From contig CACDZM010000002.1 in the NCBI GenBank assembly GCA_902557215.1, forward strand, positions 123,679-187,678: a stretch of 64,000 nucleotides of DNA, given 5' to 3'. Numbering within the stretch: position 1 is the stretch's first letter; each line of letters begins with the position of its first letter. Source of the stretch: an uncultured Pelagibacteraceae bacterium. GTDB lineage: Bacteria; Pseudomonadota; Alphaproteobacteria; Pelagibacterales; Pelagibacteraceae. The notes beneath the pieces are model-generated. The model had not been told where the DNA came from. It saw only the letters and a list, made by a program, of their open reading frames with translations, and searched no databases. This document shows, in pieces, positions 1-64,000 of the stretch. Made by a program: the position numbers and the translations under genes.

Positions 1-191
1 GTGAAACTGCAGTAGGGGCTCATGCTACAATTGATAAGGACAAGATTATTTTAGAAGCAGAATTATTTTCCTTAGATGGCACAGTAAGATTTTATGAAAA
101 AAAAACAAGTACCTTAGATAAATTTAAACAACTTGGTATCGAAGTAGGTAAAAGTTTGAAAACTAAATCGAATAACTCTTATAAAAAATAG
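1..191 (+). CDS. hemC: Hydroxymethylbilane synthase, C-terminal fragment (truncated by window start)
   Basis: Open frame from nt 3 encodes ETAVGAHATIDKDKIILEAELFSLDGT..., like a HemC C-terminus; immediately followed by hemD. Confidence 0.8.
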   Translation, partial: ETAVGAHATIDKDKIILEAELFSLDGTVRFYEKKTSTLDKFKQLGIEVGKSLKTKSNNSYKK

Positions 192-192
192 T

Positions 193-891
193 ATGCATAT
201 TTTATTAACTAGACCATTAGAAGATTGTTCAGAGATGATAGTAAGATTTAAATTGTTGGGCCATCAAGTTTCCCATCTCCCATTATTAAATGTTGAGAAA
301 ATAAATTTTGGTGAGATAAATTTCTCAGAATTTAAAGGTATTATTTTTACTAGTGCTAATGCGGTCAAATCACTAGATACAAAAAAAATTGATAAAAAAA
401 CATTATGTTTTTGTGTAGGGAATGCAACTGAAAAAAAAACAAGAAGTTTGGGTTTTCAAAACGTTATATCTGCTAGTGGTAGTGTTGAAAATTTAAGAGA
501 ATTAATTTTACAAAATTTTGACAAAAAAAATGGAAAACTAATTTACTTTAGTGGGGAAATTATATCAGCAAACCTTGATCGACAATTAATAAATGAGGGT
601 TACGACATTAAAAGAGTGGTTAATTATCGAACAAATCACATTCGAAAATTTGATAAAAAATTTGTTGATGATTTAAAACTTAATATTCCTGAAATAGTTT
701 ATATTTATTCACAGAATAGTGCATCTAGTTTTCTAAATTTTATAAAAGTTCATCAATTAGATGGTGAGTGGATGAATACTAATTTAATGTGTATTGGTGA
801 AAAAACCTCATCAATATTGAACGAAATTAAGTGGAAAAAGATTTTTCTTTTTAACCCTGGAGAAGAGGAGTTTTTGTTATATAAAATTTGA
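193..891 (+). CDS. hemD: Uroporphyrinogen-III synthase
   Basis: ILLTRPLEDCSEM... N-terminus, IYSQNSASSF motif, downstream of hemC. Confidence 0.85.
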   Translation: MHILLTRPLEDCSEMIVRFKLLGHQVSHLPLLNVEKINFGEINFSEFKGIIFTSANAVKSLDTKKIDKKTLCFCVGNATEKKTRSLGFQNVISASGSVENLRELILQNFDKKNGKLIYFSGEIISANLDRQLINEGYDIKRVVNYRTNHIRKFDKKFVDDLKLNIPEIVYIYSQNSASSFLNFIKVHQLDGEWMNTNLMCIGEKTSSILNEIKWKKIFLFNPGEEEFLLYKI

Positions 892-1979
892 TTATGGAAA
901 TAATTAATAATTTTTCTGATATTTTTCTGTCTGTTTGGAACAAAGGCATTTTAGGTGTTGATATTTTTCAAATATTAATTGGAATTGGAATTTTTTTAAT
1001 ATTTCTTATTTTTAGGGGATTAATTAGTAAACTTATAATAAAAAAACTAGAGGTCATTTCAAAAAGAACAACAAACAAGTTGGATGATACTTTTGTTTCA
1101 GCGCTAGATGGACCAGCTAGATTTACTCCAATAGTTATAGGATTTTTTATTGCAAGTTATTATATGACTTTTTCTATAGAAGGTAGAGAAGTTGTGGATA
1201 CCATAAACAGAACCTTAATCACCATTCTTATTTTTTGGGTAATTCATCAAATCATTGAACCAGTTTCTTATATTTTAAGTGGTTTAGATAAACTTTTAAC
1301 AAAAGAATTAATTGGATGGATTATAAAATCATTAAAAATACTGATATTCATTTTAGGACTTGCTGCAGTTTTAGAATTATGGGGAATAAAAATAGGCCCT
1401 ATTATTGCAGGATTAGGTTTGTTTGGTGTGGCTGTAGCTTTAGGTGCTCAAGATTTATTTAAAAATTTAATTTCAGGGATTTTAGTTCTTGTGGAAAAAA
1501 GATTTAAAATAGGCGACTGGATTTCTGTCGATGGAATTATCGAGGGTATAGTTGAAAAAATTGGCTTTAGATCAACAACAATAAGAAAATTTGATAAATC
1601 ATTAGCGATTATTCCAAATTTTCAATTTGCTGAAAATGCAGTTGTAAATGTAAGTGAAACATCTAATTGGTTAATAAGTTGGATTATCACTCTACAATAT
1701 GACACTACTGTTGATCAGTTAAAAACTATTAGAAACCAAATAGAGGATCATATTAATAAAAGTGAGGATTTTAATGTAAATATAGGAGTTGCTGTAAGGG
1801 TGGATAAATTTTCGGATAGCTCAATTGATATGTATGTTCGTTGTTTCACAAAAACAGATAGCTGGAATGAGTGGCTTTCAGTAAAAGAGAGGCTAGCCAT
1901 AGCAATCAAACAAATTGTAGAGAATAATAAAGCATCTTTTGCGTTTCCAAGTTCTTCAATTTATATTGAAAAAAAATGA
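888..1979 (+). CDS. MscS-family mechanosensitive ion channel
   Basis: GLGLFGVAVALGAQDLFKNLISGILVLVEKRFKIGDWI MscS core; N-terminal TM helices. Confidence 0.92.
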   Translation: MIMEIINNFSDIFLSVWNKGILGVDIFQILIGIGIFLIFLIFRGLISKLIIKKLEVISKRTTNKLDDTFVSALDGPARFTPIVIGFFIASYYMTFSIEGREVVDTINRTLITILIFWVIHQIIEPVSYILSGLDKLLTKELIGWIIKSLKILIFILGLAAVLELWGIKIGPIIAGLGLFGVAVALGAQDLFKNLISGILVLVEKRFKIGDWISVDGIIEGIVEKIGFRSTTIRKFDKSLAIIPNFQFAENAVVNVSETSNWLISWIITLQYDTTVDQLKTIRNQIEDHINKSEDFNVNIGVAVRVDKFSDSSIDMYVRCFTKTDSWNEWLSVKERLAIAIKQIVENNKASFAFPSSSIYIEKK

Positions 1980-2266
1980 TTGCGATTTTTTATTTGGTTT
2001 TACAAATACTTAAACTTTACTCATATGTTGTTATAGCCAACGTGATTATCAGTTGGTTAATAGCATTTAATATTTTAAATACACAAAATAGATTTGTTTA
2101 TTCAATTTTAGAGTTTACCTATCGTCTTACAGATCCAATTTTAAACAAAATTAGACGGTTTTTACCTAATTTAGGTTCTTTAGACATTTCTCCGATCATT
2201 TTACTTTTATTGATTTGGTTTATAGAAATGTGTATGAAGCTCTACATTGCACCTATGATTTTTTAA
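1976..2266 (+). CDS. YggT family membrane protein
   Basis: YSYVVIANVIISWLIAFN...LTDPILNKIRRFLPNLGSLDISPIILLLLI YggT pattern. Confidence 0.9.
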   Translation: MIAIFYLVLQILKLYSYVVIANVIISWLIAFNILNTQNRFVYSILEFTYRLTDPILNKIRRFLPNLGSLDISPIILLLLIWFIEMCMKLYIAPMIF

Positions 2267-2269
2267 ATT

Positions 2270-3118
2270 ATGATTTTAATTGATGGAAAGAAAATTGCTG
2301 CAGAACTTAGAGAGGAACTTAAAAAAGAGGTGTCTAATCTAAAAGCTAAATACAATAAAGTTCCAGGATTAACGGTAATTTTAATAGGTGATTTAACACC
2401 TAGTCAAATTTATGTAAGAAACAAAGAGAAGTCTGCAAATGAAGTTGGATTAAAATCAGATGTGGTTAAGTATCCAGACTCTGTAGAGGAAAAAGTTATA
2501 CTAGATAAGATTCAAGAGCTAAATAATGACGAAACAGTCTCAGGCATTTTAGTTCAGCTACCTTTACCAAAACATATTGATAAAAAAAAGGTAATAGAAA
2601 CGATTGTTCCCTCAAAAGATGTTGATGGCTTTCACCCAATGAATGTAGGAAATCTCTCATCTGGTTATGAAAGCTCTGTGCCCTGTACTCCATTAGGATG
2701 TTATTTATTAATAAAAAAAATTGAACCAAACTTAAGTGGAAAAAAAGCAGTGCTAATTGGTAGGTCTAATTTAAATGGGAAACCAATGGCTCAACTTCTT
2801 TTAAAAGAAAATTGCACAGTAACAATCACTCATTCAAAAACAAAAGATTTAAAAGCTGAGTGTTTGGAAGCAGATATCATAGTTGCAGCAGTTGGTATTC
2901 CGGAGCTTGTTAAGGGGGACTGGGTTAAAAAAGATACAATAGTTATTGATGTAGGTATTAATAAAACTGATAAAGGAATAGTCGGAGACGTAGCATTTGA
3001 GGAGGTCTCAACAAATGCTAAAGCTCTAACTCCTGTTCCAGGTGGAGTCGGTCCAATGACTATTGCTTGTTTATTGAAAAACACTATTGACTGTTTTAAA
3101 AGATTAGCTGATAAATAA
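2270..3118 (+). CDS. folD: Bifunctional methylenetetrahydrofolate dehydrogenase/methenyltetrahydrofolate cyclohydrolase
   Basis: GILVQLPLPKHID, PSKDVDGFHPMNVG, TPVPGGVGPMT motifs. Confidence 0.97.
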   Translation: MILIDGKKIAAELREELKKEVSNLKAKYNKVPGLTVILIGDLTPSQIYVRNKEKSANEVGLKSDVVKYPDSVEEKVILDKIQELNNDETVSGILVQLPLPKHIDKKKVIETIVPSKDVDGFHPMNVGNLSSGYESSVPCTPLGCYLLIKKIEPNLSGKKAVLIGRSNLNGKPMAQLLLKENCTVTITHSKTKDLKAECLEADIIVAAVGIPELVKGDWVKKDTIVIDVGINKTDKGIVGDVAFEEVSTNAKALTPVPGGVGPMTIACLLKNTIDCFKRLADK

Positions 3119-3245
3119 TAAGTTAATTAAGAAAGATATTAGAAAAATTGAAAAAAAAGTTACTAATGTGACTATCATCACCATTGTTTAAAGCTCTAAA
3201 ATTACATTAATCTTTCAAAATTATTAAAATAAAGTTAATTTAACT

Positions 3246-3449
3246 GTGAAAAAACCAAAGTATCCTTACAGAATTGCAATATTAATGATGATTCTTACAG
3301 TTCCACCAATAGGTGCCACACAATTAGGTTGGTATTTGTATGACCGACAAACCGGATATGATTATGGTATGATAGTTGGCACGTTTTCAGTTATCTATGC
3401 TGCTTGGTTAATGTATGAAAAAAATTGGCGTGAGGAAGATGAGGATTAA
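3246..3449 (+). CDS. Small hypothetical membrane protein
   Basis: 67-aa ORF with GTG start and two hydrophobic segments. Confidence 0.6.
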   Translation: MKKPKYPYRIAILMMILTVPPIGATQLGWYLYDRQTGYDYGMIVGTFSVIYAAWLMYEKNWREEDED

Positions 3450-3452
3450 TAA

Positions 3453-3716
3453 ATGGAAAAAATAATTTTTTTTGCTCTAGTGATACCAATTCTTGGTTTT
3501 GTTTTATATTTAGGTGCTACAGCTATAATGAAAGGCTTTAGTGCTAAAAGTGCAAATAAAACAAATGAAAATATTGAGACTGAAAAAATTGAGGAGACCC
3601 TGAATGAGGAAAATAAACTTAGTGATGAAATTGAAAAATTAAATAAACTTTTAAGTGATGGTGTTTTAACACAAGAAGAATTTGAAAAAGCAAAAAAAAA
3701 ATTATTAGATAATTAA
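3453..3716 (+). CDS. SHOCT-domain small membrane protein
   Basis: N-terminal TM; C-terminal IEKLNKLLSDGVLTQEEFEKAKKKLL matches SHOCT. Confidence 0.8.
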   Translation: MEKIIFFALVIPILGFVLYLGATAIMKGFSAKSANKTNENIETEKIEETLNEENKLSDEIEKLNKLLSDGVLTQEEFEKAKKKLLDN

Positions 3717-4717
3717 TTATAATTAAGCAGCTTCTTTAATGACCCAAACTCACCTATTTTATAAATAATAGCATCTTCTTTTTTAAAGCCATATTTTTCT
3801 GCACTAGCTTTAAATCTTACTGGTGGTTCCATTATAGGTTCTAAAGATAAAACAAAAGTACCCCAATGCATTCCAATTACTTTTTTGCTCTTTAAATTTT
3901 TTGCAACTTCTAAAGCTTCTTCAGGATTAGTATGATAAACAGATTTATCTTTATAAGGCATAATTGGAAAAAAATTGTATGCTCCAATATTAATAAATGT
4001 AAGATCAATTGGACCGTATTTGTTACCTATGTCTTTATAGATATTTCCAACCCCTGTATCACAACCAAATAATAATTTTTTACCTTTATATTCAATCATA
4101 AAACTTCCCCATAAGCTTTTGTTCGTATCTGCAAGACTTCTTTTTGACCAATGAACAGCTGGTAAAAGAGTAATTTTTAAATTTTGGTTTATTTTAATTT
4201 CATCATACCAGTCCATTTCATTTACATCTTCATAACCATTTTTTTTAAAATACTTTCCAAGTTTTAGTGGAAGTAAAACTTTAACTTTTTTAAAAGGAAA
4301 TCTTCTTATCGTCATCATATCCTGGTGGTCATAATGATTGTGAGTAAGTAAAAAAACATCTGTTTTAGGAATTTCATTTAGCTTAAGTGCTGGCTCTGTA
4401 AATCTTTTTGGGCCAAAAAAAAGTGGCCCAGCATTTTTAGAAAATACAGGGTCTGTGATTATTGTAGTTTGACCAAGTTTAATTAAAAACGTTGCATGCC
4501 CAATCCAAGCCACATAATCATCTTCTTGATATTTCTTTAGATCTGATAAAACTTTTTTTTTTTCAACTACATGCCCTTTAGGAACCGTCATATCTAGTTT
4601 CTTTTTTTCTTTATTAAAAATTTTGAAGGACCATCTAATGTTAGGATCAGCTTTTGGCGAACCCTCGGGATTTTTGAAACTACCGTTTACTAAATGGTGA
4701 TAAGGTTTTCTTTCCAT
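3713..4717 (-). CDS. MBL-fold metallohydrolase (NAPE-PLD/UlaG-like)
   Basis: WIGHATFLI, TDPVFS, LTHNHYDHQD, GMHWGTF motifs. Confidence 0.9.
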   Translation of the reverse strand: MERKPYHHLVNGSFKNPEGSPKADPNIRWSFKIFNKEKKKLDMTVPKGHVVEKKKVLSDLKKYQEDDYVAWIGHATFLIKLGQTTIITDPVFSKNAGPLFFGPKRFTEPALKLNEIPKTDVFLLTHNHYDHQDMMTIRRFPFKKVKVLLPLKLGKYFKKNGYEDVNEMDWYDEIKINQNLKITLLPAVHWSKRSLADTNKSLWGSFMIEYKGKKLLFGCDTGVGNIYKDIGNKYGPIDLTFINIGAYNFFPIMPYKDKSVYHTNPEEALEVAKNLKSKKVIGMHWGTFVLSLEPIMEPPVRFKASAEKYGFKKEDAIIYKIGEFGSLKKLLNYN

Positions 4718-4722
4718 TTTGA

Positions 4723-5343
4723 CTAATTTTTTTTATTTTGAGTTTTTATGATTATCTCCTCTAAGGTTCTACTAATTATTATTGTCCCCTTCTCGTTTGG
4801 ATGTATTCCATCACTTAGATTGTATTCAGGTTTCATGGCTACTCCCTCTAATAAAAAAGGAATAAGCTCAATTTTGAATTTTTTGGCTAAATCAGGAAAA
4901 ATTTTGTCAAACTTTTTTTTATAGGTAAAACCATGTGAGTTTGGAGCAATCATTCCAGCTAGAATAATTTCGATATTCTTATCTTGGACAATTTTTATGA
5001 TTTTTTCTAAGTTGCTTTTAGTTTCTTTTGGTTCGATACCTCTTAACATGTCATTGGCACCTAAGCATAAAATTATTAGATCTATATCTGGCTCAGTCAA
5101 AGTCCAATCAGCTCTATTTAAACCACCTGAAGATGTGCTACCAGAAACACTGCCATCAACAATCTTAATATCATAACCCTTTGCCTCTAAATTCTCTTCT
5201 AAAACGATTGGTAAACTTTCGGCATCAGATAAACCATAACCTGCCATCAAACTATCCCCAAATAACACAATCTTTTCGATTGCATATGCATTAATGGTTA
5301 GTAGACAGATAATAATTATTTTAATAATAAAACTTTTGTTCAT
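4723..5343 (-). CDS. tesA: Arylesterase / GDSL-type SGNH hydrolase (TesA-like)
   Basis: VLFGDSLMAGYGL, LGANDMLRG, DGIHPNEKG motifs; start taken at MNKSFIIKIII, shorter than the listed ORF. Confidence 0.85.
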   Translation of the reverse strand: MNKSFIIKIIIICLLTINAYAIEKIVLFGDSLMAGYGLSDAESLPIVLEENLEAKGYDIKIVDGSVSGSTSSGGLNRADWTLTEPDIDLIILCLGANDMLRGIEPKETKSNLEKIIKIVQDKNIEIILAGMIAPNSHGFTYKKKFDKIFPDLAKKFKIELIPFLLEGVAMKPEYNLSDGIHPNEKGTIIISRTLEEIIIKTQNKKN

Positions 5344-6007
5344 GAGCACTCTTCTTAAATTAAAAAAAATAAATCTTAAATACCAAAGTGGTAAAGATAA
5401 TATTAGTGTTTTGAAAGACATAAATTTGACCACAAAAAAAAAAGAGACTATTTCAATAGTAGGTGAAAGTGGTTCAGGAAAAACAAGTTTAATCATGTTA
5501 ATTGGTGGTTTAGAGCGTCCAACTTCAGGCAAGATATACTTTATAGACAACGAAATAACAAAATTGAGTGAAGACGAAGTATCAAAAATCAGAAAAAAAA
5601 ATATTGGTATAATTTTTCAGTCTTTTTATTTAATCCCCAATTATACAGCCCTAGAAAATGTGACCTTAATTCTTGAATTAAATAAATTCAAAAATCCTGA
5701 GAAAGAGGCAAAATCTCTCTTAGATAGATTTGGCTTAAAACATCGACTAAACAATCTGCCCAACCAGTTATCTGGAGGAGAACAACAACGTGTCGCTATC
5801 GCGAGAGCTATTGCTATGAAGCCAGAGCTAATTCTAGCTGATGAACCTACAGGAAATTTAGATACAGAAAACTCCGATATGATTTCTAAAATTTTATTTA
5901 GGTATGTTAAAGAGGAAGGTTCCTCATTAATTATGGTAACACATGACCCAAAACTTGCTAACCGCGCAAGCAGAAAAATTAAAATTAAAGATGGAAAAAT
6001 TAAATAA
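5342..6007 (+). CDS. ybbA: ABC transporter ATP-binding protein (YbbA/LolD-like)
   Basis: Walker A GESGSGKTS, signature LSGGEQQRVAIARA, Walker B LILADEPTGNLD; start at MSTLLKL. Confidence 0.9.
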   Translation: MSTLLKLKKINLKYQSGKDNISVLKDINLTTKKKETISIVGESGSGKTSLIMLIGGLERPTSGKIYFIDNEITKLSEDEVSKIRKKNIGIIFQSFYLIPNYTALENVTLILELNKFKNPEKEAKSLLDRFGLKHRLNNLPNQLSGGEQQRVAIARAIAMKPELILADEPTGNLDTENSDMISKILFRYVKEEGSSLIMVTHDPKLANRASRKIKIKDGKIK

Positions 6008-8528
6008 ATTTTATCAATACAAGTTTATCTTAATATATGCTCTGAGAGACTTAAAAAGGAACTATAAAAAAATCTCAAGTATAATCACCACCCTGTTCAT
6101 CAGTCTTTTTATATTAAGTGCAATATTTACTATTGAGGATAGTTTGAAAAAAGAACTCAAAGAGAATGCCAAAGAGCTTTTAGGTGGAGACTTAGAAATT
6201 GACTATAATAGAAATCAAGGAAATATAGATTTATTAAATAAAGTTGAAGAGTTTACAATTATATCAGAGATGGTTGAATTTAGTACAATGCTCTCAACAA
6301 CAAATCGAAAGAAAAATAAATCTTTATTCACTAGAATAAAAACTGTTGATCAAAAATATCCTTTATATGGTGAGATAGCTTATGAACCTGCTGATGCTTA
6401 TGAAAGAATGCAAAATGAACCTTATACAATTTTAATTAATGAGAGTTTATCAAAAACCTTAAATATCAAGACAAATGAAATTGTAAAAATTCAAGATCAA
6501 GAATTTCTTGTTGTTGGCAAGGTAAGATCTGTTCCAGATGTAAGTGGATTTGTGACTTTTGGAGATTGGGTTTTAACAGGTAAACAAACTTTGGATATCT
6601 TAAAACTTAATGGAATAGGAAATTTTTTAAATTACGAATACAAAGTAAAATTTAATAATAATGACGACCCAGAAATAATCATAAAAAAAATCGAAAGTAT
6701 TTTTAAAGATGATCAAAAGGTAAAAATTAGATATCCAGAAAATGCAGCAAGTGGATTAAAAAGAGTAATTGGTAACTTTTCACAATTTTTATCCCTTGTC
6801 TCAATAAGTGCGATGCTAATTGCTGGTATAGGAATTGCTAATACTCTTCTGTCTTTTATAAACCAAAATAACTTGTCAATAGCAGTAAGAAAGGCTTTAG
6901 GTTTCTATTCTGGTAATATTAAAAAACTTTATTATCTTCAATTAGTAATATTATTATTTATAATTACTATTTTGGCGTATTTCAGTAGTTTACTAATTGT
7001 GCCATTAGCAGACAAATATTTGTCAAGTAGCTTTGGACTTAAGATAAATATATTTTTTTCTTATTTTAATTTTTTTAAGATATTTTTAATAGGTTTGTTA
7101 GTTTTGATAATTTTTTCGATTCCCACAATTAGCTCTATTGATCAAGTCAAAGCCTCAAGCTTATTTAGAAATGTTTTCCAAAATTTACAATTTTATTATT
7201 CAAAGAAATTAATTTTTATGAGTATTTTCATGTTATCAATTTTGATTTTAATATTTACCTATAGATCAGAAAATCTTACTTATAGTATTGGATATTTTGG
7301 GGCATTTTTTATTTGTTTGATTATATTTTTTCTACTTTCAAAATTAATCATATTTTCATTGAAAAAGTTTAGATTTAATTCGAGCACTACTTTAAAAGTA
7401 TCTATTAAAAATATTACACAATCAAAAAGTATCACACCTATAACAATTATGTCTTTAGGCCTAGGTGTTACATTGCTTTTGACTTTGGCACTAGTTGGAA
7501 CTAATTTTAAAAGAGAAATAGCAAAATCAATACCCGACATCGCTCCTGATTATTTTTTTGTGGGTATTCAAAATGGAGAGCGTGAAAAGTTTGAACAAAG
7601 AATTTTATCAATGGATCCTGCTGCTAATATTGAAATTGTGCCAATGGTCTCTTCAGGAATAGTGAAGATTAATGGTATAAATCCAAATACATATATTACA
7701 CCTGAAAATGATAGTTATTGGGTCATAGGTAGTGAACGCAGATCATCTTGGACAAAAGAAGTTCCTGACGACAATCTAATTATTGATGGTAAGTGGTGGG
7801 ATTTGTCTAAACCAAACCAACTTCAGATATCATTAGACGCTAAGGTTGCAAAAGATTTTAACATTAAATTAGGGGATATATTTACTTTAAATATCTATGG
7901 TATAGAAGTTGATGGTGAAATAGTCAACTTTAGACAAGTTGATTATAGAGATCTTAATATAAATTTTGCAATGCTCTTTAATCCCGACTTTGCAAAAAAT
8001 ATTCCTCACGAATATTTAGCAACCACAAAGTTCTATAATTCAAATAAATTTGATGAAACAAAAATGCTTGAAATTTTCCCTAGTTTATCAATGATTAAAA
8101 TTGCTGATTATTTAAATAAAGTAACAAATGTTTTAAATAAAGTTTTCATAGCTGTTATTATAATTTCAACTGTCACTATCGTCATTGGTTTAATTGTAAT
8201 ATCAAGTGCAATAATGGTCCAAGGAAAAGTAAGAGAATACCAAAATTTAGTTTTTAAAATTTTAGGTTTTTCAAGAAAAGAGATTATTTTTTCTTCGCTG
8301 ATTGAATTTATGATTATTTTTATATCTGTAATAATGATTGCAGTTTTGTTCGCTGTAGTTGGTTCAAAATTTATTATAGAAAATATATTTGAGTTATTCT
8401 GGAAGTTTGATCTTAAAGTTTTAATTTATCTTGGTTTATCTATTGGTCTAGTAACGTTGGTGTTAATATTATTATCTAATATCAAATATTTAAATCCAAA
8501 GGTTTATCCTCTTATTAGAAATCAATAA
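5991..8528 (+). CDS. FtsX-like ABC transporter permease (YbbP-like)
   Basis: Large two-module FtsX/MacB-like permease overlapping the ATPase gene; start at MEKLNKFYQYKF. Confidence 0.88.
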   Translation: MEKLNKFYQYKFILIYALRDLKRNYKKISSIITTLFISLFILSAIFTIEDSLKKELKENAKELLGGDLEIDYNRNQGNIDLLNKVEEFTIISEMVEFSTMLSTTNRKKNKSLFTRIKTVDQKYPLYGEIAYEPADAYERMQNEPYTILINESLSKTLNIKTNEIVKIQDQEFLVVGKVRSVPDVSGFVTFGDWVLTGKQTLDILKLNGIGNFLNYEYKVKFNNNDDPEIIIKKIESIFKDDQKVKIRYPENAASGLKRVIGNFSQFLSLVSISAMLIAGIGIANTLLSFINQNNLSIAVRKALGFYSGNIKKLYYLQLVILLFIITILAYFSSLLIVPLADKYLSSSFGLKINIFFSYFNFFKIFLIGLLVLIIFSIPTISSIDQVKASSLFRNVFQNLQFYYSKKLIFMSIFMLSILILIFTYRSENLTYSIGYFGAFFICLIIFFLLSKLIIFSLKKFRFNSSTTLKVSIKNITQSKSITPITIMSLGLGVTLLLTLALVGTNFKREIAKSIPDIAPDYFFVGIQNGEREKFEQRILSMDPAANIEIVPMVSSGIVKINGINPNTYITPENDSYWVIGSERRSSWTKEVPDDNLIIDGKWWDLSKPNQLQISLDAKVAKDFNIKLGDIFTLNIYGIEVDGEIVNFRQVDYRDLNINFAMLFNPDFAKNIPHEYLATTKFYNSNKFDETKMLEIFPSLSMIKIADYLNKVTNVLNKVFIAVIIISTVTIVIGLIVISSAIMVQGKVREYQNLVFKILGFSRKEIIFSSLIEFMIIFISVIMIAVLFAVVGSKFIIENIFELFWKFDLKVLIYLGLSIGLVTLVLILLSNIKYLNPKVYPLIRNQ

Positions 8529-8538
8529 TCACTAGGAT

Positions 8539-9636
8539 TTATTTAGCCCTCTCCATCAGCCAAAGGTTGTCACCCGCCAAAAAGTAAATTTTTCCATCTT
8601 TTGGATGAACTTGTATATCTCTAATTCGTCCGATTTCATCTTTAAAAATTATATCTTCTTTTATGTTGGACAAATCATTGAAGATTAATTTTCTTAAGGA
8701 TTGATCTTTTAATGATGTAATTAAAGCATGACCATTCCATTCATTAAATTCGTTTCCTTCATAAATTGTAATTGCACTTGTTGCAATTGAAGGTACCCAA
8801 TATTGGATTGCTTTTGTAAAGCCTGGTTTCCATTTAGGTCCTATTGGCAGACCAGAGTAATTTTTTCCTCCCCATCCTAAAATTTTCCAACCATAATTTT
8901 CACCCTCTTTAACCTCACCAAACCAATCTCCACCCTTTGCTCCGTGATTACTCATGTAAATTTTTCTATCAAATGGAGATAAAGCTAAACCTTGAGGATT
9001 TCTAACCCCGATTTGATATATCTCTGGAAGCCAGTCGGATCTTCCTTTAAATCTAGGATTATCTTTTGGAATACTTCCGTCTAGATTTACTCTTATAATG
9101 CTACCTGGATGTTTTGTTGGATCTTGCGCGATCATACCCTTACCTCTTTCACCGACAGATGCAAAAAGATAGTCGTCTTTAATAACTAATCTTGATCCAA
9201 AGTGATAACCAGAATTAATAGGAGGATTAGCTTGAAAAATATTTTTAAATTTTAATTTTTTTTTGGAAAATTTTGTTTTTGCAATAGAGGTACTGGTTTT
9301 GCCATTACTCCTATTTTCTGTGTAAGATACATAAATAAAACCATTTTTAAAAAGAATATCTAGTATTCCACCTTGGCCGTGTTCTAAAAAATTAAGATTG
9401 TGGCTTATTTCAGCAATTTGTTGTGAAACAATATTTACGATTTTTATTTTTCCACTTTTTTCAGTTATAATAAGCTCTTCATTATTAATAAATGATGAGC
9501 CCCAAGGATCATTTAAATCGGCAATTTTCTTTAAATCAAAATTTTTTGCAAATGAGAGGTTTGTTAAGAGTAAGAATAAAGATACTGAAAAAATAAACTT
9601 TCTCACTTTACGAGAGCTTTGATCTTCCACCATCAA
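8539..9636 (-). CDS. PQQ-dependent sugar dehydrogenase (glucose/sorbosone dehydrogenase-like)
   Basis: NPQGLALSPFDRKIYMSNHGAKGGDWFGEV, GENYGWKILGWG, signal peptide. Confidence 0.88.
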   Translation of the reverse strand: MMVEDQSSRKVRKFIFSVSLFLLLTNLSFAKNFDLKKIADLNDPWGSSFINNEELIITEKSGKIKIVNIVSQQIAEISHNLNFLEHGQGGILDILFKNGFIYVSYTENRSNGKTSTSIAKTKFSKKKLKFKNIFQANPPINSGYHFGSRLVIKDDYLFASVGERGKGMIAQDPTKHPGSIIRVNLDGSIPKDNPRFKGRSDWLPEIYQIGVRNPQGLALSPFDRKIYMSNHGAKGGDWFGEVKEGENYGWKILGWGGKNYSGLPIGPKWKPGFTKAIQYWVPSIATSAITIYEGNEFNEWNGHALITSLKDQSLRKLIFNDLSNIKEDIIFKDEIGRIRDIQVHPKDGKIYFLAGDNLWLMERAK

Positions 9637-10318
9637 CTGCTATAATTTGACCTGTCACCCAAGAGCTATCATCTGTAATAAGAAATTTAGCTAAAGAGGC
9701 CGAGTCCTTTCCCTCACCCAATCTTTTTAAGGGATGAGCTTTTGCTATCCCATCAGCTAATGCTTTATTTTTTAACATTGGTTCCGCAATTTTTGAATTA
9801 GTTAAACTAGGTGCAATGCAGTTTACTCTTATGTTTGGAGCAAATTCTGCAGCTAAAGAAACTGTCAAACCCTCAACAGCAGCTTTTGTAGATGCAATTA
9901 CCGCATGATTTGTAAAACCTCTTTGTGCAGCAACTGTGGAAAATAAAACAATTGAACCTCTGTTTTTTTTTAAACTATCCTGATATCCCTTTATAACATC
10001 CACTGCCGAATATAAATTTAATTTCATACACTTGTTAAAATCTTGCTCATGCACCATTCTTAAAGGTTTCAAATCAATTGAACCCACACAATAAGCAATA
10101 CCTTTTACGTCGGAAATATCACTTTTAACCTTATCTACAAATCCATCTTGCAAAACGTCAGTTATTGTAAATGTACAACCTAATTTTTCAGAAATGTTTT
10201 TAGTTTCATTTTCATTTCTACCTACTAAATGAACTGAATTCCCTGAATTTACTAATTGTTCAGACAAACTAGAACCGATGGATCCTGTCGCACCAAAAAT
10301 AAGATATTTTTCTGACAT
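9608..10318 (-). CDS. SDR family oxidoreductase
   Basis: GATGSIGSSLSEQL nucleotide-binding motif, GGRSKLS C-terminus, SDR fold. Confidence 0.9.
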   Translation of the reverse strand: MSEKYLIFGATGSIGSSLSEQLVNSGNSVHLVGRNENETKNISEKLGCTFTITDVLQDGFVDKVKSDISDVKGIAYCVGSIDLKPLRMVHEQDFNKCMKLNLYSAVDVIKGYQDSLKKNRGSIVLFSTVAAQRGFTNHAVIASTKAAVEGLTVSLAAEFAPNIRVNCIAPSLTNSKIAEPMLKNKALADGIAKAHPLKRLGEGKDSASLAKFLITDDSSWVTGQIIAVDGGRSKLS

Positions 10319-10345
10319 AAAAATTTTTATTAGTTATATTTAAAT

Positions 10346-11836
10346 ATGAAGTTATTTTTTATACTTGGCAATCAATTATTTCCACCAAAATACTTAGACC
10401 GCTTCAAAAAAGACCACCTATTTTTTATGGCAGAAGATTACCAACTTTGCACTTATGAAAAACATCACAAGAATAAAATCCTTCTATTTTTATCATCAAT
10501 GCGTTCACATGCAGAAACTCTCAAGAAGGATAAGTTTAAATTAGAGTATTTTAAAATTGAGGACAAAGAATTTAAAGACGACTATTTAAAGAAATTAAAA
10601 AAAATAATTAATTCAAAAAAAGTAAAAGAAATTTGTAGTTTTGAAGTTGAGGATAAATTTTTTGAAAAAAAAATTGATCAGTTCACTAAAAAAGAAAAAA
10701 TTAAATGGAATATTGTTCAAACTCCAATGTTTTTAAACTCAAGAGATGAATTCAAAAAATATCTTTCAAAATCAAAAAAACCATTCATGGCAACTTTTTA
10801 CAAGGAAGTGAGAAAAAAATCTGGAATATTAATGGGTTCTGATGGAAATCCTATAGGAGGTAAATGGAGTTTTGATGAGGATAATAGAAATAAGTTACCA
10901 AAAAATATTTCTATTCCAAAGTTTCCAAAAATTAATGAAACTAATCACACTAAAAAATTAAAACCTATTATTGAAAGACTATTCAAAGATCATCCAGGAA
11001 CAACTAAAAACTTTTGGTTTGCTACAGAATATAATGACGTGGTCAAATTATTAAATTTTTTTATTAAAGAAAAATCAAATTTATTTGGTGATTATGAGGA
11101 TGCAGTTGATCAAAAAGATAATATTTTATTCCACAGTGCTTTAAGTCCTTATATTAATTTAGGTTTAATCACTCCTGAATTTATTATCAAAAAAGTTTTA
11201 GATTTTCATAAGAGTAAAAAAATCAGATTAAATTCTTTAGAAGGTTACGTGCGTCAGGTTATAGGATGGAGAGAATTTATGAGAGGAATTTATCAAAGCT
11301 ATTCAAATGAAATGGAAACCAGAAACTTTTTTAAACAAAATCGTAAAATGAAAAAGTCATGGTACGAGGGCACGACTGGCTTACCCCCATTAGATTATGC
11401 AATCAAAAATGCTTTAAATCATGGATGGTCTCATCACATTGAAAGATTAATGATTTTATCAAACATCATGAATCTTTGTGAAATAAAACCTACCATTGTT
11501 TATAAATGGTTTATGGAAATGTTTGTAGACTCCTCAGATTGGGTAATGGTACCCAATGTCTATGGCATGGGATTATTTAGTGATGGAGGAATATTTGCTA
11601 CTAAACCATATATTTGTGGATCAAGTTACTTTATGAAAATGATGGATTTTAAAAAAGGTGATTGGTGCAATATAATGGATGGTTTGTATTGGAGATTTAT
11701 TGATAGAAATAGAAAATTTTTTTTGAAAAACCCAAGGTTATCCATGATGGTTAAAATTTTCGATAAAATGAAAAGTGATAGAAAAAAATTAATTCTTCCT
11801 GCTGCAGAAAAATTTATTAAACAAAACACACTTTAG
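10346..11836 (+). CDS. Cryptochrome/photolyase family protein (PhrB/FeS-BCP-related)
   Basis: [13 protein letters not shown]...[57 protein letters not shown]. Confidence 0.9.
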
Positions 11837-11967
11837 TGAAAAAAGAGAATCTTCCTTTTAAAATCTGCATTATTTGTAAAAGACCTTTTACTTGGCGAAA
11901 AAAATGGAAGTTAAATTGGGAAAGAGTTAAGTATTGCTCAAAAAGATGTTCTAGCAAAAAAACATGA
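11836..11967 (+). CDS. DUF2256-type small zinc-ribbon-like protein (43 aa; absent from ORF track)
   Basis: GTG start overlaps the photolyase TAG; translation [43 protein letters not shown] with CxxC...CxxxC. Confidence 0.88.
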
Positions 11968-12506
11968 ACTTAGAAAAATACAAATGGAAAAGTAGAATTT
12001 TACTTGTTTCTATGCCCAATTATAAGGCTAGAATTTATCTAGAAGCAAAAAAAATATATCAAGATAAAATAAAAGATTTTCATAAAAGATATGTAAAATT
12101 AATTTGTAAGATTAATAAAAAAGAAAAACCTTCTATTAATCTAATTGGTTTTGATGGAAAATCTAAAAAGATGATGAATAAACTTCATTATAAAATGGTA
12201 TTTAAAATAATAGACAAAATGCCACTAAGTAAAAAATTTAAACCTATAAATTTATCATTATATTCAGATTATAATCCTAAAACCACTACTCAAGGTTTGG
12301 GATTTAAAAACAAGGAAAAAGCTCTTTACACAATTAAAACTGTCAAAAATCGTTCAATAAAGTATCAGGTTAATGTCATTGCAACCATGCTGGGTAGAGC
12401 AAAGAACCATCCTAACAAAACTGAGGATATGGAGGATGCTATAAAAATATTTGGTGATTGGATGAAAAAGTATAAAAGTAAAAAAAATGAAAATAAAAAT
12501 AATTAA
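11964..12506 (+). CDS. DUF4174-like protein with extra C-terminal domain
   Basis: [14 protein letters not shown] ... [11 protein letters not shown] ... [10 protein letters not shown] resembles DUF4174; about 100 further residues; ATG overlaps the DUF2256 stop. Confidence 0.65.
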
Positions 12507-13926
12507 TTATTTAAAGAAATTAATAGTTTTGTTTTTTCTATTAATCCCGAATAGTCTAAATGCTGATTTTTTTGAGGATATAACAAGTCAAATTGTAGAG
12601 AATCCTAAAAGACTTAGTTATGGAGTTTCCGTTACAGATGTAAATCAAGATGGAAATTTTGATTTTATAGTTACTGGATTTGGTTATTTGAATTTAGCTT
12701 TATCCTACGAGAATGGAAAACTGGTTAATATTGTAAATCAAAAAAAATTTTCTGATGAATTTAGACGTACGATTGGTGTTGCTGCATGTGATATAGATAG
12801 AGATGGATATGAGGAAATATATTTTCTCAACACTGATACGTATAGTGGAACAAAAAAATATTCAGACAGACTGATAGATTTAGAGAAAGGCAAGTTTATT
12901 GATTTATTTGAAATTGAGAAAAATCAGAAAGATCTTAATTTAACTGCAGGTAGGTCAGTTGTTTGTGTTGATAGAAAAGGAGATGGTAATTATGGTGTAT
13001 ATGTTGCTAACTATGGAGGACCCACAAGATACTACGAATATAATGATGACATATTAGTTGATAAATCGGTTCAATTGAACCTAGCGAAAGTTACAGGTGG
13101 TCGTGCTGTCGTGGCAGGACATATTATTTCTGATAAGATTGATGTATTCGCGGCTAATGAAAGAGGAGCAAATTTTTTATATAAAAATGATAAAGGTAAA
13201 TTTTTAGACGTCGCTTATGAATATAGAGTTCAAGACGTCCTTCAAAATGGGAGGGGTACAGCTTTGTCAGATATTTATTATCGAGGAAGGCTTGATATTC
13301 TAAATGGAAATTGGGGTGGATTTCATAGAGCATACGTACTTAAAAATGATATTTTTGAGGATATAGCAAAACCACCTTTTGATGAGCCATCAAGAATAAG
13401 AACTGTTATTTCAGCTGATTTAGATAACGATGGTTACGACGAAGTATTCTTGAATAACATTGGTGAACCCAACAAACTTTTTAAAATTTTAGAAAATGGT
13501 TTGATAAAACAAATACCTTTAGATGTTGGTTTAGAACCAGATGGATATGGAACAGGAGCAGCTGTAGCTGACATAGATAACGATGGTGTATTAGAATTGT
13601 TAGTTTCACATGGAGAGAGTTGGGATCAACCACTGTCTTTGTATAGGGCAAAAGTAGATCCTGATAATAAATATTTAAGGATAAAACCTTTAAACCAATA
13701 TGGTGCACCCGCTAGAGGAGCAACAGTAACATTGATTTCTAATTTAAGAAAACATTCTAAAACAATCGACTCTGGATCTGGATATCTTTGCCAAATGGAG
13801 CCAGTTGCTCACTATGGAATTAGAAAAAATGAAAAAGATATAAAAATTCAAATAAAATGGACAAATGGTAAAACTAAAACAATTTCAGTTAAAGAATTAA
13901 ACCAAACGATTATTTTAAATCAATAA
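12487..13926 (+). CDS. CRTAC1/FG-GAP (VCBS) repeat secreted protein
   Basis: Repeated DVNQDGNFDF / DIDRDGYEEIY / DLDNDGYDEVF / DIDNDGVLELL motifs, ASPIC/UnbV-like C-terminus, signal peptide. Confidence 0.85.
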   Translation: MKIKIINYLKKLIVLFFLLIPNSLNADFFEDITSQIVENPKRLSYGVSVTDVNQDGNFDFIVTGFGYLNLALSYENGKLVNIVNQKKFSDEFRRTIGVAACDIDRDGYEEIYFLNTDTYSGTKKYSDRLIDLEKGKFIDLFEIEKNQKDLNLTAGRSVVCVDRKGDGNYGVYVANYGGPTRYYEYNDDILVDKSVQLNLAKVTGGRAVVAGHIISDKIDVFAANERGANFLYKNDKGKFLDVAYEYRVQDVLQNGRGTALSDIYYRGRLDILNGNWGGFHRAYVLKNDIFEDIAKPPFDEPSRIRTVISADLDNDGYDEVFLNNIGEPNKLFKILENGLIKQIPLDVGLEPDGYGTGAAVADIDNDGVLELLVSHGESWDQPLSLYRAKVDPDNKYLRIKPLNQYGAPARGATVTLISNLRKHSKTIDSGSGYLCQMEPVAHYGIRKNEKDIKIQIKWTNGKTKTISVKELNQTIILNQ

Positions 13927-13929
13927 TAA

Positions 13930-14403
13930 TCAGTTTAAAGGTTGAAGAACTCTATTGATAAAATGAATCACACCATTTGAAACTTCAATATCTGCAGTTA
14001 CAACTTCAGCCTCATTTATATAAACTATACCATTAACTTTTTTTATAGTTACTTCCTCGCCATTAAGTGCTTTTAGTTTTATTTCATTATCTATATCAGA
14101 AGAGGTTATTTTTTTTGAAAAAACGTGTCGTCCTAAAATATTTACAAGTTTATCTTTATTATCCTCTCTCAATAAACCATAATATGTTTGTGCACTAATG
14201 GCAGCAAATGCGTCATCTAAAGGTGCAAAAAAAGTAAAAGGTCCTTTACCTTTTAAATTTTCGTTAAGACCTGATTTAGAGAGAGTTTCATTTAATTTTG
14301 TGAATTTCCCAATTTCATTAAGTTTATCAATTACACTTCCAAATGTTATTGATGGAACAATCATCATGATTAGGGTAAAAAATATTACATAAAATCTTTT
14401 CAT
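13930..14403 (-). CDS. Fasciclin (FAS1) domain secreted protein
   Basis: GPFTFFAPLDDAFAAI ... GRHVFSKKITSSD ... NGVIHFINRVLQP. Confidence 0.93.
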   Translation of the reverse strand: MKRFYVIFFTLIMMIVPSITFGSVIDKLNEIGKFTKLNETLSKSGLNENLKGKGPFTFFAPLDDAFAAISAQTYYGLLREDNKDKLVNILGRHVFSKKITSSDIDNEIKLKALNGEEVTIKKVNGIVYINEAEVVTADIEVSNGVIHFINRVLQPLN

Positions 14404-14487
14404 TGGACTTTAATAACTTTAAATTTATAATTTGAAAGTAAATTAGGTGCGGCAAATGATAAAAAATTTTTTATATTAATTAAATAG

Positions 14488-15189
14488 ATGAATTTTTCAA
14501 AAAGTATCTTCAAATTTGTTATTATTTTCATCCTAACTTTATCTTTTTCCAATATTTCAAATTCAGTAGAAAAAAATTATTATAAAGATTTAATAACAGA
14601 TTGGTCTAGAATCTTTCCAGACAGTAACAGAAATGCTGCTGGTCCAAAATTTTTCAAATATATAATTGATAAAGATATAAATTATGATGATTTCATTGAA
14701 TACAACAAACTTTATTGTGCTGTATCTGGTTCATTGATTGATCCAAATAGCGAGCCAGATTTTTTATTTGTTAATGAAAGAGAAACCAAAAAGAAAATAT
14801 GTGGTGATTATTATAAATGTTGTATTCCATGTTCATGCGATATCATGAAATACTCTGAGGTTGAAAAAATGAAACATAAATTTGAAGATGGCTTCAAGGA
14901 GTTTTTTGTTTTTACGATTAAAAATCCATGCGGAAAAAAAGATTTTCCTGACAGGGTAAATAAAAATTATTTCTGTAATGGAGATAAAATTAATGACAAA
15001 CAAGTTTATGAACTAAACGGTCGAATAGTTATTGGTTTATTACATAATGGTAAAATTTGCACAAAGGACGAGATGGATTTTGTAAAAAGTCATCAGGTAA
15101 CTGGTAGATTTTGCGAATTAAGAAACAACACACCTATAGAAAATTTAAATGCAGGTATGGGTGATATTTTCATCAAACTTGCAAGATAG
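14488..15189 (+). CDS. Cysteine-rich exported hypothetical protein
   Basis: Signal peptide and about 10 cysteines including KCCIPCSC. Confidence 0.6.
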   Translation: MNFSKSIFKFVIIFILTLSFSNISNSVEKNYYKDLITDWSRIFPDSNRNAAGPKFFKYIIDKDINYDDFIEYNKLYCAVSGSLIDPNSEPDFLFVNERETKKKICGDYYKCCIPCSCDIMKYSEVEKMKHKFEDGFKEFFVFTIKNPCGKKDFPDRVNKNYFCNGDKINDKQVYELNGRIVIGLLHNGKICTKDEMDFVKSHQVTGRFCELRNNTPIENLNAGMGDIFIKLAR

Positions 15190-15194
15190 AATTT

Positions 15195-15416
15195 ATGAAT
15201 AATAAGATTTTTGAGTGGGCAGGTGTAATTACAGCAATATTATACTCATTATTCGTAGCTTTGAATATTGGTATAGAGTTTTTTGGTTTTTGCTTATTAC
15301 TTATATCTGCAATCTTAATTGGAATTTGGGCTTATAGGGGCGGTCATAGAGGAATATTATTTTTACAATTTTTTTATGCCACGGCAGGAATTATTGGAAT
15401 GTTAAGGTGGTTTTAA
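15195..15416 (+). CDS. Small hypothetical membrane protein
   Basis: 73 aa, about three hydrophobic helices. Confidence 0.65.
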   Translation: MNNKIFEWAGVITAILYSLFVALNIGIEFFGFCLLLISAILIGIWAYRGGHRGILFLQFFYATAGIIGMLRWF

Positions 15417-16552
15417 TTTAAAGACGTAATTATTTTAGGAATATAATTTTTAAAATTGAAAAAACCTTTATTACAATAATGCCAAGAATATTGATCGAGT
15501 TTTCTATATAAAAAATCTAATTTATAATCATTTGAGTTTAAATAATCCAGGTTTTCACCAACAGTTGGATATAAAGCAATAACTTTCTCATTTATATTTT
15601 TAATTTCACTTATATCTACTACTTCACAGGCGATAGATTTATTTTCTAACCTTAGTTTTTGATCCTTAATTAAAAGTGATTTAAATTTGATAACTTTTTC
15701 ACTTAGCTTGATAGATCTATTTTCATTTTTATTTGAAATTATATAAATTTTTTTAAATTTGTTATTTTGAAAATCGGTGGTTTCAAATGATAAATTATTT
15801 TCAAAAATAAAAAGATTTCTATCACCAATATTTTTACTATTAAAATCTTGTTTAATTATTGAGTAAGTTTTTTCAGAAACTTTCGGAGGAGCATTTTCAT
15901 TCAATTTAATATTATTAAATCTATTATTAGTGAATTTTTTAATATTCCGTTCGCTAGCTAGATAATGTTTTCCTTGTGTTTGAATTCCAGCTACCCATCT
16001 CCAACCAAGGGTATTAGACGCAGAGTCACCATCATAAAGATGTTGCATAAAAAATTCTGCTCCTAATTGCCAAGGTAATTCTAAAGTAAAAATCCAAATA
16101 CTAGCAAACCACATTCTTGTGTGATTATGTAAATAGTTATTTTCTTTAAGCTCTGTTACCCAGTAATTAAAACATTCAATATTGGTTTTGCCATCTAAAG
16201 CATTTTTGTAATTTTGGTTATCTTTATATTCTTTTCGAATTTTATTTAACTGTACTAAATAATCTGTCCAAACGTTTGGTCGTAATTCTAACCAACCTTT
16301 CCAATATGTTCTCCATAAAACTTCTTGAATAAATTTTTCATTTTTTGAAAAAGAAAATTTGCTAAGTGATTTTTCAATAACTTCTTTCTCGCTGATAACC
16401 CCATGAGTAATATATGGAGATAAACCTGATATATTTGTTCTTTTTTCTGGACCGAAATCAAAATTTCTTAGTTTGGAATATTCGGAAAGATTTTTTTCTA
16501 TAAAATTATTTAATCTATTTAAGGCCGCGGCCTTTGAGGCTTCAAATTTCAT
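15413..16552 (-). CDS. FAD-binding photolyase/cryptochrome-related protein, FAD domain N-terminal
   Basis: NISGLSPYITHGVIS, KFIQEVLWRTYWKGWLE, WQLGAEFFMQHLYDGDSASNTLGWRWVAGIQTQGKHYLAS match the photolyase FAD-binding domain at the start of the protein. Confidence 0.88.
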   Translation of the reverse strand: MKFEASKAAALNRLNNFIEKNLSEYSKLRNFDFGPEKRTNISGLSPYITHGVISEKEVIEKSLSKFSFSKNEKFIQEVLWRTYWKGWLELRPNVWTDYLVQLNKIRKEYKDNQNYKNALDGKTNIECFNYWVTELKENNYLHNHTRMWFASIWIFTLELPWQLGAEFFMQHLYDGDSASNTLGWRWVAGIQTQGKHYLASERNIKKFTNNRFNNIKLNENAPPKVSEKTYSIIKQDFNSKNIGDRNLFIFENNLSFETTDFQNNKFKKIYIISNKNENRSIKLSEKVIKFKSLLIKDQKLRLENKSIACEVVDISEIKNINEKVIALYPTVGENLDYLNSNDYKLDFLYRKLDQYSWHYCNKGFFNFKNYIPKIITSLN

Positions 16553-16558
16553 TTTGAC

Positions 16559-16939
16559 TTATTTTGATTTTTTTTTCTTTAGACCAAGTTTATCGCTATG
16601 TCTTAATCTTAAAATAACAATTGCACCTGCAATTAGAACTATAGCAACAGCTTCATAAACTAAGGCTGTTGGATCCATTTCCTTACCTTGAAGAATAATA
16701 AATCGAGCTAAAGCAGTAATAGCAATTAATAATGGAAGAGTAATACTAATTGATTGCTGGTTCCAAAAAACTCTTACCATTGCAAGTACTTCTAAGTAAA
16801 GAAACATCAACAACAAATCTGCTAAAGTCACTGATCTATTTTCAAACATCTTGTACATTTCTATACCAACTGCAATAACCGTGCTTATTAAAATGATAAC
16901 CATTAAAATAAGCTGTAAATTTTTTGCTATTTTTTCCAT
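16559..16939 (-). CDS. PsiE-like (phosphate-starvation-inducible E) membrane protein
   Basis: LADLLLMFLYLEVLAMVRVFW and four-TM pattern. Confidence 0.8.
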   Translation of the reverse strand: MEKIAKNLQLILMVIILISTVIAVGIEMYKMFENRSVTLADLLLMFLYLEVLAMVRVFWNQQSISITLPLLIAITALARFIILQGKEMDPTALVYEAVAIVLIAGAIVILRLRHSDKLGLKKKKSK

Positions 16940-17397
16940 TATTTATCTTTACTAAATGGTAACCATTTTTCAAACACAGATTTAGAAGAACCATCATAGG
17001 GGATAGAATACGAATACGGATTAGGACTAGTTAAGACCTCTATTCCTTTTGAAAAAACAAAAATAAAAACGATCACAAAAACTAAAACCATTATTTTAAA
17101 TGGATCAAAATTTTTAGTCTTGAAAACGCTCGTTGAACTCTCCTCAGCTCTGTGGAAGTGTTTAAATGTCATGTAGACTGCAAATATTAATCCAACATGA
17201 GCTATGAAAAGTCCCGCCCACCCAAATGCGAAAGTGGTATATGAAAAAACGTATAAACTGAAAACAGTGGTCCAAATAAAACTTAAGACTAACAGAATTT
17301 GTAATCTTACTGTTTTAGGTAAAGATCTTAAATCATTTTTACTGTCATCAAACAAAATGTTTGCAGTATCTCTCATCCAATTTTTAAACGATTCCAT
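16939..17397 (-). CDS. Hypothetical membrane protein
   Basis: Three or more TM segments; start overlaps neighbouring gene. Confidence 0.6.
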   Translation of the reverse strand: MESFKNWMRDTANILFDDSKNDLRSLPKTVRLQILLVLSFIWTTVFSLYVFSYTTFAFGWAGLFIAHVGLIFAVYMTFKHFHRAEESSTSVFKTKNFDPFKIMVLVFVIVFIFVFSKGIEVLTSPNPYSYSIPYDGSSKSVFEKWLPFSKDK

Positions 17398-17455
17398 TAA
17401 TGTAGAATATAGTTTTCTAAAAAATTTAACAATTAATAAATTGTCCTAAAATTAA

Positions 17456-18643
17456 TTAAGATTGCAGTTTTTTCTTGTGAAAATTAATAAATTTTTCAAC
17501 ATAAAATTTATTGAATGTTTTATTTTCCTCAAAAGAAACTCTTTTCAGAGAGTAGGCGGAGCTTTTTGTTTGTCTAGAAATAATCATGATATTTCCTTTG
17601 TAAAGTTTAAGTTTTACAATTCCATTAACTTTATTCTTTTTATAATCTACAATTTTTTGAAGTTTTAATCTTTCTTTTGAAAACCAATATCCATTGTATA
17701 TAAGTTCAGCGTACCTAGTCATTATATTATCTTTGTCATGCATTGTTTTTTTATCTAAAGTAACAGACTCTATAGCTCTGTGCGCATTGATTAATAGTGT
17801 TCCACCTGGAGTTTCGTAAACTCCTCTCGATTTAATTCCTAAAAATCTGTTTTCTACAAGATCAACTCTGCCTATACCATTTTTTCCAGCTATTAGATTT
17901 AGCTTTTCAAGTAATTTTGCTGGCTGTAATTTTTTTCCATTAACTTCAATCGGATCTCCGTTTTTAAATTTAATTGATAAATAAGTTGCTTTGTTAGGAG
18001 CTTTTTCTGGTGAAATAGATCTTTGGAAAATATATTCTGGTGCTGAGTTTTTTGGATTTTCTAAAACTTTTCCTTCGGTAGAGGTATGAAATAAATTATC
18101 ATCAACAGAAAAAGGTGGAGCACCTTTTTTATCTTTTGGAATTGATATATTATTTTTTTTTGCATAATTTATTAAATCTGACCTAGACTTTAGTTTCCAA
18201 ATTCTCCAGGGGGCAATTATTTTTATTTTTGGCCCAAAATAATGATAACCTAGCTCAAACCTCACTTGATCATTACCTTTTCCAGTTGACCCGTGAGAAA
18301 CTGCATAAGCATTAAATTTTTTTGCGACTCTAATCTGGTCTTTAGCTATCAGTGGTCTAGCTATTGAGGTTCCTAACAAATAGACACCTTCGTAAATTGC
18401 ATGACCTCTTAACATCGGAAAGACATAATCTTTTATAAATACGTTTTTCAAATCCTTAATGATTATTTTTCTTACGCCAAGTTTTTTTGCATTAGAAATA
18501 ATTTTTTTTTTATTAATTTTCTGTCCAATGTCAGCTGTATAACAAATAACTTCAGCTTTATAGTTTTCTTGTAGCCATTTTAGAATTATTGATGTGTCTA
18601 AACCTCCAGAGTAAGCAAGAACGATTTTTTTTTTTAATTTCAT
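17456..18643 (-). CDS. argG: Argininosuccinate synthase
   Basis: VLAYSGGLDTSIILKWL, SHGSTGKGNDQVRFEL. Confidence 0.97.
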   Translation of the reverse strand: MKLKKKIVLAYSGGLDTSIILKWLQENYKAEVICYTADIGQKINKKKIISNAKKLGVRKIIIKDLKNVFIKDYVFPMLRGHAIYEGVYLLGTSIARPLIAKDQIRVAKKFNAYAVSHGSTGKGNDQVRFELGYHYFGPKIKIIAPWRIWKLKSRSDLINYAKKNNISIPKDKKGAPPFSVDDNLFHTSTEGKVLENPKNSAPEYIFQRSISPEKAPNKATYLSIKFKNGDPIEVNGKKLQPAKLLEKLNLIAGKNGIGRVDLVENRFLGIKSRGVYETPGGTLLINAHRAIESVTLDKKTMHDKDNIMTRYAELIYNGYWFSKERLKLQKIVDYKKNKVNGIVKLKLYKGNIMIISRQTKSSAYSLKRVSFEENKTFNKFYVEKFINFHKKKLQS

Positions 18644-18646
18644 TAA

Positions 18647-19159
18647 CTAACTGCAAGCTTTTTTGGCAGTATTATATGCTTTAGTGAAACCCAACAGTGA
18701 ATAATGGTCAATGGTTTGCGAACCCTTTTCGTTATAACCAGCAATCATTATTCTAGAACCTTTTTTCATCACTTTAACCATTATATTTTCTTTCTTACTA
18801 CTTGTCATCCATGCGAAGCCCTGTTGTTTTATATCAAATTTAAATTTATTATTTCCTGAGGTTGCTAGTACAGAATTATTTTTATTAAATTCATAACCTG
18901 CAGTGGTACTAATTTCATTGGAAATTTTTTCACTTGGCCTAAAAGTTACAAATAATCTTGCATCTCTTTTGTTTTGTTTTGGAGCTTGCAAAACAGGTAT
19001 TGATTGTGCAAAGCAAACTTTTCCTGATTGTTCTGAGATTACCATTACTTCCCAATCCTTGTATTTGCCAACTTTTTTTAGATCTGCCGCGAATGTTTTT
19101 TGAGTAAATAGTATTGAAATTATGACTGATAAAAATAAAAATTTTTTAATTAAGGGCAT
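18647..19159 (-). CDS. Invasion-associated locus B (IalB)-like protein
   Basis: YKDWEVMVISEQSGKVCFAQS...FVTFRPSEKISNEIS. Confidence 0.8.
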   Translation of the reverse strand: MPLIKKFLFLSVIISILFTQKTFAADLKKVGKYKDWEVMVISEQSGKVCFAQSIPVLQAPKQNKRDARLFVTFRPSEKISNEISTTAGYEFNKNNSVLATSGNNKFKFDIKQQGFAWMTSSKKENIMVKVMKKGSRIMIAGYNEKGSQTIDHYSLLGFTKAYNTAKKACS

Positions 19160-20190
19160 GGATTTGGATATTTTTTTTGAATTTTATTAATCTCATTAAT
19201 TATCTCATTTGATAAAGTTACATTTACACTTTCTATGTTTGTTTTCAACTGTTGCATTGTCGTTGCACCAATAATTACACTTGTTGTAAAAGGCTGTATT
19301 TCACAAAATTTCAATGACATTTGCGTAAAATCGATATCAAATTTTTTTGAGATCTTGTAGTATTCCTCAATAGCTTTTTGACCATTTTCATTTTTATATC
19401 TGGTAAAGTCTTTAAATAATTTCATTCTAGATTTTTTAGGAAGATTATTATTTCTATATTTTCCTGTTAGGTAGCCAAACGCTAACGGTGAGTATGCTAA
19501 TAATCCACTCTTTTCTCTAACAGAAATTTCAGCTAATCCAACTTCGTAGGTTCTATTAAGAAGATTGTAGGGGTTTTGAACTGACATCATTTTGGGTAAT
19601 TTCTTTAATTTAGACAATTCTAAAAATTTAGATAAACCCCATGCAGTTTCATTTGATAAGCCTATATATCTAATTTTACCTTGAATGATAAATTGATTTA
19701 GACTTTCTAAAACTTCCTCAAAAGGTGTCCAATCATTGTCATCTTCATCGTGTTCGTAACCATGTTTACCAAAAAAATTTGTATTTCTCTCTGGCCAATG
19801 AAGTTGATACAAATCTATATAATCAGTTTTTAATCTTTTTAGACTCTCTTCTAACGCTAAACTAATTTTTTTTTTGCCAAAATTATTGCCACCTCCACGA
19901 ATGTATTTGTTGGATGTATTACCACATACTTTAGTTGCAAGAATAACCTCTTTCCTTTTTTTATTTTTCTCAAACCAATTTCCAATTATCCTCTCAGTTT
20001 CACCGTACGTTTCCTTCCTCATGGGTATGGAATAAATTTCAGCTGTGTCCCAAAAATTTACCCCTTCACCTAAGGCGTAATCCATTTGTTCAAAACCCTC
20101 TTTTTGAGTATTTTGCTCACCCCAGGTCATTGTACCGAGACAAATTGTACTTACATTAAGGTCAGTATTCCCTAATTTTTTATAATTCAT
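19150..20190 (-). CDS. Aldo/keto reductase (Tas-like)
   Basis: LGNTDLNVSTICLGTMTWGEQN, NFWDTAEIYSIP, DLYQLHWPER. Confidence 0.93.
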   Translation of the reverse strand: MNYKKLGNTDLNVSTICLGTMTWGEQNTQKEGFEQMDYALGEGVNFWDTAEIYSIPMRKETYGETERIIGNWFEKNKKRKEVILATKVCGNTSNKYIRGGGNNFGKKKISLALEESLKRLKTDYIDLYQLHWPERNTNFFGKHGYEHDEDDNDWTPFEEVLESLNQFIIQGKIRYIGLSNETAWGLSKFLELSKLKKLPKMMSVQNPYNLLNRTYEVGLAEISVREKSGLLAYSPLAFGYLTGKYRNNNLPKKSRMKLFKDFTRYKNENGQKAIEEYYKISKKFDIDFTQMSLKFCEIQPFTTSVIIGATTMQQLKTNIESVNVTLSNEIINEINKIQKKYPNPCP

Positions 20191-20270
20191 TTAGGTTTTT
20201 TAGTGTTAATTTTTGTTAATCTTTTAAGGCATCTTGAATAATTAGTAAAAGATTATATATTTCCTCTATA

Positions 20271-21032
20271 ATGGAATTTAATAAAAAAGGAATACTCGCA
20301 AGAGCAAAAGCTGCATCACAGGAAACTGCTGTAACAGATGAAGGTTTAAGAGCTTACATGCTCAAAGTTTACAATTATATGGCAACAGGGGTTTTGCTTA
20401 CAGGAATAATCGCACTCATAACGTTTAAAATGTCGGTGGTCACTGATGCTTCTGGTGCAATTGTTGGTCTTACACAAATAGGTAATTCAATTTATATGTC
20501 AGGTTTAAAATGGTTGGTGATGTTAGCTCCACTTGGAATTGTTTTTTACATGAGTTTTGGAATTAATAAAATGAGTGCCTCAAAAGCACAAACAACATTT
20601 TGGATCTTTGCTGCGTTAATGGGATTATCTTTATCATCAATTTTATTAGTTTACACTGGCATGAGTGTTACAAGAATTTTCTTCATAACTTCCGCAACAT
20701 TTGGAGCGATGAGTATTTATGGCTACACAACTAAAAGAGACCTCACAAAATTAGGATCTTTTTTAATGATGGGCTTAATTGGAATTATTATAGCTTCAAT
20801 AGTAAATATCTTTATGAAATCATCAATGATGTATTTTGTGATCTCAATTTTAGGTGTTTTAATATTTGTCGGTCTAACGGCATATGACACTCAAAAAATA
20901 AAGAACATGTATACAGCTAGCGACACAGGTGAATTAATGGGTAAAAAAGCTGTAATGGGAGCTTTAACTCTTTACTTGGACTTCATTAATTTATTTATAA
21001 TGCTATTAAGACTTTTTGGTCAAAGAAGATAG
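20271..21032 (+). CDS. Bax inhibitor-1/YccA family membrane protein
   Basis: Seven-TM Bax inhibitor-1 pattern, GLTAYDTQKIKNMY, ALTLYLDFINLFIMLLRLFG. Confidence 0.93.
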   Translation: MEFNKKGILARAKAASQETAVTDEGLRAYMLKVYNYMATGVLLTGIIALITFKMSVVTDASGAIVGLTQIGNSIYMSGLKWLVMLAPLGIVFYMSFGINKMSASKAQTTFWIFAALMGLSLSSILLVYTGMSVTRIFFITSATFGAMSIYGYTTKRDLTKLGSFLMMGLIGIIIASIVNIFMKSSMMYFVISILGVLIFVGLTAYDTQKIKNMYTASDTGELMGKKAVMGALTLYLDFINLFIMLLRLFGQRR

Positions 21033-21037
21033 TTTTA

Positions 21038-21382
21038 TTAAGTTAATTTTTTCCAGTCAGTTTTTTTTAATAGTACTTCAAGCTCAAAAGAATTTTTTAG
21101 AATTTTTCCATTAACATCAGTTATTAAATATTTAAGGTTTTTGTTCTTAGGATTAAAATTTTTACATATTCTATACAAAGCATTTTCAGTACTATTTTTA
21201 AATACACTAAAGCTTACCTGTTTACTTGATATAGAAAGTCCATAATCTTTCCATGAACCTTGAGAAACCATTTTTGCATATAAATTTAAAATAATTTTTA
21301 ATTCTTCTTTCTCAAAAAAATGTTTTTCCTCTAATTTTTTGTTTTTGATATTATTTATTACAAGTCTTAAATTATTATTCAT
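21038..21382 (-). CDS. DUF2794-like protein
   Basis: FEKEELKIILNLYAKMVSQGSWKDYGLS resembles DUF2794. Confidence 0.7.
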   Translation of the reverse strand: MNNNLRLVINNIKNKKLEEKHFFEKEELKIILNLYAKMVSQGSWKDYGLSISSKQVSFSVFKNSTENALYRICKNFNPKNKNLKYLITDVNGKILKNSFELEVLLKKTDWKKLT

Positions 21383-21926
21383 TAGTTTTATATTTATTAA
21401 TAAGCCCTATTTGAAATCCTGTGAAAATAAATGTAATAGGTAATAAACCCCACACTTTGAAATTAACCCAAAATTCCTCCGATTGTGTTCGCCATACTAG
21501 CTCATTTAAAATTGCTAAAGCAAAAAAGAAATAAATCCATCTTCTATTAAGTATCTCCCAACCTTCATTTGTTAAAGAAATTGATTTACCTAACAATTTT
21601 TTGAGAACTGGCTCTTTAGTAAAATATTTTCCAAATATTAAGGCAAACCCAAACATAACGTTTATAATTGTAGGCTTGATGTAGATAAAGACGGGGTTAT
21701 CAAAATAAATTGTTAATCCTCCAAAAAAAGTAATTAATATTCCACTTAGCAAGGGCACTTTAGGTATTTGTTTCTCTAAAAACCACATTACACCCAATGC
21801 TATTATTGTCGCAATTATGAAAGGAGGAATAGCAATTTTTAAATCTTTATTACTATCATAATAATAGTAAAAAAAAATTACTAATGGTCCAAAATCAGTA
21901 AGAAACTTTATAAAAGATTTATTCAC
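21375..21926 (-). CDS. yciB: Inner-membrane-spanning protein YciB / septation protein A
   Basis: FLTDFGPLVIFF, NELVWRTQSEEFWVNFKVWGLLPITFIFTGFQ. Confidence 0.92.
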   Translation of the reverse strand: MNKSFIKFLTDFGPLVIFFYYYYDSNKDLKIAIPPFIIATIIALGVMWFLEKQIPKVPLLSGILITFFGGLTIYFDNPVFIYIKPTIINVMFGFALIFGKYFTKEPVLKKLLGKSISLTNEGWEILNRRWIYFFFALAILNELVWRTQSEEFWVNFKVWGLLPITFIFTGFQIGLINKYKTNE

Positions 21927-22015
21927 TTTTAAGATATTAACATAAGTTTTTATTTTTGCGAAAATTTAAAATTTTTCTTATTGATTTTTAAATTTAAATA
22001 CCCATACTAAAGGTA

Positions 22016-22336
22016 ATGTCAGTACAAAAAGCAAAATTTTCTATTGGTGATATTGTAAAACATAAACATTTCGAGTTTAGAGGAGTGATTTATGATGTCG
22101 ATTTTGAATTTAATAATTCTGAAGAATGGTATCAATCGATACCAAAAAATGTAAGGCCTAGGAAAGATCAACCATTTTACCATTTATTGGCTGAAAATGA
22201 TGAAATAACTTATGAAGCATATGTATCTGAACAAAACCTGTTAGTAGACGACTCTGGTGAGCCTATCAAACATCCTTTAATTGAGGAAATTTTTTCAGGA
22301 AAAAAAGGCTCAAGTTATTTTAAGCCCTCGAATTAG
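22016..22336 (+). CDS. hspQ: Heat shock protein HspQ
   Basis: AKFSIGDIVKHKHFEFRGVIYDVD, RPRKDQPFYHLLAE, YVSEQNL. Confidence 0.93.
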   Translation: MSVQKAKFSIGDIVKHKHFEFRGVIYDVDFEFNNSEEWYQSIPKNVRPRKDQPFYHLLAENDEITYEAYVSEQNLLVDDSGEPIKHPLIEEIFSGKKGSSYFKPSN

Positions 22337-22403
22337 ATAAATCTTTTTTTAAACACATTTAGCTCAAATCTTTGACACAGCCACATACTAAATTAACATT
22401 AAT

Positions 22404-22462
22404 TCTGATCAAGAGTGTTAAACTATTACCCTTCATTATCTCCCTCTACATTCTTGATCAGA
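22404..22462. promoter_or_regulatory. Inverted repeat / candidate RNA hairpin upstream of ccmC
   Basis: TCTGATCAAGAGTGT (22404-22418) pairs with ACATTCTTGATCAGA (22448-22462): 15 bp with one G-U in RNA, 29-nt loop. Confidence 0.7.
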
Positions 22463-22490
22463 TAAAAATTCCGTAATATATCATTGGTAT

Positions 22491-23198
22491 ATGTTTAAAT
22501 ATTTTGAACCAAATAAAATTTTTTCAATCACATCAAAAGCACCTAAGTACGTTTTATTTCTATTTATTATTGTTCTTTCGATAGGATTGTTAGAGGCATT
22601 AATATTTTCTCCAGAGGATTATAAACAAGGGGATGCGGTAAGAATAATGTATGTACACGTGCCGTCTGCATGGATCTCTCTTGGGATATTTTCGTTGATA
22701 ACCTTATTGTCAATAATTGGATATATATTTAAGATTAAGAATTTTTTCTTAATTTCTAAAAGCTTAGCTCCCTCTGGTTTTATATTTAATATAATCGCTC
22801 TTGTTACAGGATCTATTTGGGGTAGACCAACTTGGGGGACATGGTGGGCATGGGATGCAAGAATTACAGCGATGTTAATTTTAGCTTTATTTTATTTATT
22901 ATATCTTTTTGCCTGGAGAGTTTTTGAAGATAAAGATAGCGTTTTTAAAGCAACATTAATAATTACAATTCTTGGTATAATAAATGTACCAATAATTAAA
23001 TATTCAGTAGACTGGTGGAATACTTTACATCAACCAGCATCTATTAATATTTTTACTAAATCTTCAATTGATATTTCGATGCTGTTTCCGTTAATGATTA
23101 TGACTGCGGCATTTGCTCTATTTTCTCTATTAATTTTTTTAATGAAATATAATACAGAACTGATAAAGATTAAAAATAAGGGCCTTGATAGATTATGA
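22491..23198 (+). CDS. ccmC: Heme exporter/lyase CcmC
   Basis: RIMYVHVPSAWISLGIF, WGRPTWGTWWAWDARITAMLIL. Confidence 0.96.
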   Translation: MFKYFEPNKIFSITSKAPKYVLFLFIIVLSIGLLEALIFSPEDYKQGDAVRIMYVHVPSAWISLGIFSLITLLSIIGYIFKIKNFFLISKSLAPSGFIFNIIALVTGSIWGRPTWGTWWAWDARITAMLILALFYLLYLFAWRVFEDKDSVFKATLIITILGIINVPIIKYSVDWWNTLHQPASINIFTKSSIDISMLFPLMIMTAAFALFSLLIFLMKYNTELIKIKNKGLDRL

Positions 23199-23422
23199 TA
23201 AATGAAATTTTAGTTATGAACGGATACGGACTTTATGTTTGGTCTGCTTTTATATTTACTCTGGTAAGTTTTGCTACACTATACTTTGTTATCAAAAATC
23301 AGTATGTGAAAGAGAGAAATAAATTTATTGTTAAATTTGGAACTCTAAACTCTGAGAGAGTATCATTAGCTAAATCTCAAGGGATGAACAAAGAAATCTT
23401 ATCAAACACTTCAAGCATTTAG
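23195..23422 (+). CDS. ccmD: Heme exporter protein CcmD
   Basis: Small ORF with MNGYGLYVWSAFIFTL; position between ccmC and ccmE. Confidence 0.85.
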   Translation: MINEILVMNGYGLYVWSAFIFTLVSFATLYFVIKNQYVKERNKFIVKFGTLNSERVSLAKSQGMNKEILSNTSSI

Positions 23423-23432
23423 CTTTTAAACC

Positions 23433-23852
23433 ATGTATGGTCGTAAAGTTAAATTAAGGTTTTTTTTTATCTTATTAATATTCGTCACATTATCTTTGAC
23501 AATTTTTTTAATTTTAAAATCACTCGAGGAAAATGTGGTTTTTTTTCAATCCCCATCAGAAATAAAAGGGTTACCAGAACTAAATAAAAAAAAGATTAGA
23601 GTGGGTGGAATGGTCAAGAATAAATCAATATCGGTTCAAGCAGAGGAGCTGAATTTTATTATTACTGACTTTAAAAATGAAATAATAGTTACTTATTCAG
23701 GTGTTGTTCCTAATCTTTTTGCGGAGGGCAAAGGGGTTGTAGCAGAGGGATATTTAAAAGATAAAAATTTTTTTCTAGCTACTAAAATATTAGCTAAGCA
23801 TGATGAAAACTATATGCCACCAGAGGTAAAAGCTGCAATAGAGGGGAAGTAG
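23433..23852 (+). CDS. ccmE: Cytochrome c maturation protein CcmE
   Basis: [14 protein letters not shown] ... [21 protein letters not shown] ... [10 protein letters not shown]. Confidence 0.97.
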
Positions 23853-23855
23853 ATT

Positions 23856-25733
23856 TTGGCAAGTTTAATAGGTTCTTATTCGTTATTTTTTAGCCTTGGG
23901 TTTTCAGTTTTAATTTTATTTTTCTCTTTTAAAAACTTAAAAAACACAATTAATTTTGATAACAAGCTTTTATCTTTAACTTTTCTACAATTGTTATTTA
24001 TTATTTTAAGTTTTTTTGGACTAATTATAGCATTTATAAATTCTGATTTTAGCAACTCAACAGTGTTTAACCATTCACATACAACTAAACCTTTGTTTTA
24101 TAAAATTTCTGGAACTTGGGGAAATCATGAGGGAAGTTTGCTTCTTTGGTTGCTAGTACTAACTTTATTTATTTTTTTGTTTTTAATAAGCTCTAAAAAA
24201 CAACCAAAAAAATATAGAGTATTAACTTTATTGTTCCAACAAATAATAATAATTGGTTTTTTAATTTTTTTGATACAAACGTCTAATCCTTTTGCTCAAA
24301 TTTATCCAGTACCATCAGAAGGTCTTGGGCTAAACCCGATTTTACAGGACCCTGCTTTAGCAATTCATCCTCCAATTTTATATTTGGGATATGTTGGATC
24401 ATCTATAATTTTTTCTTCTGTTTTAGCAGCCTCATCAACTAATTATATATCAAAAGAGTGGGCTAAGCATATTAAACAATGGATTTTAATTTCTTGGATT
24501 TTTCTTACTTTAGGAATTTTATTAGGTTCTATATGGGCTTATTATGAATTAGGTTGGGGAGGTTTTTGGTTTTGGGATCCCGTCGAAAATGTTTCATTAA
24601 TGCCCTGGTTAGCATTGACCACTCTTTTTCATTGTGTACTAGTATTGGAAAAAAAATTACTTTTAACTTCATGGGTTGTCATCCTATCGATTGCAACGTT
24701 TACTCTAAGTATGAGTGGTACTTTTTTAGTTAGATCAGGAATTTTAAATTCTGTACATACTTTTGCCAATGATCCGGAAAGAGGTTTATACATATTAATC
24801 TTTTTATTCACGCTAATATTTCTCTCACTTTTTGTTTTTTTCTTTTTTCATAAAACTGATGGACAAAACAACACTTCTTTTTTTTGGTTAAGTAAGGAAA
24901 CTTCAATCTTAATTAATAATTGGTTTATGATGTATTTTCTAGCAGTTGTTTTAATTGGTACTATATATCCAATATTTTTAGATGTTTTAACTTCACAAAA
25001 GATATCAGTTGGTCCACCTTTTTATCATAAACTAATAATTCCATTTTTAATTCCTTTTCTTCTGGCGATGGCAATCGGTCCAAAATTGAATTGGATTAAA
25101 TCAAATCTTCAAAATAAATCTCATTTATTGTTACTTTTTGCAATCTCATTAATACTATCTTTTTTAATAATTAGAATATTAGAGATTAGTTTTTTAGTGA
25201 ATACGATTTTATTTACTTCAGCTTTTTATTTATTTTTTATTACCTTGAGAGATTTTTTTATTAAGAGATTTAAAAATCTGGCTCAAAATATAGCTCATTT
25301 TGGTTTTAGCCTGTTAATACTGAGTATCTTATTTAATAATTTTTTATCAACTGAAGTAATAACAAATTTAAAGGTAGGAGAAACTTATAAATCTGATGAA
25401 TTAACAATAAATTTTGAAAAGATAGAAAAAATTAAAAAACAAAATTTTGAGGCAATTATAGGTAAATTTAATGTAAAAAGTGATAACGAATTACTAGATA
25501 TATTAAAACCTGAATTGAGAATTTATAACCAACCAAATATAGTTACAAGTGAAGCTGATATTAAGACAAATTTATTATCCGATAAATTTATGACCATGAA
25601 TTTAGTTCAAAATCAGGAGTATTTTAATATTAGGTATCAGATCAAACCTTTTATGATTTGGATCTGGTTTTCTGTAATAATAATTAGTTTTGGTGGGTTG
25701 TTCAGCTTTTTCAAAAAAAAATATGAAAACTAA
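23856..25733 (+). CDS. ccmF: Heme lyase CcmF
   Basis: GTWGNHEGSLLLW, LGWGGFWFWDPVENVSLMPWL. Confidence 0.97.
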   Translation: MASLIGSYSLFFSLGFSVLILFFSFKNLKNTINFDNKLLSLTFLQLLFIILSFFGLIIAFINSDFSNSTVFNHSHTTKPLFYKISGTWGNHEGSLLLWLLVLTLFIFLFLISSKKQPKKYRVLTLLFQQIIIIGFLIFLIQTSNPFAQIYPVPSEGLGLNPILQDPALAIHPPILYLGYVGSSIIFSSVLAASSTNYISKEWAKHIKQWILISWIFLTLGILLGSIWAYYELGWGGFWFWDPVENVSLMPWLALTTLFHCVLVLEKKLLLTSWVVILSIATFTLSMSGTFLVRSGILNSVHTFANDPERGLYILIFLFTLIFLSLFVFFFFHKTDGQNNTSFFWLSKETSILINNWFMMYFLAVVLIGTIYPIFLDVLTSQKISVGPPFYHKLIIPFLIPFLLAMAIGPKLNWIKSNLQNKSHLLLLFAISLILSFLIIRILEISFLVNTILFTSAFYLFFITLRDFFIKRFKNLAQNIAHFGFSLLILSILFNNFLSTEVITNLKVGETYKSDELTINFEKIEKIKKQNFEAIIGKFNVKSDNELLDILKPELRIYNQPNIVTSEADIKTNLLSDKFMTMNLVQNQEYFNIRYQIKPFMIWIWFSVIIISFGGLFSFFKKKYEN

Positions 25734-26241
25734 AATCTTATTACCATTTACAATTGTTTCTTTTCTATTTATTTTTTTTATTCTTTATGTGGGTTTAAAT
25801 CGCTCAAATATTTATATACCAGAGACAGTAACTAATGAAAAAATTCCAACATTTAAAGTAAAAGTTTTTAATTCAGAAAAAGAATTAACGTCTAAAGAAA
25901 TTTTTGAAAATGATATTTACTATTTACTAAATATATGGGCCTCTTGGTGTATTCCTTGCAGAGACGAACATCCCTATTTAATGCAATTAAAAAAGAATAA
26001 AAAATTAGAAATTGTTGGTTTAAACTATAAAGACAAAGTAAAGAATGCTAATAATTTTTTAAACGAATTAAATAATCCGTATACATTAATTTTATCAGAT
26101 ACAGATGGAACTATTGCAATTGAATGGGGAGCATACGGAGTACCTGAGACATTTTTAATACATAATGGAAAGATTATAAAAAAAATTATAGGACCTATGA
26201 ATAACAACCTTTTCAAAGAAATTGAGAGAGCAGTAAAATGA
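25723..26241 (+). CDS. ccmG: Thiol:disulfide interchange protein CcmG/DsbE
   Basis: NIWASWCIPCRDEHPYL, YGVPETFLIHNGKI; start at MKTKILL overlaps ccmF. Confidence 0.93.
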   Translation: MKTKILLPFTIVSFLFIFFILYVGLNRSNIYIPETVTNEKIPTFKVKVFNSEKELTSKEIFENDIYYLLNIWASWCIPCRDEHPYLMQLKKNKKLEIVGLNYKDKVKNANNFLNELNNPYTLILSDTDGTIAIEWGAYGVPETFLIHNGKIIKKIIGPMNNNLFKEIERAVK

Positions 26242-26603
26242 AAATATTAAATCTTCTAGTAATAATTGTTTTCTTTTTTAATTTTAATGTGTCCAACGCA
26301 AAAGATAGAAATTTAAATAGCAAAATTACAAAAAATTTACGCTGTTTAATTTGCCAAGGACAATCAATTTATGATTCTGATACTGAGTTTGCCAACAGTC
26401 TAAAATTAGTTGTTGAAAAAAAGATTATAGAGGGAATGTCGGAGAATGAAATTTACGAATTTCTTAAGACAAAATATGGGGAATGGATATTATATGACCC
26501 AGCTTTAAACCAAAAAACCTATATTTTATGGCTTTTACCCTTATTGTTATTTCTAATTGGAGGTGCAATAATATTTAAAAATTTGAAAATTAAAAAAAAT
26601 TAA
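26238..26603 (+). CDS. ccmH: Cytochrome c-type biogenesis protein CcmH
   Basis: LRCLICQGQSIYDSDTEFA, KYGEWILYDP. Confidence 0.95.
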   Translation: MKILNLLVIIVFFFNFNVSNAKDRNLNSKITKNLRCLICQGQSIYDSDTEFANSLKLVVEKKIIEGMSENEIYEFLKTKYGEWILYDPALNQKTYILWLLPLLLFLIGGAIIFKNLKIKKN

Positions 26604-26616
26604 GCATATTAACTCG

Positions 26617-27132
26617 ATGAAAATTTTAAAAAGTTTATTTATATTAATATTATTTACATTTCCTTTAGCAACAGCGTCTGAGGAAATTAAAATGAAAGAT
26701 AAATCTACGGAATTAAACGTTTATACAGGAATGTTTGATTTTAGTGATAATGGAAAAAGATCAACCTTAATTGGAATTCAACATCAGAATGAAAATTTAA
26801 GAAGAAACTCTTTCATAGGAAACTTATCTCCAATAACAGGTGCAATGTTAACAGCAAACAATGCTTCTTACTTTTATACTGGGGTTCAAGCAGAATACAC
26901 GCTTGGTGTTTTAAACCTTACTCCAAGTTTTGCACCAGGGTATTATAATAAGGGAGATGGTAAAGATCTTGGTCATTCTCTTGAATTCAAAAGTGAAGTG
27001 CAAATATCTCTTGAATTGCCAAAAAATAATAGTCAACTAGGTTTTTCATATAACCATATATCAAATGCAAGTTTAGGTGATAAAAATCCTGGTGCTAATA
27101 GTTATTCATTTAACTTTCTTCAACAATTTTAA
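26617..27132 (+). CDS. Acyloxyacyl hydrolase / PagL-like outer-membrane protein
   Basis: C-terminal SYNHISNASLGDKNPGANSYSFNFLQQF resembles the PagL HxSNA region; signal peptide. Confidence 0.72.
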   Translation: MKILKSLFILILFTFPLATASEEIKMKDKSTELNVYTGMFDFSDNGKRSTLIGIQHQNENLRRNSFIGNLSPITGAMLTANNASYFYTGVQAEYTLGVLNLTPSFAPGYYNKGDGKDLGHSLEFKSEVQISLELPKNNSQLGFSYNHISNASLGDKNPGANSYSFNFLQQF

Positions 27133-27144
27133 CATAATAAAAAA

Positions 27145-28296
27145 ATGAATTTAAAAGACTGTCACAATTTTAAAGATTTTAGAAAACTAGCTAAAAAAAA
27201 ATTACCATCCCCGATTTTTCATTACATAGATGGGGCTGCTGATGATGAGATAACTTATGCAAGAAATACTAGTTCTTTTGATGATGTTGACTTAGTTCCA
27301 AATGTTTTAAGAGGAGTAGAGAATGTAGATCTATCAACTACAATATTTGGAAAAAAATTGGACTTACCGTTTTACCTTTCACCGACAGCACTTCAAAGAC
27401 TCTTTCATTATGATGGTGAAAGAGCAGTTGGAAAAGCAGCAAAAAAATTTAATACAATGTTTGGTGTTTCAGCATTAGCCACAGTCAGTGTAGAGGAAAT
27501 TTCTTCTTTGATAGATACTCCAAAAATGTTTCAATTTTACTTTCATAAAGACAGAGGTTTAAATGACTCTTGTTTAGAGAGGGCTAAAGCTGCAAATTTT
27601 GATGTTATGGCTTTAACAGTTGATACTATCACTGGAGGGAATCGTGAGAGGGACTTAAGAACAGGATTTACTTCTCCACCAAAGTTAACTTTGGAAAGTT
27701 TATTTAGTTTTGCGACTAAGCCAATGTGGGGAATTAATTATTTAACTAAAGGTAAGTTTGAATTACCTCATTTGCAAGATTTTGTAAAAGAAGGTACCGA
27801 TGTTAACTCATCAATTGGAAATTATTTTTCTACTATGTTGGACCAATCTATGAACTGGAAAGATGCTGAAAATCTTTGCTCTAAATGGGGAGGTCATTTT
27901 GCACTGAAAGGAATTATGAGTGTAGAAGATGCCAAAAAAGCAGTTGACATTGGATGCACTGGTATAATGGTATCAAATCATGGTGGAAGGCAATTAGATG
28001 GATCTAGAGCACCTTTTGATCAACTTGCAGAAATTGTCGATGCTGTTGGTGATAAGCTAGATGTCATTTGTGAGGGAGGAATTCATAGAGGAACACATAT
28101 GCTAAAAGCATTATCGTTAGGTGCAAAAGCGTGTTCTGGTGGAAGACTTTATCTTTACGCGCTAGCAGCTGCAGGCCAAGATGGTGTTGAGAGAGCCTTA
28201 GGACAATATAAGGCCGAGTTACAAAGAGATATGAAGCTCATGGGTTGCACAAAGATAAGTGATCTTAATAGAAGTAATTTAAGATTCAGAAGATAG
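27145..28296 (+). CDS. FMN-dependent alpha-hydroxy-acid oxidizing protein (LldD-like), copy 1
   Basis: FHYIDGAADDE, MVSNHGGRQLDGSRAPFD. Confidence 0.92.
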   Translation: MNLKDCHNFKDFRKLAKKKLPSPIFHYIDGAADDEITYARNTSSFDDVDLVPNVLRGVENVDLSTTIFGKKLDLPFYLSPTALQRLFHYDGERAVGKAAKKFNTMFGVSALATVSVEEISSLIDTPKMFQFYFHKDRGLNDSCLERAKAANFDVMALTVDTITGGNRERDLRTGFTSPPKLTLESLFSFATKPMWGINYLTKGKFELPHLQDFVKEGTDVNSSIGNYFSTMLDQSMNWKDAENLCSKWGGHFALKGIMSVEDAKKAVDIGCTGIMVSNHGGRQLDGSRAPFDQLAEIVDAVGDKLDVICEGGIHRGTHMLKALSLGAKACSGGRLYLYALAAAGQDGVERALGQYKAELQRDMKLMGCTKISDLNRSNLRFRR

Positions 28297-29453
28297 TGAG
28301 TTTAAAACATTGTTATAACTTTGAAGATTTTAGACGATTAGCAAAAAAAAAATTACCTTCACCTATATTCCATTACATCGATGGAGGTGCAGATGATGAA
28401 ACTACTTTAAGAAGAAATACAGATTCATTTAACGACTGTGACTTAGTTCCTAATATTTTAGCGAGCGTTGGAAAACCAGATTTATCAACAACATTGTTTG
28501 GACGAAAAATAGATATGCCTATCTTTCTGTCTCCAGCGGCAATGCAAAGACTTTATCATCCAGAAGGTGACAAAGCTTCCGCAAGAGCTGCAGAAAAATA
28601 TGGTACTTTTTATAGCATGTCATCAATGAGTAACAATTCAATTGAGGAAATATCAAATATTTCTGGAGGCCCCAAACTATTTCAACTTTATGTGCATAAA
28701 GATAAATCAATAACAGATGATTTAATTGATAGATCGAGAAGATCTGGTTTTGATGCAATGTGTTTAACCGTAGACACTTTAGTTGCTGGTAACAGAGAAA
28801 AAGATCATAGAACGGGTTTTACAACGCCACCGAAACTTACACTACAAAGTTTAATGAGTTTTGCAATAAAACCTAACTGGGTTTTTAATTACATTACAGG
28901 TAAAAAATTTGAACTCTCAAATGTAAAAAAAAAGACAGACAAAGGCACTAATATTGCTAAATCTGTTATCGAGTATATTAATGAGCAGTATGATCCATTG
29001 ATGGACTGGAAAGACGCAGAGTATTGTGCAAAAAAATGGAACGGTCCTTTTGCATTGAAAGGTGTTATGTCTGTTGAAGATGCAAAAAAAGCAATTGATA
29101 TTGGTTGTACAGCTATTATGATTTCAAATCATGGTGGCCGCCAACTTGATGGATCAAGGTCACCCTTTGACCAAGTGAAAGCAATTTCCGATGCTGTAGG
29201 TGATAAATTAGAAATAATTTTAGATGGAGGCATAAGAAGAGGCACTCACGTATTAAAAGCAATTTCTGCAGGCGCAAAAGCCTGTAGTTTTGGTAAAATG
29301 TTTTTGTTCTCTTTAGCCGCAGGTGGTCAAAAAGGTGTGGAACATTTGTTGCAAAACATGCACGATGAACTCAATAGAAATATGGTACTTATGGGTTGTA
29401 AAAATTTAAAAGAGTTGAATAGTTCAAAATTAATTTATAGAAATAGTATTTAA
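28296..29453 (+). CDS. FMN-dependent alpha-hydroxy-acid oxidizing protein (LldD-like), copy 2
   Basis: FHYIDGGADDE, MISNHGGRQLDGSRSPFD; GTG start overlaps stop of copy 1. Confidence 0.92.
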   Translation: MSLKHCYNFEDFRRLAKKKLPSPIFHYIDGGADDETTLRRNTDSFNDCDLVPNILASVGKPDLSTTLFGRKIDMPIFLSPAAMQRLYHPEGDKASARAAEKYGTFYSMSSMSNNSIEEISNISGGPKLFQLYVHKDKSITDDLIDRSRRSGFDAMCLTVDTLVAGNREKDHRTGFTTPPKLTLQSLMSFAIKPNWVFNYITGKKFELSNVKKKTDKGTNIAKSVIEYINEQYDPLMDWKDAEYCAKKWNGPFALKGVMSVEDAKKAIDIGCTAIMISNHGGRQLDGSRSPFDQVKAISDAVGDKLEIILDGGIRRGTHVLKAISAGAKACSFGKMFLFSLAAGGQKGVEHLLQNMHDELNRNMVLMGCKNLKELNSSKLIYRNSI

Positions 29454-29466
29454 AAAAGGATTTAGG

Positions 29467-30633
29467 ATGAAACTAGCAGAAAGCTTAAATAGATTAGGAA
29501 CGGAAACAGCGTTTTCAGTTCTAGCTGAGGCAAAAAAATTAGAAGCACAAGGAAAACCTATGATTCACTTAGGTTTAGGCCAACCAGACTTCAAAACACC
29601 TAAACATGTGGTCGACGCGGCTAAGAAAGCATTGGATGACGGACATCATGGCTATGTCATGTCAAACGGGATCCCAGAATGTAGACAAGCAGTGACCAGA
29701 TGGATAAAAAAACGTTATAGTGTTGATATAGATTTCGAGAGGATTTTAATAATGCCAGGTGGAAAACCCACCATGACTTACGCTATTCAATGTTTTGGTG
29801 AACCAGGAGCAGAAATTATTCATCCTACTCCAGCTTTTCCAATCTATGAGTCAATGATTAATTATACTGGCTCTACTCCTGTGCCATACGATTTGACTGA
29901 AGACAAAGACCTTAAATTTAATCCGGAAAAAATTTTATCCCTAATCACTGACAAGACCAGACTTTTGATATTAATAAATCCAAACAATCCCACAGGGAGT
30001 TTCGTAGATAAATCTGATATTGATGTTTTAGCCGAAGGTTTAAAAAAACACCCTCATGTAACAATACTAAGTGATGAAATTTATAGCAGACAAATATTTG
30101 ATAACAAAAAAATGCCAAGTTTTTTCAATTATCCAGAATTACGAGAAAGATTAATTGTTTTAGAGGGATGGAGCAAAGCATATTCTATGACAGGATGGAG
30201 ACTAGGTTGGAGTTTTTGGCCTAAAAACTTGGTTGAACATGTTAATAAACTTTTAATAAATAGTGTTTCATGTGTAAACGCAGCAGCACAGTTTGCTGGA
30301 ATAGCAGCTCTAGATGGACCAGATGACTCTATTGATGAGATGATGGTTAGATTTACACAAAGACGAGATTTAATTCACAAAGGTTTAAATGAACTTCCGG
30401 GTGTCGAATGCAGTTTACCAGGAGGAGCTTTTTATGCATTTCCGAAAGTAAGTGCAACTGGTATGACAGGTTCAGAGTTTTGTAAAAAAGCTATGCATGA
30501 AGCTGGTGTCGCTATTGTACCAGGTACAGCATTTGGTAAAACTTGTAATGACTATGTGAGATTTAGTTTTGCAGCTTCTAGAGATAATATTTCTCAAGCT
30601 TTAGAAAATATAAAGAAAATGCTGACTAAATAA
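29467..30633 (+). CDS. PLP-dependent class I/II aminotransferase
   Basis: LGLGQPDFKTP, INPNNPTGSF, EGWSKAYSMTGWRLGW. Confidence 0.95.
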   Translation: MKLAESLNRLGTETAFSVLAEAKKLEAQGKPMIHLGLGQPDFKTPKHVVDAAKKALDDGHHGYVMSNGIPECRQAVTRWIKKRYSVDIDFERILIMPGGKPTMTYAIQCFGEPGAEIIHPTPAFPIYESMINYTGSTPVPYDLTEDKDLKFNPEKILSLITDKTRLLILINPNNPTGSFVDKSDIDVLAEGLKKHPHVTILSDEIYSRQIFDNKKMPSFFNYPELRERLIVLEGWSKAYSMTGWRLGWSFWPKNLVEHVNKLLINSVSCVNAAAQFAGIAALDGPDDSIDEMMVRFTQRRDLIHKGLNELPGVECSLPGGAFYAFPKVSATGMTGSEFCKKAMHEAGVAIVPGTAFGKTCNDYVRFSFAASRDNISQALENIKKMLTK

Positions 30634-30672
30634 GCTGTATTTTTTGTTTAATTACTAATAATATTCTATTCA

Positions 30673-32046
30673 ATGAATGATCTTGTTCAGTTAGAGTTAA
30701 AAAAGATTTTTAATGGAAGATTTTCAACTTCAGTATCTACAAGAACTAATTATGCAAGAGGCGAGGATACTTACGATCCAGTTCTTTCAAAAGCTGTAGT
30801 TTTTCCAGAAACAAATGAAGAAGTTTCAAAAGTATTAAGCCTGTGTAATAAGCATAAAGTTCCAGTTGTTCCATTTGGGACAGGAACCTCTTTAGAGGGT
30901 AATGTTGTCGGCAATGAGAAAGGCATTACTATTTCTTTAGAAAGAATGAATAAAATTCTAACAGTTAATGCAGAAGATTTTGATTGTAGAGTGCAAGCTT
31001 GTGTAACTAAAGAACAATTAAACGATTATTTAAGAGAAGATGGAGTTTTTTTTCCGATTGATCCTGGAGCTAATGCTGCGATAGGTGGAATGGCATCAAC
31101 TTCTGCCTCAGGGACGATGGCAGTAAAGTATGGTACCATGAAAACCGTAATTACAGGCCTTACAGTTGTTTTGCCAAATGGAGACATTATAAAAACTGGA
31201 AGCAGAACTAAAAAAACTTCTGCTGGATATAATTTAACAAACCTTTTTATTGGTTCAGAAGGTACTTTAGGTATTATTACAGAAATTCAATTGAGATTAT
31301 CACCAATTCCTGAAAGCATTATGAGCGCTGTGTGTCATTTTCCATCTTTAGAAAAAGCAGTCCAAACAGCTCAACAAGTCATTCAATATGGGGTGCCTAT
31401 TGCTAGAATAGAAATGCTTAACAAAGAACAGATGGAAATTAGTATAAACTACTCGAAATTAAAAGATATCGAGGCTGTACCAACATTGTTTTTTGAATTT
31501 CATGGTTCAGAAGTATCAAATCAAGAAAATATAAAAATTGTTGAGGAAATTTCCAAAGACAATAATGGAAGTTCATTTAAATGGGCTAAAGATTTAGAGG
31601 AGAGAAATAAACTCTGGAAAGCAAGATGGGATGTTTACTATTCAGTTAAAGCTTTAATAAATAATGGTCGTGTTTACTCTACAGATGTATGTTTACCAAT
31701 TTCAAACATAACTGAATGTGTAAACTTTGCTGAAGAACAGACTAAAAAACTTGGTTTGAGAGCCCCTATGGTTGGTCATTTAGGCGACGGCAACTTTCAT
31801 GTGATTTTACCTTATGATCCTAAAGAAGAGGGAACATATAATAAAATAAGAGATTTTAGTGATTTATTAATCAAGAAAACTTTAGATTTAAATGGAACAA
31901 TTACAGGCGAACATGGAGTAGGTTTACATAAAAAATCATATCTTTTACAAGAACATGGTGATTGTATTCCATTAATGAAGTCTATTAAAAGAAGTATAGA
32001 TCAAAACAACATAATGAATCCTGGTAAAATATTTGATCTAAATTGA
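30673..32046 (+). CDS. FAD-linked oxidase (D-lactate dehydrogenase / GlcD-like)
   Basis: VPFGTGTSLEGNVVG, FIGSEGTLGIITEI, GHLGDGNFHV, GTITGEHGVGLHK. Confidence 0.92.
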   Translation: MNDLVQLELKKIFNGRFSTSVSTRTNYARGEDTYDPVLSKAVVFPETNEEVSKVLSLCNKHKVPVVPFGTGTSLEGNVVGNEKGITISLERMNKILTVNAEDFDCRVQACVTKEQLNDYLREDGVFFPIDPGANAAIGGMASTSASGTMAVKYGTMKTVITGLTVVLPNGDIIKTGSRTKKTSAGYNLTNLFIGSEGTLGIITEIQLRLSPIPESIMSAVCHFPSLEKAVQTAQQVIQYGVPIARIEMLNKEQMEISINYSKLKDIEAVPTLFFEFHGSEVSNQENIKIVEEISKDNNGSSFKWAKDLEERNKLWKARWDVYYSVKALINNGRVYSTDVCLPISNITECVNFAEEQTKKLGLRAPMVGHLGDGNFHVILPYDPKEEGTYNKIRDFSDLLIKKTLDLNGTITGEHGVGLHKKSYLLQEHGDCIPLMKSIKRSIDQNNIMNPGKIFDLN

Positions 32047-32049
32047 TCA

Positions 32050-33009
32050 ATGAAGATGAAAAAAATTTTAGTAACAAGAAAATTAATTAAAGATAGTGAG
32101 GACAAAGCTCTAAAAATTTTTGATGTAAAACTTAATCCAAATGATGAATTATATTCCCAATCAAGAGTGATAGAAATGTGCCAAGGTTGTGATGGAGTTT
32201 TAACATCACTAACAGATAAAATGGATAAAGAGACAATAGATAAGTTACCAGATTCAATTAAGATTATTTCTAATTTTGCTGTTGGTTTTGGAAATATTGA
32301 TTTAGAGGCAGCAAAAAAAAGAGGCATCGCTGTAACAAATACTCCTGAAGTATTATCAGACGCTACAGCAGAGATAGGTGTCCTATTAATTTTAGGTGCA
32401 TGCAGAAGAGCCGCTGAGGGGATAGAGTCAGCAAGAGAAGGTGGATGGAAATGGTCCGCAGATTACTTGATCGGAAAACAATTAACAGGTTCAAGGTTAG
32501 GCATCTTAGGCATGGGAAGGATTGGTCAAAAAATTGCAAAAATAGCAAAGTCTTTAGGCATGATAATCCATTATCATAACCGATCAAAATTAAGTCCTGA
32601 CAAAGAAGATGGCGCCATTTATCATGATAATTTAAAAAGCCTTTTTTCTGTTTCTGATGTTTTATCTATTTGTTGTCCTGCAACAAAAGAAACTGAAAAT
32701 ATGATCAATAAAGAAACGGTTGAGTATTTTCCAAAAGGAGCAGTCATAACTAATGTAGCAAGAGGTGATATAGTGGATGATGATGCCCTTATTGATGCTT
32801 TAAATCGTAGAAAAATTTATGCTGTTGGTTTGGATGTTTATAAAAATGAGCCAAATTTAAATCCTGGTTATTTAAAAATAAAATCGGCGTTTATTTTACC
32901 CCACCTTGGTAGTGCAACTAAAGACACCAGGATAGCAATGGCAAATTTAGCGATAGATAACATTGACGAATTTTTTAAAACGGGAAATTGTAAAAACAAA
33001 GTCAATTAA
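32050..33009 (+). CDS. D-2-hydroxyacid dehydrogenase (glyoxylate/hydroxypyruvate reductase-like)
   Basis: LGILGMGRIGQKIAK, NVARGDIVDDDALIDAL, GLDVYKNEP. Confidence 0.93.
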   Translation: MKMKKILVTRKLIKDSEDKALKIFDVKLNPNDELYSQSRVIEMCQGCDGVLTSLTDKMDKETIDKLPDSIKIISNFAVGFGNIDLEAAKKRGIAVTNTPEVLSDATAEIGVLLILGACRRAAEGIESAREGGWKWSADYLIGKQLTGSRLGILGMGRIGQKIAKIAKSLGMIIHYHNRSKLSPDKEDGAIYHDNLKSLFSVSDVLSICCPATKETENMINKETVEYFPKGAVITNVARGDIVDDDALIDALNRRKIYAVGLDVYKNEPNLNPGYLKIKSAFILPHLGSATKDTRIAMANLAIDNIDEFFKTGNCKNKVN

Positions 33010-33098
33010 TTCTACCCAGGATTGTATAAAATTCAACTTTTGCGACATCTACGCCTTTTTTTAGAAAGACTCCCATCTAATTCTGTGTTTTAATTATT

Positions 33099-33112
33099 TA
33101 GTTAATTAACTA
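33099..33112. promoter_or_regulatory. Perfect 14-bp palindrome TAGTTAATTAACTA upstream of dctP
   Basis: Read directly; lies just 5' of the AGAGGAGA Shine-Dalgarno. Confidence 0.4.
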
Positions 33113-33126
33113 CTAGAGGAGAAATA

Positions 33127-34284
33127 ATGACAAAAGAAAATAAATCGTTGAAGATTAAAACATCTTCAAGACGTAAGTTCTTTAAGACTGCCGCAAAAGC
33201 AGGAGCTGTTGCTGCTGCTACTGTTGCAATGCCAAACATTGCAAGGTCGGATGGTCATGTAACTTTAAAGATGCAGGCAGCTTGGCCTTCAGGCGCAAAC
33301 ATTTTTTTTGAAATGGCTGGAGACTACTGCAACATGGTTAAAGAAATGTCAGGAGGTTCATTAAGAATAGACCTTCAACCAGTTGGAGCAGTTGTAAAAA
33401 CTTCAGAAATTGGAGCCGCTGTTAGTGATGGTAACCTAGATATGGGTCACTGGGTAACAGCTTATTGGTATGGTAAAAACCCTGCCGCTTCTCTTTTTGG
33501 AACTGGTCCTTCGTATGGAATGTCATCTCAAGAAGTAATGGGATGGATGGAGTACGGTGGAGGAAGAAAACTATATGATGAAACACTTGCTAAAGTGGGA
33601 TTTGATTATATTGGTTTTTTCCATATGCCTATGCCAGCGCAGCCTTTTGGTTGGTTCAAAAAGAATGTAACAAAAGTATCTGATGTTAAAGGCATGAAGT
33701 ATAGAACAGTTGGTCTAGCGACTAACGTTTTAACTGCTATGGGAATGGTTGTAAGACAATTACCAGGTGGTGAAATCCAACCAGCAATGAAAACTGGATT
33801 GATTGATGCTGCTGAATTTAACAACCCAACATCAGACTCACAGTTTGGAATGCAAGATGTATCTAAACACTATCATTTAGGTAGTTTCCACCAATCTCAA
33901 GAAATGTTTGAGATACCGGTGAACAAGAAAAGATACAACAGCCTTTCACCAGCTCATCAAGCTATATTGAAAAATGCTGCTTATGCTGCTAACTCAGATA
34001 ACTACTTTAAAGCTTTAGTTAGATATTCTGCTGACTTAGCTAAGTTAATGAATGAGCATAAAGTAAATGTATACCAAACATCTGACGCTATTTTAGCTGA
34101 ACAGTTAAAAGGTTGGGATAAAATAGTAGCTGAATTTTCTGGAAAAGATCCTTTCTTTAAGAAAATTATAGCATCTCAGAAAGCATACGCTAAGAGAACA
34201 ATGAAGTATCTGTTGATGAATCAACCGAACTACAAATTAGCTTATGAAAATGAGTTTGGTCCAATTGCAAAAGTTAAAATTTAA
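33127..34284 (+). CDS. TRAP transporter substrate-binding protein (DctP family, Tat-type signal)
   Basis: SSRRKFFKTAAKAGAVAAATVAMPNIARS signal; DctP-like body; dctQ/dctM downstream. Confidence 0.95.
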   Translation: MTKENKSLKIKTSSRRKFFKTAAKAGAVAAATVAMPNIARSDGHVTLKMQAAWPSGANIFFEMAGDYCNMVKEMSGGSLRIDLQPVGAVVKTSEIGAAVSDGNLDMGHWVTAYWYGKNPAASLFGTGPSYGMSSQEVMGWMEYGGGRKLYDETLAKVGFDYIGFFHMPMPAQPFGWFKKNVTKVSDVKGMKYRTVGLATNVLTAMGMVVRQLPGGEIQPAMKTGLIDAAEFNNPTSDSQFGMQDVSKHYHLGSFHQSQEMFEIPVNKKRYNSLSPAHQAILKNAAYAANSDNYFKALVRYSADLAKLMNEHKVNVYQTSDAILAEQLKGWDKIVAEFSGKDPFFKKIIASQKAYAKRTMKYLLMNQPNYKLAYENEFGPIAKVKI

Positions 34285-34310
34285 TTAGCTTTTAAAAAAA
34301 TTAAAATTAA

Positions 34311-34337
34311 GGGGGTTTAAAAACCCCCTTTTTTTTT
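34311..34337 (+). terminator. Rho-independent terminator/attenuator between dctP and dctQ
   Basis: GGGGGTTT-AA-AAACCCCC followed by TTTTTTTTT. Confidence 0.9.
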
Positions 34338-34360
34338 ACGAAAATTTACTATATTTTAAA

Positions 34361-34939
34361 ATGATGATGTCATCTTACATTAAATTTGCAGACACACTTA
34401 GTACATCAATGGGAAAAGCTTTTTCATGGTGTATTGTTATTTTAATGGGAGGGACTGTTTATGAAGTGGTAATGGCATATGCTTTCAATAAACCAACACT
34501 ATGGAATTTTGATTTTAGTATGCAAATGTACGGAGCTATACTAATGATGTCAGGTGCATACTGCTTAGCTACAGAAGCTCATGTAAGAGGAGATGTAATT
34601 TATAGATTATTCAGCCAAAAAACTCAGGCGTGGATAGATTTGATACTATATTTTGTATTTTTCTTTCCAGGTGTATTGGCATTAGCGTTTTATGGTTATG
34701 AGTACGCAGCTCAAGCTTGGAAAGTAAAAGAGACAAGTTGGAGTAGTCCTGCTCAAATTCAAATTTATATGGTTAAATCAATGATTCCTGCTGCAGGAAT
34801 TATGTTAATTATTCAAGGAATAGGCGAGGTGTTTAGATCAATAATTTGCATTCAAACAGGTCATTGGCCAGCAAGAATGGTTGTCGCTGAAGAGACAGAA
34901 AAAATTTTAATGAGAAGCTCTCAAGAGGAAAATAAATAA
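34361..34939 (+). CDS. TRAP transporter small permease (DctQ family)
   Basis: Four-TM small permease between DctP and DctM; YCLATEAHVRGDVIYRLF. Confidence 0.92.
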   Translation: MMMSSYIKFADTLSTSMGKAFSWCIVILMGGTVYEVVMAYAFNKPTLWNFDFSMQMYGAILMMSGAYCLATEAHVRGDVIYRLFSQKTQAWIDLILYFVFFFPGVLALAFYGYEYAAQAWKVKETSWSSPAQIQIYMVKSMIPAAGIMLIIQGIGEVFRSIICIQTGHWPARMVVAEETEKILMRSSQEENK

Positions 34940-34943
34940 ATTT

Positions 34944-36302
34944 ATGTTTGGCTTAACTAATCCAGAAGTTGCTATTTTGATGATGGGTGTTTTCCTTTTT
35001 TCTGTTTTGTTAGGCTTTCCGATTGCTTTTACTCTAATGGCAATGGGAATTGGTTTTGGTTATTATGCTTATTACGATCCAGTTTTGATGGATCATCTCT
35101 TCGATAATAGAATTTTTTCTTTATTTGTAAAAAACACATACACAGTTATGGATAATAACGTTCTTACTGCAGTGCCTCTCTTTTTATTCATGGGATATTT
35201 AGTTGAGAGAGCGGGTATTGTAGCTAAACTTTTCTTTGCAATTAGATTAGCCGCGCATAGATTACCAGCATCAATGGCTGTAGCAGCATTAATAACATGC
35301 ACATTATTTTCAACTGCAACAGGTATTATTGGAGCAGTTGTAACTTTGATGGGATTATTAGCTTGGCCAGCAATGGTTAAAGCTGGATATGATAAAAAAT
35401 TTGCTTCTGGAATAATTTGTAGTGGCGGATGTTTGGGTATTTTAATACCACCAAGCATTATGCTTATTGTTTATTCTGTTATTGCCCAATTATCTCCATT
35501 AAGATTATTTGCTGCTGCGATTTTTCCAGGATTAATGTTGGCAGGTCTTTATATCGCTTATGCAGTGATAAGAGCATGGTTGAATCCTTCACTAGCACCG
35601 AGACCTCCAAAAGAAGATATTCCTCCAAGAGCAGAGATTTTAAAAGAGGTATTGGTCTCTTTTGTTCCTTTATTTGGGTTAATAATGTTAGTGCTAGGTA
35701 CGATCTTAGCAGGAATTGCAACCCCTGCCGAAGCTGCAGCTGCAGGTGCTTTTGGGGCATTAATACTTTCTTGGTTTTATAAAACACTTAAATGGCAAAA
35801 TTTTAAAGAGTCAGTTTTTTTAACAGCAAAAACCACTGCTATGATAATGTGGCTTTTTATTGGATCTTGGACTTTCTCTTCAGTCTTCTCTTATCTAGGA
35901 GGTCATGAAGTATTTGAACATTTTTTCACATCTATAAATATAACTACTTGGCAATTTTTGATTATAACTCAAATAATAATTTTTCTATTAGGATGGCCTT
36001 TAGAGTGGACTGAGATCTTAATTATATTTGTACCGATATTTTTACCACTTCTTGAAATATTTGACGTTAATCCATATTTCTTTGCAATGTTAATTGCTTT
36101 AAACCTACAAACATCTTTTTTGACACCACCGATGGCAATGTCCGCATATTATCTTAAAGGTGTCCAGAAAACTAACGTTGAATTGTTGGAGATATTTAGA
36201 GGTATCATGCCATTTTTAAGTATTGTAATTTTTGGAATGTTCTTAATGTATATGTTTCCTGGAATTGCACTTTGGCTGCCAGACGTATTGTTTGCTGACT
36301 AA
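34944..36302 (+). CDS. TRAP transporter large permease (DctM family)
   Basis: LGFPIAFTLMAMG, GGCLGILIPPSIMLIVYSVIAQ, GIATPAEAAAAGAFGAL. Confidence 0.95.
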   Translation: MFGLTNPEVAILMMGVFLFSVLLGFPIAFTLMAMGIGFGYYAYYDPVLMDHLFDNRIFSLFVKNTYTVMDNNVLTAVPLFLFMGYLVERAGIVAKLFFAIRLAAHRLPASMAVAALITCTLFSTATGIIGAVVTLMGLLAWPAMVKAGYDKKFASGIICSGGCLGILIPPSIMLIVYSVIAQLSPLRLFAAAIFPGLMLAGLYIAYAVIRAWLNPSLAPRPPKEDIPPRAEILKEVLVSFVPLFGLIMLVLGTILAGIATPAEAAAAGAFGALILSWFYKTLKWQNFKESVFLTAKTTAMIMWLFIGSWTFSSVFSYLGGHEVFEHFFTSINITTWQFLIITQIIIFLLGWPLEWTEILIIFVPIFLPLLEIFDVNPYFFAMLIALNLQTSFLTPPMAMSAYYLKGVQKTNVELLEIFRGIMPFLSIVIFGMFLMYMFPGIALWLPDVLFAD

Positions 36303-36307
36303 TAAAT

Positions 36308-37633
36308 ATGATTGATATTTTTTCGTTAAGTGTGGAAGAAATGGCCCAAAATATTAAAGAAGGTCAAATTACTTCAGTTGAAATTTGTGAAAAGTATATT
36401 GAAAGAATTAATAAGTTTGAGAAAGATGTAAAAGCTTGGGCTCATTTTGATAAAAAAATTTTGTTGGAGAAAGCTGCAGAGTCAGATGAGCATAGAAAAT
36501 CAGGAAAACCTGTAGGACCATTACACGGTGTTCCTATAGCTTTAAAAGATATAATTGGGACGGTAGATATGCCAACAGAGTGTGGTACATCTATAAGAAA
36601 AGGAAAATCTTATTCTCAGAACGCTGAAATAGTTGAGCTTTTGAATTCTGCTGGTGCTGTCGTTATGGGTAAAACTGCTACGTCAGAACTAGCTTATCTC
36701 GGACCTCCAAAAACAACTAATCCTCATGATTATTCTCGAACGCCAGGAGGTTCCTCTAGCGGATCTGCAGCAGTGGTAGCGTCACTGATGGCGCCATTAT
36801 CAATAGGATCTCAAACAGGAGGATCGGTCATCAGACCTGCCTCTTATTGTGGAGTAGTAGGATATAAACCTACATATGGTCTTATTTCAAGAAATGGAGT
36901 TTTAAGAACTTCATATATATTAGATCATATTGGCTTATTTGGAAGAAATGTAGAGGATGTTGCATTATTAGCTAAAGTTTTAATTAAAAAGGATCAGTAT
37001 GATCCTGCAACTATTTATTATTCAGCTGAAAATATTTTAGAGGAAACAAAAAAAGGACCACTATTTGAACCAAAATTTATCTTTTATAAATCAGATTATT
37101 GGAAAATAGTGGATAAAAAATCAAGAGAGTCCTTTGAATATTTTATAAAGTCATTTAAAAATGTTGAGGTATTCGATACACCATCTTATTTTAAAGATAT
37201 TCATAAATATCATCAAATTATTCATGAAACTGATTTAGCTAATAATTTTAGTTTATATTACAAAAAATACAGAAATAAATTATCAAAGTTTATGCAAACC
37301 GCTATAGCTAAAGGTAATAAACATTCTGCAAAAGATTATGCTGAAGCAATTGACTTCAGAAAAAGAAGCTATGAGTCTTATCAGGAAGTTTTCGAAGATT
37401 ATCATGGTGTTCTTACTGCTGCTAGTCCTGGTGTTGCTCCAAAAGGTCTAAAAAGTACAGGCACAGCAGAATTCAATAAAGTTTGGTCATACCTGGGAAC
37501 GCCTTGTATATCTCTTCCGCTACTTGAAGGTGAAAATAACCTACCTTTAGGAGTACAGCTCATAGGTGATAGATACGATGATCACAGATTTTTAGGTGTT
37601 GCTAATTGGCTAGAAAAGGAATGTAATAACTAA
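36308..37633 (+). CDS. Amidase signature family protein
   Basis: GPLHGVPIALKDI, GGSSSGSAAVVA, SIGSQTGGSVIRPASYCGVVGYKPTYG. Confidence 0.94.
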   Translation: MIDIFSLSVEEMAQNIKEGQITSVEICEKYIERINKFEKDVKAWAHFDKKILLEKAAESDEHRKSGKPVGPLHGVPIALKDIIGTVDMPTECGTSIRKGKSYSQNAEIVELLNSAGAVVMGKTATSELAYLGPPKTTNPHDYSRTPGGSSSGSAAVVASLMAPLSIGSQTGGSVIRPASYCGVVGYKPTYGLISRNGVLRTSYILDHIGLFGRNVEDVALLAKVLIKKDQYDPATIYYSAENILEETKKGPLFEPKFIFYKSDYWKIVDKKSRESFEYFIKSFKNVEVFDTPSYFKDIHKYHQIIHETDLANNFSLYYKKYRNKLSKFMQTAIAKGNKHSAKDYAEAIDFRKRSYESYQEVFEDYHGVLTAASPGVAPKGLKSTGTAEFNKVWSYLGTPCISLPLLEGENNLPLGVQLIGDRYDDHRFLGVANWLEKECNN

Positions 37634-37810
37634 ATGCAAAAGTTTACAACATTTTTGGGGTCTTTGCTCGCAATAGCTTTTTTAGTGGGTCTTGCATTTA
37701 CATTAACTAGATCATCAATGATAGGTTTTTTTGATGTGTTACCTGTTTACATATTAATGGGTATTGCGATTTTTATGATGGTCTATGAAGCTTTCTTTGA
37801 TAAAAAATAA
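37634..37810 (+). CDS. 58-aa hypothetical membrane protein (absent from ORF track)
   Basis: ATG immediately after amidase stop; MQKFTTFLGSLLAIAFLVGLAFTLTRSSMIGFFDVLPVYILMGIAIFMMVYEAFFDKK. Confidence 0.65.
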   Translation: MQKFTTFLGSLLAIAFLVGLAFTLTRSSMIGFFDVLPVYILMGIAIFMMVYEAFFDKK

Positions 37811-37830
37811 TTATTCAAAATTTTAAACGA

Positions 37831-38736
37831 TTGAATACTAAAGTAAAAAATCTTTTAGCATTTTCACTTTTATTTATTCAGCCAATATTTATGGCATCAA
37901 ACTTAGTTGTTGCGAGAGGTGGAGTTGAATATGTTCCGCCAATTTCTCTAGCTTTTTGGAGATGGACATTAGTTTTTGTTATCCTTTTGCCTTTTACTTA
38001 TTTGTCTTTAAGAAAAAATTATAAGATTATAAAAAATGAATTTAAAAAACTTTTATTTTTAGGAGCCATGGGATGTGGAGTATGTGGAGCCTTCCCTTTT
38101 TTAGCTGGAAAAACTACTACAGTTACAAATATGGGAATAATTTATACTTCCTCTCCAATTTTTATAATTTTAATATCTAGTTTCTTTTTTCATGAAAAGA
38201 TTAATTTTACTAAGATAATTGGTCTAATTTCATGTTTAATTGGTGTTTTTGCGATTATTATTAAGGTAGATCTTGATTTATTGATTAATCTTAATTTTAC
38301 AATTGGTGATTTATGGATGCTGGCAGCTGCTATCGGTTGGGCTTTATATTCAATTTATTTATTTCACTGGAAATCAAAGCTCAAGATTTTTCAAAGATTT
38401 ACCTTAATTGCATTTTTTGGTGCTTTGAGTTTATTTCCTTTTTATATTGGCGAAGAATTTTTTTTTGAGAGAACAACATTTAGTAATGAATTTTTTATGT
38501 GGATTATTTTTGCTGCTATTTCTCCAGGAATTTTAGCTTTTACTCTTTATACAGTGGCTCAAAAAAAACTTGGTGCCTCTCTAACTGGATTTACATTATA
38601 TGTTTTCACAATTTACGGTGCGATTTATGGTTACTTTTTATTTGGAGAAAAACTTGAGAATTACCATTTAATTGGAACAGTTTTAGTATTTATTGGAGTA
38701 TATTTAGCAAAGAAGAAAAATGTTAAACAAATTTAG
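37831..38736 (+). CDS. EamA/DMT-family transporter
   Basis: About 10 TM segments in two repeated halves; TTG start. Confidence 0.9.
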   Translation: MNTKVKNLLAFSLLFIQPIFMASNLVVARGGVEYVPPISLAFWRWTLVFVILLPFTYLSLRKNYKIIKNEFKKLLFLGAMGCGVCGAFPFLAGKTTTVTNMGIIYTSSPIFIILISSFFFHEKINFTKIIGLISCLIGVFAIIIKVDLDLLINLNFTIGDLWMLAAAIGWALYSIYLFHWKSKLKIFQRFTLIAFFGALSLFPFYIGEEFFFERTTFSNEFFMWIIFAAISPGILAFTLYTVAQKKLGASLTGFTLYVFTIYGAIYGYFLFGEKLENYHLIGTVLVFIGVYLAKKKNVKQI

Positions 38737-39538
38737 GAAAAAATTGACTCAAATTATTTTAATCTTATTTTTTATTTATTTTTCAATTTTAGTCTTTTTG
38801 TACTTTAACCAAAGAAATTTATTGTATCACCCAAATGAAAATAATTATTCTGGAGATAAAATTTCTGTTGAAATTAAAAAAGTTAAGATATTGACTTCGG
38901 ATAATATTGAATTACTTGGATGGTATCATGAGAAAAATCTCAAAGACTATAAAACATTAGTTTTTTTCCATGGAAATGCAGGATCTTTAGAAAATAGAAT
39001 TTATAAGCTTAATCATTTCAAAAACATGGATTTAAATTTTTTGATTATAGCCTGGAGAGGTTTTAGTGGAAATAAAGGTAATCCCTCAGAATTAGGTCTG
39101 TATGAAGATGGTCAAAGTGCCGTCGATTGGCTTATTGAAAAAGGTATAAGAAAAAAAAATATTATCCTTTATGGGGAGTCTCTAGGCACTGGGGTAGCTA
39201 CACATCTTGCACAAAACAAAGATTTTGCAGGAATAATTTTGGAAACACCATTTACTTCCATGATAGATGCTGCCAAAACTTTCTATCCTTATATTCCAGT
39301 CAAGTTACTACTTAAAGATAAGTATGAAAATTCAAAAAAATTAAAAAATATAAATATACCATTACTAGTGATGCATGGAAAAAAAGATCAAATAGTTCCA
39401 TTTCAGATGGGTAAAAAAATTTATGAATTAGCTAATAGACCAAAATATTCCTATTTTACAAAATATGACAATCATATGATGGAATACGATGAAGATTTGA
39501 TATTTGCCCTTGAATCTTTTTTGAAAAGTTTAAATTAA
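38720..39538 (+). CDS. Alpha/beta hydrolase (BEM46/YfhR-like)
   Basis: VFFHGNAGSLENR, LYGESLGTGVATHLAQ, VMHGKKDQIVPF. Confidence 0.92.
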   Translation: MLNKFRKKLTQIILILFFIYFSILVFLYFNQRNLLYHPNENNYSGDKISVEIKKVKILTSDNIELLGWYHEKNLKDYKTLVFFHGNAGSLENRIYKLNHFKNMDLNFLIIAWRGFSGNKGNPSELGLYEDGQSAVDWLIEKGIRKKNIILYGESLGTGVATHLAQNKDFAGIILETPFTSMIDAAKTFYPYIPVKLLLKDKYENSKKLKNINIPLLVMHGKKDQIVPFQMGKKIYELANRPKYSYFTKYDNHMMEYDEDLIFALESFLKSLN

Positions 39539-39587
39539 GCCATAATCTCAACAAATATATTTCAAAATTTTTTTATAGCTTGATAAT

Positions 39588-40151
39588 GTGAGAAAATTTT
39601 TATTAATACTCTTATCTTATTTAACATTTACAAATATTGTTAATTCACAAGAAAAACTTTTCCAGCCCGATGATTTATTTCACATAGATAATATGGATTC
39701 TCATAACAAAGAGTTTAGTTTATATTTTAAAGGCAGAGAAAAATCTATTTTAGCAAGAGGTGAGGAAAGTAATTATATAAACGATTATCCAAAAGATCTG
39801 TATATTTACAATTATTCAACTAAGTCATCTTCTCCTTTAATCTCTTATGATTGGTTTCCATCTCAAGCAAAATATTTTCTTCAGGAATATGACTTTCCAG
39901 TATTTCCTGATGATTTTGCATATTATTTATTAGAGGATGACAAAACATTGGTGATGATTAGTGCAGTAAAAAGTTTAAATGCAAATTTTAAGTATGATAT
40001 TAGTAAGAAAAAATTAGAACTCTATCCCACTACAGGAAAGTTTGACTTTATAATTTCATCATTTTCAAAAGATTGTGGGTATTATAAATTTAAAGATAAT
40101 TACAAATGTAATATCTACAAACCATTAATTTCTAGTAATTTGATTAATTAA
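39588..40151 (+). CDS. Exported hypothetical protein
   Basis: ORF with signal peptide, no recognised family. Confidence 0.55.
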   Translation: MRKFLLILLSYLTFTNIVNSQEKLFQPDDLFHIDNMDSHNKEFSLYFKGREKSILARGEESNYINDYPKDLYIYNYSTKSSSPLISYDWFPSQAKYFLQEYDFPVFPDDFAYYLLEDDKTLVMISAVKSLNANFKYDISKKKLELYPTTGKFDFIISSFSKDCGYYKFKDNYKCNIYKPLISSNLIN

Positions 40152-41061
40152 CTTGGGTAAATGCTTCAGCAAATTTTTCGGCATCAAATAACTGAAGGTC
40201 GTCCTCTTTTTCACCTAAGCCTAATGCAATAATGGGAAGTTTATATTTTTTAGCTAATGCTAAAAGTATGCCACCTTTTGCTGTTCCATCTAATTTAGTC
40301 ATTACAACACCTGTTATAGGAATTATTTTATTAAATTCTTCAACCTGATTAATTATATTTTGTCCAGATGTAGCATCTAAAACTAAAATAACATTGTGGG
40401 GCGCTTCAGTATCAATTTTTTTTAGAACATTTGCTATTTTTTTGTATTCTTCCATAAGATTTTTTTTATTTTGAAGTCTGCCGGCTGTATCTATTAATAC
40501 TTGATGAAAATTATTGTTAATTGCTTTTTCAACTGCCCTATATGCCACCGATGCGGGATCAGCACCTTGAGAAGATTTGGTAATTGAAACATTAATTTTA
40601 TTTGCCCAATTTTCTAGTTGTTCAATTGCTGCTGCTCTAAAAGTATCTGAGGCTGCAAACATAACTTTATTGCCATTAGATTTTAAAATTTTACCAATTT
40701 TACCGATAGTTGTCGTTTTTCCAACTCCATTAACTCCTGAAACTAAAGTTGAATTAAGTTTTTCTTTTTTCTCAAAAAATGAGTTATTCTCTAAAGGTTT
40801 CATTAAAGAAATTATGTACTCTTTTAAAATATAATTTATCTCACTAGTTAGATCTTTGTTTGGATCGATTTTTTTATTCGAAATAATTTCTTTTATTTCT
40901 GATGCAGCTTCTAAACCTACATCTGATTGAATCAAAAATTCCTCTATTTTATCTAAATTTTTATCATCTATCTCTTTTTTTATTATTATTTCTTTTAGAC
41001 CGGATGTAAGTGCAGAAGCGCTTTTTTGAAAGCCAATTTTAAATTTATCAAAAATTCCCAT
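40144..41061 (-). CDS. ftsY: Signal recognition particle receptor FtsY
   Basis: GVNGVGKTTTIGKIGKIL, AASDTFRAAAIEQL, DTAGRLQNKKNLMEE, TKLDGTAKGG. Confidence 0.97.
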   Translation of the reverse strand: MGIFDKFKIGFQKSASALTSGLKEIIIKKEIDDKNLDKIEEFLIQSDVGLEAASEIKEIISNKKIDPNKDLTSEINYILKEYIISLMKPLENNSFFEKKEKLNSTLVSGVNGVGKTTTIGKIGKILKSNGNKVMFAASDTFRAAAIEQLENWANKINVSITKSSQGADPASVAYRAVEKAINNNFHQVLIDTAGRLQNKKNLMEEYKKIANVLKKIDTEAPHNVILVLDATSGQNIINQVEEFNKIIPITGVVMTKLDGTAKGGILLALAKKYKLPIIALGLGEKEDDLQLFDAEKFAEAFTQVN

Positions 41062-41885
41062 TATAGTTTGATTTCAATTTCCTCTACATCTGATACAGGA
41101 CCTTTCATATGTATTGAATTTTTTGCATCAATCCATATCGATAATTTTCCTGTCGAAAATTCTATATCTGTTTTATTTTCTGTTAAATTATTTATCTTAC
41201 CAGCAAATGCAGTTGCGCAGGCAGCAGTACCACATGCCTTAGTCAATCCAGCTCCTCTTTCCCAGACTTTAACTTTAATCAAATCTTTATTTATTACTTG
41301 AGCAATTGTGACATTACATTTTTCTGGGAAAATTGAGTGTTTTTCAATTTCCGGACCAATTTTTTTAATATTGAAATCGTTTAGTTCATTAACAAAAAAA
41401 ATGATATGTGGATTTCCGACATTCACTGCAGTGCCACCAATATGCTCTTTATCATTTATATCAAGTATTTTAATATTTAAATTTCTTGTATCTAATTTTT
41501 CCAACAAAGGTATTTCACTCCAATCTGTTTTAGCTTTACCGATTTCTGTTGTAACAATCTTATTTCCTAAAATTTCAGACTTTAACAGTCCAGAAAATGT
41601 CTTCAAAATTATAGTTTTGTTATCTGTTTCTTTTGAAATGAAATTAGCAATGCATCTTGTTCCATTACCACATGCTCCTGACTCTCCACCGTCAGAATTA
41701 AAAAATTTTAAGTATGCATCAGCTGAATTATCGTTTTCTATCAAAATCAATTGATCGCAACCAATAAAACTTCTATCGCAAATTTTAATTATCTGCTCTT
41801 TATTTAAATTGGTAATTTTTTGTCTATTATCAATAATTACAAAGTCATTACCTAAACCATCCATTTTAAATGCTTTAATGTTCAT
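41061..41885 (-). CDS. dapF: Diaminopimelate epimerase
   Basis: KMDGLGNDFVIID, GACGNGTRC, GAGLTKACGTAACA. Confidence 0.97.
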   Translation of the reverse strand: MNIKAFKMDGLGNDFVIIDNRQKITNLNKEQIIKICDRSFIGCDQLILIENDNSADAYLKFFNSDGGESGACGNGTRCIANFISKETDNKTIILKTFSGLLKSEILGNKIVTTEIGKAKTDWSEIPLLEKLDTRNLNIKILDINDKEHIGGTAVNVGNPHIIFFVNELNDFNIKKIGPEIEKHSIFPEKCNVTIAQVINKDLIKVKVWERGAGLTKACGTAACATAFAGKINNLTENKTDIEFSTGKLSIWIDAKNSIHMKGPVSDVEEIEIKL

Positions 41886-41945
41886 ATATGTTTATTTAAC
41901 TTATTTATTGACTTTTTGAACCTCTATTATAGTTTGTGGCAGTTT

Positions 41946-42022
41946 CCGCAAAAACGTTTAATTTGCGGTGTCTTTGGAAACAAAGAGATCGACACTAGTC
42001 TGCGAGGGTTCGCCCACTAGTG
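41946..42022 (+). ncRNA. Structured ffh leader (candidate cis-regulatory RNA; three hairpins)
   Basis: CCGCAAA/TTTGCGG, TCTTTG-GAAA-CAAAGA and CACTAGT/ACTAGTG (with inner GGG-TTCG-CCC) in a GC-enriched intergenic region directly 5' of ffh. Confidence 0.8.
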
Positions 42023-42046
42023 CGATTACTGTTGGGTGTAATAAAT

Positions 42047-43405
42047 ATGTTTGAAAATTTGACTAATAAATTTGAGGAAGTTTTTTCCTCTTTAAAAAAA
42101 GCACCATCACTAGATGAAAATCAAGTAGATGAGGGATTAAGAGGTATTAGGCAGGCCTTGTTAGAGGCAGATGTATCTCTTGAAGTTGCAAAAGACTTCA
42201 TCGAAAAAGTAAAACCAAAAGCTCTAGGTAAAGAAATTATCAGATCGACATCCCCTGGAGATATGGTTGTGAAGATCGTTTATGACGAATTAGTCAGTTT
42301 GCTTGGTGAAAAAAATGATGATGTAAATCTCAACGCAGTCCCGCCTGTACCAATGATGTTGGTTGGACTTCAGGGCTCTGGTAAAACTACTACAACTGCT
42401 AAACTAGCAAGGTATCTAGAGAACACTAAAAAAAAGAGAGTAATGATGGTTAGTTTAGATATCTATAGGCCTGCTGCACAAGAACAATTAAAATTATTAG
42501 GTGAACAAAATAATATTATAACTTTACCGATAATTGAAGGTCAGCAACCAACTGAAATTTGTCAAAGAGCTTTAAGTGCTGCAAATTTAAATGGCGCAGA
42601 TATAATTCTATTTGATACCGCTGGTAGAACTCAAATAGACTTGCAGATGATGAGTGAAATTAAGCAAATTGAAAATACTATTAACCCTGCAGAGATATTT
42701 CTTGTTGCAGATTCATTAACAGGACAAGTGGCAGCGTCCGTCGCAAAAGAATTTAAAAACACTGTTAACCTCTCAGGAATAATCTTAACTAGAGCAGACG
42801 GAGATGCAAGGGGTGGAGCAGCAGTGAGTATGAAATTTGTGTCACAAGTACCAATTAAATTTTTAGGTATTGGTGAAAAAATTGAAAATCTTGAATTATT
42901 TCATCCAGATAGAATAGCAAATAGAATTCTTGGTATGGGAGATATCATATCTCTTGTAGAAAAAGCAGCTGAGGATTTAGGTGAGGAAAATATAAAGAAA
43001 GCTGAAGAGAATTTAAAAAAAGGTCAATTTTCAATGCAGGATTATTTAACACAATTAAGACAGATGAAAAAAATGGGAGGAATAGAAGGTGTGATGTCAT
43101 TTATGCCTGGTGTATCTAAGGTTAAGTCCCAAATGGAAGCTGCTGGTATAGATGAAAGTGTTATCACTAAAAACGAGGCAATAATTTTGTCGATGACCAA
43201 AAAAGAACGAGAGAATCCAAAAATAATTAATGGTTCAAGAAAAAAAAGAATTGCTAATGGCTCTGGTACAGATCCAGCCACTATCAATAAATTGCTTAAA
43301 CAATTTAAAATGATGTCAGAAATGATGAAAAAAATGTCAAAGGGAAATCTGAAAGGTATGTCTGATAAAGGAATACCACCAGAGCTATTTAATCAATTAA
43401 AATAA
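42047..43405 (+). CDS. ffh: Signal recognition particle protein Ffh
   Basis: MFENLTNKFEEVFSSL, GLQGSGKTTTTAKLARYL, DTAGRTQID, TRADGDARGGAAVS; start at internal ATG of listed ORF. Confidence 0.97.
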   Translation: MFENLTNKFEEVFSSLKKAPSLDENQVDEGLRGIRQALLEADVSLEVAKDFIEKVKPKALGKEIIRSTSPGDMVVKIVYDELVSLLGEKNDDVNLNAVPPVPMMLVGLQGSGKTTTTAKLARYLENTKKKRVMMVSLDIYRPAAQEQLKLLGEQNNIITLPIIEGQQPTEICQRALSAANLNGADIILFDTAGRTQIDLQMMSEIKQIENTINPAEIFLVADSLTGQVAASVAKEFKNTVNLSGIILTRADGDARGGAAVSMKFVSQVPIKFLGIGEKIENLELFHPDRIANRILGMGDIISLVEKAAEDLGEENIKKAEENLKKGQFSMQDYLTQLRQMKKMGGIEGVMSFMPGVSKVKSQMEAAGIDESVITKNEAIILSMTKKERENPKIINGSRKKRIANGSGTDPATINKLLKQFKMMSEMMKKMSKGNLKGMSDKGIPPELFNQLK

Positions 43406-43416
43406 AAGGAGAGCAA

Positions 43417-43944
43417 ATGTTAAAGTTAAGGTTATCAAGAGGTGGCACAAAAAAAAGACCAGTATACAAGTTAGTTGTTGCAGACAGTAGGTTTTCAAGG
43501 GATGGAAGATTTATAGAAAAGGTAGGTTTTTTTAATCCGTTACTTCCGAAAGAAAAAAAAGAGAGAATAGGACTTGAAGCTGAAAGAATTAAATATTGGT
43601 TGGGTCAAGGAGCAAAACCAACTACAAGAGTGGCAAGAATTCTAGGAGAAAATGAGTTAATGCCTATGCCTGTTAACGGAAATAATCCTCAAAAAGCTAT
43701 TCCAAAAAAAGATAGAAAAAAAGAAGCATCAACAGAGGCCAAAAAAGAAGAAGCTCCTAAAGCAGATGCAGCACCAGCAGCAGAAACAAAAAAAGAAGAG
43801 GCTCCTAAAAAAGAAGAAGCTCCTAAAGCAGATGCAGCACCAGCAGCAGAAACAAAAAAAGAAGAGGCTCCTAAAAAAGAAGAGGCTCCTAAAAAAGAAG
43901 AGGCTCCTAAAAAAGAAGAGGCTTCAAAAGGGGAAAAAAAGTAA
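43417..43944 (+). CDS. rpsP: 30S ribosomal protein S16 with long low-complexity C-terminal tail
   Basis: MLKLRLSRGGTKKRPVYKLVVADSRFSRDGRFIEKVGFFNP; followed by KEEAPKADAAPAAETKKEEAPKK repeats. Confidence 0.96.
   Translation: MLKLRLSRGGTKKRPVYKLVVADSRFSRDGRFIEKVGFFNPLLPKEKKERIGLEAERIKYWLGQGAKPTTRVARILGENELMPMPVNGNNPQKAIPKKDRKKEASTEAKKEEAPKADAAPAAETKKEEAPKKEEAPKADAAPAAETKKEEAPKKEEAPKKEEAPKKEEASKGEKK
43741..43926 (+). repeat. Tandem coding repeat in rpsP tail
   Basis: Duplicated ~66-nt block encoding EEAPKADAAPAAETKKEEAPKK, then aaaaaagaagaggctcct (KKEEAP) 18-nt units. Confidence 0.9.
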
Positions 43945-43958
43945 TTTAAAAAATCATC

Positions 43959-44645
43959 ATGTTCCAAGCCCAAGTATTTACTTTGTACCCAGAATTTTTT
44001 CCTGGCCCTCTTGCTAAAGGCCTGTATGGAAAGGCTCTATCTAATAAGTTATGGAATTTAAATGTTGTAAATATAAGAGATGCAGCAACAGATAAACATA
44101 AAACTGTTGATGACACTCCGTATGGAGGTGGAACAGGTATGTTACTTAAACCAGATATATTAGCAAAATCGTTAGACCAAAGAGTAAAAAAAAATGAAAG
44201 AATTTTTTATTTATCACCTAAGGGAAAAAAATTTGACCAAAAATTTGCAAAAGATTTGTCAAAAGAAAAATCTATCTCTCTAATTTGTGGTCATTTTGAA
44301 GGAGTTGATGAGAGAGTTTTAGATACAAGAAATATAGAAGAAATAAGTATAGGAGATTATGTCTTGTCTGGTGGAGAAACTGCTGCATTAGTTGTGCTTG
44401 ATACCATTTTAAGACTTTTACCTGGTGTACTAGGAAATAAAAAATCTGCAATTGATGAAACCTTTGAAAATGGTCTTTTAGAGTACCCCCAATATACAAA
44501 ACCTCAAATTTGGGAGGAAAAACCAGTACCTGAAGTATTATTATCTGGAGATCATGCTAAAATTAAAGACTGGCGTTTATCTCAATCTGAGGCTATAACT
44601 CGCGTCCGAAGACCAGATTTGTGGCAAAAATATAAGAAAAACTAA
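43959..44645 (+). CDS. trmD: tRNA (guanosine(37)-N1)-methyltransferase
   Basis: FTLYPEFFPGPLAKGLYGKAL, YGGGTGMLLKPD, ISIGDYVLSGGE. Confidence 0.97.
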   Translation: MFQAQVFTLYPEFFPGPLAKGLYGKALSNKLWNLNVVNIRDAATDKHKTVDDTPYGGGTGMLLKPDILAKSLDQRVKKNERIFYLSPKGKKFDQKFAKDLSKEKSISLICGHFEGVDERVLDTRNIEEISIGDYVLSGGETAALVVLDTILRLLPGVLGNKKSAIDETFENGLLEYPQYTKPQIWEEKPVPEVLLSGDHAKIKDWRLSQSEAITRVRRPDLWQKYKKN

Positions 44646-44660
44646 TTGAACAATTATAGA

Positions 44661-45236
44661 ATGAAAACAATCGAAGAAATAAATCAACATAATGTTAAAA
44701 AAATTCTATCAGAAAAAAAAATTCCTGATTTTTTTGCTGGAGATGTAGTTAAAGTAGGTGTCAGAATTACAGAGGGTAAAAAAGAGAGAATACAGTTCTT
44801 CGAAGGCGTTTGTATTGCAAAGAAAAATAGAGATTTGAACTCGTCATTTACAGTCAGAAAAATTTCATTTGGAGAAGGTGTTGAAAGAACTTTTCCGTTA
44901 TATGGGACTGTGATTGACTCTATTAAAGTAATCCGTTCAGGCAAAGTCAGAAGAGCAAAGCTTTACTACCTAAGGGATAGAACAGGAAAATCAGCAAGGA
45001 TTGCTGAAAAAATAAGAAAAAAAATTGGCATTGATATTGATGTAAAGCCTGAGACGGTAAATGAGGAAAATCTTGCCCCAACAAATAAAGAAATTGAAAC
45101 TGAGATAAATACAAAGGTTGTGTCAACATCAGATGAAAAAAAAGAGGAAACTACTAAAAAAGAACCTCAAATAGATGCACCTAAAGCTGATATTAAAGCA
45201 GAAAAAAAACTTGAAAATCCCTCAGAAAAAAAATAA
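44661..45236 (+). CDS. rplS: 50S ribosomal protein L19 with C-terminal extension
   Basis: [58 protein letters not shown]. Confidence 0.95.
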
Positions 45237-45247
45237 TTTTTTTCTCA

Positions 45248-46651
45248 ATGCCCAATACTCTTTACGATAAAATTTGGAACGATCACCTAGTAGATCAACA
45301 GGCTGATGGAACAGCTTTATTGTTTGTTGATAGGCATTTGGTTCATGAAGTAACTAGCCCACAAGCTTTTGAAGGTCTGAGAAATTCAAATAGGAAAGTT
45401 AGACATCCAAAACTTACTCTAGCTGTTGCAGACCACAATGTACCAACAACTGATAGATCAAAAGGAATATCTGATAAAGAATCTAAAATTCAGGTAGATA
45501 CATTAGAAGCAAATTGCAAAGAGTTTGGTATTAAATTATTTGGAATGGGTGATAAGAGACAGGGTATAGTTCATATAATCGGACCTGAGCAAGGTTTCAC
45601 GCAACCGGGAACAGTAATTGTTTGTGGAGATAGCCATACAGCGACACACGGCGCCTTTGGATCTTTAGCTTTTGGAATTGGAACATCAGAGGTAGAACAT
45701 GTTTTGGCTACTCAAACATTAGTTCAAAAAAAAGCAAAAAATTTTAGAATTAATGTAGAAGGTAAACTCCCATTAGGAGTAACATCAAAAGATGTAATTC
45801 TTCAAATAATAGGAAAAATTGGAACTGCTGGTGGAACTGGATGTGTTATAGAGTATGCTGGAGATTTAATTAGATCTTTGAGTGTTGAGCAAAGAATGAC
45901 TATTTGTAACATGACTATAGAAGGTGGAGCTAGAGCAGGACTGATTGCCCCTGATGAAAAAATATTTAAATATCTTGAGGGCAAACCTATGTCACCGAAA
46001 GGAAAAAATTGGGAAAATGCTTTAGAATATTGGAGAAATTTAAAGTCAGATGATGGAGCAAAATTCGATAAAGAAGTTAATTTAAAAGCTGAAGAAATTT
46101 TACCAATGATAACTTGGGGGACTTCTCCACAAGATGTAATCACGATAGATGGCAAGATTCCCAACCCTCAAAATGAAAAAAATGAAGATAAGAAAAATTC
46201 ATTAGAAAGAGCGCTAAATTATATGGGCTTAAAACCTAATATGGCTGCAAAAGATATTAAAATAGATAAAGTTTTTATAGGAAGCTGCACAAATGGTAGA
46301 ATTGAAGACCTAAGAGAGGCTGCGAAAATTCTTAAAGACAAAAAAATAGCCTCCCACGTTCATGCGATGGTCGTTCCTGGATCGGGTTTAGTAAAAGAGC
46401 AAGCGGAGCAGGAAGGATTGGATAAAATATTCGTTAACTCAGGTTTTGAATGGAGGGAACCAGGTTGTTCAATGTGCCTAGCAATGAATGCTGACAAATT
46501 AAAACCTGAGGAAAGATGTGCATCCACTTCAAATAGAAATTTTGAGGGAAGACAAGGTAGAGGTGGAAGAACACACCTTGTCAGTCCAGGCATGGCCGCT
46601 GCAGCAGCAATATCTGGTAGTCTTGATGATGTGAGAAAGTACCAAAATTAG
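45248..46651 (+). CDS. leuC: 3-isopropylmalate dehydratase large subunit
   Basis: [55 protein letters not shown]. Confidence 0.97.
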
Positions 46652-47257
46652 ATGCAAAAATTTAGCACACTTAAAAGTATTCCGGCATATTTACCGATTG
46701 TTAATGTTGATACTGATATGATTATCCCTAAACAATTTCTTAAAACTATTAAAAGAACTGGGTTAGGTAAAAATTTATTCTTTGAAATGAGATATGATGA
46801 TAAAGGTAAAGAAATTAATGAATTTATTTTAAATAAAACTCCATTTAATAAATCAAAAATTTTGATAGCTGGGAAAAATTTTGGATGTGGCTCTTCAAGG
46901 GAACATGCACCCTGGGCATTGTTAGATTTTGGTATTACTTGTGTGATTAGCTCAAGTTTTGCTGATATTTTCCACAACAATTGTTTTAAAAATGGAATTT
47001 TACCAATCATTCTTAATGATGATAAAATTAAAGAATTATCAGAGTATGCTAATAGAAAAGAGGAAATTTTTGTAGACCTTAATGTGGAAAAAGTAATTTA
47101 TGGAAATAACGAAGTTAGATTTAAAGTAGACCCATTTAAAAAAAAATGTCTATTAGAGGGCTTAGATGACATAGCGTTATCACTTAATAAATCCAAAAAA
47201 ATTGAAAATTTCGAAAAAGATCTTAAAAGTCAAAAGCCATGGATCTTTAATGATTAA
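46652..47257 (+). CDS. leuD: 3-isopropylmalate dehydratase small subunit
   Basis: [37 protein letters not shown]. Confidence 0.97.
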
Positions 47258-48356
47258 GGTTAAAAAGAGAAAAATATTATTATTACCAGGTGATGGTATA
47301 GGCCCCGAAGTCATTGGTGAAGTTAGAAAGATAATAAATTGGTTTAATGACAAAAAATCTTTAGATTTTGAAATTGATGAAGATTTGGCCGGAGGATGTT
47401 CTTATGACAAACATGGAACCCCAATTACCGATGAGGTATTTTATAAAGCTTTAGAGAGCGCTGTTATAATGTTAGGCGCCGTTGGAGGGCCAAAATGGGA
47501 TCAAGTTGAATTTTCCAAGAAACCTGAAAGAGCTCTTTTAAAATTAAGGAAAGAGTTGAAACTTTTTGCTAATTTAAGACCAGCAATATGTTTTAAACAG
47601 TTAGTCGACGCATCAACTTTAAAACCAGATGTTGTCTCAGGTTTAGACATTATGATCGTCAGAGAACTTACCGGTGGAATATATTTTGGAGAACCTAGAG
47701 GTATCAAACCAATAGAAAATGGTGAGAGAAAAGGAATTAATACGCACTCTTACACTAGTAGCGAAATAATCAGAGTCGCTCGGATTGCATTCGATTTAGC
47801 AAAAAAAAGATCAAATAAAGTTACATCTTGTGAAAAATCAAATGTGATGGAAGCAGGTCAACTTTGGAAAGAGGAAGTTCAAGCACTTCATGAGAAAGAG
47901 TATAAAGATGTTGAGTTAAGCCATATGCTAGCAGATAATTGTGCAATGCAATTGCTTAGAAATCCTAAACAATTTGATGTTATTGTGACGGATAATTTAT
48001 TTGGTGATATGTTGTCCGATCAAGCATCTATGTTGACTGGATCATTAGGTCTTTTACCATCTGCATCTCTAGGAGCCAAAAATAATGAGGGAGAGATGAG
48101 AGCAATGTATGAGCCAATTCATGGATCTGCACCTGATATAGCAGGTAAAGGTATTGCAAATCCGATTGCAACTATATTAAGTTTTGCAATGGCTTTGAGA
48201 TACTCCTTAGACCTGGATAAAGAAGCAGAATCTTTGGAAAAAGCTGTTCAGAGTGTACTAAATGAAGGATTAAGAACAAAAGATATTTTATCTAAGGGAA
48301 TGAAAGAGATATCAACATCACAAATGGGTGATGCGATTATTTCAAAATTGCAATAA
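47250..48356 (+). CDS. leuB: 3-isopropylmalate dehydrogenase
   Basis: [53 protein letters not shown]; start at MIKVKKRK overlaps leuD. Confidence 0.96.
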
Positions 48357-48382
48357 CTAATTATTTATTCTAAAATTAAAAT

Positions 48383-50149
48383 ATGCCTAGCTATAATGCA
48401 CCAGTCAAAGATATGATGTTTCTATATGAGAAACTAAGGGATAATAAAAATTATAATGAATTAGAGAAATATAAAGAAGTTAACTCAGAGTTAGTAAAGG
48501 ATATCTTAGAGGAAGCTGCAAAAATAAATCAAAATTTAATTTTACCTCTTGCAAAAACTGGAGATGAAAATCCAGCTATATTAGAAAATGGAGTAGTAAG
48601 AACACCCCCAGGATATAAAGAAGCTTATAAGAAATATATCGAGGATGGTTGGACTTCCTTATCTTGTGATCCAAAATATGGAGGACAAGGTATGCCTAGA
48701 ACAGTGAGTGCATTTTTTGATGAAATGTTATCTTCAGCTAGTCTAGCATTTAAACTTTATAGTGAATTATCACTTGGTGCCTACAATTGTATTCATCACC
48801 ATGCCCCAGATGAAATTAAAGATAAATATCTTCCAAAAATGGTTGAGGGAAAATGGAGTGGCACTATGTGTTTAACAGAACCAGTTTGTGGAACGGATTT
48901 AGGTTTACTTAAAACAAAAGCTGTAGAGCAACCCGATGGAACATACAAAATCACTGGCCAAAAAATATTTATTACATCTGGTGATCATGATTTAACAGAA
49001 AATATAATTCATCTTGTAATAGCAAGAGCATCAGATTCACCGAAAGGTACTAAGGGAATAAGTTTATTTTTAGTCCCAAAATTTATTGTAAAAGAAGATG
49101 GAACAATTGGCGCTAGAAATGGAATATCTACAGGATCAATAGAGACAAAAATGGGTATTAAAGGTTCAGCTACTTGCGTTTTAAATTTTGATGATGCAAC
49201 TGGAATTATGATTGGTCCTAAGAATAAAGGACTAAGTCAAATGTTTACAATGATGAATTTAGAAAGAATTGTCGTTGGAATTCAAGGTTTAGGAATTTCA
49301 GAAATTGCTTATCAAAATTCATTGAGTTATGCCAAAGAGAGAAAGCAAGGAAAAAGCAACAATAATAAATCGCAAAATGGAAATGCTGATGCAATTATTG
49401 AACATGCAGATATACGTAAAACATTGTTGAACATGAAATCTATAATTGAGGGAGAGAGAGCATTATGTTTCTGGTTATCGCAACAAACTGAAGTAAGTTT
49501 AAATCACGATGATCAGAAAATAAAACAAGATGCTTCAGACATGGTCTCATTAATGACACCTGTTGTAAAATCTTTATTTTCAGATTTAGGAATGGAGATT
49601 ACAAGCGATGCAATGCAAATTTTTGGCGGGTATGGCTATACTAAAGATCAAGGTATAGAGCAATTATATAGAGATAATAGAATTACACCAATTTACGAGG
49701 GAACAAATTCTGTTCAAGCTGCTGATTTAGTTTTTAGAAAATTATTAAATAAGAATGGAAATATAATAGATAAATTTTTAGATTTAGTTAAAACTGAAAC
49801 AAATTCAAATAACGAAAAAGTCAAGCCATTTATAAAAGAATTTAATTATTATTTAAATGTACTTAAGAACTTTAGTGATTGGACTATTCAGAGATTAGAA
49901 ACCAATAAAGATGATGTAAGCGCAGCTGCAAATGATTATTTAAAAACTCTTGGCTATATATCATTAGCATTTTCATGGATAAAAATTCTTAATATAAGTT
50001 TCAAAGACTATGAGGAGAATAAAAAATTTTATGATGATAAAATAAATACTGCTAAATTTTATTTTGATAAAGTGCTACCAAGAGCTGAACAACATTATAA
50101 ATCTGCAATTACTGGAAGTTTAAATATAATGAACTTCAAATTTAGTTAA
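48383..50149 (+). CDS. dmdC: 3-methylmercaptopropionyl-CoA dehydrogenase (DmdC-type acyl-CoA dehydrogenase)
   Basis: Long acyl-CoA dehydrogenase (MCLTEPVCGTDLG, IKGSATCVLNFD, QIFGGYGYTKDQGIEQLYRD); adjacent to dmdB and dmdA. Confidence 0.88.
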   Translation: MPSYNAPVKDMMFLYEKLRDNKNYNELEKYKEVNSELVKDILEEAAKINQNLILPLAKTGDENPAILENGVVRTPPGYKEAYKKYIEDGWTSLSCDPKYGGQGMPRTVSAFFDEMLSSASLAFKLYSELSLGAYNCIHHHAPDEIKDKYLPKMVEGKWSGTMCLTEPVCGTDLGLLKTKAVEQPDGTYKITGQKIFITSGDHDLTENIIHLVIARASDSPKGTKGISLFLVPKFIVKEDGTIGARNGISTGSIETKMGIKGSATCVLNFDDATGIMIGPKNKGLSQMFTMMNLERIVVGIQGLGISEIAYQNSLSYAKERKQGKSNNNKSQNGNADAIIEHADIRKTLLNMKSIIEGERALCFWLSQQTEVSLNHDDQKIKQDASDMVSLMTPVVKSLFSDLGMEITSDAMQIFGGYGYTKDQGIEQLYRDNRITPIYEGTNSVQAADLVFRKLLNKNGNIIDKFLDLVKTETNSNNEKVKPFIKEFNYYLNVLKNFSDWTIQRLETNKDDVSAAANDYLKTLGYISLAFSWIKILNISFKDYEENKKFYDDKINTAKFYFDKVLPRAEQHYKSAITGSLNIMNFKFS

Positions 50150-51766
50150 ATGAGTCATTACGATACCAATCTAGACAAAAATAATGCAAATTATGTTCCT
50201 TTAACTCCTTTAACTTTCATCAAAAGAGCTAAAGAAATTTATCCAAATTATGAAGCTGTAATATATGAAGATCGAAAATATTCATGGAGTGAGATTTATA
50301 AACGGACTGTTAAATTTGCGAGCGCACTAAACAAAATTGGCATTAAAAAAGGTGACACTGTCTCATTTTTAGCTTTCAACACTCCTGAAATTTTTGAGGG
50401 TCATTATTCCGTGCCAATGACAGGTGCAGTTTTGAATACAATTAATATAAGATTAGATGCTAAAACAATTGCTTATATTCTAGATCATAGTGAAGCGAAA
50501 GTATTAGTTGTAGATAGACAGCTACATATAGAAGTTAAGAAAGCATTAAGTGTTCTAAAAAAAAAAATTACCATCATTGATATTGTTGATAAATTTGCTG
50601 ATCAATCTAAGTGTGAAAAAATTGGCGATTTAGAGTATGAAAGCTTTTTAAATACTGGTGATGAAGATTATAACTGGAAAATGCCAGAAGATGAGTGGCA
50701 AGCAATATCTTTGAGTTATACATCTGGAACCACAGGCAACCCTAAAGGGGTAGTCTATCATCACAGGGGATCATATTTGATGTCTACTGGAAGTGCTGTT
50801 GCATGGAATATGCCTAATAGATTAAACTTTTTGACTATTGTGCCAATGTTTCATTGTAATGGCTGGGGGTATCCATGGACTGTTCCAATGTTAAATGGAA
50901 GAACGATTTGTCTAAGAAATATCGATATAAAAAAGATATTTGAATTAATTGATAAATATAACGTTACTCATTTCGGTGGCGCTCCTATCGTATTAAATAT
51001 GATTACAGGTGCTCCTGAAGCTGACAGAAAAAAATTAAACCATAAAGTTTATGTACTCACAGCTGGAGCTCCTCCACCAAGCATTATATTCAAAAAAATG
51101 AAAGAGCTTGGATTTGAGGTAATGCATGTTTATGGATTAACCGAAACTTATGGACATGTCACCCAATGTGCATGGAATGATGAATGGAATAACTTTGATG
51201 AGGAAAAACAAAACGAAATAAAAGCGAGACAAGGAGTAAGGTACCCTAATACTGAGGGAATATCAGTGATGGATCCAGAAACAATGAAAGAAGTACCCAA
51301 AGATGGAAAAACAATTGGCGAGATTATGATTAAAGGAAATGTTGTGATGAAAGGGTATTTCAAGGACAAAGATGCAACCAACAAAGCTATGGACGGTGGA
51401 TGGTTTCATTCTGGTGATTTAGCAGTAATGCATTCTGATGGTTACGTCAAAATTCAAGACAGATCTAAAGACATAATTATTTCAGGAGGAGAAAATATAT
51501 CCTCAATAGAAATAGAAAATACTTTAGCAAAGCACCCTTCGGTTTCGATAGCTGCAGTAGTTGCTAAGCCTGACCAAAAATGGGGTGAGGTTCCATGTGC
51601 GTTTATTGAATTAGTAAAAGATAAGCTAGCTACTGAGAAAGAATTAATCAGTTTTTGTAAAGAAACCCTTGCCGGATTTAAAGTTCCAAAGCAAGTTATT
51701 TTTTGTGAGCTACCAAAAACTTCGACTGGAAAAATTCAAAAATTTGAGTTAAGAAAAAAATTTTAA
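50150..51766 (+). CDS. dmdB: 3-methylmercaptopropionate-CoA ligase (DmdB-type acyl-CoA synthetase)
   Basis: LSYTSGTTGNPKGVVYHHRG, GWFHSGDLAVMHSDGYVKIQDRSKDIIISGGENISSIEIE. Confidence 0.88.
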   Translation: MSHYDTNLDKNNANYVPLTPLTFIKRAKEIYPNYEAVIYEDRKYSWSEIYKRTVKFASALNKIGIKKGDTVSFLAFNTPEIFEGHYSVPMTGAVLNTINIRLDAKTIAYILDHSEAKVLVVDRQLHIEVKKALSVLKKKITIIDIVDKFADQSKCEKIGDLEYESFLNTGDEDYNWKMPEDEWQAISLSYTSGTTGNPKGVVYHHRGSYLMSTGSAVAWNMPNRLNFLTIVPMFHCNGWGYPWTVPMLNGRTICLRNIDIKKIFELIDKYNVTHFGGAPIVLNMITGAPEADRKKLNHKVYVLTAGAPPPSIIFKKMKELGFEVMHVYGLTETYGHVTQCAWNDEWNNFDEEKQNEIKARQGVRYPNTEGISVMDPETMKEVPKDGKTIGEIMIKGNVVMKGYFKDKDATNKAMDGGWFHSGDLAVMHSDGYVKIQDRSKDIIISGGENISSIEIENTLAKHPSVSIAAVVAKPDQKWGEVPCAFIELVKDKLATEKELISFCKETLAGFKVPKQVIFCELPKTSTGKIQKFELRKKF

Positions 51767-51779
51767 GAACATATTTTAG

Positions 51780-52889
51780 ATGAAAAGTTACCCAATTACA
51801 AAATCGAGAAGAGTAAGGAGTACACCTTTTACATCTAGAATAGAAAAACAAGGAGTTACAGCTTATACAGTTTATAACCACATGTTATTACCAGCTGCAT
51901 TTGGCTCAATAGAGGATTCATGTGAACATCTTAAAAAAGATGTGCAAGTTTGGGATGTAGCTGCTGAGAGACAAGTCGAAATTTTTGGTGAGGATGCAGC
52001 AAATCTTGTACAATTAATGACTTGTAGAGATTTATCGAAATCAAAAATAGGGAGATGCTATTATTGTCCAATAATAGATGATAACGGTAACTTAGTAAAT
52101 GATCCTGTAATTTTAAAGTTAGCTGAAAATAGATGGTGGATTTCAATAGCAGACTCAGATGTTATATTTTTTGCAAAAGGTTTAGCTGCAGGTAATAATT
52201 TTAAAGTTGAAATTTTCGAACCTAATGTTGATATCATTGCTATTCAGGGACCAAAATCATTTGCTTTGATGGAAAAAGTTTTTGGCAAAAAGATAATAGA
52301 ATTGAAGTTTTTTGGTTTTGATTATTTTGATTTTAAAGGAACAAAACATTTAATTGCAAGATCTGGGTGGTCAAAACAAGGTGGTTTTGAGATCTATATA
52401 GAAAATACAGAGTCAGGCCTAGATTTATACGATTATTTTTTTGAAATTGGTAAAGAGTTTAATTTGAAACCTGGATGCCCAAATCTTATAGAAAGAATTG
52501 AAAGTGGTCTTCTTTCTTATGGAAATGATTTTGACAATAACGATAATCCTTTTCAATGTGGTTTTGAAAAATACGTCAATTTAGATTCTCAGGTGACTTT
52601 TTTAGGAAAAGAAAAATTAAAGAAAATAAAAAAGGAGGGAATAAAGCGAAAATTAATGGGTGTTCACCTTGAAACGGATAAAATTAGTTTAACCAAATCT
52701 TTAAAGATTACAGATAATGAGGGTAACCTGATGGGTGAGCTAAGATCTGCTTGTTATTCTCCTCATTTTAAAGAAGTTATAGGAATTGCAATGATTAATG
52801 AGCCATACTGTAAATCGTCCGTAAAGGGCAAGTTAAAAATTGATGGAAATTCCGTTAGTGTTAAAGTTTGCGATTTACCTTTCATCTAG
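51780..52889 (+). CDS. dmdA: Dimethylsulfoniopropionate demethylase
   Basis: [51 protein letters not shown]..., recognised as a SAR11-type DmdA (GcvT-related). Confidence 0.95.
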
Positions 52890-52904
52890 TATAAAAGCTA
52901 GATC

Positions 52905-53912
52905 ATGAATATTGCAATAGTAGGAGCAACAGGAAATGTTGGTAGAAAAACTTTAGAACTTCTTGAGAAAAGAAATTTATCTATTGATCATTTATATTTG
53001 GTTGCTTCCTCAAAAAGTTCTGGAAAAAAAATAAGTTTTAAAGGAAAAGACCATGAAGTTTTTGACCTAGAAACCTTTGACTTTTCTAAAGTAAAAATAT
53101 CTTTTTTTGCTGCAGGAGGAATTATCTCAGAAAGATTTGCAGAAAAAGCAGCAAAACATTGTTTAGTTATTGATAATTCAAGTTATTATAGAATGGATCC
53201 AGATGTACCTTTAGTTGTTCCACAAGTAAATTCTAATGATTTGAAAAACATAAAAAAAAATATTATAGCAAATCCAAACTGCTCGACAGCTCAGTTAGTA
53301 ATTGCTTTAAAACCATTACATGATTTATTTGTAATAAAAAGAGTAGTCGTTTCTACATATCAATCAGTATCAGGTGGTGGTAAAGCACCTATGGATGAAT
53401 TAATTGAACAAACAAAATTAGTTTTAAGTAAAAAAAAAGTTAAATCCGAAAATTTTACTAAACAAATAGCATTTAATGCAATTCCTCATATTGATGTATT
53501 TTCGAATGATGGTTATACGAAAGAGGAATTAAAAATGAGCAACGAGACAAAAAAAATTTTGGATGATAAAATTAACTTGACAGCAACATGCGTGAGATTA
53601 CCAATATCTGTATCTCATTCTGAGTCAGTTAATTTGCAATTTGAAAAGCCATTTTCTCTAGAAAAAGTAAAAGAGGCACTAAATGACTTTGAAGGTTGCA
53701 AAGTGATAGATCAAAGAGAAGATGGTGGATATATAACACCTTTGGAGGCAGAAGGAAAAGACGAGACGTTTATTTCAAGAATAAGGGAGGATCATACGAT
53801 TAAAAATGGATTAAATCTTTGGATTGTTTCTGATAATCTTCTAAGAGGCGCGGCTTTGAATGCAGTAGAAATAGCAGAAAGATTAATTAAAAATAATTTT
53901 TATGGAAAATAA
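52905..53912 (+). CDS. asd: Aspartate-semialdehyde dehydrogenase
   Basis: IAIVGATGNVGRKTLELLEKR, IANPNCSTAQLVIALKPLH. Confidence 0.96.
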   Translation: MNIAIVGATGNVGRKTLELLEKRNLSIDHLYLVASSKSSGKKISFKGKDHEVFDLETFDFSKVKISFFAAGGIISERFAEKAAKHCLVIDNSSYYRMDPDVPLVVPQVNSNDLKNIKKNIIANPNCSTAQLVIALKPLHDLFVIKRVVVSTYQSVSGGGKAPMDELIEQTKLVLSKKKVKSENFTKQIAFNAIPHIDVFSNDGYTKEELKMSNETKKILDDKINLTATCVRLPISVSHSESVNLQFEKPFSLEKVKEALNDFEGCKVIDQREDGGYITPLEAEGKDETFISRIREDHTIKNGLNLWIVSDNLLRGAALNAVEIAERLIKNNFYGK

Positions 53913-54285
53913 AGAACCTTTATCACCTCATATTCAGATTTATAAGTGGCATATTTCATCATTGGTATCCATCTCACATAGAATAACAGGAATAATTAAT
54001 ATAATTGTAATTACCTTTATTTGTTTGTTAGCTTCTCTCCTTGTTCTTGGTCATAATAGTTATGAAATGATTAATTTATTTTTAATTTCAAAAATAGGAA
54101 AATTTTTTATTCTAGGAATCACATGGTCTTTTTGTTTTCAAGTTTTAAGTGAGATTAGACATTTAATTATGGATTTGGGTTACGGGTTTGAACTAAAGAC
54201 AACAAAAATAACTGGTTTAATTGTTATATTTGGATCAGTATTGTTAACTGTGGTTTTTTTTTTAATTGCAAAAAATTTTTTATAA
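53902..54285 (+). CDS. sdhC: Succinate dehydrogenase cytochrome b556 subunit
   Basis: PLSPHIQIYKWHISSLVSISHRITG, IRHLIMDLG. Confidence 0.95.
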   Translation: MENKEPLSPHIQIYKWHISSLVSISHRITGIINIIVITFICLLASLLVLGHNSYEMINLFLISKIGKFFILGITWSFCFQVLSEIRHLIMDLGYGFELKTTKITGLIVIFGSVLLTVVFFLIAKNFL

Positions 54286-54286
54286 A

Positions 54287-54610
54287 ATGATTGACGCAAC
54301 AAAAAAATGGATTTTTTTAAAAATTAGTGGCGCAATATTAGTTCCGTCAATGTTATGGTTTATTATAAATTTTATAAAAATTTATGACCAAGAATATTCA
54401 GTTATGGTTAATTTTTTTGCAAACCCGTTGTCTAATTTTTTATTTAGCTTATTTATTATTAACGCGTATTTCTTTTCTGCTTTGAGCATTAGTGAGGTTT
54501 TTGAGGATTATATTAAAAATGAAAAAATCAAAAATGTCGCAAAGAGACTTTTATATACATCAGCAGTGGTAATTCCTTTAATTACAATTATATTAATAAA
54601 TAATTTATGA
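54287..54610 (+). CDS. sdhD: Succinate dehydrogenase membrane anchor subunit
   Basis: Three-TM small protein between sdhC and sdhA; start at MIDATKKW. Confidence 0.85.
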
Positions 54611-56382
54611 GTTCATATAAAATAATAGATCATGAATATGATGTAGTAGTATTGGGAGCTGGAGGCTCCGGTTTGAGAGCTGCTGTTGGTTTGAGTGAAG
54701 CTGGCTTAAAAACTGCATGTATTTCAAAAGTTTTTCCTACAAGAAGCCATACGTCTGCTGCTCAAGGTGGTATTTCTGCTGCTCTTGGAAATATGGGTGA
54801 AGATGATTGGCGTTGGCACATGTATGATACTGTGAAAGGAGCTGATTGGTTAGGCGATCAAGACAGTATTGAGTATTTGTGTAAAGAAGCACCTAAAGCA
54901 GTTATAGAGTTAGAAAAATATGGAGTTCCTTTTAGTAGAACAGAGGACGGAAAAATCTACCAAAGACCATTTGGTGGAATGACTAAAAATTATGGTAATG
55001 GAATTGTTCAAAGAACTTGTGCAGCTGCAGATAGGACTGGCCATGCAATTTTACATACTTTGTATGGACAAGCCCTGAAACATAAAACAGAGTTTTTCAT
55101 AGAGTATTTTGCATTAGATTTACTGATGAAAGATGGTGAGTGCAAAGGTTTAATTGCATGGAACTTAAATGATGGAACTATTCACAGATTTAGATCTCAC
55201 TCAGTAATCATTGCTACAGGTGGTTATGGCAAAGTTTACTATTCTGCAACTTCTGCACATACTTGTACTGGTGATGGAAATGCTATGGTTTTAAGAGCAG
55301 GATTACCATTGCAAGATATGGAATTTGTACAGTTTCATCCAACCGGAATATATGGTCATGGAACACTTATAACAGAAGGAGCAAGAGGTGAAGGAGGATA
55401 TCTTACGAACTCTAAAGGTGAGAGGTTTATGGAAAGATACGCACCTAAAGCTAAAGATTTGGCATCTAGAGATGTAGTAAGTAGATCAATGTCAATAGAA
55501 ATAAATGAAGGTAGAGGAGTTGGAAAAGATAAAGACCACGTCCATCTAAATTTAAGTCACTTAGATAAAGAGGTTATAGAAAGTAGATTACCAGGGATAA
55601 CAGACGCTGCAAGATTATTTGCTAACGTAGATGTAACTAAAGATCCAATTCCAGTAGTACCAACTGTACATTATAATATGGGTGGAATTCCAACTAATTA
55701 TAAAGGCGAGGTTCTAACAGTTAATGGCTCTGAAAAAGTAGTTCCAGGTCTAATGGCAATAGGTGAAGCAGCATGTGTTTCAGTTCATGGCGCAAATAGA
55801 CTAGGTTCTAACTCGTTAATCGATCTTGTAGTTTTTGGAAGAGCAGCCGCAAAAAGAGCTGCAGAATTGATTAAGCCAGGAACACCTCACGAAGAAATTG
55901 GAGAGTCTGAAACGCAAAAATGTCTTGATAGGTTTGACAGAATTAGGAATGCGGATGGAGAAATAGGGACTGCAGAACTAAGACTATCAATGCAAAAAAC
56001 AATGCAATCGAAATGTGCGGTTTTTAGAACTGAAAAAACACTTAAAGAAGGGGTTGACGAAATAAGAAAAACTTATGATGGATTAGAGTCTTTATCCGTA
56101 AAAGATAAATCATTAATATTTAACACTGATCTAGTTGAAACTTTAGAGTTTGATAATTTAATTAGACAGGCAGTTGCAACTGTAGACTCAGCCTATCACA
56201 GAAAAGAAAGTAGAGGAGCTCATGCAAGAGAGGATTTCCCAAAAAGAGATGACGAAAAATTTATGCAACATACTCTTGCCTGGTGTAATGGCAAAGAGAC
56301 AAAAATAAGCTATCGTGAAGTTCATAAATCAACATTGACTAATGATGTACAATATTTTCCTCCACAAGAGCGAGTTTATTAA
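54607..56382 (+). CDS. sdhA: Succinate dehydrogenase flavoprotein subunit
   Basis: [65 protein letters not shown]. Confidence 0.98.
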
Positions 56383-57161
56383 TGGTTCAATTAAATTTAC
56401 CTGAAAATTCAAAAGTTAAAAAAGGTAAATATTTTAAAGACACAACAGGTTCAAAAAATCTTAAAAAAGTAAACATCTATAGATGGGACCCATCCTCAGG
56501 AGAAAACCCAAGAATTGATACTTATGAGGTTGATATGGATAATTGTCCCTCAAAAGTGCTTGATATTTTAAATAAGATAAAAAATGAGATAGATCCAACT
56601 CTAGCATATAGAAGATCCTGTGCACACGGAGTTTGTGGTTCATGTGCAATGAACATGGGGGGTAAAAATGGCCTTGCATGCACAACACCGCATGCAGGAA
56701 TAGAGGGTGATATTGATATTTATCCTCTACCTCATTTAAAAGTGAAAAAAGATTTAATTGGTGACCTAGATGGTTTGTACAAACAATATAAGTCAATCGA
56801 ACCTTGGTTAAAATCAAACTCTAAATCAGAAACAAAGGAAATTTATCAATCAAAAGAAGATAGAGCAAAGTTAGATGGTGCTTATGAGTGTATAATGTGT
56901 GCATGTTGTTCAACGTCATGCCCTAGCTATTGGTGGAATGGGGATAAATATTTAGGTCCAGCTGTTTTACTACAAGCTTATAGATGGATTATAGATAGTA
57001 GAGATGATGAAAGACAAGCTAGGTTAAAAAAGGTTGCTGATGAGCTTAAACTTTATCGTTGTCATACAATTCTTAACTGTACAAGTGCTTGTCCTAAAGG
57101 ATTAAACCCTGCAAAAGCTATAGCTGAAATAAAAAAAATGTTAGCAACAGCTAATATTTAA
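56382..57161 (+). CDS. sdhB: Succinate dehydrogenase iron-sulfur subunit
   Basis: [52 protein letters not shown]. Confidence 0.98.
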
Positions 57162-57201
57162 ACAATAGACTAACAAGTATTTTTACTCTAAAAGATCGTT
57201 C

Positions 57202-59660
<2,459 letters not shown>

Positions 59661-59664
59661 AATA

Positions 59665-60825
59665 ATGAATATACATGAACATCAAGCTAAACAGATTTTA
59701 AAAAAATTTGGTGTGCCAGTTCCGGAGGGAGTATTTGGATTAACAGTCGAGGAACTTTTAGAGAAATGCAAGTCATTAAAAACAAAAAAGTACGTTTTAA
59801 AAGCCCAAATTCATGCAGGTGGTCGAGGAAAAGCTGGGGGCGTTAAAATTTTAGATAATTTAAGTGAACTTGAAAAATCAGCAAAAGAGCTTTTTGGCAA
59901 GAAATTAATAACACATCAAACAGGACCAGAGGGAAGGGAAGTAAAAAGACTTTATGTTGAGGAGTCATCAAATATCGACAAAGAATTTTATTTATCTTGT
60001 TTAGTAGACAGAGCGTCTTCAAAAATTGCCTTTATTTCTAGTGATCAAGGTGGAGTGGATATTGAGGAAGTGGCAAGTAAATCGCCTGATAAAATTTTAA
60101 CAACTAAAGTTGAATTAAAAGAGGAAATTTCTGATGAAGAGTGTGAAACTATTATTAAGATTTTTCAATTAAAAGGAAATTCAAAAAATGAGGCAATTTT
60201 TTTGATTAAATCTATTTATAAAATGTTTGTTAAAACAGATGCAAATATGGTTGAAATAAACCCCTTAATTCTTACGAAAGAAGAAAAAATTATTTGTTTA
60301 GATGCTAAAGTAAATTTTGACAGCAATGCTCTATTTAGGCAACCAGAAATTTTAGAATTAAGAGATTTGAATGAAGAAGAACCTGCAGAAATTGAAGCCA
60401 GCAAACATGATCTAGCATATATAAAATTAGATGGAAATATCGGGTGTATGGTTAATGGTGCCGGTTTAGCTATGGCCACAATGGACATAATTAAACAATA
60501 TGGAGAAGAGCCAGCAAATTTTTTAGATGTTGGAGGAGGAGCCTCTAAAGAAAAAGTTTCTGCTGCATTTAAGATTATTTTGTCTGATAAAAATGTAAGA
60601 GGAATTTTGATTAATATTTTTGGCGGTATTATGAGATGTGATGTCCTCGCTCAAGGTGTAGTGGATGCAGCAAAAGAAATTAATATTGAAGTTCCACTAG
60701 TTGTAAGATTAGCCGGTACAAATTTTAAAGAGGGTAAAGAAATTTTAGATAATTCAGGTTTAAAATTAATTTCTGCTGAAAACCTTGACGATGCAGCAAA
60801 AAAGATTGTTGAGGCTATAAAATAA
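59665..60825 (+). CDS. sucC: Succinate-CoA ligase, ADP-forming, beta subunit
   Basis: MNIHEHQAKQILKKFGVPVPEG, QIHAGGRGKAGGVK, NIFGGIMRCDVLAQGVV. Confidence 0.98.
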   Translation: MNIHEHQAKQILKKFGVPVPEGVFGLTVEELLEKCKSLKTKKYVLKAQIHAGGRGKAGGVKILDNLSELEKSAKELFGKKLITHQTGPEGREVKRLYVEESSNIDKEFYLSCLVDRASSKIAFISSDQGGVDIEEVASKSPDKILTTKVELKEEISDEECETIIKIFQLKGNSKNEAIFLIKSIYKMFVKTDANMVEINPLILTKEEKIICLDAKVNFDSNALFRQPEILELRDLNEEEPAEIEASKHDLAYIKLDGNIGCMVNGAGLAMATMDIIKQYGEEPANFLDVGGGASKEKVSAAFKIILSDKNVRGILINIFGGIMRCDVLAQGVVDAAKEINIEVPLVVRLAGTNFKEGKEILDNSGLKLISAENLDDAAKKIVEAIK

Positions 60826-61701
60826 ATGTCAGTTTTAGTAAATAAGAACACTAGACTAATTTGCCAAGGTTTTACTGGTTCACACGGTACTTTTCATTCT
60901 GAACAAGCTATCAAATACGGAACAAAATTAGTTGGTGGTGTTACTCCTAGAAAAGGTGGTCAAAAACATTTAGGATTACCTGTTTTTAATACGGTAAGAG
61001 AGGCGAAAGATGCTGAGAATGCTAATGCTTCCATGATTTATGTACCAGCTAAATTTGCAGCTGAAGCAATTATTGAGTCAATTGATGCATCAATTGAATT
61101 GATTGTTTGTATTACTGAGGGTATTCCCATCCAAGATATGTTAAAAGTGAAACAAAGATTATCAAAATCAAAAAGTAGATTAATAGGTCCAAATTGCCCA
61201 GGAATTATTACTCCAGAGGAATGTAAGATTGGAATAATGCCAGGTAATATTCATAAAAAAGGAAGCGTGGGAATAGTATCAAGATCTGGTACTTTAACTT
61301 ATGAAGCGGTTGCTCAAACTACTGAAAATGGTTTAGGCCAATCGACTTGTATTGGAATAGGTGGTGATCCTATTAACGGTACAAATTTTATAGATTGTTT
61401 AGATTTATTTTTAAATGATGAGGAAACACAGTCTATACTAATGATTGGAGAAATTGGAGGAACTGCAGAGGAAGAAGCCGCAGACTTCGTAAAGAATCAT
61501 AAAATAAAAAAACCAATTGTTGGATTTATTGCTGGTATCACAGCTCCACCAGGAAGAAGGATGGGTCACGCTGGTGCAATAATTTCTGGAGGTAAGGGAG
61601 GTGCAGAGGAAAAAATGAAAAAGATGGAAGAATGTGGAATAACTATGGCAAACTCACCCTCAAAAATTGGAAAAACATTGTTCAATAAATTGTCTAATTG
61701 A
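60826..61701 (+). CDS. sucD: Succinate-CoA ligase alpha subunit
   Basis: [59 protein letters not shown]. Confidence 0.98.
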
Positions 61702-61733
61702 AATATTTTTCGCTAGGTTTATATTAATTACAA

Positions 61734-64000
61734 ATGTCTTCTTCTAAAAATTTCGAATTAAAGAAAACAGATTTCTTAAGTAAATCAAATAGTACATTTA
61801 TAGATGAGATGTACATGAAATTTGTAAATAATGACCCGTCATTGCCTAACAGCTGGAGAAGCTATTTTAATGAAATTGGTGATGAACTTGAAACCATTGT
61901 TGATGAGATTAATGGCCCATCTTGGAGTCCAGCTAAAAAATTTTCTGTAAGTCAATCTCAAGTTCAAAATAATGAAAATAATTTTAAAGATGGCCAAGAC
62001 TCAATTAAGTCAAATGCAAACTCAATAAAAGCTGTTGCTATGATTAGATCGTATAGGCAACGAGGGCATTTAATTGCTAAATTAGATCCTTTGGGCTTGT
62101 TAAAGTCTGAGTATTTAGATGAACTTCACCCAGAGTCTTATGGATTTAAAAAAGAGGACTACAACAAAAAAATTTTTTTAGACGGTGTAATAAATAAAGA
62201 GTACTCAAATATAAATGAAATATTGGCTTTTTTAAGAGAAAAATATTGTGGCTCGCTTGGTTATGAATACATGCATATCTCTAATCCTACAGAAAGAAAA
62301 TGGTTTAGAGATAGAGTTGAAAAAAATGATGACTTTAAATTTACTCAAAATGGGAAAGAAGCAATATTAAATAAGTTAATACAAGCAGAGGGTTTTGAAA
62401 AGTTTTTACACACTAAATATGTGGGAACAAAAAGATTTGGTCTTGATGGAGGCGAAAGTTTGATACCCGCACTTGAACAAATAATTAAGATTGGGGGACA
62501 ATCAAATATCAAAGAAGTTAAAATTGGAATGTCACACAGAGGTAGATTGAATGTATTAGCTAATGTTTTACAAAAATCTTATAAAAGAATATTTAATGAA
62601 TTTGCAGGTGAAATAAGCTCAAAATCAGAGGATGATACTGGAGATGTAAAATATCACTTAGGAGCTTCATCAAATAGAGAGTTTGATGGAAATTCAGTTC
62701 ATGTAAGTTTAACTGATAACCCTTCACATTTAGAGGCAGTAAATCCAGTTGTTTTAGGTCAGACAAGAGCTAAGCAATTTTTTCATAAAGACAAAGAGAG
62801 AAAAAAAGTAATTCCAATTTTAATTCATGGAGACGCTGCTTTTGCTGGACAAGGAGTTGTGGCAGAGTGTTTTGCAATGTCAGGACTACCAGGACACAAT
62901 ACAGGTGGAACTATTCATATTATAATTAATAATCAAATTGGTTTTACTACGAGCCCAAGATTTGCCAGATCATCCCCGTATCCCTCAGATATTGCTAAAA
63001 TGGTTGAAGCTCCAATTATTCATGTCAATGGTGATGACCCAGAGGCTGTGGTTTATGCAGCAAGAATCGCTACTGACTTTAGGTTAAAATTTAACCGAGA
63101 TGTTGTTATTGATTTGATTTGTTATAGGAGATTTGGACACAATGAGGGTGATGAACCATCATTTACTCAACCATTAATGTATAAAAAAATACGCTCTCAT
63201 CCGTCAGCAATAAGAGTTTACGGTGAAAAATTGGTTAATGAAAATTCAATTTCTAAAGAATTTTTAGACGCTTCAATTAAAAAATTCAAAGATTTGTTGG
63301 ATGAGCAATTTAAAAATGCAAAAAATTACAAACCAAAAATTGAGTGGTTTGAGGGAACCTGGTCTAGATATAAACCTGATGAAGGAAAAGATAAAAGAGG
63401 GGTTACAGGTTCAGATTTAAAAAAGTTGATAGAGATTTCAGAAAAAATTAATTCAATACCAAAAGAGATTAATATACACAAAACTATATCAAAAATTCTA
63501 GATATTAGAAAAAATAACGTTTTAAAAGGAGCAGAAATCGACTGGTCTACAGCAGAGTCCCTAGCCTTTGGTTCACTTTTAGAGGAGGGCTATCCTGTTA
63601 GATTAGTTGGCCAAGACTCTGGTAGAGGAACATTTAGTCAAAGACATTCTGTTTTAAGAAATCAATTGGATAATTCAAGATATATACCTTTAAATAATAT
63701 TTCAGAAAGACAAAAAAAATTTGAGGTTGTTGACAGTTTTTTATCTGAACTAGCAGTTTTAGGTTTCGAGTATGGTTACAGTTTAGTAGAGCCAAATACA
63801 CTTACAATTTGGGAGGCACAATTTGGTGACTTTGCAAATGGCGCACAAGTAGTAATTGATCAATTTATCGCCTCTGGAGAAAGAAAGTGGTCAAGAGCAT
63901 CTGGCTTAGTTATGCTACTGCCTCATGGATATGAAGGTCAAGGACCTGAACATTCTTCTGCAAGACTAGAAAGATTTTTACAACTGTGTTCAAATGATAA
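61734..64000 (+). CDS. sucA: 2-oxoglutarate dehydrogenase E1 component (truncated by window end; absent from ORF track)
   Basis: ATG at 61734 opens MSSSKNFELKKTDFLSKSNSTFIDEMYMKFVNNDPSLPNSWRSYFNEI..., with GMSHRGRLNVLANVLQK and GQGVVAECFAMSGL; open to window end. Confidence 0.96.
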   Translation, partial: MSSSKNFELKKTDFLSKSNSTFIDEMYMKFVNNDPSLPNSWRSYFNEIGDELETIVDEINGPSWSPAKKFSVSQSQVQNNENNFKDGQDSIKSNANSIKAVAMIRSYRQRGHLIAKLDPLGLLKSEYLDELHPESYGFKKEDYNKKIFLDGVINKEYSNINEILAFLREKYCGSLGYEYMHISNPTERKWFRDRVEKNDDFKFTQNGKEAILNKLIQAEGFEKFLHTKYVGTKRFGLDGGESLIPALEQIIKIGGQSNIKEVKIGMSHRGRLNVLANVLQKSYKRIFNEFAGEISSKSEDDTGDVKYHLGASSNREFDGNSVHVSLTDNPSHLEAVNPVVLGQTRAKQFFHKDKERKKVIPILIHGDAAFAGQGVVAECFAMSGLPGHNTGGTIHIIINNQIGFTTSPRFARSSPYPSDIAKMVEAPIIHVNGDDPEAVVYAARIATDFRLKFNRDVVIDLICYRRFGHNEGDEPSFTQPLMYKKIRSHPSAIRVYGEKLVNENSISKEFLDASIKKFKDLLDEQFKNAKNYKPKIEWFEGTWSRYKPDEGKDKRGVTGSDLKKLIEISEKINSIPKEINIHKTISKILDIRKNNVLKGAEIDWSTAESLAFGSLLEEGYPVRLVGQDSGRGTFSQRHSVLRNQLDNSRYIPLNNISERQKKFEVVDSFLSELAVLGFEYGYSLVEPNTLTIWEAQFGDFANGAQVVIDQFIASGERKWSRASGLVMLLPHGYEGQGPEHSSARLERFLQLCSND

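Follow-up and report, generated by a model that had tools for sequence, protein, structure and literature searches.

A SAR11 photolyase-family protein with its FAD domain first and a probable, divergent photolyase alpha/beta domain at its C-terminus

We analyzed a photolyase-family gene of a Pelagibacteraceae (SAR11) bacterium, known from an 88%-complete draft genome of 1.12 Mb. The gene lies in a stretch of 64,000 nucleotides (contig CACDZM010000002.1, positions 123,679 to 187,678; the window in what follows, to which coordinates refer unless another source is named). Its product carries the FAD domain at the N-terminus, and profile comparisons and the predicted fold support the view that its C-terminal domain is a displaced photolyase alpha/beta domain that has diverged strongly in sequence. 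The protein is very probably a member of the published NewPHL class. The features of the gene are as follows.

15413..16552, minus strand: FAD-first photolyase gene of NewPHL type, 379 aa plus stop
15917..16546, minus strand: FAD-binding catalytic domain, aa 3-212, from the alignment to E. coli PhrB 200-395
15959..16333, minus strand: Pfam FAD_binding_7 match, aa 74-198 (profile positions 1-127 of 203, so that the match stops short of the final third of the domain)
15827..15916, minus strand: linker, aa 213-242, from the alignment; low pLDDT
15416..15826, minus strand: C-terminal alpha/beta domain ("Z-domain"), aa 243-379, from the profile bridge, the model and the fold matches

The FAD domain and the occurrence of the gene

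The open reading frame is intact and encodes 379 residues, identical to the product quoted in an earlier note on this DNA, which had described the FAD domain as coming first with no alpha/beta domain before it. This description holds. The sole Pfam match of the protein is FAD_binding_7 (PF03441; aa 74-198, E 5.9e-17), and the antenna domain PF00875 was not found in the Pfam search. In an alignment with E. coli photolyase (1dnp), residues 3-197 of the query pair with positions 200-395 of that enzyme. Considering that residue 3 is already matched with E. coli residue 200, the alpha/beta domain is wholly absent from the N-terminus. Behind the aligned FAD part come approximately 45 residues, made up of a remnant of the FAD domain and a linker, and then the C-terminal domain of approximately 137 residues. 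The equivalents of E. coli Y222, S235, E274, W277, R278, N341, R344, M345, W359, D372, D374, N378, W382 and W384 are kept. Among 35 diverse alphaproteobacterial members, the catalytic and FAD residues are mostly invariant or nearly so. The position of W306 is occupied by Tyr in the SAR11 protein, which leaves two of the three residues of the tryptophan chain.

The nearest named relatives belong throughout to Pelagibacteraceae, where 80 full-length proteins are 78-93% identical to the query over the whole length. The NewPHL-type gene is present in 74 of the 118 Pelagibacteraceae genomes sampled, and in 39 of the 45 with completeness of at least 90%. FAD-first relatives with the full architecture were seen in approximately 21 of 289 sampled alphaproteobacterial genomes. 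Homologues of 31-34% identity over the whole length occur in Ruegeria TM1040, Niveispirillum, Novosphingobium, Peteryoungia and Asticcacaulis, the families represented including Roseobacteraceae (Ruegeria TM1040), an Azospirillaceae and a Sphingomonadaceae. Because 80 relatives within Pelagibacteraceae share it and the full-length architecture recurs throughout Alphaproteobacteria, the FAD-first order is neither chance nor an artefact of assembly. The viral contigs, scanned with the 379-aa protein, the family alignment and one diverse member, yielded no relatives.

Two local observations are of note. In one SAR11 genome (G758, contig C7, 27154-28294) the gene is broken into two overlapping frames with stops, likely by a frameshift or an assembly error. 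Immediately upstream of the photolyase gene in the window are two small membrane-protein genes (16559-17397, minus strand), a possible operon; the first encodes a PsiE-family protein (16559-16939), and the second (16939-17397) overlaps it by one base.

The C-terminal domain

The C-terminal domain matched neither Pfam nor PDB sequences in single-sequence and profile searches, and hmmscan to PF00875 was negative. Its own profile, run on 399 Pseudomonadota genomes, recovered FAD-first proteins only, besides three marginal matches (E >0.001). We modeled residues 238-379 with AlphaFold, using an alignment of 81 SAR11 rows. The model (pLDDT 76, pTM 0.73) has the order beta1-beta2-alpha-beta3-alpha-beta4-alpha-beta5, with strands at aa 246-250, 269-273, 309-313, 324-327 and 346-348, and this is the strand and helix order of the photolyase alpha/beta domain. 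The conserved C-terminal tail comprises D353, W357, GFFxF and IPK; the model is of low confidence and unreliable over its final 16 residues. A model of the whole protein was poor (pLDDT 49) because the alignment was limited to SAR11 rows, and its fold search was uninformative.

The model was searched with Foldseek against the PDB. The best query TM-scores among the listed matches were those of photolyases (9q8f 0.53, 9hnk 0.52, 4cdn and 8ijy 0.51; probability 0.98-0.99), the prokaryotic 6-4 and class II photolyases in the list spanning 0.43-0.53 (probability 0.84-0.99). None of the matches reached E 0.001. Folds of other HUP/Rossmann-like proteins (PPAT, USP) ranked beside the photolyases. Among viral models, the fowlpox and baculovirus photolyases and myxoma M127L were within the top ten, with E above 0.001. 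Structure prediction and fold search of the C-terminal part, both proposed in the earlier note, thus placed photolyases among the best matches, each of them individually weak.

The connection to the canonical domain was made through a third family. Eight alphaproteobacterial genomes contain FAD-only genes for short photolyase-like proteins (L106-L113), and in all eight a small gene on the same strand follows immediately downstream. These lone alpha/beta genes, together with the one of a Deinococcus locus (L171), encode 130-180 aa. A profile (A4) was built from the eight downstream genes and Deinococcus homologues. Its eight strong matches in the 289 alphaproteobacterial genomes were exactly the eight downstream neighbors. 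The profile also finds the N-termini of full-length photolyases (best E 1e-8), and four of its nine members match PF00875. The Deinococcus members match PF00875 at E 2e-4 and 1e-3. In hhalign it matched the canonical N-domain with a score of 51.9 (shuffles 18.9 ± 4.1) and a probability of 95%. The NewPHL C-domain in turn matched the lone alpha/beta profile with a score of 31.7, compared to 13.2 ± 2.5 for 150 block shuffles, at a probability of 59-82% and E 1e-4 to 1e-5, over 127 columns that include the C-terminal tail. The direct comparison of the C-domain with the canonical N-domain was weak (probability 6%, score 22 versus 14 ± 2.6 for shuffles, 1 of 150 higher), and for this reason the homology rests on the bridge and on the fold. 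Profile search of the C-terminal part alone, likewise proposed earlier, supports the homology by way of the lone genes and not by a direct match. The tails align in register: GFFNFKNYIPKI in SAR11, RFFQYWNKVKK in the lone genes, and the VFTPFW region in canonical photolyases. The likeness of the terminal GFFNFKNYIP to the end of the canonical domain, suspected from the sequence in the earlier note, is supported by this register.

We consider it unlikely that the C-terminal part came from an unrelated protein, such as a USP-like one, as a generic Rossmann/HUP-like domain that converged on the photolyase alpha/beta fold. Such an origin would suit the weak direct match and the nearness of PPAT and USP to photolyases in Foldseek, but decoy profiles fared differently from the lone genes: the USP profile met the C-domain locally only (29 columns, score 18) and the ETF profile gave no match, whereas the lone genes align over 127 columns, tail included. 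USP does touch the lone alpha/beta profile over 38 columns; these genes, however, lie directly behind FAD-only photolyase genes and match PF00875. A displaced photolyase alpha/beta domain, as the earlier note had inferred, thus remains the supported assignment, given the strand and helix order, the photolyases found by Foldseek (E above 0.001) and the profile bridge.

The same note had offered circular permutation as the cause. The reversed order of the domains is real, but permutation in the strict sense was rejected: both domains keep their internal order, and for this reason we prefer an inversion of two whole domains.

Class assignment and predicted activity

The earlier note knew of no description of the permutation. 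Photolyases of inverted domain topology have, in fact, been published as NewPHLs (Emmerich et al. 2020, NAR 48:12845); NewPHLs are on record from D. shibae, M. mesophilicum, E. litoralis and R. centenum. A 2026 paper (PMC13274461) ascribes the inverted topology to NewPHLs, citing Emmerich et al. 2020, and gives four alphaproteobacterial references. As the inverted order was published in 2020 as the NewPHL class, the SAR11 protein is not a new kind of photolyase. It has the FAD domain at the N-terminus, a second domain at the C-terminus, and the FAD-binding and catalytic residues of photolyases. Its assignment to the NewPHLs is very probable, the characterized members (D. shibae A8LJA9, M. mesophilicum M7YZC8) being matched by description and not by alignment; they too are alphaproteobacterial, with an N-terminal FAD domain and a second domain behind it. 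A SAR11 member was apparently not singled out in the NewPHL literature. New here are this member, the profile bridge, and the alpha/beta gene behind all eight sampled alphaproteobacterial FAD-only genes.

Other classes fit less well. The N-terminal PF00875 domain of class I/III CPD photolyases is absent; the class I enzyme E. coli PhrB shares the residues of the FAD domain but has the opposite order, with PF00875 at its N-terminus. The DASH model scored 64 bits, below its cut-off of 317, and the N-terminal alpha/beta domain is missing in this respect as well. Short photolyase-like proteins (SPL) likewise have a FAD domain with no alpha/beta domain before it. Xu et al. 2021 reportedly described them as devoid of the alpha/beta domain; the SAR11 protein has a C-terminal domain of this type. 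In the eight SPL sampled, the alpha/beta domain resides in a separate downstream gene, whereas in NewPHL it is fused.

Our best reading of the protein is a blue-light CPD photolyase for single-stranded DNA, with activity and substrate both predicted. The residues retained here have established roles in photolyases, namely in FAD binding, in contacts with the dimer and in electron transfer, and their conservation makes a repair enzyme the likeliest interpretation. The N-terminal helical domain would bind FAD and the pyrimidine dimer, and blue light would drive electron transfer from reduced FAD, splitting the cyclobutane pyrimidine dimer (CPD). The protein lacks the final portion of a classical FAD domain, and for this reason its C-terminal domain most likely lies against the FAD domain and closes the pocket. 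It would thereby stabilize the enzyme, whether or not it also holds an antenna pigment; both the sealing of the pocket and a chromophore are predictions. A role of the C-terminal domain in sealing the FAD site was reportedly put forward by Emmerich et al. 2020. According to an mBio 2022 paper (PMC9426592), proteins of the FAD-first/Z-domain type from D. shibae and M. mesophilicum have been shown to be CPD photolyases for single-stranded DNA, and by analogy with these characterized NewPHLs the SAR11 protein should act on single-stranded DNA.

It is improbable that the protein is a cryptochrome-like light sensor and not a repair enzyme. The equivalents of the catalytic E274, N341, M345 and N378 are kept and nearly invariant, and relatives are reported, in secondary citation, as repairing CPDs in single-stranded DNA; set against this are the loss of the third Trp of the electron chain and the classical and 6-4 photolyases that the genome already has. 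The former is full-length (contig C22) and the latter is encoded in the window (10346-11836). A DASH protein was not found among the three PF03441 matches of this 88%-complete assembly. A NewPHL specific for single-stranded DNA would complement the classical and the prokaryotic 6-4 photolyase. The 6-4 enzyme itself (plus strand) has a DPRP domain and matches AfPhrB over its full length. It is devoid of at least three of the four Fe-S cysteines of AfPhrB (C350 is replaced by Pro, and C438 and C441 fall in a 10-residue gap), and it resembles the Fe-S-less Prochlorococcus PromaPL type.

Selection on the two domains was evaluated by comparing the window gene with 19 gap-free SAR11 orthologues. The FAD domain had a median dN/dS of 0.07. 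The C-domain, with a median of 0.19, evolves faster, yet under purifying selection. The C-domain is thus not decaying, contrary to the term "decayed" used for it in the earlier note. The reading of the protein as a truncated photolyase whose tail is decaying or disordered has practically no chance of being correct and is refuted by the selection and fold evidence, since the faster rate of the C-domain (0.19 versus 0.07) is still far below 1, the gene is kept in 39 of 45 near-complete genomes, the predicted fold is confident and tail residues are invariant.

Origin of the reversed order

The FAD part also precedes the alpha/beta part, in one gene or two, in Synechococcus Phr4 and Phr5, in Cyanobium Phr6 and in fused Deinococcus proteins. 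The mBio 2022 paper (PMC9426592) describes split phr4/phr5 and fused phr6, FAD first, as well as Prochlorococcus Phr7, which consists of an N-terminal FAD domain and a C-terminal Z-domain. Phr7 is like the SAR11 protein in this and in residing in a marine streamlined genome, Phr7 being cyanobacterial. According to the same paper, Phr4 and Phr6 have Fe-S cysteines, unlike the SAR11 protein. The Deinococcus plasmids hold both the split form (L171) and fused forms (L172, L175); in the fused proteins the alpha/beta part still weakly matches PF00875, unlike that of SAR11. In the sampled Alphaproteobacteria, short photolyases regularly belong to split operons (8 of 8 FAD-only genes in 289 genomes).

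These arrangements suggest, with arguments that we judge evenly balanced, that the "short" lineage never lost its alpha/beta domain but kept it as a separate gene behind the FAD gene, and that NewPHL/Phr6-type proteins are fusions of this two-gene operon. If the two genes of a split operon fused, the reversed order would arise with no need for circular permutation, and we infer that fusion is the simpler route. In a tree of the FAD domains the NewPHL and canonical groups each form one clade (100/99 and 100/100), and the SPL/fused group is weakly supported as a clade (81/47). The tree is compatible with fusion, yet it comprises three groups, lacks an outgroup and so cannot tell which group is ancestral. 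On a Persicobacter plasmid (L174), an ORF starting at 1704 encodes a FAD-first protein of 447 aa, with a divergent C-terminal domain ending in SGYYPSFFAYWKKARKYL; a second cryptochrome/photolyase gene, this one full-length, follows directly downstream.

The profile bridge puts a probable identity on a C-terminal domain that is otherwise unrecognized. The reversed order could be traced to the split operons, which is a testable proposal, and these operons also call for some qualification of the view that short photolyases have no alpha/beta domain. The NewPHL-type photolyase is a near-universal gene of Pelagibacteraceae, which are among the most numerous bacteria of the sunlit ocean, and in the bacterium studied here it sits beside a classical and a 6-4 photolyase in a streamlined genome of roughly 1.2 Mb.

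Follow-up and report, generated by a model that had tools for sequence, protein, structure and literature searches.

A covarying hairpin with a near-invariant CUCCCU loop follows hspQ across a SAR11 family

A hairpin downstream of hspQ in a Pelagibacteraceae (SAR11) genome is selected as RNA for its pairing, and its CUCCCU loop motif has been held almost unchanged while the stems turned over. Together with an operator-like block of conserved DNA immediately upstream it forms a unit whose place downstream of hspQ is kept in all genera of the family that were examined, irrespective of the gene that comes next. We consider it a new family of bacterial regulatory RNA, confined to this SAR11 family and apparently unnamed. 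The reading we prefer, with confidence somewhat short of even, is that the hairpin forms the 5′ end of its own response-regulator-driven transcript and serves as an operon leader that docks a trans-acting partner through its loop. Features of the locus in the analysed stretch of 64,000 nucleotides, hereafter the window, are collected in Table 1.

Table 1. Features of the hspQ-ccm-pagL locus, given as positions in the window
Feature	Position	Strand	Basis
hspQ (YccV-like, PF08755), constant upstream neighbour	22016..22336	+	Pfam, synteny
Conserved DNA block, inferred OmpR-family operator	22340..22379	+	Alignment, periodicity, half-site tallies, profile
C-centred half-sites of the block, 11 bp apart	22341-43 ATC, 22352-54 AAC, 22363-65 CTC, 22374-76 GAC		
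Candidate -10 element TAAATT	22389..22394	+	Inferred; position varies between sequences
5′ stem arm TCTGATCAAGAGTGT	22404..22418	+	Sequence read directly, folding, alignment
Loop, pyrimidine-rich and free of G	22419..22447	+	Sequence, family comparison
Near-invariant loop motif ATTATCTCCCTC, core CTCCCT at 22440-22445	22435..22446	+	Alignment; tally, n=79 sequences
3′ stem arm ACATTCTTGATCAGA	22448..22462	+	Sequence read directly, folding, alignment
ccmC (PF01578), next gene in most genera	22491..23198	+	Pfam
Rest of the ccm operon: probable ccmD (by position only), then ccmE, ccmF, ccmG (by position and homology), ccmH	23195..26603	+	Pfam
pagL-like gene, lipid A 3-O-deacylase (PF09411)	26617..27132	+	Pfam, synteny

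In the window the stem comprises 15 pairs including one G-U (the arms are complementary at 14 of 15 positions as DNA) around a 29-nt loop, and its 3′ foot lies 28 nt from the ATG of ccmC at 22491 within a 154-nt intergenic region (22337-22490). An earlier note on this DNA had described the hairpin and the size of the region in these terms, and direct reading of the sequence bears out both. Folded as RNA the intergenic region reaches -22 kcal/mol against -12.5 ± 2.7 for shuffled versions (z -3.5), with 1 of 200 shuffles folding as well. The earlier note knew of no described element at this place and had proposed an Rfam scan and a test for covariation in relatives. A permissive search of the window region against Rfam 15 gave chance matches only, far below the gathering score, and at the gathering threshold eight loci returned tRNA alone and no family for the hairpin.

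Covariation was found both within the window's genus and across the family. A genus-level search covered DNA of 100 relatives, the region being present in about half, and all 45 of the loci compared within the genus sit between hspQ and ccmC. Standard pairs occupy 98.7 % of pair cells among 41 distinct hairpins of this genus, and both partners have changed at 8 of the 15 pairs in the genus alignment, where shuffles give 4.1 and slid controls 2-4. Across 17 sequences from 15 genera double changes are found at 15 of 16 pairs with 95.2 % of cells pairing, while an independent structure prediction on the cross-genus alignment yielded 14 pairs, all with double changes. The stem sequence is almost wholly replaced between genera with pairing kept, as illustrated by the stems of genera g12 (TAGCCTAGTTAGGGACG/CGTTCTTAATTGGGCTA), g6 (TACCTAACTGAG/CTCAGTTAGGTA) and g5 (GTCCAGTTTGAAG/CTTCAAACTGGAC). 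Genera g7 and g11 (L140-L142, L144-L146) have GACAAACTTTGTCACATT in common directly 3′ of the stem, with which their 3′ arm could pair instead, giving a possible alternative fold.

The loop is conserved as sequence: its 3′ half (TATCTCCCTC) is nearly invariant in the window's genus. The UCUCCCU motif hardly varies, and 74 of 79 sequences have the exact CTCCCT core, the remaining five carrying small changes or insertions. Loop length ranges from 17 to 37 nt across the family. G-U combinations occupy 162 stem cells and A-C combinations one, a ratio towards which the stem-finding step itself contributed by favouring G-U; in agreement with this excess the + strand gives the more stable fold in 69 of 79 sequences, which together point to the + strand transcript as the selected form. 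Each arm of the window hairpin contains the palindrome TGATCA, and the earlier note had for this reason offered a DNA operator bound by a dimeric repressor as an alternative. That proposal does not survive comparison with relatives, as TGATCA is missing from the stems of other genera (of the CCTAATTAGG, GTCCAGTTTGAAG and CCTAACTGAG types), some stems of the window's own genus carry GACC/GGTC in its place, pairing is commonly kept through G-U, and sequence conservation resides in the loop. We regard it as extremely improbable.

The position of the hairpin directly 3′ of hspQ would suit an intrinsic terminator of that gene, and in the window a GTG frame runs through the hairpin, as might be expected of a coding leader (a uORF or attenuator). 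However no U-tract follows the window hairpin, no terminator-like site was found there, and no intrinsic terminator lies between it and ccmC; the absent U-tract and the large loop uphold the view of the earlier note that this is not a typical intrinsic terminator. Loop lengths across the family differ by amounts that are not multiples of three and 1-nt insertions occur within the motif, so that no reading frame is kept. Either form of this explanation is highly unlikely.

The usual gene order is hspQ, hairpin, ccmC(D)EFGH and pagL, and pagL is among the downstream genes wherever the contig reaches far enough. The earlier note suggested cis-acting control of ccm, possibly linked to heme, iron or redox state. 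In favour of such a sensing element, dedicated to cytochrome c maturation, ccmC follows the hairpin in most genera. In genera g10, g12 and g14 however hspQ and the hairpin are followed directly by pagL, and in the two of these for which the location of the ccm genes is known (g10 and g12; in g14 the hairpin-pagL order was read) they are found elsewhere with no hairpin detected beside them. Synteny therefore largely refutes the ccm-specific reading, which we consider very unlikely, and the hairpin's linkage to a gene for lipid A deacylase speaks for control of the envelope and not of heme. Of the regulatory RNA proposed in the earlier note, what stands is a conserved, covarying and probably transcribed element; its specificity for ccm or heme does not. 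At the relocated ccm loci (L192 in g12 and L193 in g10) ccmE lies directly 5′ of ccmC on one strand with FGH-type genes on the other, and the g12 genomes G430, G439, G440 and G442 contain a second, diverged hspQ-like gene of 42-48 % identity.

Of 398 genomes of the order, about 250 gave a covariance-model match, a single one in each, and almost all of these genomes belong to the window's genus. By inspection of hspQ loci the hairpin was found at the same place, 3′ of hspQ, in each genus of the family with readable sequence, one further locus in the survey ending at a contig edge. The downstream regions of hspQ read in the sister family f2 contain no hairpin, covariance models found no copy in about 380 other Alphaproteobacteria, and viral contigs contained no exact match. 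Longer loops dominated the sequences from which the two models, R1 and R2, were built, and the short-loop hairpins of g5 and g11 escape them; absence outside the family consequently rests on longer-loop models together with the f2 reading. Nine near-complete genomes of the genus (90-97 %; G119, G129, G134, G170, G193, G205, G211, G221 and G022) that gave no hairpin match also gave no match to hspQ or ccmC and so provide no argument against conservation of the hairpin; either their assemblies share a gap or the hspQ-ccm region has really been lost from them.

R1 and R2 found no extra copies within genomes. The complete genome G103 nevertheless contains a second copy (L275 at about 1500-1660; G103:C1:182097-182250), detected only through the loop complement and the profile of the upstream block, which is matched there too. 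It has the same loop (TTATTATCTCCCTCT) on a different stem (CAATCCTTTTCC/GGAAAAGGATTG) and is flanked by a MOSC-domain gene on one side and hypothetical genes on the other, about 50 nt 5′ of a 61-aa ORF. Two DNA methyltransferase-like genes, identified by reading the sequences, belong to a cluster nearby, and the copy is possibly carried by an island.

The upstream member of the unit is a 40-bp block at the start of the intergenic region that aligns almost gap-free in all genera. Invariant or near-invariant C residues occupy block columns 4, 15, 26 and 37, a spacing of exactly 11, and among lags 4-20 only lag 11 is significant (z 3.56, p 0.0002). The half-site consensus runs GCC (often ATC or GTC in the window's genus), AAC, NNC and GNC. 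A profile of the block matches 22343-22379 with 31 bits, well clear of any other match in the window, and in most of the genomes tested its best match is the hspQ locus, with the next ones near background. Direct half-sites spaced at 11 bp are typical of OmpR-family regulators, and this layout suggests a response-regulator operator of that family, with binding of such a regulator predicted. Sites of this period have been published for OmpR-family regulators of alphaproteobacteria, namely the Sinorhizobium ChvI site, N-GCC-N8-GCC (as cited in PMC9731502), and the CenR site, TGA-N8-TGA (PMC9275681). Like ChvI, CenR and PhoB operators the block places direct half-sites about 11 bp apart ahead of a -10 element, although its half-sites are GCC/ATC, AAC, NNC and GNC in AT-rich DNA. 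Two-component systems that could supply the regulator are very few in SAR11, namely ChvG, PhoR/PhoB and EnvZ/OmpR, all of which are present in strain HTCC1062 (PMC13198564).

Between the block and the stem there is usually a TANNNT element, at no single fixed position, and the stem mostly begins 20-27 nt 3′ of the block. A -10-like hexamer and this distance place the predicted 5′ end of the transcript at about the foot of the stem, and in the window we infer a transcription start at about 22401, within a few nt of it. On the leader reading an OmpR-family regulator of the ChvI, OmpR or PhoB type would bind the four half-sites and recruit polymerase, and the transcript would begin within a few nt of the stem and read through into ccm-pagL, or pagL, with the hairpin as the leader of that operon. 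The stem would close the 5′ end and keep the C-rich loop single-stranded, and a partner docking on CUCCCU in trans, either a small RNA or an RNA-binding protein that recognises pyrimidines, would set how stable the operon mRNA is or how well it is translated. Favouring a leader, a co-directional gene lies close 3′ of the hairpin (28-59 nt away in the window's genus) with no terminator between them, and pagL recurs downstream. Against it, the -10 position is variable, the gene directly downstream differs between genera and the loop pairs with the starts of ccmC, E, F, G, H and pagL at chance level (mean z near 0). This lack of complementarity to the translation starts of the operon also makes it unlikely in our view that the loop covers a ribosome-binding site.

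A weak excess of TATAAT 5-7 nt before the start of ccmC (69 % of sequences, which are related to one another, compared with 53 % in shuffles) counts further against a leader. No Shine-Dalgarno sequence precedes ccmC at 22470-22490 in the window or at the homologous sites, and these are hints that ccmC may own a near-leaderless promoter which, if real, would make the hairpin a separate RNA. A free-standing or 5′UTR-derived small RNA, expressed from its own response-regulator promoter and pairing with AGGGAG-like sites in distant mRNAs through a CUCCCU seed, is quite possible though we doubt it. Such an RNA would account for a unit that is independent of the downstream gene, to the extent that ccm can leave, and for the recurrence in G103 of the same loop on another stem among unrelated neighbours; RNAs that present a seed combine a stem of free sequence with a single-stranded loop that is fixed, as seen here, and Caulobacter ChvR offers a precedent (PMC6237742). 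Set against this are the missing terminator 3′ of the hairpin, with ccmC so close in the window, and the outcome of target searches. In 10 genomes the loop complement GAGGGAGAT showed no enrichment relative to its reversed control; all but two of its recurrent sites were inspected and lie mainly within coding sequence (gyrB/parE-type EGD codons), and no leader target common to the genomes was found among them. GGGAG and AGGGA are rare before starts in the window, where no convincing target was present. Leader and small RNA both fit the pattern overall, and a free stem, a fixed C-rich single-stranded loop and an operator of its own argue for recognition of the loop in trans. The more specific proposal of a small RNA that acts in trans, occurs essentially family-wide and answers to an OmpR/ChvI-type envelope regulator, its partner recognised through the CUCCCU loop, is likewise possible but rather doubtful.

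Stabilising stem-loops of the ompA type, located at transcript 5′ ends, need only their stem. The SAR11 hairpin resembles them (Emory 1992 as cited in PMC6237742) in that its stem is predicted at or near the 5′ end of a transcript, and differs from them in that the loop sequence is its most conserved part. ChvR, a ChvI-driven and Hfq-independent small RNA of 84 nt (PMC6237742), is likewise an alphaproteobacterial stem-loop RNA with single-stranded interaction sites and is driven by an OmpR-family regulator. It has however three stems and occupies another locus, whereas the SAR11 element is one conserved hairpin, the target search for which was negative; the SAR11 element has operator-like 11-bp repeats, with ChvI as a candidate regulator. 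Rhizobiales SmelA075/SmelA099 (PMC3927594) share a conserved C-rich loop on variable stems but contain three or four hairpins with anti-Shine-Dalgarno loops CCUCCUCCC and occur in several copies per genome, compared with a single CUCCCU on one hairpin in one copy here (G103 being the exception). No Shine-Dalgarno-type target of the CUCCCU loop was found, its complement being unenriched in the genomes searched and rare before starts in the window.

Intergenic structured RNAs have been described in SAR11 before, including rpsB, rpsL, ffh, SAM-V, rhtB, pntA, bablM and SAR11_0636 in Pelagibacter (main text of PMC2704228) and the motifs of HIMB5 (main text of PMC6429828), which the present element resembles in kind. 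Neither main text describes an hspQ/ccm element, and those of PMC2864571, PMC8632094 and PMC11109978 name none. For HIMB5, 30 intergenic regions are classified in a supplementary table (PMC6429828), where an unnamed earlier entry is possible.

Three outputs of this analysis are open to direct test, namely the covariance model, the predicted start site and the predicted operator. SAR11 bacteria rank with the most numerous cells of the ocean, and transcriptional regulators are very few in them. Their mRNA and protein levels are reported to be decoupled (PMC2864753). For control after transcription, an RNA that occurs throughout the family with a fixed loop and an operator-like promoter offers a concrete candidate. 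If the small-RNA reading is true, this would be a response-regulator-driven SAR11 RNA and among the most numerous regulatory RNAs of the ocean.
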